A stretch of 64,000 nt of DNA from Pempheris klunzingeri (Eukaryota; Chordata; Actinopteri; Acropomatiformes; Pempheridae). The stretch spans positions 9,057,470-9,121,469 of the forward strand of contig NC_092012.1 in the NCBI RefSeq assembly GCF_042242105.1, read 5' to 3'. The notes under the pieces were generated by a model. The model was not told the DNA's origin. It ran no database searches and worked only from the letters and a program-made list of their open reading frames with translations. The position numbers and the translations under genes were made by a program. Positions within the stretch are counted from its first letter, which is position 1. Each line of letters begins with the position of its first letter. Below, in pieces: positions 1 through 64,000 of the stretch.

Positions 1-140
1 GTACTATTTATGTCTCTCTTGACGTGACTTGCTACGTTAAAACTGTTAAATCTTTTATTTGAGTGCCGATTAAATAGATGTTTTTGTCTACAGCTTATAT
101 ATTCTCCTCTCTTCTGACTTTGTGAGTCTAGGTGTTCCAG

Positions 141-2212
141 GAAACACGTTTATCCCACGTCCAGCCCGACTCTGATGATCCGCGGCATGTTTATAACGTT
201 CGGCATGGAGGAGTCGCGCCGCGATGATTACGACACTGATGCTTGGTTGGAACACAGCGAGGAGGAGCTGCAGGAGTCTTTCCTCGAGTTCTACCATGAT
301 GTCCTGCCAGAGTTAAAGAGTGTCGGCAAGGTGGTGCAATTTAAGGTAAGATGAGACCAGGACAGTCGGTGTGTTTACATGAACTTAAGTGTTAGAATTA
401 CAGTCAGTTTTCTGAAGTAATCAGATTTCTATATGTAACCTTTTCTGTATGTATGCGCAGTATGGTTTCTATAATCAGAATAAGAAATTAAAAACCTGAT
501 TTCTCAACCATGTGTTCGTATAACTGGGTTTCTAACCATCATAGCAAATGTACATCTGCGTGATAAATACTTGACAGCGTATTTCAGTGCCAGCAGTGCA
601 GCGGGATAAAAGGAAAGATCATTACATGACTTCATACATCTGTGTCCAAAATTATTTTATTCAAAGTAGGACTAAAGCTAGAATAAACACAAAGCTGGCT
701 CTAGAAGTCTGAATAACTTGGTTTGCACAGTGGAACTGTTTGTAAATTTCATTTGTCATTTAAAAACCAGCTTCAGACTTTATGGTTCAGGATAACTGGA
801 CGGATGATCAAATTATTACTACAAAAAAATACACATTTGGTTTCATCAGTGCCTGTCCTCTTCTTTTTAAGGTCAGCTGCAATTACGAACCACACCTGAG
901 AGGAAATGTTTACATTCAGTTTGACACGTAAGACACCACACGACCACTCCACACAGTTTTTCAAATAATCCACGCAGTGTTTGAATTTTTGGATAAAACT
1001 CTTCATTCTGTGTCCTCTTGTCTGTTGTCTGCTCAGAGAAGAGCAGTGTAAAGAGGCCTTCATCAAGTTCAATGGGAGGTGGTATGCTGGGCGGCAGCTT
1101 CATTGTGAGATATGCCCTGTTACACGGTGGAAGAATGCCATCTGTGGTGAGTTAGGTCTTCACACTGATGCTAGAACAAAGTCGTTTGGCAACATTAGTG
1201 CAGAGATGCAATCCAGTTCAGTGTATTAATTGTTCGGCTTGTGTTTGTCTGTCCTCTCCCAGGACTGTTTGACAGGCAGAAGTGCCCAAAAGGGAAGCAC
1301 TGTAACTTCCTGCATGTATTTCGAAACCCTGGCAACGAATTCTGGGAGGCCGACAGGGACCTGCACATGTCACCAGACCGCAGCGTCAGGGGGAGTCGCA
1401 GAGACGGGTGGCATTCAGAGCGGCACGGAGAGCGATCGTGGAGGCAACGTCACCGCAGCAGAAGCCCGCCGAGATCTGACAGATCCCACAGCAGACGAGA
1501 GGGCGACAAGCGTAGGAGCAGGAGCAGGAGCAGAGAGAGGAGGGCCTCCCACCAGCATAGAGAGGACCAATGGACGTCCAGATCCAGACACAATGACAGG
1601 AAGAACGTTTGGTATCGGAGCAGAAGTAGGGACAGGTCGAGGAGCAGAAGTAGAGACAGAGAGCGGGACAGGCTGAGAAATGCAAGTAGAGATACAGAAA
1701 GGGAGCACAAGTATAGGAATAGAAATGAAGTGAGAGACAGTAGAGATAAAGACTCATTCACTCAAGGAAAAGGGAGAGAAAGGTCAAGAAGCTCAAGTCG
1801 AGAGGAGGAAAGAAACAAGCAAAGTAGACAAAAAAGCCCTAAGAAACCAGATAAAAATGAGAAAACCCCTAACGATGATACCAACACACGGCGCCGCCAC
1901 AAACAGTCCAAGAAGAGCAAGAAAAAGAGCAAGAAGAAGCACAAGAAGAAAAGCCGTTTACATGAAGAGGCAACCTCATCTGGAGAGTCGGAAATTGATA
2001 AAGAGTCAAAGGAAGAAACCACGGAGGAACTCGCGGCAACGAGTCCCAGTCAGGAGAACAGAGAAACAGAGTTAATTCAGAAAAACAGCAGCTTGAATGA
2101 GAGTCCACATGTTGACTGTGAGAAGACGTGTGGTCCTGAGATGAAAAGTGAGCCATCAAACACAGAAATATTAAGTGAGACTGCTGGAAAAGGAGACACA
2201 AGTATCACTTAG
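141..2212 (+). CDS. ZRSR2: ZRSR2, U2AF35-related minor-spliceosome factor (5' part outside window)
   Basis: Exons 141-345, 872-927, 1037-1146 and 1263-2212 (stop 2210-2212) join in frame to the last 439 residues; the first base completes an Arg codon from an exon left of the window. The protein recognises the 3' splice site of U12-type (and some U2-type) introns as part of the minor spliceosome in the nucleus. Visible parts are: the end of the first CCCH zinc finger (RKHVYPTSSPTL), an RRM-type U2AF-homology region ending in FNGRWYAGRQLHCE, the second CCCH finger (CPVTRWKNAICG, then CPKGKHCNFLHVFRNP), and a long Arg/Ser tail. Past the RS domain the tail becomes lysine-rich (about 1850-1960) and then acidic, which differs from the human C-terminus as I remember it. 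All introns are GT-AG. It is convergent with AP1S2, as in human. The identification is firm. Confidence 0.95.
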
Positions 2213-2285
2213 TGGCTCCTTAGTTTGAAAATCTGTAAATTTGGTCTGGCTTTCCTCCTCAGAACTGTATGAAAATGTAGGGAGG

Positions 2286-2291
2286 AATAAA
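2286..2291 (+). promoter_or_regulatory. Candidate ZRSR2 polyadenylation signal
   Basis: AATAAA lies 74 bases after the ZRSR2 stop codon and is the first canonical signal downstream. It would give a short 3' UTR. Use is inferred. Confidence 0.5.
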
Positions 2292-4289
2292 TTACATTTG
2301 TGCAGCGATACAGTCTGTTAGCACCAATCACAGATATGTACATATGTGAATATTATGCTTTTGGAAAATGGCAAATGTTGCTTTAATCGCTGAACTCTGG
2401 ATCACTGGAGCTGTGGCACTACATGATTATTGTTGCTGAGTAAAAATGATACAAAACAAAAGATCGACAAATGGGTTCTTTTAATACATTTATTGTTAAC
2501 TTTCAAATATAAGAAAAAAATGTTGGCAGATGTGTTGGCAGTGTTTAATACAAAGTGATTTATTTTGCACAAATCAAAGATGTTAAATTATTACTAATGA
2601 ATGTTCAACAAAAACGCCCCAATGGTTTTGAGAATGCAGATAAAAAAATGTGACTGCCATACAGTTTGAATGAGTAACTGTTCATTACTTTTGTTTTCTC
2701 GCATCCAACTGACAAGTGATGATGAAGCTGACAGTGATGAATATTAATGATGTACCCTGATATGTGCAGTTCATCTTCTTACAGCTCCATAAAAGAAACA
2801 CAGGATAGACCTGCCTTTAAATGGACTGGAATAATTACATAATACTGGTATATTGTGGCCAAATAACCCCCACAAACATTTTTCATTCAGCATCCTGCAG
2901 TTCTAAATCCCTTTTCTGCCATGTTAGCCTTCCATAGACACCATTGAGAAGGTAAAACACAGTGTTCTTTGGTCATATGTTAGTCTTTAAGAGTAAGCCA
3001 AAGTATCATAATACATAAAATAGTGTTTGTTTTATTTGGGTCACTAACCCACCCTGACCTAAGACTAAAGGAGAGACTGACCTAAGATTGATCTCCAGAG
3101 GCCATTACCACAGTAAAAAAAAAGTTATTTTGTCAGGAAAATAAGTCAGTTGTCTGAAAAAGACAACAGAAGGACATTTTTAACAAACATGACACTAATT
3201 ACACAAAAACAGCTCATGTTTACCAAAGGTAAACAATTAGTCTTGAAAAGGAAATGTGAAATTGTTCATCTCTGGAGGGGAATCACCAAACACAAACTTG
3301 TACATTGATTAAGGGCGATTGTTTAATTTCACTTAATTGGTGGGTTGACTTTACCCGTGTATAAGTGATTGTAACCGTGTCAGTGATTCCCACAACAGAA
3401 CTAGCCCCGGGTGGTGCCTCTCGAGCATCAGGCCACTTGGAAAATAAATACCTGATGATATTTTAGAACCCAAAGGTTATTTAGCAACGTTTCCTGCTGT
3501 TCTGAAGGTATTTATATAATCCTAAAAACTCTTGTAAACATCTGAAAGAAAAACACATTCTGTCCACTGCACAGAAATGTACATTTAACCTTTTTCCTAA
3601 TTGGGAATTTTCTAATCCAAAGATTAAAAGATCCAAAGAAGTCAATATTAGCTATTCTGTTCTATTCTGAGGACTCTTTCAGTATTTCAAGTTTACAAAC
3701 AAAATAGTGTGTTAATATTTTTAGAGCAAGGACATATGTCATCACCTATCTAGGTAAGGAGGAAAGGATCCTGGGAACAGCTGTACGTTTTGTTAAATGA
3801 CCTGAGTTTTCCAGAGATCACAGAGTACTCGTTTTCATGGAACTGATGCTAAATTGCGTGACTCCAATGTGATGGTGATGCATGAGAAGCACCAACTGCG
3901 GCTACAACAGCACCTTAAAAGTCCTTTAAGCCAAACAGCACATACGACTCAGCAACCGGTGATGATGGATGATCTTCGAATGATGCTGGGGTTTTCATGT
4001 CATCGCTACATTGTACTCTGTGGAGTTTTAAGAGGTGGGAGGGGTGGGGGTGAAGTATGCTGATAATTCGGCAGAAAACAGTGAGGGAGCCCGTACATAG
4101 AGACACATTAAAACCACAGTTGGCACCACATTGAAAGGATGTTACAGGATAGTACAGTACAGAATAATACAGTACATAGATGGTGATTATATACATACAA
4201 CACTGACACAGAACAGGAGAAGACAGGATAGAGACAGAGGTTGCCAGATGTGCATCTGGCGGAAAACTGCGAGGCAGCAGCAGGGTTAT
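2292..4289 (-). other. Probable long AP1S2 3' UTR, no coding sequence seen
   Basis: About 2 kb of AT-rich DNA lies between the ZRSR2 polyA signal and the AP1S2 stop codon, with no convincing exon on either strand. On the minus strand an AATAAA (plus-strand TTTATT at about 2488) could end the AP1S2 transcript, making most of this interval its 3' UTR. This is inference, since transcript data would be needed to place the end. Confidence 0.35.
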
Positions 4290-7068
4290 TTATGTCAGCC
4301 CAATTTCTTCTAAAACGCTCCGTGGTGCCTCGGCCTCCTGCAGATGAAGCAAATAAAAGATTAATGTTCCATGCTGTCAGTTTGTTCATCTGCCGCACAT
4401 TTTGTAGCGCAAAGAGCCCCTTCAAATTACAACCGATGGTACATGAGTCATAATTGCAAGTTGCTAAATGTGTGACAGGAACAGGAGGCCTTTTCAGCTT
4501 GATAACCTTTTACAGGCCTGCACAGCCAGTCATGCTGATATAACAAAAGTACTGCACTCTTTGCTAAAAATAAATCAATGAGCACTTATTCTGTTGACTA
4601 TGGCTAGACAGCGATGCAGACTTGCAGGACAGCACTCGCTTCAGTGCATTGCCGCTGGGGAGGGAGGGAGGTATTACTCTGCAGGCTTAAAATAAACAGG
4701 TGACGGCAGGTGTAGAGGTCTGCAAGGTGAAAAAAGCAATACATCTACAGCTCAGATCTACCATCCCGTCCGGTGTCGCTGAGCAAAGTGAATCCCATAT
4801 TTACACCAACTTAGAGCTGCAGGGATCGACAGAAAATGAATCTGCAAAAATTTTGATAAGCGACAAGTCTTTTGAAAAAGATTTCAAGCAAATATGCCAT
4901 CGATTTCTAAAATGTCAGGATTTGATGCTTTTCTTTGTCTTAAATGACAAAAAAAAAAACTTACTGAATAATTGAGAAAATCATTGTCAGGAAAATAATC
5001 ATTAGTTGCTGCCCTACTCCAAGCACTGTTCACCTGGCACTATAGTTGGTCTGTCTAATGGTATCTGTTGATAAAGAAGTGTACGTACTTCCTGCAGCAG
5101 GTCAGCCTGCTCGATGGCCTTCAGCACGTTCTTCTTGGACGTCTCCTGAGCCTCTCCGCCCAACAGGAACTCATCCAGGATAAAGTAGGCCTTCTCAAAG
5201 TTGAAGATAATGTCCAACTCGCACACCTGTGAAGCCAAAACGCCACAAACAGCAGCGGATCAGAGATTCTGTCCTGACTGAACACCTTGGAGTTTCCTAA
5301 CCCAAACCATCAAAAACCACGTTACACATATGATGCTTATGAGACTCACGCTGCCAAAATATTTGTCCAGCAGCTCCACGTATCTATGGATGATCTCCAG
5401 GGTGATCAGCTCATTGTCCTGATCCTCCACGGCACAGCAGAAATACAGGCTTGCATATCTACATTGTAAAGTAAGTAAATGAAAGGCAGCACGTAGGTCA
5501 ACAAGGTTGTGATGTGAACAAAGTGCCTGTGTTTTCTCAGTGGAAATGCAGCATATCAGAGTTAGTAACATAACATGGTCAATGTCCACACTCAGAAAAA
5601 AATATGTATGCAAGTATTTGGTGCATCTGTGTCACTGAAAGTCACATTACGACAAAAAATTACCTTTCCATATTGTTTATTCAATATATAAGATACCTGT
5701 AAATGCCAAAATAAATACAACTTCCAGACTAAATGTATCTTAAAGATTGTATGGCTACATCACTGTGTACCTTAGCAATGAACCAATCAAGTTAATCAGT
5801 GCTTAAACAATCCTGACACTTAAACCCCTCCATCAACTGAAATACATACAAATAATACAATTCACAATAAATTTGAATCAACACCCCTAAACAAAAAACA
5901 AGGAACACTGTAACCTTGATTATAATTACATTGGATTGTGTTAGATTGTACATGTGCACCAGGTAACTTGGTGTATATCATCATGATGCAAGAAAACAGT
6001 ACTGCAGTACTGCAGCACCGTGTCACTGTCTCCTGGCTGTTTTGCTGTTTGTCTTTGTTTATTAGTTTTTCTTTTATTAAACACATTTCCATGCAACTTT
6101 TGTATTTTTATGACTCAGCACTTATATCTCCAGGACAAATCAGGCACTACTTATACATTTGTATCACCGTTCTCCATTGTTTGGCAGTTGTTATTATAGA
6201 GAACGTGTTGCTGGCTTTCATAACGCCCCAGAAGGTGAGATCTGAACGCCAGAAATCTCAGTGCTTGATAAAATAGTCACTGAATCACTTGGTTTCATAA
6301 ACAGCCCCGACAAGCTTTCACAGATACACAAGCGATGTAACAAACCACGAACACATCCTACTACTAAGATCATCCTCTGAAAGGCCTGGCAAAAGAAATT
6401 AAAAATCAGAGTGCAGCCTATTTACCACCAGATCACTCTTAAAATCAATTAAAAGGACCTCATGGTGCACTTGCATTATTTCTATTTCTCAGGATTTAAG
6501 CCACATCTCACAGTCTTCATGTCCCCACGAACAACCACCTGATGAAGACCGTGAGTTAAAAATGAAAGCTCTGGAAAAAGCTGGAACTAGTCAGCAGCTT
6601 CTGCAGGATTTATTGGGCTTGAATAGATTATTTTCTAATTATTAAACTCAAGCCTGCTGCTGTTAAGAAGTAAGTTTCATAAAAAGCCAAGACCGCAAGG
6701 AAAAGGTCTGACAAAGTTTGAAAGTGATGCATCTCTGCTGCGTTCAGTCCACGTGTTTAATTAGTATATGTATTGATGCATGTGTGTGCATGTGCATCCA
6801 AGTAGCACGTTGTAGAAGCTACCAGGGGAAGTAAAAGCGAGGCACTGTCAGGATATCACAGCTAGCATTAAACATTATCTCACTCTTACCTCTTGTACAC
6901 AATCTTGAGGTCCCTCCACTCCAAGAAGCTGCACATCTTGGGCTTCCTGGCCAGTATGGTCTGGACCAGGTCTCTGGAGATCTTCTTCCTCTCCTTGTCA
7001 GACAGAGGCACATACCACTTCTGTAGCCGCAGCTTTCCCTGCCGGCTGAACAACAGCATGAACTGCAT
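4290..7068 (-). CDS. AP1S2: AP1S2, adaptor complex AP-1 sigma subunit
   Basis: Coding exons on the minus strand are 7068-6890, 5458-5350, 5226-5089 and 4337-4290 (stop 4292-4290). They join to 474 bases, 157 residues, the usual sigma-1 length. The protein is the small subunit of clathrin adaptor AP-1, which sorts cargo at the trans-Golgi network and endosomes. The start [19 protein letters not shown] and the end [11 protein letters not shown] are diagnostic. The ATG sits directly after a splice acceptor (CTCCCTCAG), so exon 1 is non-coding; its donor is at 7520. The last coding exon is only 48 bases. Reading on past the 5089 donor would give an alternative C-terminus ending near 5014, reminiscent of mammalian AP1S2 tail isoforms, but I see no proof that it is used. 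Sigma1B is preferred over other paralogues on sequence and neighbours. Confidence 0.95.
4805..5017 (-). repeat. Teleost dispersed repeat, copy 1
   Basis: On the minus strand this begins GGGCAGCAACTAATGATTAT and runs through the AT-rich ATTATTTTCNTGA...AATGTCAGAAAAT type sequence that recurs at about 46915-47105 and 56690-57012. It fills most of the last AP1S2 intron. The family is high-copy in teleosts; I give no family name. Confidence 0.6.
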
Positions 7069-7519
7069 CTGAGGGAGGAAGTTAAAAGTTATCCACGGTT
7101 GAGATGAACTAAACGTGAGCTCACAATGTTATGAGAGAATGATACATGAGAAGGAAAAATGATAGAGGTGACAGGGCGGAGGGGTCGATGGTAGCAATCA
7201 TGTGACACTTGTGATATTATTTTTCCACAAGAAAGTTAATTCAGTACATCAAATGGCATAATAAGTGAGAAACGCCCGAACAGGAAGTACATGCATCATT
7301 TTCAAGGATAATACGACGTGTCCATCTCATCAAATGTAATTTATAATAAGTACATTTGACGTCTAGGAGGCTTTTACACAAAGTTTCATTAGCTTGTGTT
7401 AGCTAACCTTGCTAAATGGCCACATATTAACATCAACAACACCTAATGTGTCATTTGCGCCCCCTCCTGCGACGCTTAGCTAGCTACAGCAGATACGTGA
7501 AGTTAACACGGCTCTTTAC

Positions 7520-7765
7520 CTTCGATTTAGTCACTCGGACGACTGGTAACTTGGGTAAATTCAAGCGAAATACATAACCAAAGAGAGCGGACAGATATTT
7601 CTGTGTTTCTCCAGGTTAGCTTCTTAGCCGACTTGATGCTAAACTGCACGGCGGATGGTGTTGCTGGTCAGACAACGATGAAGACAGCGGTGCGGTGATT
7701 GGTCGAAAAAGCCACAGCTGTCGAATCTGATTGGCTTAAAAATCCCGTTATTCGTGACGTCATTC
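7520..7765 (-). promoter_or_regulatory. AP1S2 promoter and non-coding first exon
   Basis: The 5' UTR exon ends at 7520 (CTAAATCGAAG, then GTAAAG). Upstream on the minus strand are two CCAAT boxes (plus-strand ATTGG at 7698-7702 and 7730-7734) and a perfect palindromic cAMP response element TGACGTCA at 7755-7762. Spacing fits an NF-Y plus CREB/ATF type TATA-less housekeeping promoter with transcription starting near 7640. The sites are seen; their use is inferred. Confidence 0.55.
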
Positions 7766-7769
7766 CACA

Positions 7770-9700
7770 GGGCTACGGCATCCTGTCGCTTAAAGTTTAC
7801 CACGTTTGTTTTCACTTCTCATTTTTTGCCACTAAATGCCACCTTAAAACACACATATATAAAGATAAAACAAACAGAGCCATGCAGGAATTATGTAGAG
7901 GATAGTAGGTGGAAATATATAAACATACATACATAAGTCAAACTAAACTAAACTAAACTGTAAGGAGTTGTACAGTATACAGCCTGCTTAGACTTTGATT
8001 TTAACAATAAGAGATAATATGGGTAGTTTTATTTAAATAGGCTGGTTAATTGTTAAAGATTAATTATACCAAATAGTACATTAAGTAGTTAATTGAACTG
8101 AACGCTTTATTTTTGTTACCCACTGCTACAGAATTTCCCTGTCGTGGGACTAATAAAGGAAGATCTTACCTTATTTTAACTTTAGCTCTGCCTCGACCAA
8201 CCACAGTGGTCAGATGCTACACGTGATTGTGTTAGCATTAATATCATATTAATCAATGATAGATGGATTTCTGAACAGGCCTACCGGGCCCAAGGTTCAG
8301 GGGTGTGTGGAGTCAATTTGCATTTTGTATTGCATGATTAAACAATCAACAAATAAAAATATAACGCAAAGATGGGAGTATTTTTCTACGCAGAAAGCAT
8401 TTTTGCTTTTGATACTTTAGGTGCATTTTGCTGTTAACACTTGTGTAGGCCTACTTTTACTGGAGTAGCCTATGTCAACTGTCAACTCCAGACTGTTTCA
8501 GGAAATATCAGGCTTTGACTGTTTAAAGGTAATACATATTTTGTTTTACTTGTTCCATTCAGCTTAGCAGTCATTTTAGTAATTTATTTATATCTTAATC
8601 TCATTTCTGCTCTCAGTGGATATATATATATAAAAAAAAGGTTGGCTGCATGTATGGAAGTTCTGAACATAAGCATAAGCATTATTCTAAGGTACTAATA
8701 CTTCCCATGAATATCTTAATTTCATGCAACTTTAACCTTAACTGGCCTCAATTGCATTTGTTTGACAGATAGATGAAGTGTCCTCTAGGGTGCCCCTCTG
8801 GTGGAGAAAATGTGATACTAGTTGACCTCTGGGTGGCTCTAAATGGTTAAATAGTAAAAAGTTCCCTGTGTGTTCCCAGGTGTAGTAGTTACTCTTTAAG
8901 TCAGAATCAATGAAACAATTTAAATCTTAACCAGGGTTTGGATCTGTTTCACCATAAATGCATCACGACCCTCTGCACCATGGTGCCCTTTCCATTTTTA
9001 TTCTAATACTCATTTTCATTTTTACTCCACCACTGTGCATCAGTAATGGTGATCCAGTAGAATAATACATATCAATGTAACACTCTGAGCCATTTTTGTC
9101 AGCAAAATAGGTACTTTTGCTTTACGTTTTTTAACTTTTCTTAACTTTAAGTAGGCCTACATTTTGGCTAAAAATATTTCTGTAATTCCTCAATTCATGC
9201 TCTTCTTCTGTATGTATCTTTGCCTTTAATTGTGCTGATTTTTGCTTTTTGTGGCTGCCTGTTTACATTTTTTTTTGCCATGAAACCTTGGAAAGTTAAA
9301 ACATTAGAGGTCATCTGTCGCCCCCTGTCGTCAAATATGGAAACAACAGGAACATGATGTATGTTTTTTTTCAGGATGATGGACCCGTGGGATCCGCCGT
9401 ACGAGTCTCTTCCAGTGAAACGTGACGTATCGTGTGTCACCTGTAAGGTGTGACTCCTCAGCCGAGCAGCTTGGCCTGGTCGCCTCACCGTGTGGATCCG
9501 CACAGGCCGCGACTTTCACCTTAAATGTTGTTGTCGTCAGAAACAGCTGGATGCTACCCGGCTAGCTGTAGCTGCAGCAGAGCTCTGCAGGAGGTGTCAG
9601 ATCTACAGCGTGGTAAATCACCTCAGAGATCCAAGATGAATGCAGTTTTTGATCATATTTTCAGACAGGTCCTCTGTGCTGTGTACTTGATCGGACCCAA
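7770..9700. other. Intergenic between AP1S2 and PHKA2 (head to head)
   Basis: No credible coding exon. It contains a retrotransposon tail (8105-8180), a short TA run at about 8620 and, from about 9300, a more GC-rich stretch that leads into PHKA2. A TGACGT half-CRE lies near 9421. The PHKA2 5' UTR must lie in about 9450-9728. A plausible acceptor (TGTGTGTGCAG, near 9718) just before the ATG suggests a spliced 5' UTR. Confidence 0.4.
8105..8180 (+). repeat. Non-LTR retrotransposon 3' tail fragment
   Basis: Contains AATTTCCCTGTCGTGGGACT followed by AATAAAGGAAGATCTTACCT, matching the familiar teleost LINE/SINE ending (AATTTCCC...GGGATCAATAAAG...ATCTTATCTTA). Only the tail is present. Confidence 0.5.
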
Positions 9701-9719
9701 CTTGCTGTGTGTGCAGTGA

Positions 9720-23204
<13,485 letters not shown>

Positions 23205-23324
23205 AAAAGCAGACTGGTGTGTCCTGCTGCTCCTGACAGACTGGAGAGACATGATTGAAGGCAAGCAAAGCTTCCCATTATCAGCTCATGCAATTCATAT
23301 GGTGCTCGTACGTATTTACTCTTC

Positions 23325-23330
23325 AATAAA
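23325..23330 (+). promoter_or_regulatory. PHKA2 polyadenylation signal
   Basis: AATAAA 121 bases after the PHKA2 stop codon, followed by a T/G-rich stretch. The first canonical signal downstream. Confidence 0.6.
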
Positions 23331-25402
23331 CTCTGTGGCTCTCATGTACTGATGTAACATTGTCATGCCTTGGCAGCTGATTGCAAACCACTATATAAAG
23401 AATTTATTTTTTCTTTGCGAGTCCAGATTGTGAACATATTTATTACATATACAAACATGCTGCTCAGATGTATGTGTACAGGACTTACTAACACGCATTT
23501 TATGTGAAGTGAAATTTGCAAAGATATTTAAGCATAACTCTGTGCTCTTGTTGTGTGAGAAATATTATACCAACAGTTATCTGTCTCGTAATTGAGCAAA
23601 TCATATGTTATAATTCTACTGAGCCCAGCAGTTATCAGAAGAAAACATTTTGATCATTTGTGCATGCAAATTCTTAATTATTTTATTATTATTATTATTT
23701 ATCATTGATAATTTGAGCCATTATTGTCTTCCTCCATTTTTTATCCTGTATATGTAAACAGTAATATAATTTAGTGTTCTATTTAAATGGCCGACCTAAA
23801 TAAGTGGGGGAAAAATTAAACATAAATCATGAAAACAATCTGTATACTCAAATTACTCATTTGTGCTTATGAAGTAACCAAACTATGTTAAAACCTCTGA
23901 TAGCTCTCAGGTATCAGACTCGTCAGTGTTGAAAATACTGAAACTTCTTCTTCTTTGGATTAACGTTCTCCTCATCGCTTTCCTCAAATGCCAAGATGTT
24001 TTTGTCTTTGTGTACGTGTTGTGTGTTTTGTGCAATTAATTAAAATTAATCTGTCTGCATATGAATGTCACCCTGAGGTTTCCCCACTGATATGGCAAGT
24101 CAATAATTTGTTTGTATTGCAACTTATTGAGTGTTTGTTCATTTACAAGCAGTGAAGACAAGTTTATATCTGGTATGTTGGGATCGAGTGTTGTTTTTAA
24201 ATACTGGTACATGTTAGTGTTTTATATAGAGTTTATGCATGATGTATATGTAAAGAATGAAATGGCATCACAGCCAGATGTTGGTACAGTACCAGAGGTG
24301 TCCAGAGTATGTTGAATATGGTCTTTGTAAGTCTGACAATATTGTTCCCATCCCATACTTGTCTGTACAGGTTTGTGCACAGGAGACAAAAAGGAAAGTT
24401 TTAAACAACTTTCATCACTGCTTTGATTTTGAAAGTATGACTGCTGGAAACATAGTAAAAAGTTCATATATTTTAATGTATATTTTAACCCTAACCCTGA
24501 AATATTAGCATTTATTTAAAACTAATATAACAGCAATAGAGAAATTTAAAAAAATTTATCATATTTTATTATTATATGCAGGTCAAATATTTAACATTTT
24601 AAATTTATTTTAACAATTCAGTCGCTGAATTCCATAAAAAGTATGTTTATTATGACATTTTCAAAGTATGTTCATACAATAATAAAAATCACTTGACTAA
24701 CAATATCACTTATCTGTTTACTGTTTGCCACACGTCCCTTTGAATACCAGCAGTGGTAGAAGCTCTTTATCGGCCAGACTCCGGCCAACACACAGCAGCT
24801 AGTCAATCAGAGGTCCAGATGTTGCTCTATAGGCTGGACTTCATTTAATTTATTTCACTTACACATATTTAAAGCAGCTATAATCAACATTTTACAATAA
24901 CAATATATAAAATGATAATGTGAAAGCAATATGACAAGTGTGAAAGGGGTCGCTCAGCGATGAACCTAAAGAGTTATCACCTCAATCTCCAGCTCCTCAG
25001 CTTTATATTACTGCTTTATAGCAAATTTTAGCTCATTTTTTTAACTGTCTGGTCCCACATTTTCTGTTTTGCTTCACTAAATGTGCTCAACATGACGCTG
25101 TTTTAGCTGCACAAGGGAGTGTTTATGCTGAGCAAAAAAGCTCTGAAATCCTATTGTACACTGCCTGCTCAGCACCCAACAGCAACCTGACACAGTTAAT
25201 GACTAGCTGGTGAACACAGTGAAGCATTTAGCAGCTAAACAGACAGATGCTTCTCTCAGGAGTCGGTAGAGACCAAAAACAGAACTAAAAAAGAAAGAAT
25301 ACTGGGCCTACACTCATTAGGTAGCTGCAAACATCACTCCAAATATAAAAGTGCACACTCCACCGGGATGTCGGTCTTGGCCAGACTGAGGTGCTCTCCA
25401 GC
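23331..25402. other. AT-rich intergenic between convergent PHKA2 and the sushi/EGF gene
   Basis: Very AT-rich with only short frames and no recognisable exon. Part may be extended PHKA2 3' UTR or the 3' UTR of the minus-strand sushi/EGF gene. Nothing else seen. Confidence 0.5.
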
Positions 25403-28400
25403 TCAGCCAGCAGTGTTCGCTGTTGTCCTTGGTACACATTTCTTCCAGCTGTAGGGGGAGAGGCGATGCGAGGCTGGGCAGGCGCATTTATGCCCCCCTT
25501 TCTGGTTCACACACAGGTGGGAGCACCCACCATTCTTCCGATTGCACTCATTAATGTCTGGAGGAGAGGAAAGGAAACAGTTATCCAAAAATCCCTCAGC
25601 ATACATGATTATAGTAAACATTTACTCAAACTCAATTTATATGAATTTTACTCATTTCAGCAATTCACTAACAACATTCACAACTATTACTAACAGCAGT
25701 GAAAATAAGTCTATAATAAGACTGGACAAAATAACTAACTTTATGGCGTATCTGCTGGTTGCCAGGCAACCTCACAGTGACGACACAACCTTTCCCCCCT
25801 TTCCCACTCTTTATGCTATGCTAAGCTAACGTGCTGCTGAAGGTGAATGAGTGTATTTTCCAAAATGTTGAGCTACTCCTACACATGAACCTGATTAATC
25901 AATAAATTAAAATAAATAATTTTCACTTGTCTTCACATAACATGTGGGTTACATTAGTACCAACAGACAACATCTTAAAACAAGGCGTTATTGTAGCACC
26001 ATTAATTATATTTTGCCCATAAATATTAATTTTATGCAGCACAGTTCTCCGATTTACCTACAATTTTGGGATAAAATTGTATCAGTTATAAAGTTTCCAT
26101 CCTGTGTTGTTGTTGAGTTAATACCATAATGTCTTCACGTAGACACACTGATGTGAAAATGTCCCATACACCATACAGCTACAGACGTGTGTGTGTGTGT
26201 GTGTGTACGAGTGTGTGTGACCTTACTGACCCTTGCAACGTCGCCCATCATTTTGAAGTGTGTATCCTTTGGGGCAGATGCAGCGGTGAGAGCCTGGCAG
26301 GTTGACACACTGCCACTCACAGTTCTCCTCCAGGCACTCATTTTTATCTGTGTGTGTGTGGACACAATCAGGACCATCAGGACGCTCAGACTTTTGACAT
26401 AAATTGGCGAAATCTATTGATTTTTTTCCCCCCTACCTACACACTCCTCTCTAAGAGCTTGTGCTGTTGAATTCTCAGGTGTTGTTGGTTGCTTCCTGTA
26501 CCCAGGAGGACACTCCGCGATGCAGCTGTGTCCGTCTCCAGCTAAGATGTGCCCATACGTGCAGGAGCATCGATAGGATCCTGGTGAGTTGTGGCAGTGC
26601 TCCATACATGGCCTGAGCCCCTGATTAACAGCACACTCATCTATATCTGGATAAGAGAAAGACGTTTAGGGGAAGACGAAAATAAAGCTGAGATCCACAC
26701 ATTTCTATCTGTTTTAAGTATTCTATTTTATTATCATATTATTAAAAATGCAAAAGGCACGGGTACAAAGTTGCACCGACAAACCATATTTTTTGTGTTG
26801 GCAATACTTGGTGCTGCTTTTTCAGCAACACCTACTTAAAGAAGATATAATTAGATTTTGTGCCACATAAAGGCTGAGCACTAAAGATAAGTAGAACATC
26901 CAGTACTAACACTAATAAAATAACTTTGAATGGTGTCATGTAAAACTGTGCTATCAGTTTTGCTGAATACTTAAATAATTTGTTTTTAAAATGGAATTCT
27001 GAGTGATACTCATCATATTCATATATAAGGCTTTTTGGAGTACAACCCACATGGAAAACAACTCTCCACATATTCTTAGTTGTTGAGATCACATAAAATC
27101 TCATGCCAACCACATGGTGGCACCAGAGGAAAATTCAGAGAGTCACCAACATCTTTAGGATTTATCATCTGGGAACCATGAATGTTTTTTTTTTTAAAAT
27201 CACATTTTGTGTCAGTCCATCTTGCAGATGTTGATGTATTTCAGTCTGGTTCAAAGTAGCCGTTTTAGCAGGGTTAAAGAGAACAAAGCATAGTTCACAG
27301 TAATATTTAGCGAGTGCTCCCCTAACCTTGGCAGTGACTGTCTTCCGTCTGAAGGCTGTAGCCAGCCGGACACTGGCAGTGGAAGCTCCCAGGAGTGTTA
27401 ACACAGCCAAACACACAGCCTGTTACAGCTGCAGGCAGAAGGCACTCATCCACATCTGGAAAGATGGAGAGTGGTGGAGAGCAACACTTTGTTCATAGAG
27501 GTAAATGACATTAACAGACACAAATGTATAAATACACACAAACACACACCTGTACAGGAGGTCTGGTCATGTGCTGGCTGATAGCCATTATCACAGCTGC
27601 ACTTAAAGGAACCAAATGTGTTGATGCATCTCTGTTGACACTGGTGCTGCTCCTCCACACACTCATCTAAATCTACCCACATGCAAACAGACACACACCA
27701 AAACAACCGTCAATTAGAAGCAAGTATGAGCAATAATGATTACATATATACAAGCACACAACTGGCACTGTAAAACACAGGCAATCTGGCACAAAACAGT
27801 CAGTCGTCGCTGCGCTGAGATAAAAGAAAAAGCAGCAGATGAAAGGTGGTCATCTCCCCTGCTGCTTTGAATCGAGCTGGAATCTGAAACCTCATTGATG
27901 TGTCTCCATGTTTGCTTGCTTATTTGGACTGTAATGAGCAAACCATAATGCAGATGTTTTCTGATTTCCCGTTCTTCAGAGACAGGAAACAACGACGTGC
28001 AGAAAGGACTGTAGCAAGCTTGTTTACCAGCTCTCCACTTGTTTCCCTGCAATCTAGGAAAGAACCATTTCCCTAACCTGACGTTCCTCGATTTATCTGT
28101 CTGACAAATCTCTACACGCAGCTCGATCATGTGGACAAATTCAGATCCACGACGACAAAAAACACTAATTTGTCTTTATTGAACTGTCAGACAGGAATGC
28201 CTCTACAAGCCTCATTTCACTGGAGTGGAATTTTAAAGCTAAAACTAAACTATAATCAGTCAAACCATGATGGTCTGGACAGGACTATCTGTCAAAGTGC
28301 GCTAAGATAATACCACTGTTCAAAAACAATATCAACACCCACCCGCTGATGGCTCTCACAAATGATAGGTTTGCCTGTGAGCAGGCATGTGTAACTTGAG

Positions 28401-31104
28401 ACAATATATGAGGCAAATGCCACCCCTGTAAGTGCTAACAGTTGATGAGGCTGCTGTAAATTTCACAGCTCTCTTATGCTCGTCTGTGAGCCATGAAACA
28501 TCAAACACATAAAACATGTGAAGGAGATTCCCCGTTGTGCTGTAACATGCCTCAATGCATGCTGGGTTGTTATTAGATGGAGCCCGGGGCGTCCTCAGAG
28601 GATTCAGGAAAAATGTTAAAGCCAAAGACAAAGACAAAATGAACAAAACTAAGAAATAAAACAAAAAACTTTAATACGCTCACCTCGACACGTCCGCCCG
28701 TCATCCAGCAGAGTGAATCCAGGTCTGCAGTGGCAGTGAGTTCTGGTCTGGGTCTGGTTGGTGCTCTGGTTGTTGTGCTGGGAGTGAGAGCACAGCTGGG
28801 AACAGCCCCCGTTGTTAACTGAACATGGTGTCAACTCTGTAGACAAAGAGTACGTTTCAAGGGTCGTCACAATTACAATGAGAGAAATGAATTTGAGCAT
28901 TTATATGAGGAGGGTAATGGTAGATGGTGGATAGGATTCCAGTAGGAAAACACCCTTGTATCAATAATGCAACAATACAACCATGAAAAATCAGAATTTA
29001 AAGGTTGATAAGGAGTTTATAATACTTACCCAGACAAACAGGCGTGATCCCGCTCCAGGTGCCCCCCTGCTGGCAGTAGCTGTGTATGTCTCCATGTGCT
29101 AGGGTATAACCAGGGTAGCAGGCATACTGTATGTAGTGTCTGTACTCCCTGGGACCTGGGTTCTCTACATTACGAAAGGAGAAGGTACCATGAGCGGGCA
29201 CAGGTGGGTACGGGCACACGGGTCGTCTGCTGAGGTACAGAGACAACGGAGGCGGTTCGGAGGTGGCGTTTGTCGTGAGGTTGTGGTGTTCAGTCCAGAG
29301 AGATCTCGGCTCAGTCGTGGCTGTGTTGTTTGTGGGGAACGTGACATTAAGCAACTGTGTCTTCACATTGGAGTGGGTGGAGCTGGGGCTTGAGGAGGTT
29401 GAGGGTGAAACAGTGGGAAGAGGGGGTGATGAGGAGAGGGCAGAGGAAGCAAGCGATGGAGTGGAGGATAAAGTTGAAGTCTCTGTGCGGTGTACAAACC
29501 CAGGCTGCGACGAAGGAGGATACTGGAAGCCATTTTCAGCCTGCTGGTCTTCATCAGCAGTTTGTGAAGAGCTTGTTATGACTTCAGAGGGAGTCACGCC
29601 TTTCTTAGGTGTGACAGCTCCTACAGACTTCAGTGCTTTTTCACTGCCGAGCACAGGGAGAGCAGCCATCACAGCAGAGATAGCTGGTGTTTGGGCTGCT
29701 GAAAATGCTGGAGGTGAAGATCTCTCCGTCCCTGACACTAATGACAGGGTGGATGAGACAGTGGTAGATTGATGTGATTTAGATGCAAACACTTTTTCCA
29801 CCTTTTCTGCTTCCCTGTGTGAAATGTTTGACTCTGAGCCGTGCCTCCCAGTTCCTGTTTCTGCTTCTTGAGTTTGAGTTGCCTCTTGAAGTTCACCCTC
29901 ATGATGGGTTGTTCTTTGATCTTTGGCTTTAAAATTGAGAAAAAACTCAGTGTGCTGCTGCAGATAGACTTTTGGGTTAGTCGCTTTAATCCCTTCGCTG
30001 TTGGACATTTGGGATGGTGTACTAGGAGACAAGTCAAATTTGAGGTTCGCTTCTTCGGTGGCAGTGTTAGTGAGGGTGTAGTAGTGGGATTGTTGCAGGG
30101 TCTTCACAACTACGGCAGCCTGGAGGTACTGGTGTATGTTTGGCTTTTGCATACTCACACCTGAAACTGAGCTCATCATGTCGGACTCTAACATGGAGAA
30201 AAGAGGGAACAAAAAGATCAAATGGGAAAGAATTAAGGGCAAGACAAAGGTTATGTTCATCAAGCAATATGAGAGAATGAATGCATTGAGATTAAAAGGT
30301 TGTTCAAATTTAAAGAAATACTTCATCATTTTGGAAAAAAAACTCACTCGCTTCTTGCCGAGTGTTAAGTGAAAAGACACCTGAGAACGGTACCAATCTT
30401 CTTTCACTTTAGCAGTGAGAGTTTTTCATAGTCACCTTTGCATACAGGTTTTGTGCTGTTCCACCTGTGGCCCTTACAGTACAGCATCGAGGGTCCGTGT
30501 AGCTTAAAGCCACTATTACAGCTGAACACTGCCCAAGAGCCGTCCTCATTCATGCTCATTGTGCCGCTGGTGAGTGGCCCTGGGTTGGAGCAGCCAGAGC
30601 CTGCAAGAAGACATGATAAAAAAAAAAAGTTTGCGTGTGACCAGGGACCTTTGTCTCCCCTCTCAACTCCCTTTAAACTCTCCACTGTAATAGAAGCAGA
30701 CTCAAAAATACTTGAGCATAAATGAATGCATCTACTGACCACACCAGAAATCCTAAAATGAAAAGGTTTACAGTACATGCTCATGAAGGAAGCTCCTCAC
30801 CCACACAGACTGGTGGGTCCCGGGACCAGTGTCCAGACACACAGCTGTTGGTTTTGTATCCATGCAGCTTGTAGCCAGGGTGACAGCGGAAGATCACCAG
30901 CAGTCCACCGTAACGGAAAAACGTCTGCCCGTTCTCCAGGTGTCTAAAACCATTACATCCTTCAGCTCCACACACTGTAGACAGTTTCACAATGAATGCC
31001 CGTGGCTTTTTTTTTTTTTTAACAACACACAAGTGTGTAAATAAACTTGAAGTACCTGGAGCATACATGCAGATCAGAGTCACCAGTGCTGCCAGAAGCC
31101 CCAT
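25403..31104 (-). CDS. Secreted sushi / mucin-like / EGF-repeat protein, unnamed
   Basis: Minus-strand exons 31104-31056, 30974-30801, 30600-30436, 30187-29030, 28836-28684, 27672-27550, 27455-27327, 26646-26437, 26347-26231 and 25557-25403 (stop 25405-25403) join to 810 residues. All internal introns are phase 1, typical of shuffled extracellular modules. Order: signal peptide ([15 protein letters not shown]), sushi 1 (about 17-74), sushi 2 (75-129), a Ser/Thr/Pro-rich mucin-like stretch in one 1158-base exon (130 to about 450), sushi 3 (to 515), then six EGF-type modules. Several are calcium-binding by their DxDEC or DINEC starts ([45 protein letters not shown]). There is no transmembrane segment and no fibulin C-terminal or G2F domain, so it is probably secreted into the extracellular matrix. 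I know no human gene with this layout between PHKA2 and PPEF1. Function is unknown. Confidence 0.88.
25735..25885 (+). repeat. Dispersed teleost repeat fragment
   Basis: Contains TTTATGCTATGCTAAGCTAA and, further on, GTATTTTCCAAAATGTTGAG, the two hallmarks of the element better preserved at 57040-57235. It lies in the last intron of the sushi/EGF gene. Confidence 0.55.
26187..26220 (+). repeat. (GT)n microsatellite
   Basis: Short, slightly interrupted TG tract within 15 bases of the donor of the EGF exon ending at 26231. Confidence 0.85.
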
Positions 31105-31570
31105 CTTCAATGTGTGTTCAGGAAGACGCTGAGACCTACTGAGCTGAGATACCTCTCATAAGATTTGGAGGGGAGGGAAGACTAAAGAGATGTACTTGGA
31201 GAGTGAAAGTGGGAAGTACATGAGAGGTTGAAGATTGAGGGGAGGGGACATGCGGTCTGGGAATACAACAGGATGGGCAGATGGGAGGAAGGAAAGGAGG
31301 AAGGAGGGGTGAGATGGTGCATACGCAAAACACTCTGACAGATGGATGGGGAGGTATCAGGGGAGATGCTGTTTTCACCTGCTTTATAGTAAGTCGCAAC
31401 AATTTTACTCCTTTTGATATAAAAAGTGATGACATAAGCAAATTTTTCCCAAAAAGGGGAGCTACACTAAAGAACCTCAGCACTAAAACGGTCACCACAC
31501 GTCCTTGTTTGCCTCTCAACCTTCACTTCTGCAGCCTATTGCAACTAGAGTGTATGTGCACCCATTTAAA

Positions 31571-31597
31571 GTGTGTGTGTGTGTGTGTGTGTGTGTG
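31571..31597 (+). repeat. (GT)n microsatellite
   Basis: Uninterrupted GT repeats in the region upstream of the sushi/EGF gene. Confidence 0.9.
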
Positions 31598-32059
31598 TTG
31601 ACGGCTTCAGTAAAATCCGAACCCATTATTTTCTCAGGCTGAGAGGATGCCTGGGCCTGTTTAACTGCTCTCACCGTGTGGTAATTACAGTGGGCAGGAT
31701 GCCAGAGTGAAGTAGCATATGAACACATACACACACTGAAACACACACAGTCTAAAAATACACAGAAATAATTAGTTTCAAAAGAACCATTTTATTCCTT
31801 TTCGCTGATCAGACGAACACTCACCAGCTGAAGCCCTGACATTAGTGGCAGTGTGTTTCTAATTTATACAACAGTACTGGCATTTAGTTCACAGTGTTGC
31901 ATCACACTGGTACCCCTGTTGTATCTGTTGTGCACTACTGTGTCTCACAAGTTTGCAACTGCTCTCATACATGTGTACTAAATCAAATTGTATCTGAAAT
32001 ACACAGCACCAGAACCTACCTCAGTTTTTCTAGCAATTTTTTTGACTTGGTTGGAGTTT

Positions 32060-32245
32060 TGTGTGGGTTCTTGGTGACTTTCCTGTTCACCTGTACACCC
32101 AGGACCTCCTTCTACTGCTACTACTTTCGATCCCCAGCTCTTCCTGTCCGCATGCTTAATCTTGTCCTTGAGCAAGATACTGAACCCCAAATCGCTCGTA
32201 ATCATCAGGCCACCACTTTGCATGTGTGTGAATGGGTATACACAC
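32060..32245 (+). mobile_element. SINE-like element, degenerate
   Basis: A B-box-like ACTTTCGATCCCC at about 32125 is followed by the frequent fish SINE body GTCCTTGAGCAAGATACTGA, then CCCCAAATCGCTC and TGTGTGTGAATGGGT. The A box is not clear, so the 5' part may be lost. It differs from the SINE at 18405. Confidence 0.65.
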
Positions 32246-32520
32246 AGTAAATGCAGCCATTTAACATTTGGTGTTACCAAATGTCATGGCAATCCATTCA
32301 GTGTTTGTCGAGCCTGCTGGTGGCGCCAGATGAAAAAGTCAGTGGATCCTTAAAACTCAGAATTGTAAGGTACATCACCAAATCACTGCTATTTTTTAAT
32401 GTTCAAGTGTTTAAGGGTGGAATTCTTCCTTTTAGATCAGACTGTGAAGAATTATTTCATGTTATCACTGCTTTCCCACTTTCCTTACTCCATTAGCTTC
32501 TCTGCTGACGATGCACGACT

Positions 32521-35500
32521 TCATGAATACTTCTCTCCGTCCACCTTTCCGTTGAGCTGCTGATCTTTGCTGTCCAGTTTGTGTACCACTCTGAAGGCCT
32601 CTAGGAACTCAGTGAAGTCTATACTGCCGTCCTTGTTGAAGTCGATACTTCGCGCCAGGTCATCGATGGCTCTGTCGTCGATGTCAACTCCGAGGTGGGC
32701 ACTGAAGAGACGCCAGGTGTGACGAAACTCCTCGATGGAGATCAGACCTGAACACACATGCACCCACGTCACTGAACTTGTTTTGAGTTACTGACGCGTC
32801 ATCTTCAGTGAGATTCAGTGCTGCTTTACCTGAATGATCTTTGTCTATAATGTTGAATATTATCTCAATGTCTGTCCTGTATCTGAACAGAGTTTCAGCC
32901 AAGTTTGGAGTGACCTGAAAGCAGAGAAGGTGCAAAAACAGAAAACTACTTAACAGCCACTAGCAGTAACATGTGATCAATTAAATGTTACACATCATGA
33001 AAAATTGTGTTTAAGATCTACGTAGTATCTCAATGCTATAAACAGTCTCAGTGTGACTGAGTAATGCAAGTGCCACCAAGTGCCTTTATTTCTGCACATA
33101 TTGCATATTAAATTTCTCACTTCTGCAATCACATGCTTCCCTCCATTTTTCTTTGTGCCATCACTGGCCCATTTAGGAAGCCTTTTCTCTGCCATTTTTG
33201 TGTGGATGCTTGGATTCAGATTGCATTTAAACTACAGAAATGCCTCATATTGTTCCAGTCAGGTGAAAAACCTCAAGTATCTTCTTCTTTGAGGTGTTAT
33301 TTTTGCATGCATGATTGCACACTTAAGAAAATTCACCACCCCTTTTACTTTCTGATCGCTTAAACCTGGATGAAGCAGACAAATGTTTTCTGCAAATGTA
33401 GTTGTGTAAAAGGTAAATACTTTTTAACATTTCCCTCTGAAATTAGTTAAATTACTGGGATCTTAAGCACTTGGGTAAATCCACCTCTGATATGACGACC
33501 CCTCCTTGCATCTAACCTGAGGCAGAGTAATCTCTGGTCCCATATCCTCAAAGCAGGACTGATACTGCACATTGCCATCTGGTGCCAGACGGGCTAAGTG
33601 TGGACGCAGGGTCCTCCAGGGCAGATCCAGTCTCAGCACAGACTCCAACACCTGAGCCCATTCACTGACCGACACACAACCTAGAAAAAAGACATGTCGA
33701 CATATACCAACTATACGTGTCAACCTGTAAATATACATGCGATAAGTGAAGTAAATGGAGAGAGAAGAGTGCACCGGTGTTATTCTGGTCGTGCTGCTGG
33801 AAGCCTGACATCAGCTCAGAGCGATGGCTGAACAGCTTCTCCTTCAGGGCCCTGAGAGCAGAGCCTTCAGCAGCTCGTACTCTGCAAACACACGTCATTA
33901 ACCTTGACTGAGCTTTTTTACAGATGTCTCAACAGACAAACGCAGAGAATCCTCACACTGGAGAGCAGGGGTGTACTGTTATTCAGCCCTGGACTTATCC
34001 ACTAGGACTAGCCTGAGGGAGAGGGGGTGTGCTTGGGTCAAGTCGGTGAGGTCCTGGGACACACACTCAACACGCTTTCATGTGCACTAAAATGACAGAC
34101 AGGGCTTGGACGGCTGGTAAAAACTTTATGGATTTTTTTTGACGGTCCACCGGACCACTGGGATTAGTCCCAGTAACCAGATGGCAAATACGCCCCTGTT
34201 GGAGAGGCTGGAACCAGCTGATAAACAACTTAAATTGATGGTCAAAATTGTTCAACTAATCGTTTCAGGACACCCAGCTGTGGGAAATCTGTCACATTTT
34301 ACACAAACATACAGAAACCAGACACCTGTTGTACCTCTGTGTCAGGGTGAGTTTGCGGGTTGTGCGGCTGACTTGATACTGGTAGAAGCGTGGAACCAGC
34401 TCTCTGCCAACTTTGATGTAGGCACCACGGTTGCTTCCCTCCTCATAATAGTTTGATGCTGAGAAAATGGTTATCACCTATAAAAAAAAAAACACACACA
34501 TATCTATTTCTCCAGACTCAAACATATTAGACTGTTGGACAATCTAAATTAATGCATTGCATCCTGTCTACCTGTCCGCCATGACAGAGCTCATATCCCT
34601 CCTGTTTGCACTCATGGGATCTGATGAGCAGCTGGAGTCCGTGTTGGAGCAGCAGTCTCTGGGTGACGTCAGGGCCGAAGTAGCAGCCTCCTCCTCTGAA
34701 TGTGTTAGGAGTGCAGCCTTCTTGGGTTTTAGGGTCACTCCACAATATATCCACTATCTGCAGGACAGAGGAAAGCAGATAAAAGTATAGAATAAGACAC
34801 AGAAGTTGAACAAGCTTCATTCATTTACCACTGAGTCCGCTCCTCTGACCTGTTTCCATTCCCGTTCGTGTTGCGGAGGAGAAGGAGGGGGAACAGAGGA
34901 CAGAGAGTCCAGGAAAGGCACTTGCAGGACATTGATGTAAGGCATGCTGGGAGTAGACGGGCACGGACGAGGTGTGAGGCAAGACGGAGTTCGAGGAGAG
35001 CAGAGCGAAGACGAGGATGAGGAAGATGATGAGGAGGAAGAAGTGGAGGCGGTGCTGTCTTGCCGACTGAGCCTGCGTCGCCTTTTTCTACAGAAAAAAA
35101 AAAGGTAGAACAGAGTGTCTGTCACTTAAGAAAAGAAGTCTAAGTGCACAATGAATTTAATAAAACAAAACATGAAACATCTGTAACTGTCTGTGGGCTG
35201 CTGCCACACCTCTGGTTGGGGGTTCTTTGGTTCTTGCTGTGGCTGCGACTGCTGCTGGGACGAGAGCTGTCTGACGATCTCATCCTCTTCATCTGTCCGC
35301 AGGACTGACCGATGTCCAGCTGCTCCAAACTGCGTCTGGGAAACCTCAGGGCAGATTTCACCTACAAGAGCAGAGACAGGAAGGCAGAAATAAAGTGAGA
35401 ACCCTTTAACATTAGTCAGTACTGAATTCAGACTAATGTTTTCAAATGACAGATTCAGTGTATTCCAGGAGTTACTTTGTAATGAATTGTACATGTTACC

Positions 35501-38500
35501 ACACCCATGTCCTCCTCTACTTCAAGCAGCAATTTCCTGCATTTCTCAGAATTACTTAAAATAACTTCATGAGAGTAAGTGCCTTTAATTGTAATCCAAT
35601 GAGAATGTTGTTGAAAACCCATGATTATTTTTAATTTGTTCGATTTTTTATCAAAAATGACAGTATGCTGGGCCAGTCACTCAAAAGAACTAAAGCACAC
35701 CAACAGTAAGGCCTTGGTATGTGATGTGCAGCACTGAAATTTTAAAACCACTGCCACCGCAAATCTGCAATAATGAAAATTTTGAGGGCAGCAACCCCCC
35801 TGTTCTGGGAGGTAAAATTATTGTTTTTGTCAATGGTGTCTGGTGGGTTTGAGTAGTTCGATACAAAGCGCTGTTTCTTGTTAAACAAAAAGGATTCTAC
35901 GGGTCTATTTCTGTAGGGGTCCTTTTAGTAATGCTGTCAGACACTTCAAATAACAATCTGAGCCTATCAGTGGCAAAAACAAGCACTTTTAGAGGATATA
36001 CTTTCATTGGGTGCAATTTCTGCAAGGGATTAAATTACAGTCATTACATCCTGTTCACCGCCAGTGGAGGCAATCAACTGGACCGATCCCGAAAATCTGT
36101 CTGCCTACCAGTGATTTTGAACCCAAACTATGTAAAAGTAAAATACTGGAGTTATCCTTTAAATCACATTATTTCAGCATGGCTATATTCAGCATGGGTA
36201 TTGTTTTGTTTTTAAAATCAAGCAGAAGCCAAGGCAATCAAACTGAATTAATTCAGGGATTAAACCATGCAAACACAAAATTAATATAACAGAGGTATTT
36301 TGATACAAAGCAGGACAAACCTTGAATTTCTAATGAGTTTATATTTTGCTTTTGTGGTGCTTTTTCAATTAAATTTTAGCATAAACACGTTGACACACAT
36401 TTTATTGGTAATCCAGACTTGCTGCAGACAAAAAGGGCTTATGAACACGGTGTTGAAGAGATTCTAATGTATACAGAGTTAAACTAAAAACTCAGAAGCT
36501 TTGTGGAGACAACATCTAAATGGAGAATATGAATTTGAAGTGTTTTCTGACCTCTAGTGACCAAAATTAGTTAATGCACTTAAAAGACTGGATGCAGGAC
36601 AGGTGGAGAATGGCTTTTTGTTCCTTTTTCCCCCACCGACCTTATGCCTCTCTATGGAACTGAGGAAGTCCAGGTCAGTCTGGTCAGATATCCCTCCGTG
36701 AACAATCAGGATCTTTCCATCAATGACTGTCGCGATGGGCAGAAGGCTGAAAACGTCCTGAAATAGCTGGAGGATCTCACGGCCGTGAGTCTGCACACAG
36801 TCACACACAGTAAGAAAAGAACTCATTTCACAACTGTGGCCCTCTGAGCCAGATGAACCCACCCAACTCCACCAGCTGTGACGGTCAGCAGTTACATGCT
36901 ACAACCTGCAGCTGAGTTCTATACAAATAAGAGCAGAATAGTGATGGGTGTCTGAATTCACTGTACCTTGTACTTCTGCATGACTTCTTTTGTGAACCCA
37001 TACCTGAAACAACAAGTAAAAACCTCACAATGGGACGTTGTTAGTCTAATCCAACCACCCATTTGAGGGACAAATGTTTTTGTTTTTTTTTCTAATTTGT
37101 ACTCTTCTTCTAATTTACCTGAGGTTCATTATGTGGTCTTCATGGTTTCCTCGGTTCAGGTGCATGTAGTCAGGGTAAAGCAGAAGGTAGGCAAACAGGA
37201 GCACGACCACTTCGAGCGATTTTTTCCCACGGTCCACAAAGTCCCCATTGAACACATATGGCGTCTCCGCAGACGGAAGACCGTTCTGCACGACAGCAAC
37301 ATGCCGTAATTTTAACACATTGTCACAAATTCAAGAGCTCGAACAGAACTCTTATGTATGATTTACCTTATAGAATATGAGAAGTAGGTCATCAAGTCGC
37401 CCATGCAGATCTCCTGTAGCAAAAGGAAAATCACAACAATGGAAAAGTCAAAATGTTAATTTCTGCTGATTTTCAGACGATGCCTAAAATTCCTCAACGT
37501 TATGAAAACAGCGCAGTGAACTGCTCCACCTCAACCATCAAACAGTGTGTGTTTTACTCATAAGTATTCTTGAGTTTAATGAGATGTGAATCTGCAGGAG
37601 GAGGCAGCTTAGGACGAGGAGTCAAGTGCCTGATCAGTGTGCACATAAACAAGGTCTCTTTTCATGGAAGGCTGCCATTAAGATACAGTCAACTGTATTT
37701 AAAACACATTTACAGACATCAGCGACCATTTAACAAGTAAGCAGCTCATTTAGTTATTCAGTGGCTGACAGTGCTGTGCGACGTAGCGGGTGCACAAGCA
37801 GCGCCATCACTGACGCAAATCGTTGCAATGAGACTGAGACGTTTTCCACTTTTTTGTTTTGCTTTGCATGTGTGTCCTCAAAGATGGCATAAAATTTTGA
37901 ATGTTGAAGAAACAAGTGAAACTGAGGTCACGGTCACTCACCACATACAGTGATCTCTTTGGTGTAGGAAGTTGACAGGTGGATGATGTTGGGCATCTGT
38001 TTGAGGAGCTTCTTGGTCTCATACAGCAGCTGCAAAACATATCTAGCATGTAGCGTCTGTGTGGAGGAAAAGCACTGAGTCACTAAACGCACCCAAAAAT
38101 CTAAACCAGACAATCAAAGGGAAGAGCGAGAAACACCAAAAAAAACATATTCTGTACCTGCTGCTCCTTAAATGCACTGAGGAGAGCGTTGGTGTCAGAG
38201 ACGGAGAGAGGGAAGGATAGTCGGGGCCCGGTGTACGACTCCGGAACAGGGATCAAGCTGTAGCAGGTCTCTCTGTCTAACCAGGGGTCGACCACCGGGT
38301 CCAGCAGCTGGGAGATCAAGTCTGGGGGAAGCGGTGCAAGGAGATTTTAACAAACTGACCACAAAACCTTATCAAGGCACAATGTGTACTGCATCCTTTC
38401 TGCTCTAAACATGGAATCATTGTGGAATCTACAACTGAGACGCTAAAAGTAGGCAATATCAATAAAATCTTCACCCACAGCATATGTAATCTTATTTCAC

Positions 38501-40575
38501 AATGTCTATAGACTGACGATGCCACAAGAGGAACTCCACCAACTGTACACATCAAAGTCTGTTTATGGTTCTTGGAGAGTACTACTGCATATGTGAAAAA
38601 AAGTTGCCTATTGTCGCTCCAGAGAGAGCTGCAAGAAACCTGATAAACTGCCTTAAATGATGTCACATGAGTCAGCTTCACCTTTGGATAAACACAGAGT
38701 TTGAAAATAAACCAGATATGACGGTGAGGAGTTAGAAAACACTGAGCTTACCAGACCTCTGCGGCCTGCCCTCCTCTTCTCTACATCATCATACATTAGC
38801 TGCTATTAACCCAAATCTCTGATCATGGACAGTTCAGTCAGAGTTGTATTATGGGTAATGTAGGCACCAGGTTTTGACATTGAAGAGAAATGTATGGAAT
38901 AAAGAAAGATGATATTTGTTGTTCCTCTTTATTTGTGAAAGGCCGCTGAGCAGCACTCAGATTGTGTCTTGTGCAGCAAGGATGAAAAAAATCTTTTCGG
39001 AGTAGAATAGAGAAGATATGCCCACTGAACTAAAACATATCCCATGCACAGATTTTAAACTGTAGTTCCTTGTAATGAACAGCTTGATATGACACCACAT
39101 CCAGCTCTGTGTGCCCTCACTGTTATATTTAAAGACCACTCCAGTGTGCTAATGAAAACTGATGGCCCCCAATTTATGCACACAGACAAGGCACGAACAG
39201 GCACCTACCAACAGGCCTATTTCTCTTTTGTAAGTCTTTTATCCATTTCCTCCTCAGTATCTCTGAAATGCCCTCTATTCTGTCACACACAAACACAGAT
39301 GCTGTATGTAATAAATGCAGACAACAGAGTCTGGCCTCTTTGCATCACTTATGCTGACTCAGTGTAAAACCCATGAGGCTAGTAGAGGCTGTAGATGTGA
39401 GGGCTGACCTCAGGAGTCTGCGGAGCATCGTGCTTTTTAGATGGACGAGTGGTTAAATACATACTTAAGCCACAGCTGTGTCAGTGCAACACACCAACAC
39501 ACTGGCCTCCACATTCAGAGCAGTTGCTAAGCAACAGGGTACACGCAATGGGCTTTCTAATCTACACCAAAATACAGTGGCATGACTAACAAAACTGGTG
39601 TTATATTGGTGGAGGTGAGAAATGCATCCGTATACAATCCTCCTATGTTAGAATGTGTAAAACACCAACTGACAAACTGGTTTAAATGACTGAATTACTA
39701 AAATTTCATCACTCAGTATTTGTATTTACCTAAAAAATCTGTTGAAAACATCCTTCTTTAATCATTCAGTTCCATATAATAGCACAACAGCATCAAATAA
39801 ACCTACAAAGATAAAGTTTTAAGATCAACAACAATACAAAATGCTCAGAACAATCTGACAAACGTAAGTTTCCATATGTTGGACACAGGCGGAGGCTGAG
39901 GGTGGTATTAGTAGTGATTGATTTACGTGCAATTAAGTAAAACACACTCGTAGATCCTGCATTCACTGAAAATGTGTTATATCAAATCCATATGGCAGCA
40001 CTAATAGACAATATTTCACTCTTAAATAAAAAGAGCTTTACCCCCAACGTTTTAAAAAAAAAACAGGGATGAAATCAGACTTTTAGATACACTTACATAC
40101 ACTACACATAAGAGAAGAGGATTTTGCTTCCTAACCTGGACCATTTCCATTCAGCTGGGTGAAGTTGTCGAGCATGAAACTGAAGAAACTGGAGAGCTGA
40201 AGACAGAAAAACAAAAGCATTGAGCATACATGTGTACTTTTTTAAGCTGCATGAGATGCGTGTGCTGAGAGTCACCTGTAGCTGGTCCTGTTCCCCGGCG
40301 TATTCAATGGACTGAAAGATGTTCCAGGTGTACCTGCGCCTTATCTCCAGGCGGGCTATGTAGCGCCGGTACCATCGCTGGATCAAAACAGCTGCCTTCA
40401 TAGCTACGACACAAGACTAGCGGTTACATTTTTAGGTGGGAGACATATTTAAATAGCTGCAATCACATTCAACAACTGATTCTGATCCAAAAGCTGAGCC
40501 TCCAGCATTTTTTTTTTTTTATAAATAAGCACTCTAAATATATCATATGTAAAAATGTACAGAATGTACAGAAAT

Positions 40576-40612
<37 letters not shown>

Positions 40613-40750
40613 TGCATGCACACGTCACATGTGTCAAAGATGGATCTTACTAAGTGCCGGGCTGGGAGTCTTAACTGTGTCATCTGTGAGAGGAAAAAGC
40701 AGCAATTCAGCACAAGAAACTGGTAATTGAATAAAATCACGTGCAAGGCA

Positions 40751-40781
<31 letters not shown>

Positions 40782-41930
40782 GTAAGAGAAATAACAAGAC
40801 ACAGGGGAGGACATGAGCAACAGTGGGACTGAAAAAAAACTAAGCAAATTAAAAGAGCTTTCAGGAGAAACAGCACTCGTTAAAGAGAGAAGAGAGACTG
40901 CAAGGAAAGAAAAGCACCATCTGTCAAACATCTGGGGAGTGTGTGTGCAACAAGTCTAAAGGAAAATTTGCTGCTGCAAAAATTAATTACCATCAGATAT
41001 CAAACCGTGTGACACTGACATGCGTAAAACACTAATCCGTAATACTACTGCCATGATTACTGCTATTAATACACTCATCTATGGGGCACTTCACAAATAA
41101 CGCTTCACAGAGGAGATAAAAACAGACTTCAGTATTTGAACATAAAAATCAATTAAATAAACGTTATGAAATTTGGTTTGGATATGCAGATGTGTGATTT
41201 ACAACAAATTTAGGCTGATCGCAATCATCTTTAGTTTTATAATAGGACCGCAACTATTTTCATTCAGCAGTCAGTCAGCACTGACTCGATTGCTTCCAAG
41301 TTTTGTCTAAAACCCAGATTACATTGATGTAAAGCAGGGGAAAGTAGCAAATCTTTACCTTTGACAAGCTGTGAACAGAGAATGTTTGGCATTTTTGCTT
41401 AAAAAAAAAATAATTGAAATGATTAAATTACTTATCTTAATAGTTCCAGATTCATTTTCTGTATTTGTTACAGTGCCAGTTTTTAATCTGGACTGAGGAG
41501 GGGAAAACAGATATTTAGGGACTGTGACTTTAACAACTGGACTATCAGCTGTGTATGTAGACTTTACATTGGACATAAAAGCAAGTGAAAGTGAGTGTAA
41601 GGACAGAAAAATATGATATGACTACACTATGTTCCCCTATATTATTCATCTGAAAGGCCTCATTTAAGGTCTGATCTTGCATCCAATTAGCACTTATGGC
41701 CTATTTGGGATCAGCTCGTCTACCCACAGACCAGGTGTCAGCTCAAATTGATGCCAGTGCTGTTTTTTTTCCACACCTCTCCCAGGGTCCAAATGTCAGA
41801 TTTTTCCAGCTGACAGGACGAGAAAAACATGCGTCAGTCCTGGATGGATCGAAGGGTCCATAATAACATAATTACCTGTTGCCACTCTTTTCCCTTTTGT
41901 CTCCGTAGCAACGGAGGTGCCACATCCCAT
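32521..41930 (-). CDS. PPEF1: PPEF1, protein phosphatase with EF hands
   Basis: Minus-strand exons 41930-41876, 40683-40651, 40403-40276, 40196-40136, 38321-38158, 38056-37942, 37413-37367, 37285-37119, 37003-36967, 36790-36641, 35361-35210, 35087-34850, 34757-34572, 34477-34335, 33881-33775, 33680-33517, 32914-32830 and 32747-32521 give 752 residues. It is a calcium/calmodulin-linked Ser/Thr phosphatase (rdgC family) of sensory neurons and photoreceptors. Visible parts: MGCGTS start (myristoyl/palmitoyl signal), IQ motif ([20 protein letters not shown]), PPP catalytic motifs [22 protein letters not shown] and IRSHE, and C-terminal EF hands [13 protein letters not shown] (about 673-685) and [13 protein letters not shown] (713-725). 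A Ser/Arg/Gln-rich insert (about 320-449) makes it longer than human PPEF1. PPEF1 rather than PPEF2 rests mainly on the RS1/PHKA2 neighbours. The donor at 35210 (GTGTGG) is weak. Confidence 0.93.
35770..36162 (+). repeat. Dispersed teleost repeat in a PPEF1 intron
   Basis: Contains AGGGGTCCTTTTAGTAATGC, GACCGATCCCGAAAATCTGT and ends TACTGGAGTTATCCTTTAA. I recognise this as a high-copy fish element. The CCTTTAA end matches the terminal motif of the other elements in this window. The left end is uncertain. Confidence 0.6.
38845..38920 (+). repeat. Dispersed repeat module, copy B
   Basis: Second copy of the module seen at 21975-22050, sharing TGTATTATGGGTAATGTAG and a diverged GAGAAATGTATGGAATA. 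It lies in the 1.8-kb PPEF1 intron between 38321 and 40136. Confidence 0.5.
40578..40609 (+). repeat. (CA)n microsatellite
   Basis: Uninterrupted CA repeats in a PPEF1 intron; a compound (AC)n(AT)n tract follows at 40750-40781. Confidence 0.9.
40750..40781 (+). repeat. (AC)n(AT)n compound microsatellite
   Basis: AC repeats pass directly into AT repeats, 67 bases upstream of the second PPEF1 coding exon. Confidence 0.9.
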
Positions 41931-43758
41931 GATGGCCAATGCTGATGCTGATGATGATGATGTGATGGGGTCACATCAGTCAGTTTATCCTGAGCTGGCA
42001 GCACTGGGTCACACCTGGCTGGTGGCATGGGAGACCTGAGAAAAACTGACTTTCACTCTTTGGTTTATCAGATGTCAGAGTCCTCTATAGAGTCTTACAA
42101 ACACTTCATCCGGTCTCACATCACAGCAGCAGGGCTTGCTTCAGTGAGAGTTTTCTCCACAGTGAGAGGCCTCCTGGAAAATAGAAGTAGCTGAGCCACC
42201 TGATGCACTACTAAACCTTTTAAGGGTCGGGAATGAATCACACATGAACATGCATGTAATCAAGCTACAGCCAATATTGTTAGAATTATATTGTGATGGC
42301 TCAATCCAGCTTCCTTCAGCCCTTGAAAACGTGCTGGAAAATGATGCTTCATTTTACAAACCTCACAAAACGATAACAAAGCCCTGGGAACAACATTAGG
42401 CGCGTAAATGGCTGCCAATCACGCTCCAACACTCTCAAACGGCCCGTGCCTTTAACAAATCAGGAAATCAAATTAAAATCAACCTAGAAGGGGGAAATGC
42501 TCCTTGTGACGTACCGCTTCCCAGCATTTTCACACAGCAGTGGTGACGGTTTAGATAAATAATCAGCTGTTTGCGTTGGTTCCTACCTGCTGCTCGTATC
42601 CGCGCGATGCGGAAATCATGAATGGGACGCAGAATCCATGTGATGCACAAATAACTTCAAAGGTTGCGCTAGAAGTCCTCTCAAAAACTGTTGAGAGAAG
42701 GAAGTAATAGCGGTGAATTGTTTCCAGATAAGCTGCAGAGCTGCTGCTGCTGCTGCTGCTGCTACGGGAGGAGGAGAAGGAAGAGACGAGAGCTGAGGAG
42801 GCGGAGGCATCACCAGGTGAACTGAAGGCACAACACAGGAGGGAGGGCTGCTCCACTTTGCTGTTCCTCCTTAAATTACTTCAGCAGTATTTCACAGGTG
42901 ATCACCACCATAACTCGGTCCAAACATAGAAATCATACCTGTGGTCCATCTGCAGCAGTTTACACTTCAGTTCTTGACCAGATGTTATGAGAAGTTCTAA
43001 CCATGAGGCTTGCTGTGGGTCATCATGGTCCCCAGAGGATGAATTTTACCGATAAAGCAACTGTACGCAGGGACCACCTTCAGGCAACTTATGCCAAGTC
43101 TTTTCCTTGATTTCAAATCCAAAATGTGTCCAACTGAATTCAAAAAAGCTTTTTAAAAAGGCTGCTGGAGGGTTATTTGGACCATCAATTTTTAGTAGTT
43201 TAGTTTAGTAGAGACAGTCAGATCCAAAATAAACATCCACATGTGTGAGCACAGTAAATTAGTCTAATTTAGTCCTGAACTGATATAGAAGAGGTTACTG
43301 TATGCATGTAAGAATTTCCTCTCAGATGCCTGGAAGTCTGCTGTGGTCCAAAAGGAAGACAAAATTCAAAACTGGTTCACTCATGTTGTTGTAGGATTGT
43401 GGTGGAAACTTGGTTAAGTTGACAGGAGCAAGTGACAGACTTCACAATTAAAGCAGAAGCAGTTAGAAAACTGCCAACTCCCACTTTTTTCTGGCTGCGT
43501 TTTGTTTTGAAGGCAGAGCAGCCCGAACTACTGGATTTGACCTGGAAGTGAGTGCCCACCTTCTGCCCCAATGTCACCATTTTAACTCACTCATGCACTC
43601 TTAAACCTCAGCATTTGAGTTGTGCAACTTGAAATTGTTAAACTACTACTATTAATAAGCTCTCTCATCTTGCATAAAGGCAACAGATTAAAAATTGGAA
43701 TAAAGTCTTTAATGATAAAAGTTAATAAAATAAATAAAATTCTTGATTGTCCAACTCT
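41931..43758. other. PPEF1 5' flank and spacer to the H2B-like gene
   Basis: No clear coding exon. The PPEF1 5' UTR exon(s) and promoter should lie here. A GC-richer patch at about 42580-42860 containing a GCT/CAG triplet run (42735-42762) is the best promoter or first-exon candidate. At 43020-43045 TCATGGTCCCCAGAGGATGA matches the start of the repeat at 59900-60265. Confidence 0.4.
43328..43392 (+). repeat. Direct repeat, left copy
   Basis: ATGCCTGGAAGTCTGCT, then AGACAAAATTCAAAACTGGT and TCACTCATGTTGTT; nearly the same sequence lies at 44636-44716. The two copies flank the H2B-like gene. Confidence 0.6.
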
Positions 43759-44209
43759 TCATGCTGCGGCTCTCGTATGAATCCTCCGTCGCACAAGACT
43801 GACAGCAGCAGTGATCTCCTGCAGGGTGATGGTCTTTAGTCTGTTGGTTTTTGATAGCCGGGAAGCCTCCGAGCTCACCAGCCTGAGCAGGACAGGTCTG
43901 GGAAAACTGAGGCGGCTGACCAGGAAGTCTGGACTTCGCATCCCAGCTGAACCAGCCTGCAAAGATGAAAATAGTCAAAGGAGGCTTTGAGCACCGGGAA
44001 AGACGACATTACTTTGACCCACTTTAATATTAAAGTCATCCTATGAAAAATAAGAATCTTTGATCACATTGTAAACACATGTCCACTCAAGTTACAGCTT
44101 TCACTGTCCTGACCTCTTTATGAGTCCTGTAGATGAGAGTGGAGTGAGCTCGACTCCTCTTCTTTGTTTGCAAAGGAGTCCTGCGCACTGCTCGCATAGG
44201 AGCCTTCAT
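43759..44209 (-). CDS. Divergent histone H2B-like protein, two exons
   Basis: Exons 44209-44114 (32 codons) and 43956-43759 (65 codons plus stop) are joined by a phase-0 GT-AG intron to give 97 residues. The basic N-terminus (RTPLQTKKRSRAHSTLIY) resembles the KKRSRKESYSIYVYK entry into H2B helix 1. EASRLSKTNRLKTITLQEI is very close to the end of H2B helix 2, loop 2 and helix 3 (EASRL, N, TIT, EI, AV at identical spacing; 14 of 26 positions identical by my hand alignment to canonical H2B from memory). It ends after RRRIHTRAAA, so the H2B C-terminal helix is missing. Prolines fall in what should be helix 2. Canonical H2B genes have no intron, so this resembles germline H2B variants. ATTAAA near 43706 on the minus strand could be the polyA signal. 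Function, presumably sperm or egg chromatin, is inference. Confidence 0.72.
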
Positions 44210-44635
44210 TTCACTCAGTTTAGTGAAAAACACACAGCTCACAAAAAGAAAGCTACAGGTGAGATTTAATACAGGTTCATCAGGAGGGCAGCAGGAAGGA
44301 GAGCAGCAGAGAAAAGAGTGTGTGAGGAGGGAAAGTGATGCTTTATAATGAGCACAAATTGAAAACAGCTTTCCTTAATTAGGCTTAATTACTTCCACCC
44401 ACCAGACGTCTTTAGCCTGAGTATCTACAGTAGAAAGAAAGTTCACGAACATGACTGTCCGCTCTTTTGTTTTAAACATCACTGATGATGACAAATAGCC
44501 ATTGTAATTCGTAATTTAAATGATTTACAAAACTTTGACACTGATAAAACAATTCAGTGTCATATTGATTTTAAATCTGACTGTTATCCTCTAAAATGAG
44601 TAATACTTTTAAAAGGACAAAGAGGTTACAGCATG

Positions 44636-44716
44636 ATGCCTGGAAATCTGCTCCAACAGAAACACACACACAGAGACAAAATTCAAAATTCAAAACTGGT
44701 TCACTCATGTTGTTTT
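44636..44716 (+). repeat. Direct repeat, right copy
   Basis: Copy of 43328-43392 with a short CA expansion and a duplicated AAATTC unit inserted. Same orientation, about 1.3 kb apart. Confidence 0.6.
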
Positions 44717-45178
44717 TAATTGTTTTATTATCTGTGTAAGATATTTGGAGTTAATTCCCTAATTGTTCTATATGCAACAAAAACAAACACATATGCACCT
44801 TTTTTTTGTTCTTTGCCATTTATTCATGCTTTCACTATATGAATGTTTGAGATGAAGTTTTGGATGCCATGGTTTTATTCTTGAGATAACAGCAGGTGAA
44901 GAATGCTAATCATGGTTGCGTCTAAAAGATAAATATATGTTGCTATTGTAAAGCTTTAGCTTTGAACATTTTTTTTCATTTTACTCCCTCATTTTATCAT
45001 TATTCTTTCTTTCTTTCTTATTTATCAAAATTAACATAATAATACAAATGGCAAATGCAATAAACATATGAGGAGAGACATAAATTCACCAAAAAGTAGA
45101 CCTTCTGGTCAATTATATGGATCACAAGGCCCAGCATAAGCCATCACCACCCTCCAGCCCCTTCTTTCTCACTCTCTT

Positions 45179-45180
<2 letters not shown>

Positions 45181-45228
<48 letters not shown>
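45181..45228 (+). repeat. (CA)n microsatellite
   Basis: Uninterrupted CA repeats about 280 bases upstream of the RS1 start codon. Confidence 0.95.
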
Positions 45229-45230
<2 letters not shown>

Positions 45231-45419
45231 AAATCTGTCACAAACCCGATTGACCACTCTGGCTTTTGCTTTTTTCTGCAGGATTTTTGACTTGACCTCT
45301 GCGGCTGTGCAGTGATTTCCAGAATGTATGGCGGTGGTCGTTGATGGTGGTGGGTGAACAGCTGTAGGAGGGGCTTTGCCAGATAAGGACGGCATTAGGT
45401 AAAGCCATTAGTGTCCTGT

Positions 45420-45434
45420 GGATTATTGTAATCC
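45420..45434 (+). promoter_or_regulatory. Paired CRX/OTX-type sites upstream of RS1
   Basis: GGATTA (45420-45425) and TAATCC (45429-45434) form an inverted pair of the K50 paired-type homeodomain core, 74 bases upstream of the RS1 ATG. CRX is known to drive retinal RS1 expression in mammals. The motifs are seen; their use here is inferred. Confidence 0.5.
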
Positions 45435-45507
45435 AGCCTCTCTATCACTGCTGGCTTGGTTGTTCAGTGTGCAGTGGGTCTCGTCTGGTTTTGGACAAGG
45501 TTGGAAG

Positions 45508-48500
45508 ATGGCTCTCAAAGCGCAGCGTTTCCTGCTGGCCCTGCTTCTTCTGGGAGCAAACGGTACGATTTCAGTCTTTACTCTCTGGTCCTCGTGAACC
45601 CATTTTCTGGTATAGAACTGTAAAGTCAGAAATCTTTGAATGACTTAAGTCACCTCAAACTGGACAACATATCGAAAGAAACCTCTGAAACTCTGACCTC
45701 AAAGGACAAACTGACTCCTACGTGAGAATTTTACGAAATATAGCAAATTTCCTTACTAATCCTTGAGATTATCATCCAGGATTTTCTTTGAAAACATAAA
45801 ACGTAATTGTCTGTGTCTGCATTGTATTTATTTATCAATTCTTAATGTGGATAAATTGACAGATTGATGTACAGATTTTGTTTGCTACAATGGGTGACTA
45901 CTGTGTCCTAACACAGTCTTCTTTTTTCCTCCTCTGTGCTTCATTGGCTTGCTGGCATTTGTTTTGTCTTTCTGTCCATCTGTCCAACAGTCTTCATCAG
46001 CATTCCTGCTCAAGAGGTACGAAGAAACCTTAGCAAAAGAGATGTTTTAACTCTTACAGCATTAAAATCAGCAGAATTTTACATAAAGTGCAGTTCAGAG
46101 TTCTTTTATACACTTTTAGATCAGCCACACCAGAGACAGCTCAGCTTGGAGTTTAGCAATCTCTCTCCAGTTGACATTGGTCAATGTCAAATGATTGCCA
46201 TTGAAAGAAACAGTGGAAATCTGCTGTAATGCTGCAATAATGAGATATAAGAGGGCTCCGTCTCTTTGCTACATTCATTAAATTATTCTTTTTACATTTC
46301 ATTCTTTGCAATGTAGCTGCATTTCCAAATTTTTTGTATTTCTTATACTGTTTAAGATTATTCCTATTAAATGTTGTTTGTGTGTGCTTGTATGAGGCGG
46401 CAGTGTCTGAGGCATGGACCAGCAGGTCTTGCAAATGTGACTGTGAAGGAGGAGAGTCCCCGACTGAGTTTTCTTCCATTGGAACCGGCTCTTCCATGGT
46501 GCGAGGGCTGGACTGCATGCCAGGTAAGAACCATCAAATACAGTCTTCTCTGCAATGACAGTTTTTTTTAATGCCAGTAACCTGTGACTTTCATAAAAAT
46601 GCATCCATTCATTAGTAAAATTTTTTGATTTAGAGCACTTAAATCTCAAACTGATATTGTATCCATTCATGGTGGATTTTTGTCTCCTCAAATAAAGAAC
46701 ATTAACATTTCACATCACATGCACACTTAAACCACACACTGAGCACAGATTTTGTAATCTCTAATGAGGTCACTAATTGACCCACTAATTAAGAGACTAT
46801 TGTTGATTAAATGATTAAAATGAACCATTAAACTAATAATAGTACTTGTAACAAGGACAAAATTGTGATGGCTGTGTTAGATTCAGATAATGAGCATGTA
46901 AAGCTGTGAGCTGACCGTCGATTATTTTCTCAATGAATGGATTCGTCTTTATTGATTATGAAATCCAAAACCACAAATCTTCACATTTGAGAGACAGAAA
47001 CCACAAATTAAATTTTTGGGGCATTTTGCTTGATAAATGACTGATTGGTTAAATTCCCCTTGATTGATTAATTGACAAATCCTTTAATCTCTACAATGTA
47101 GATGGACATGTGTGTGTGTGTGTGTGTGATAGAGATAGAGACAGAGAGGGGGCATCTCTATATATACAAGTATGCATGAGTGCATTAGACTCCAGATTTG
47201 ACGCCACAGGGTGGACATGCTCCACTGGTCATCCTCGGAGAAGGCGATGCAGATGGAGTCATGAAAAGAAACATTAATACCTCTGCCAAGGCTGTACAGT
47301 CCACTAAATGTGCTATTTCAGTAATAGAAAATGGTTGTCTGAATCTGGATCCTCATTTCCATCAACATAAACGCAATACAGACAGATAGAGACAATCATT
47401 GGATACACACGGCACATTTTTTGCTCAAAGTTGCTCACAATGTTACTACTGATGGATCCACATACAAAACTACTCACTTGGTTGAAAGCAAAAGTTCATT
47501 CTTGTCTTTGGAAACAGCAGCTAACAAAATAATCTCACTACAACCTCCATCAGATGTCCGCTTTCGATCATATCACATCATATTCATCAGCAAATGGAAA
47601 TCTCTGTTTTACCCATCATTTTAAAGACTTGGCCCTGGGTTTAACTTTCCACCAAATCTAGTGAAATCTGCTTTTTTTCAAAAACAAAAAAAACAAAATT
47701 ATGAAGAATCAAGTCAGGCTGAAAGAAGAAGAAGGTAGAATTGATGTGCACTGAAAGGGTCTTTCCTCAGTGAAGCAATTTGTGTCAACTTAGCCACAAA
47801 TCACACGGCAGTCGGTGATGGAGAGGAGAAAGAAGTTCAGCAGATTGTCATTATCTCAGGACATGATGCTCAGGTTATGGGGCCCTTAATAAACTCTGCC
47901 GATCGCACAATCACAGAAACCAGTAATTACCATGACATGGTCCCTGTGATGATAAATAATGACTGAGGCAGACTGTCGTGCTCGTTCTCTGACTTTATTG
48001 CACCTTGGGCCTCACCTTTGGCTTCCACGCTAATTCAGCCGTCTGAATCTGTTTTATTTTAGCTGTGAAATACATTAGGGAGGACTACAGAGTCACTCAC
48101 AGTGCTGTTATGTAAACACTTATCTCCTGACTCACACAGGCGCTGCTGCAGCTCTATGCATTGTATTATTGGGATTAGGCAGGATATGACCCTGTGCCAG
48201 ATAATCTTAAGCCAGTAGTAAACAAAAGCGCAGCAGATATCTGCACCACGTAACCACAGCTGATGTTTTTTCTGAAACTGCTGAGAAAAAAAAAAAAAAA
48301 AAAAACTCACTCATGCAGCTCTCTCATCTCTCCCATTCATACTTCCAAAAAGTAAGCCCATGTTTACTAAGCCAACAATAGTCTTGCTCTCATGTGATTT
48401 TAGTGGAAGTGAGAGGGCAGATTGACAGATGAAAACATGGGAGCAACACCGAGCTAAAGCTGTGGAGAGTAGAACATGGCCATCTGTCCGCCTGCCGCCC

Positions 48501-50629
48501 TAATGGACATCACTGATCTCTGATCACTGTGGAGAATTAAACTGCAGGCTTTTAGGATGGGATATGGGTCACACTGGGGCTGCTAACTGCAGGGGCTTTG
48601 GGGGCGGAAGGGTGTGAGGATGGGAGTCAGCAGGGGTGAGGATGGAGAGAGGGGAAAGGATAGAGAGATGAAGAATTAAGCACCTACAAGAGCTTAGTGA
48701 TGATCATTTGCTGGTCACATTTCAGTGTTTTACTGCTTAGCTGCTAGCAGGCGTGTTTGTGTTCTCTTCTATCGTAGGCAGTGGGTGGAGTGGGGGGGTG
48801 ACCTTGAAGTCCATGCAGCCAAGAGAAAAACAATTAACTGGAATAACAAAAGAAATGTAAATCAGGACCTCTGTTATAACTTTGGCTTTGATGCTCTTGC
48901 AGAGTGTCCGTACCACAAGCCTCTGGGCTTTGAGGCTGGATCAGTGAGTCCAGACCAGATCACCTGCTCCAACCAGGACCAGTACACAGGCTGGTTCTCC
49001 TCATGGCTCCCGGACAGGGCCCGGCTCAACAGTCAGGGCTTCGGGTAAGTACAGGCCGACTAGATAGTAAATTTGCAGAGATGTACAGCGGCATGTATAT
49101 TTAATCTCTGGCAATGATTGCTAAGATTTGTTTTGATTTTAACCCGCAAAATGTTGCTCTTGCCAGAGACGGCTGACTGTTCTGTCTCAGTGAAAAGACC
49201 CTAATAAATAAATGTCTGGGCACTTGCCATCTGTGAGGAACAGTATTAGCAGAAATGCACTCAAAAAATGTAACCCGTCTCTCATTACGTAAGGTGCATT
49301 TGGTAAGGTCGACATACCAATATGCTCTTACTTGAAAACATTAAAATATAAATAAGACAGGCAATGCAAGAAGATATATGGCAACTGCTGACTCTGAGGA
49401 GCTGTTGTGCTATTACATTGAAAGCTATTAGTTGCATTTGTTTTTTCCCCTCCAAATATTACAAAAGCACATAACACAAGTCACACAATAGACTTGTGTT
49501 ATGCATCAGACTGGGAACTGAACCTCAATCCTAAATCTTTTACTCTATTGAATATTGAAGAGTAACTTAAGGACCCTTTAAAATCATGGGATCCCATGAC
49601 ATCACTAGTGGGTGTGGTTACAGTTACAACAAGGCCCACGTCTGACCACACCCAACCAGTCCACTGCTGGTTGGGGGTCAAGGATGAAACGGCCTTGAAA
49701 CCAGAGAGGCCTGTAAAATACAGCTTTTTTAGCCTGATGTTAGGTCACTTTTTAAAATGCATAAAGAGAAATATCAGCTCTGTATTTTGTGGTAAAAAAG
49801 AGAAAAAGAAGAGAGCAATAACAGTGAGAATTAAAGCCCCACAGAACGTAAATAAAAAGAGAGAATATAAGAAAAGGAGCTGGATAAGAAAAAACAATTT
49901 TAGCCCTACATGTTTAAAAGTGGTAAGCACAGACACGTGTGTGCATGTGTTGGTAACCTGTGTGACTGCTCCGGTGGTTGTGTTTCTCCTCCAGGTGCGC
50001 CTGGCTGTCAAAGTTCCAGGACAACAGTCAGTGGCTGCAGATTGACCTGAAGGAGGTGACGGTGGTGTCAGGGATCCTCACTCAGGGCCGCTGTGACGCT
50101 GACGAGTGGATCACCAAGTACAGCGTTCAGTACCGCACAGACGAAAAGCTCAACTGGATCTTTTACAAAGACCAGACTGGAAACAACAGGGTCAGTTGGA
50201 ACCAGCCAAAACTAACAAAACACTATAAAGCATATGTGACGCAAACAAAACACTAGGCAACATCTCAGGTGCCAGTGGTCTCATCCACACAAAACTTAAA
50301 AGGACGGGGTACATTTTGACAACAGTTTTGCCTTTTGAAAACATCACACTGACTGCCCAGATAGTGATGTCATAATTAATTAATCTTATAATTAACATTA
50401 AAAGCATGTCTGCTTTTTTCAGTCAGTGTTAATGTCTCAGCTAATCCATCCTGCCATTTCACTCCTCTCTCCTCAGGTGTTTTATGGAAACTCTGACCGC
50501 TCCTCGTCTGTGCAGAACCTCCTGCGGCCGCCCATCGTAGCGCGCTACATCCGCATCCTCCCCCTTGGATGGCACACACGCATCGCTCTGCGTCTGGAGC
50601 TGCTGCTCTGCTTGAACAAATGCATGTGA
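45508..50629 (+). CDS. RS1: RS1, retinoschisin
   Basis: Exons 45508-45562, 45991-46016, 46397-46523, 48903-49044, 49995-50190 and 50477-50629 join to 232 residues. Exons 2, 4 and 5 are 26, 142 and 196 bases, the same as I recall for human RS1. The protein is a secreted octameric adhesion protein on photoreceptor and bipolar cell surfaces. Signal peptide [18 protein letters not shown] is followed by a short divergent linker, the Cys-rich RS1 segment CKCDC, and a discoidin (F5/8 type C) domain running from [13 protein letters not shown] to [15 protein letters not shown]. The C-terminal Cys residues (LLLCLNKCM) that help assemble the octamer in mammals are kept. It is convergent with CDKL5 without overlapping the exons seen here. 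The identification is firm. Confidence 0.97.
46915..47105 (+). repeat. Teleost dispersed repeat, copy 2
   Basis: GATTATTTTCTCAATGAATG, then TTTTGCTTGATAAATGACTG and TTGATTGATTAATTGACAAA; the same family as at 4805-5017 and 56690-57012. Located in RS1 intron 3. Confidence 0.6.
47109..47128 (+). repeat. (TG)n microsatellite
   Basis: Short TG run followed by a GATAGAGA-type purine tract in RS1 intron 3. Confidence 0.8.
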
Positions 50630-51140
50630 ACCTCTTCTCCTGCCGTCCCTGAGGCCTTGTCCCAAAACTTCATCTACACCTAAAGCCCCATCGTCAGAGT
50701 GCACGGTCTGTTACTACATCCACAGATTTGGCCCCCTCCAGCTACACGTATAAAAAAACACAAATTCAGACAAAATGATTCTGTTTAAAACCTTCTAAAA
50801 ATACAAACAGAACAGTTTTACTTGTGATTTCATTAAAATATTTGTTTGATATGCTTAATGAGCTTTCATTCACTGCACTCCCCATTGTCTGTGTTAACCC
50901 AGTCTCACACTGGGGGCTTTAATTTGGTGAGTTCTCAATGGATTGTTCTGTTTGCAATGAAATGGCATAAATTCAAAGCAATAATTAGGCATTGAGAGGG
51001 AGAGGCAGCGTTGCTATGGAGGTTGTATTCACCGGTCTGAAGCAAGCTCTTCCAAAACATTTGTATCCTTCTGTGACAGGTCTATGAAATACAGGGAATT
51101 CATAGCTCTGGACCTCTCAGTCTCTCCCCTTTTTTTTCTT

Positions 51141-51729
51141 TTAAGGACAAGGCTGGTGACATTTTTCTTACCGTTGACAAAGCCCATGAATTGATCCTAC
51201 CAACAGATATTGTTTGTTTATCTTAATCTATTATTTCTCATATTTTTATTCTTATTACTCTTTAAAGCTATTAAAAACATATCACTGAGACCCCCTATTG
51301 CACTAAGTGATATGTTCCTTCATTAAAAAGAATATGGACATTGTAGTTTATTTTGAGTCAATGATATACATCATCTTGCTGCTCTAAATGCTCAATGTTT
51401 CAGTGTGTATCAAATGTGTATTAATCCGCAGCTGAAAGTAGTTCCAAACAAATGTACCATTTACTCCTGTTTAAGTAATGTTTGCTAAAAACAACAGTGC
51501 CCAGCTGGCATTACTCATCCTTTTTTTTTTTTACATAGAAAAGTGTATAATTGTGATCTCTTAATATAAAGAAATGATTTCTGTGTTTTGTGATCAAATG
51601 GTTTTATGGCTGACAGACAGGATTGAGAAGCCAGAAGTTATTAACAAAAGGAAAAACACATTTGTGTCTTTTCATGGGATTTGTTGATAATAAGAAAAAT
51701 CTGGAATAATCCCAGACTTTTTCTTTAAC
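51141..51729. mobile_element. MITE-like element with inverted ends (ATCCCATG family)
   Basis: The left end TTAAGGACAAGGCTGGTGAC, TTTTTCTTACCGTTGACAAA, CCCATGAAT is mirrored on the right; the reverse complement of about 51729-51665 reads AAAGTCTGGGATTATTCCAG, TTTTTCTTATTATCAACAAA, TCCCATGAAAAGAC. Ends about 60 bases, element about 590 bases, no coding capacity. Confidence 0.6.
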
Positions 51730-52705
51730 CATACGTGTGATTTCACCTCCTGTTTTCTCTTCTTTGTAAACACTCATAATTGTCACCGTAAGCAGTTTTA
51801 AAAAAAATCACTCTACAGTGCTGGATAAAGATCGAGGGATGGAAAATTCACTAATCTTCAGAAGTGGTTTTGCATTGTGGTTGACTCCTGATTTTTTTCT
51901 GTCACATTATAATTAAATATCCTATGATTAAAGTAATTCTTGTGTAATGCCTGTTCTTGTGTTGTGTTCTCCTGGGCCACAAAACAAACTTATGAGCCGT
52001 TTAAAAATGTACAGTTGGCTTTTATTATGAGACCCTATCATTTTTAAAGTAGAATGGTCAGTATAGATACACTCTATTATTTCTATTTACACCCTGTAAG
52101 AAGTGGGAAACAGCTTAATGAAAAAAAGAACTGATGTTTTAGGAAACACATTCATATTTGTGAACAAAAATTCTTCTCATCTCAGTTCTCAGTGTATGTG
52201 ACTTACTGGGTTTTGAAGCCTCCATTTCCATCTGAAGTGTTGAGTCAGTAAGCTAATATAAGGCTTCGGGTCACTGGCAAGGCAAGCTTTGTCATCACTC
52301 TGTCCCATTAATGATACGAACAAACCCATGTCAGCAGTCATTTACAATCATTAACAATCAGGATTTTCAATTATACACAGCATGGGGCAGTTTTACCAGT
52401 CCTGGGTCATCTTCAAGGACAAATTTAAAATAAAAAATGTATTGCAGAGCGATGACTTGATGTTAAATGTTGACACTTCACTTCCTTTGATCATAGTCTC
52501 CTACTGGAAAATCCTTCTCTGTGCTATATTTGGATCCAATTTAACTAGCCACTGATTTGGCTAGTACAATCAGCATCAGTCTGAATTATTGCTTTCAATC
52601 AGCCACGTAGTCAATTGGTTCATTCATTTTTTTTTCTTTTTGCCCGTGTATTATCATCCTTTTGACAGATGAGAAACAAAACATGAAATTCTCCAACATT
52701 AATTC

Positions 52706-52732
52706 TCTCTTAAGTCCAATGGACTTAAGAGA
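52706..52732. other. Perfect 27-base palindrome
   Basis: TCTCTTAAGTCCA, one A, then TGGACTTAAGAGA: 13-base arms around a single base. It could form a cruciform or bind a dimeric factor. No neighbouring T-run or gene explains it. Confidence 0.8.
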
Positions 52733-53144
52733 ATCTTAAATTTTGCACAAATGCATCCATCCCTCTCTTCTTCATTCCCTCCTTCTGTGATATAAAAGCT
52801 TTTCTTCTTCATTTACAGCTTTAAAACCACAGAGTAAGAGGAAGGAACGAAGGATGAAGGTAAGACTGGAAAGAAAACTATTCTGTAGATTTTGCCTAGG
52901 CCACAAATAGTGTTTATAAACCTCAGTTGTTTTTTTTAATCATCCACAGGTCAGTAGACAGAAGGTAAATGCTTTCATGAATAACCTAGTTCGGTAAAAT
53001 CATCCCTGATCATGACTGTTAATATTAAAAATAAAAGTAATGCGAATACGGTAAGAAAACCAAATTCAGATTTACAAAAGGCATTTACAAAAACTTTGAT
53101 AACACAAGCTTTTAAAATGCATACAGAAAATGTAAACACACACA

Positions 53145-54087
53145 TTAAAGGATGAGTCTGGTGATATTCCACATTTTTCTTTTTGTCAACAAATCCCATG
53201 AAAAAAAACAATAAAACCAACAATGTGTTAGCAGCCTAAAATGATCCGGCGTTAAAACAATGCAAGGGGCTTTTAAGGCTTATTAGATGCCAGAACATTG
53301 TTAAGTGATTTATAACACTATGAGACAGGATTTTACAACCCTGGAAAGTTATCACAGCGGCTATTATTCTTTTCATCGTCACAACAATTGTGAGATAAAC
53401 AGAAGGAACACAGCGTTCACGTTACAGGCAACAGCTTATCTACCAGTGTGCATTAGGATGTATTTAAGTGATGCTGTGTTGTAGAAAAAGTTGAGCCACG
53501 TACAACTTCGCCACACAATCTTTTTTCTTTTTTTTGTCCACTGCAGGAGGTGGCTGCGTTTTTTCATGCATACTGTTAGAAGACTCTCAATCTCTCTCTC
53601 AATTTCTTCTCTGACCTTCCCAGCCAGCGAATTGTACACAGCCCCAAGATTAAAATAAAAATAAGATTAAAATCTTAGAAAACTAGTCACATATTTATAG
53701 CTTTTTATTTCTAAATTATTTCTTAATACTACTGGCACTGAAGTTTTGAGAAAATGTTACTTAAATGAGAGTAAATACAGCATTTGTTGGGGACTATTTT
53801 CAGCTATGGATTAACACACATTGGTTTCTCTGGTGAGTACTTACAGCGACAATCATGGTGCATCACTGATAAACTACAGTTCCCATGCTCATGGTAATGA
53901 AGGAACACATAATCCAGCGCAGCAGAGTGGTTCACTAATATGTTTTTAATAGTTTAATAGGCACAGAGCAATAAGATCTGGTTCTGGACACACTTGTTAG
54001 TGAGCTTAGTTCATTGTTGATTTTGGTCTTTTCATGGGATTTATTGATATTGAGAAAACATGAAATAGCAACAGACTTCACCTTTAA
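53145..54087. mobile_element. MITE-like element with TTAAAGG/CCTTTAA ends
   Basis: The left end TTAAAGGATGAGTCTGGTGA, TTTTTGTCAACAAATCCCAT is mirrored at the right end; the reverse complement of about 54087-54025 reads TTAAAGGTGAAGTCTGTTGC, CAATATCAATAAATCCCATG. About 940 bases, no coding capacity. Same family as 51141-51729. Confidence 0.65.
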
Positions 54088-55359
54088 GATCTTAAAGGTT
54101 GTAGGTGAGGTATGCCTTTTTGCAGAGTGCTCTCCTACTATCTTGAATACTTAGATGTTGTATTTGAGCTTGTCAACCTCATTTCAAGAGGCAACCTATC
54201 ACCTCCGACTGACGCCAAAGTCTTGATGCCGGTTACTTGCTGTTAAGGCTGTAGACAAAACCAACATGGCAGCATGAAGCTGGAAAGCTGTTGTCACTGG
54301 TAAATGAACTGAGAGGCTGAAAATGGGGCTTATTTTAAAATGGTGACACCAAGAGTGGGACATAAAGCGAACTGACAATTACTGTTTGTAAAGCCTAACA
54401 GTCTCACTCTGGCTGTTCTGCTACCAAACCCTGTTGACAAACAGTCCGACGTCACAAAACTTCATATCTGATGTCATGAGGTTGATGGGCAGATTTGCAC
54501 TAGATGTAAGATTTTTTTTTTCCACTTTGGGCAACAAGTATATATCTATATTTCTTTACATTTTGATGATACAAACTGAAAAAACAGTGTAAAAGTAACA
54601 TGACATATTGTGAAAATCTGTTAATAACATATCAAATTGAACAAAAAAGGACATTCACCATTATTAAATATTCCATGTGACATATTGTATTATCAACACA
54701 TAAATATCTATGCATTTCTTTGTGTCGAAACTAAAGCTCTTGCAATTACACATTTAATTCTATATTACCTTATAATATTCCCATATAGCCTACATACTGT
54801 GTCATTTATAGCTTATATCCTTGAATTTAAAACAAATAAATATTTAATAAATAATGTAGATATAAATCTTTTTTTTTTTTGTTCTTATCAAATATCGGAT
54901 CTTGAAAAACATTGGAGTTTATTGGCCACCAGTGTGACAGTGGCTGTGTGATGTGTTGCTGTAGTGTCCTGTGAGCAGAAGATGGCAGCAAAGAGGCCAC
55001 ATGGGCAGTGTCTCCTTGACCGGAAAGATCAGCTTATTCTGATGTTCTAACCTTGATAAGCAGAGAGAGAATAACATACAACTGATACAGTGATGGCATC
55101 CCGGGAGGGAGTGGGCCATTTCCTGTCTCTGAGTCCCTAAACAACACTGTCACTGGTGTGTGTGTTTGGCCTGTCAAGGTCTGGTCTCTGTAGATTTCAG
55201 TGATATGAGCATCAACAAACAGCTAAGTTTCTGAATGAGGACTTGATCCAGTGAAATAGGCTTTCATGTAAACTTTTACTACAGTACCATGATGTCTGCG
55301 TCTGGCAGGTGCTTCCAGGATGGAGACGTATCGGAGGTGGTGTGGTTAGGGGGAGGGTT

Positions 55360-55811
55360 TTACAGCGCGGTCTCCTTCAGGTCGTTGAGGTTTGGCATCC
55401 TGGTGCGAGAGGCTCGGGTAAAGGTGGGTCCGTTCTGCCCCGGTTTGATGCCCAGCTGCTCGGGGGTAAACTGAGCTCCCTCCGCCCGCTGTAAAGCAGA
55501 CACGTGCCAGCTGGACTCGATCTGTCCGGGGAGGGGGTAGCTGGCCTTGCGGCTCTTGGCCTGGGCGGTGCTGCTCACCCCGGAGTGCCCCCTGCTCTCG
55601 GTGTGCCCTCGAACGTCAGAGTAGCCCGCCTTAGAGGAGGGCTGAGGGGGGTTGGGGAGGGGGGCTTGGAAGCGCAGGTCTGGAGGAGGAGGAGGAGGCT
55701 GTCCTTGATTTGAGGAAGAAGGGGAGAGGTGAAGGAGCCTGCGGAGTGACTTGAGTGGTTGACTCTGTTAGAGGGGAAAGAGACACAGCTGATGAATGAT
55801 CTTAAAGAATG

Positions 55812-55895
<84 letters not shown>

Positions 55896-55896
55896 G

Positions 55897-55960
<64 letters not shown>

Positions 55961-58900
55961 GCTAGCTATCTGTCTGTTTATCATTTGTGTGATCCCTACA
56001 GTAAAACTCTTTCACATTTTAATAGAAGATCATATGCAAAGAATGTTGAATTTAAATAGCAAGATTTACATTTCATTTGCATATTCATGATGTTTTGGTT
56101 AAACAACGTGGCATCATGATGAGGTCATGCTGCTGATGGACTGTGCTCTGAACCACGATCTGTTTAAACGAATGCAAGCTAAGGTCTCCTGCATGTACAT
56201 ACCTGAGAGTGCGAGTCTACTGGTTTGTCTGGTGGCCAGTCATTGACTCTCTCTCTCTCCCTCCCTCTTTCCCTCTCTCTCTCTCTCTCCCTCTCTCTTT
56301 CTCTCTCCCGTTCTCTCTCCCTCTCTCTGTCTCGGTCTCGGTCCCGGCTCTGTTCCCGCTCCCGGTCTCTGTCTCGGGATCGCTCGCGGTTTTTCCGTCG
56401 GCTGCCGTGGTGGGAGGACGACTTAGAGCTCCTCTGGAGGGACAGGTGTTCTTGTCCGTTACCAGGAACCTAACATTTCAGACACAAAATACAGGGACAT
56501 TACTATCAGCTATCCAAGATATCGGCCTCGTGTAAATGTCTCTATGTCTAACAGATCTCAAATCCTAGTGATTGCTCATGCACCCTTCTGGCAGCACCAG
56601 ACAAAACGCAAGGAGGTGGTGATGGTGATGACTGTATACAGAAAAAAATACATGAGAACATTTTCACAAACTATAATATACAGTAGGGGTGGAAGTTATG
56701 ATTATTCTCCATATCTATTAATCTGTTGATTATTTTTTGACGAATGGTGAAATCTACAGTATAAAATGTCAGAAAATAGGGAAAAATGCCCATTACAATT
56801 TTCCAGAGGTGAAGTTGAGGACTTCAAATTGCTTGTTTTGTCTGATCGCCAATCCAAAACAAAAAGATGTTAAATTTAAATTGATATAAAACAAAAAACC
56901 CGTAACTTCAAAAAGCTACTTCACCCTTGAGAAGTTGAAACTGGCAAGTGTTTGGCATTTCGCTTGATAAGTGACAAACATATCATTCAATTCATCAGTT
57001 AATTAGTGGAAAGAAGAGCTTTAGTGGAATTTTGTTACTTTTGGACAGAGCCAGTCTAACCGTTTTCCCCATGTTTCCAGTCTGTGCGCTAAGCCAAGCT
57101 AAACAGGCTCCTGTTTGTTGTCTAGATTTATTGCACAACTAAGAGAGTGATATCGACCTTATCATCTAACTCTCGGCGAGAAAGCGAATGAGCACATTTC
57201 CCAACAATGTTGAACTATTCATTTAATCATTTATTATTTTACAACTGTATACAGCGCAGCACGGAGTCCATGAATGTCTGAGTTTGTATGTGTGGGTTCA
57301 TGTTCTTGTCTTGTCGAGCAGAAGTGCGGGCCTCACAAACAGCACACGCTGCAGCATGAAATCGATGTGTCACAATGCGATGTGAATGCAAGGTGACTGC
57401 ATTTGACACACTTTACAGCAAGACAAAATGGATGCACAAACATCGTGCGGTATTAGACTCAAAGCATATTTGAAATCCTTTCAATTTGGAAAATTTCTCA
57501 GCCGATCAATCATAACGTGCTTGAAAGGATTTCAAACCAGGTCATTCTGGTGGATGCAGTGAGAGTTAACATGCAGCAGTAGTGTTGAGGTTAGATTACT
57601 GGTGAGGCAGGGTAGGGCGCGGGAGGCTGGTGTTGTACCATAGGCGAGGCGACTACAGGTAGGACTTTGACAGCTGAGTTGTGCTTTAAGCTATTCTTAG
57701 AGCTAAAGAGGGGGAAAAGGCTTTTCTTGATGCTGGGGTTCCTCCCGTCCTCCATGTCCGTCTGTGGAGCAGAAGACGCACAGCCACAACTCTCAACACA
57801 AATATCTGACAGCAAACAGCGAAATAACTGCAGCACCTGATCCTCCACTAGCTAAAGGAATACCGGTTAACAATAGACACAGAGAAGATACGTTAATAAT
57901 AGCATGAATTGTTTGAATAAGATAGAAAAACAGAGAGGGTAGAAACTCTGATCAACATTAAAGGATAATTCTGTTTTATCACAACTTGTGTCTGATGGTG
58001 AAAGAAATGAGAGGTAAGATCATCAGAAAGGTTGCAGACGAGCCAACATTTTAGCACCTAAGTTACCTAAACCACTTTGTTTAGAGGTAAAATAAAAAGT
58101 ACTTCCAAAATGTTCCTGTAATTCCTAATTAGAAATTAAACTAATCCTAAAAGGAAAACTGTATGTATTTCATTTTCAAGATGGCAAAATATTGCATTAA
58201 CTTGGCTTAAATGAAAAAGCAAAGTATAGAAACAGACTTAACAAATTAATCAGTTCTGTGACATCAGATCTGTGTGGACCAATGGGAAGACTGTAACCTT
58301 CTCTGAATTCATAGATGAATTTTCATAGATGAAATGAACGTAAGACCATATTTACATCACGTTTTGTTTGATGTTTGAGTGGCACTCAAGCGGTAGTGGT
58401 CTAATAGTTTATCTCAAACTCCTGATATTTGCATAACAGCAATTGCTGAAAACGTGCATTGATTCACATTGTCTTTTGGCAGTTTTCTGAAAATTGCTAT
58501 GAATGTTTACAACAGAATGTTGGGGTAGTCATTTTCACCTTAGTTGTCTCTGACAGATAAATTTGACCTAACTGGCACATTTTTACAATCTGTCTGATCA
58601 CCTGACTGCTCGTGCTTGACGTAATTCGAGCGATGTCTAAGTAGGTGAATCCAATATAACCATTAGCAGTTGCAATAAACCAGAATTACCCTTTAATGCT
58701 GTTGGTGATTAATATTAATGTTCAGTCACATTAAAATCACAGGTAGTTTTTATAGTGTTAAACACAGAAAAAACACTTCTCTAAAATGCAACAGATAATC
58801 ATTTTGATCAGCATTGATTACGCACTAAAACAAACTTCATGCAGTGGAACAACACATCAGTACATATTTTTATGTGTGCTAGATGAAATAACAGGTGATG

Positions 58901-61900
58901 ATATTAGTGGTCTTACTATTGGTGCCTTCTTCTTTTTCTTTTTAATGGCTCTGAAGAAGCCTTGTTTTTCCTTCTCTTTGGTGGGCTCTGGAGGATTCAT
59001 GACCATTGCTTCTGCTGTAGTCCTGCAAGAAAAAACGTGGAAACCTTGTATGACTCATGTTTGTAATTACAAGCACAGGATTAAATCGTGACTTCTTCTC
59101 ATGTGTCTCACGCTCCAGGGCAAAACCTCAATAATGCAATGAATCGACCACATATAGAGAACAAAAGACACTGCAATAACGCCCACAGCACGATGCCAGG
59201 CCAGTTCAAAAAATAAATTCTTACCAGTCAAAAGCCGTCTGGCGTTTGGAGTGGTTGGCCATGGCAACAGGGTCCACAACAGGTACAACAGGTACGACCG
59301 GCCCTCTGACCTGTCCGACCCCGTCAAGGAAAGAGGAGGAGTTATCTGGTCTGGGGGACGGGACTGAAACAAAGAGGACAGAAAATTATTAAACGTGTCT
59401 TATATATATCAACTGAGCATTTATTGGTAAATTTCAAAAGGACAGCCTGCCTTGAAAATAACCAATCTGTGATGTTTAATGCATTGTTTTGTATTGCAGT
59501 GTTATTCGGCAATGTTTTTTCCACCACATTCACCTCATCTATTTAAGAATTTTCACTGTATAATTGTTAGACACAATGAAAACAGCAAATGTAGAAAGAA
59601 ACTCTTTGTTCCTTGATTCTAAATCCTGACATTTACTATTAATCTGTCAGAAATCCCCAAATTTTGTGTAAATCTTGTTTATCCAGAGCAGCTCTCTCAT
59701 AACATCGCAATGTGACATTACGTCATTTGACCAGTCATCCATGTTATTCCTCTTTGTTTCAGTCCAGTTGCTCAACTCCTAAGGAATAACTATGACCTGG
59801 AAGACTGAGAATCTTCACAGACTCAGTCATCCATGTGTACTGTAAAAACATAATCCTTTAAACCTTTCTATTTGTTCCTTTTGGGTTGTTTTTCCCTTGG
59901 ACTCATGGCCCCCAGAGGATGAATTATACTGACTTAACTAACAATGAATTAGGTACTGATATCTGCATTACCACTACTGCTACTACCACTACTACTAATA
60001 ATGAGATTAATAATATAATTCTAATAAGTTATACTTTATTATATTCATGCCCAAAATGGACATGCCAAACTAGTGACATTCCCATCTGGCTCAGCTGTAC
60101 TTTGTTTTTAGAGCTAATTAGCAAATGTTAGCATGCAAACATGCTGAGTAACATGGTGAATATGGTCATAATACATGCTAAACACCAGCATAACATTAGC
60201 ATTTAGCTCAAAGCAGCGTAGTGCCGAGGTACAGCCTCACAGAGGTGCTAGCATGGCTGATTCTCAGTCATGTTTATTCGCTTTATTCTATTTTATTCCA
60301 TTTGTGCTTATTTTTACCTTCTATTCTGTTCTATTTATATGTCTTTTTACATTGCCTTGCATTTCTTTATATCTTGTCTAATTGTCATGTAAAGCACTTT
60401 GAACTGTCTCTGAAGCCACAGTATTATATGATGGTATAATACGTGCTGGCACCTATTCTGTCTAAGTATAGGTCACCTGGCACATTCATCAAAAAACGTT
60501 TCTGGCTTCTAGGTTAAATTCTGGGTTATGCAGCCCACTGAATATGTGCAGCAGTGCTCATCCCTTCATTGTGGTGGGGGTGTCATTCTTAGTTTTAAAA
60601 ATATACAATACAAAGTGATAATTAAGTAAATAAGTGAGTGATAATTGACCATGTTTCTAGCTGAAGATGTCCTGTCAATCTTTTTATAGACAGCTCTTTT
60701 ACAATGGTGGTCTATGGAGAAAGCGCTATTTCAGCCGCAGGGTTTTTTTCACTGCAATACTGCAAGTGGCTTGTGGGGAAAAACTGGAAACAAGGCTTCT
60801 TATAATACATGCATGCATTACACTCAGTTTGTTGTTTCGTGATTCCTGTTCCTTACCACGGTAGAAGCTGCCTACTCTCCGAGGCATGGACTCAGTGAAG
60901 ATCATCCTGTTCTCCTTGGAGGAACCTCCATCCTCACCATGAGGGTCGTGATACATACCAACCTAACAAACACACACATCACACGGACATGGACAAACAC
61001 ACAAATGCACACATGGACACAGGACCACACAAAGTTCCTCAGTATCTTCAGTTTTGTAATTGATAATCCGATTTTATCTCACTTCACTGCTTATCATTAG
61101 CGATCACAGTCTTTGCTGGCTCACATCACAAGACATTCGGGACAATCTCAGAGCTTTTCAGTGAGGCTACATTTATACCAGCGACAACGTGCAATGAAGC
61201 TGTTGACCTGAGTAGAAACATAAAAAGCTATGGGAACCAGCGGGCACAAGAGCTACTGTCTGTCTGTGTTCGGTGAATTGGTTGGACGTAGGGAGAAGTC
61301 AAGGGGTCGGACCTCGTTTTTAGAGCGCTGTGTATGAAAAGCAGCAGTGTTGTCCCTCGTAGAGTCTTTGATGGGGGCACAAGGGTGGCTCATGTCTTTA
61401 GGGGACTGCTCACTCTGTTGAGAAGACGGACAGGCGTAGGTCAAAGCAGACTGGAGAAGGAGCATGAAGCAGTGGCAATGATAATGTGAGACAGTGACAG
61501 TCCCTGCACACACACATCAACTCATGAAATATCCATACACATGCACATTTTCAAAGTATGTTTTTAAGAGCTCACCCTTCAACAGTCTTATATTGGTTAA
61601 TATCTTGAATGTGCAGGCTCAGGAAATGTGGTATTTTTTTTCTTTGTGTACCCATTTTTCATTAAACTGCCTCATCGTCTCCTGCTTCAGTCATCTCCAA
61701 GATTCACTAACTATTCCCAATAAACTGCATTAAATTGTGGTGTTCAGGTGTAAGTTTTAATTGTTGGTGGAGAGCTCCGGAGCTACATTGATGTCTTCTT
61801 GGAACATGTGTTTTGTATTAATATTGTAATGATAATGTGTCTTGCATATGTCATGTGTTGTGTTGTGATTTTTCGTCATAACAAGACTTGTAACATATTA

Positions 61901-63685
61901 ATTGTACAATGTAAACTTGGCATTAGCTACACTGCTGAAAGTGCTTTTAAGAAATTGTCTTTTAATCAATAAATATTAATTGTAATTTCTGATAATTTTT
62001 ATTTTAAATTCATTTAATGAATTGTCTTTGAAACTACAAACAAGAATACTGAAAGTTCAACTAACCACGGATGTTCGTGTTACCACGGAGACAGAGTACA
62101 AAGGTGACAGTTGGAAGAAAAGAAAAGACGGTATTGATATGGTATTGATCGACTAGCAGCCACCATCATCATCGTCACCATTTCAGGACTGTAGAAATAC
62201 TGAGGTCATGAGTCTAGATTCCCCCAGCATGACCCTGTCAGCCCAATTTTTGACCTAACCCGTACTTTAAACTGGGCTAAAACCCATTTTTTCTTCATTT
62301 AAATAAACATATTTTATTTATTTAAACAAGTGAATTTCAGTACATCATGTGCTTTTTAAAGGGTCGGCTGCTTCGCTTTTAATTCAATGATCTGACTCAT
62401 TTATTACTCAAAAAACAAAAGGCAAAGAGGATCCTGCGCTTTGTGTACATCTATACTGACTGTATGTTTAAATTATAAAGTGATTTTTTAAAGCACAACA
62501 TTTATATTGTATCTGTGGCAGAACAAGTTCTGTTTATATTTGGCCTTTTATCCCATATCATATAATGGACACTCTCTACAGTGTTAGGGTCAGCATTTTA
62601 GGGTGCATGATTCCTTTAACTACCACCACACTCACAGGACTGTCTGCCACTAACCCTCGTCATGTCATCGGTGCAGTCCTCTCTTGAAGAGCTCACTGAG
62701 TGTCCAGTGAGGGTGGTCCGGTGCTGTAGCTGAGGGGAGAGGAGCTGCAGGCTGCTGGCACGTGTCGGTATCGCCTGACCGGGCGCAGGCAAGCCCACCA
62801 TCGCACCCTCGACCCCGTGCGGTCGGTGGCGCTCCCTCCTCACGTACATGGAGTGGCGCTGAGGCCGTTGCTGAGAGGAGAAGGGGGAGGTATAGCCCAG
62901 GCCGTAGTGATAAGACTCATGTGGGGAAGGCAAAGTGTGAGTGGAGGGCATCCCTGCTCCTCCTGGGTCCAACAGCTCCGGAGCACCGGCCTCCTCTGCA
63001 GACGAAGGCAGGGGAAGGGCAAAAAGATCAAAGCCATTAGAGCTTTAAGAAATTATTATTTTAATGATCAGTTATTCTATTATCTTATCTATAAGAAGTG
63101 TAGAAACTACCAATGAACAGTTAGCAGAGTCCAGCACAGAACAGCACCTTGAGATTTCCTGTTTTGTTCAACCAAAAGTCCAAAATCATATATATCCTAT
63201 ATATTCCTTCTAACTCTTAAACCTACCTGGTGCTAAAGATTTATGTCTGGATTTGTGTCTGGATGAGGAGTCCAGTGTGCTGCTCTCCATGCGGACATTG
63301 CCGCTGCTACGAGATGCGGGGCTGTGCCCGGATCGATCGCTGTGTCGAGCAGAGGGGCTGCCAGGCGGCCCCGGGGGACCTGAAGGGGCGTTGAGGTCTA
63401 AACAGCTGGCAGGGAAGAAGCGGGCACTGGGTCCCACCCCTGCTGTCGTGTTGGAGTTTGGGTCATCTGGGTGAAGCCGACCATCGCTGAGGTTCCCTAC
63501 AGATTTGGCATCGCTCAGCGCGCTGTGGCTCTTGGACAAGCTGAGATACGAGGCTGAACTCTTAGAAGAGGAGGACATGGATCCGTGGGCAGAGTCGGCC
63601 ATACTGTGGGAATGCCGGCCATGTTGTTTCTCCCCTCCGGACTGCAGTGTATTGGTCTTGCCTTCCAGGAAGGTGTGGCGGCTGA

Positions 63686-63716
<31 letters not shown>

Positions 63717-64000
63717 AGAGCGAGAGGAGCTGGGTTTGCTGTGGCTGTACTTCGCCCCGTGCCCCTGGTCTGATAGCTTTGGGGAAGGTCCCAAGCTGAA
63801 ATCAAACTCAGTCTTGCCTTTGGCTTCTTTGGGGCTGAGGAGGTGCGGTAGGTTGTTGTTAGCCAGGTCCTTGTTGGATGAGGCAGAACGATTGAGGGTC
63901 TGAGACATATACTGGCCCTTTGGGTGGAGCGTGGGACTTAGACTGGACGGAGCCGGTTTGTTACCATTGAGGAAACTCTTGTTGCCGAGGTGATGGAGGT
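55360..64000 (-). CDS. CDKL5: CDKL5, cyclin-dependent kinase-like 5, C-terminal half (continues past window)
   Basis: Minus-strand exons 64000-63227 (open at the window edge), 62995-62655, 61414-61313 (or 61450-61313 if an upstream in-frame acceptor is used), 60962-60857, 59363-59225, 59022-58917, 57761-57639, 56469-56203 and 55764-55360 join in frame. CDKL5 is a neuronal Ser/Thr kinase; its N-terminal kinase domain lies outside the window, so this is the disordered tail. Recognition rests on [87 protein letters not shown] and the terminus [13 protein letters not shown], as in the major human brain isoform; the last residues TAL fit a class I PDZ ligand. Unusual: a polyglutamine run, an exon (57761-57639) I do not know from human, and an exon encoding Arg/Glu repeats. 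The donor at 61313 (GTCCGA) is weak but alignment supports it. Confidence 0.95.
55812..55970 (+). repeat. (ATCT)n, or (GATA)n on the other strand, microsatellite
   Basis: About 160 bases of almost pure tetranucleotide with one ATCTGTCT interruption, starting 48 bases from the acceptor of the last CDKL5 exon. Likely highly length-polymorphic. Confidence 0.97.
56251..56345 (-). repeat. Coding (GA)n purine microsatellite in CDKL5
   Basis: The plus-strand CT tract is GAGAGAG... on the coding strand and is translated as alternating Arg-Glu (RERERE) inside the exon 56469-56203. The frame is open throughout and both exon borders are phase 0. Confidence 0.85.
56690..57012 (+). repeat. Teleost dispersed repeat, copy 3
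   Basis: GATTATTCTCCATATCTATT, ATAAAATGTCAGAAAATAGG, then TGATCGCCAATCCAAAAC and GTTTGGCATTTCGCTTGATA; the best-preserved copy here of the family at 4805-5017 and 46915-47105. It lies in a CDKL5 intron. Confidence 0.7.
57040..57235 (+). repeat. Teleost high-copy repeat (TTTCCAGTCT...AACTCTCGGC family)
   Basis: Contains GACAGAGCCAGTCTAACCGT, TTTCCAGTCTGTGCGCTAAG, TCATCTAACTCTCGGCGAGA and ends near TTGAACTATTCATTTAA. This sequence family is very common in percomorph genomes. A partial copy is at 25735-25885. Confidence 0.75.
57958..58696. mobile_element. MITE-like element with TTAAAGG/CCTTTAA ends
   Basis: The left end TTAAAGGATAATTCTGTTTT, ATCACAACT is mirrored by the right end, whose reverse complement reads TTAAAGGGTAATTCTGGTTT, ATTGCAACT. 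About 740 bases, no coding capacity, in a CDKL5 intron. If TTAA is the duplicated target site, this would fit a piggyBac-like non-autonomous element. Confidence 0.6.
59900..60265 (+). repeat. Teleost high-copy repeat (GTTAGCATGC family)
   Basis: Starts near TCATGGCCCCCAGAGGATGA and contains GCTAATTAGCAAATGTTAGC, AACACCAGCATAACATTAGC, ATTTAGCTCAAAGCAGCGTA and ACAGCCTCACAGAGGTGCTA. A well-known abundant fish element, here about 360 bases in a CDKL5 intron. Confidence 0.75.
61451..62654. other. CDKL5 intron, nothing further seen
   Basis: About 1.2 kb of AT-rich intron between the exons ending at 62655 and starting at 61414/61450. No exon or clear repeat recognised. Confidence 0.5.
63688..63717 (-). 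repeat. Coding CAG repeat, polyglutamine in CDKL5
   Basis: Ten CTG on the plus strand are CAG codons on the coding strand, giving a run of about 10 Gln after PSSSRSQ in the disordered tail. The corresponding human stretch (NSRSQQNRHSF) has only two Gln. Confidence 0.9.

Follow-up and report, generated by a model that had tools for sequence, protein, structure and literature searches.

A candidate two-exon H2B variant gene without the C-terminal helix, located between a PPEF1-type gene and RS1 in the fish Pempheris klunzingeri

Within the window (i.e., the whole 64,000-nucleotide stretch of Pempheris klunzingeri DNA analysed here), the gene at 43759-44209 is, judging from its sequence, most likely an H2B-derived variant gene, and probably a functional, replication-independent histone variant gene of two exons. 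The spliced product is 97 aa long and its frame is intact (MKAPMRAVRRTPLQTKKRSRAHSTLIYRTHKE / AGSAGMRSPDFLVSRLSFPRPVLLRLVSSEASRLSKTNRLKTITLQEITAAVSLVRRRIHTRAAA). The gene model and the elements around it are as follows, with splice-site scores computed from splice-site frequencies:

44342..44347, minus strand: TATAAA, possible promoter element 138 bases upstream of the ATG (motif only)
44114..44209, minus strand: exon 1, coding, 96 nt, 32 aa, starting with ATG (reading frame)
44105..44113, minus strand: 9 extra coding bases (VRT) gained with the alternative donor 44105 (ACA/GTGAAA; score -2.23, rank 87 of 248 GTs)
43957..44113, minus strand: intron, 157 nt, phase 0, GT...AG (reading frame and splice-site scoring)
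43759..43956, minus strand: exon 2, coding, 198 nt, 65 aa plus TGA (reading frame)
43708..43713, minus strand: ATTAAA, possible polyadenylation signal 46 bases past the stop codon (motif only)

Exon 1 encodes a basic tail, in which KKRSR occurs, and the beginning of helix 1 of the histone fold (STLIYRTHKE), and exon 2 encodes H2B helix 2, loop 2 and helix 3, followed by a basic tail (RRRIHTRAAA) that replaces the C-terminal helix. The product has a computed pI of 12.0, a mass of 10963 and 22 K/R vs. 4 D/E. An earlier note, made from the letters alone, had proposed this two-exon frame with a basic, KKRSR-like start, and its coordinates, GT-AG boundaries, phase and basic start all hold. ATTAAA also occurs at 44720, 44270 and 44028.

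As an H2B match, exon 2 stands far above chance on its own. Its ORF reaches 19.4 bits against the H2B profile, while the runner-up among the 2118 ORFs of the window reaches 6.3 and the maximum over 40 block-shuffled windows is 11.7. The spliced protein scores 23.7 bits, vs. at most 13.0 for 10000 shuffles of the same protein, with exon 1 being the weaker part of the match (about 4 bits). The product scores with H2B and not with H2A, H3, H4 or H2A.Z, and its H2B match over the fold exceeds that to other histones. When the 97-aa product was compared with the PDB by phmmer, the best single-copy H2B chain was found at E=4.7e-4, and the top match (E=1.9e-8) was a chain with two H2B stretches, individually only 0.061 and 0.011; 59 of the best 60 of 173 matches are named H2B or H2B fusion, the remaining one "Histone H4". 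A search of Pfam-A returned no family at E<=10. No relatives were found in viral and prokaryote collections, as expected. The EASRL/N/TIT/EI/AV signature of H2B helix 2, loop 2 and helix 3 is present, and the 14 identities that had been counted by hand over 26 ungapped positions are exact for human H2B. Identity over the fold is 21/62 (34%), and the loop-2 residue R86 of H2B is replaced by L.

Of 84 blocks 1.5 kb in length, 74 contain a two-exon frame of at least 97 aa; with frames this long so common, the weight of the gene model lies on the H2B match. Donor 44114 (GAG/GTCAGG) scores 2.29 and ranks ninth among 248 GTs, and the acceptor (TTTGCAG/GCT) has a pyrimidine content of 0.71, equalled or exceeded by 33 of 292 AGs. 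Donor 44105 would instead give a 100-aa product with 26.0 bits to H2B (vs. 23.7) and E=2.4e-4 to a single-copy H2B chain by phmmer. That is, splice-site strength favours 44114 and H2B fit favours 44105, and the two criteria conflict. Within 4 kb there are 93 candidate first exons of phase 0, and the best six of them all represent the same frame (two ATGs, three donors; 23.5 to 26.0 bits), whereas the next different frame reaches 20.4 bits and the median is 19.1; the 97-aa model is fifth of the 93, and the top candidate uses donor 44105. The exons have a G+C content of 54% vs. 36% in the flanks, with third-position G+C of 0.53 and 0.56 and hence no coding bias.

The frame stops right after helix 3, as had been claimed, and thus lacks the helix in which E105, E113 and K120 of H2B are found. 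The first two residues are the H2B share of the nucleosome acidic patch, a main docking site for chromatin proteins, and K120 is the ubiquitination site. A substitute C-terminal-helix exon was not found on the same strand from 43956 to 40300 (best score 16, compared with a window-wide best of 27). The alignments bear out the prolines in the helix-2 region, where one or two inserted residues are also needed to align the product to H2B. A model of exon 2 only (single sequence, pLDDT 65.5) shows a helix-loop-helix at the positions of H2B helix 2, loop 2 and helix 3, with helix 2 broken before the prolines. The best 50 Foldseek matches listed for this model are without exception histone, nucleosome or chromatosome entries, none of the matches listed reaching E<=0.001 (best 0.36), and the matches listed by VIA-align are led by AAA+ ATPase lids. 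Given the prolines, the break in the model and the inserted residues, a canonical histone fold of the product is doubtful.

If the gene is functional, the basic start of its product, together with what is kept of the fold (the second half of helix 2, then loop 2 and helix 3), could allow pairing with an H2A-type partner, and the basic tail, together with loop 2, could contact DNA. Since the protein ends after helix 3, it would bring neither the H2B share of the acidic patch nor the K120 site, and we propose that particles containing it would consequently be looser and that proteins reading the acidic patch or ubiquitinated H2B would not be recruited to them normally. The parallel with the variant H2B.N suggests a possible role of such a protein in germ cells or early embryos.

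The gene sits between RS1 and a PPEF1-type phosphatase gene, where it had been placed before; we take the phosphatase to be PPEF1 rather than PPEF2 based on sequence and synteny. The matches that mark the neighbouring genes are:

49966-50253, plus strand: frame of RS1, retinoschisin match at E=4.3e-39 (sequence match)
40102-40416, minus strand: frame of the PPEF1-type gene, IQ motif within 40105-40416, above cut-off (domain match)
36557-36898, minus strand: PPEF1-type gene, metallophosphatase piece, just below cut-off (domain match)
34530-34820, minus strand: PPEF1-type gene, metallophosphatase piece, above cut-off (domain match)
32687-32959, minus strand: PPEF1-type gene, EF-hand, sub-threshold (domain match)
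22742-23047: phosphorylase kinase C-terminal piece (domain match)

The gene shares its plan with H2B.N (H2BN1), which excerpts of PMC8857922, PMC9526256 and PMC11742582 describe as having two exons, an intron inside the histone fold, a lost C-terminal helix and less than 50% fold identity to ordinary H2B. The intron likewise lies inside the fold here (by alignment to H2B), the comparison being one of plan; the introns of H2B.N and H2B.K share one position within the fold according to the excerpted text of PMC8857922, which also states that H2B.N lacks most of the C-terminal helix, arose in mammals and is expressed mainly in oocytes. However, human H2B.N is autosomal, at 17q11.2, with a fold identity of 42.4% (PMC11742582, in excerpt), compared with 34% here, and H2BN1, found only in mammals as far as the excerpts of PMC9526256 go, overlaps MYO1D-DT, whereas a PPEF1-type gene and RS1 flank the gene described here. 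Because the genomic place differs despite the same plan, we do not assign the gene to H2B.N, but describe it as an H2B variant of H2B.N-like architecture, set apart by its locus. A connection with the X-linked variants of mammals, left open in the earlier note, is not supported, the published variant of the same plan being autosomal in human.

Other known H2B types differ in further respects, as described in excerpts of the papers cited. H2B.K (H2BK1) of bony vertebrates, which traces to bony fish, also has its intron inside the fold, but its fold is close to that of ordinary H2B, a loss of the C-terminal helix is not reported in the excerpts, and its human neighbour is ABCF2 (PMC8857922, PMC9526256); the 21/62 identities found here do not fit such a nearly ordinary fold. 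The mammalian H2B.L (subH2B) is similarly divergent, with less than 50% identity over the fold, but is intronless (PMC8857922) and merely 4 residues shorter than core H2B (PMC10356639), as opposed to ending right after helix 3; H2B.L and histone variant naming are treated in PMC10356639, PMC3380720 and PMC5223428. H2B.W (H2BW1/2) is another divergent mammalian variant (PMC8857922), but is located at Xq22.2 and has longer tails (PMC8857922, PMC11742582), and the local score of our product is 50 with H2BW1 vs. 76 with ordinary H2B. Replication-dependent H2B shares the loop 2 and helix 3 signature, but its genes are intronless with a stem-loop 3' end (PMC9526256) and its C-terminal helix is present (PMC8857922). 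The intron within the frame, a difference the earlier note had pointed out, does not fit this identity, and no histone stem-loop was among the 8 Rfam matches at E<=10 for 42000-46000, as expected for a polyadenylated variant gene.

Given the base composition of the exons, a frame would be open by chance with a probability of 0.02, and the frame stayed open in 28 of 500 neutral simulations run to similar identity, which is suggestive, but not proof, of selection. The same two figures can also be counted toward a lineage-specific H2B variant gene that is decaying or dead, with its frame still open by chance in this species or individual. The broken helix 2, the low identity and the absent C-terminal helix fit such decay, as does the frequent loss of comparable variants, e.g., of H2B.K and H2B.N in rodents (excerpts of PMC8857922); yet the ATG, splice sites, stop codon and H2B signature are all intact, and we regard decay as unlikely. 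Slightly less likely still is a true gene whose protein works outside the nucleosome, as a basic structural protein with a partial histone fold, like H2B.L in the sperm subacrosome. While the helix-2 prolines and the lost C-terminal helix speak against a normal place in the octamer, and H2B.L provides a precedent (the same possibility being raised for H2B.N in excerpts of PMC8857922), the KKRSR-type tail, loop 2 (NRLKTIT) and helix 3 are still H2B-like, which suggests retained contact with DNA and H2A. It is very improbable that the exons are alternative 5' exons of a PPEF1-type transcript that resemble H2B by chance: they are on the same strand, 3.3 kb upstream of the IQ-motif frame, but the H2B-like frame has its own ATG and stop codon and its H2B match is far above chance.

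We favor a working H2B variant gene based on the H2B-specific homology, the agreement of the six best first-exon candidates on one frame, the exon G+C content, the TATA and poly(A) motifs, a frame that is open despite the low fold identity, the helix-loop-helix of the exon-2 model with its histone-type Foldseek matches, and the published precedent for the same plan (PMC8857922, PMC9526256, PMC11742582, all in excerpt). Against it we count the missing Pfam family, the helix-2 prolines, the weak model, the R86 replacement, the lack of third-position bias and the donor conflict.

In the excerpts of PMC8857922 and PMC9526256, the H2B class that lacks its contribution to the acidic patch is confined to mammals. 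The all-variant survey in the former covers, in the excerpted text, 18 mammals and chicken as the sole non-mammal, with fish and other non-mammals listed for H2B.K; therefore, H2B.N may not have been looked for in fish. We tentatively put forward, at slightly below even confidence, that the class without the C-terminal helix, published from mammals only, also exists in a non-mammalian vertebrate, either because H2B.N is much older than assumed and its gene has moved, or through a second origin of the truncation. Such a counterpart would make the age or repeated origin of the truncated class testable and could offer an animal with accessible eggs and embryos for study. If this is true and the truncation arose twice, germ cells would repeatedly select for nucleosomes in which the H2B half of the acidic patch is missing. 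The gene, if expressed, would be an undescribed relative of mammalian reproductive-cell histones; the word "undescribed" in the earlier note is consistent with the finding of no paper on such a fish gene among the matches listed from open-licence PubMed Central, although a paperless database entry may exist. The missing Pfam match suggests that domain-based annotation can overlook genes of this kind.

Several further features were observed in the window. The H2B-like gene is bracketed by an exact 31-base direct repeat (43360-43390 and 44684-44714), upstream of which the similarity is weaker. The repeat could be the trace of an insertion or of a duplication, or could represent a paired control element; no third copy was found by blastn of 42501-45500 against the window (E<=1e-3). 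A 23-base inverted repeat pair, 83% complementary (43214-43236 and 44562-44584), likewise brackets the gene. At 28998-31155, between the phosphorylase-kinase-like and PPEF1-type genes, minus-strand frames carry three Pfam sushi matches and a stretch that looks rich in Ser/Thr/Pro by eye; such a neighbour is not known from human Xp22. The plus strand has, at 1199-2209, a long RS-rich frame that includes a CCCH-like stretch; this frame has no Pfam match at E<=0.01 and is presumably ZRSR2-like. Finally, a 30-base direct repeat, 90% identical (43023-43052 and 59903-59932), perhaps represents dispersed repeat DNA.
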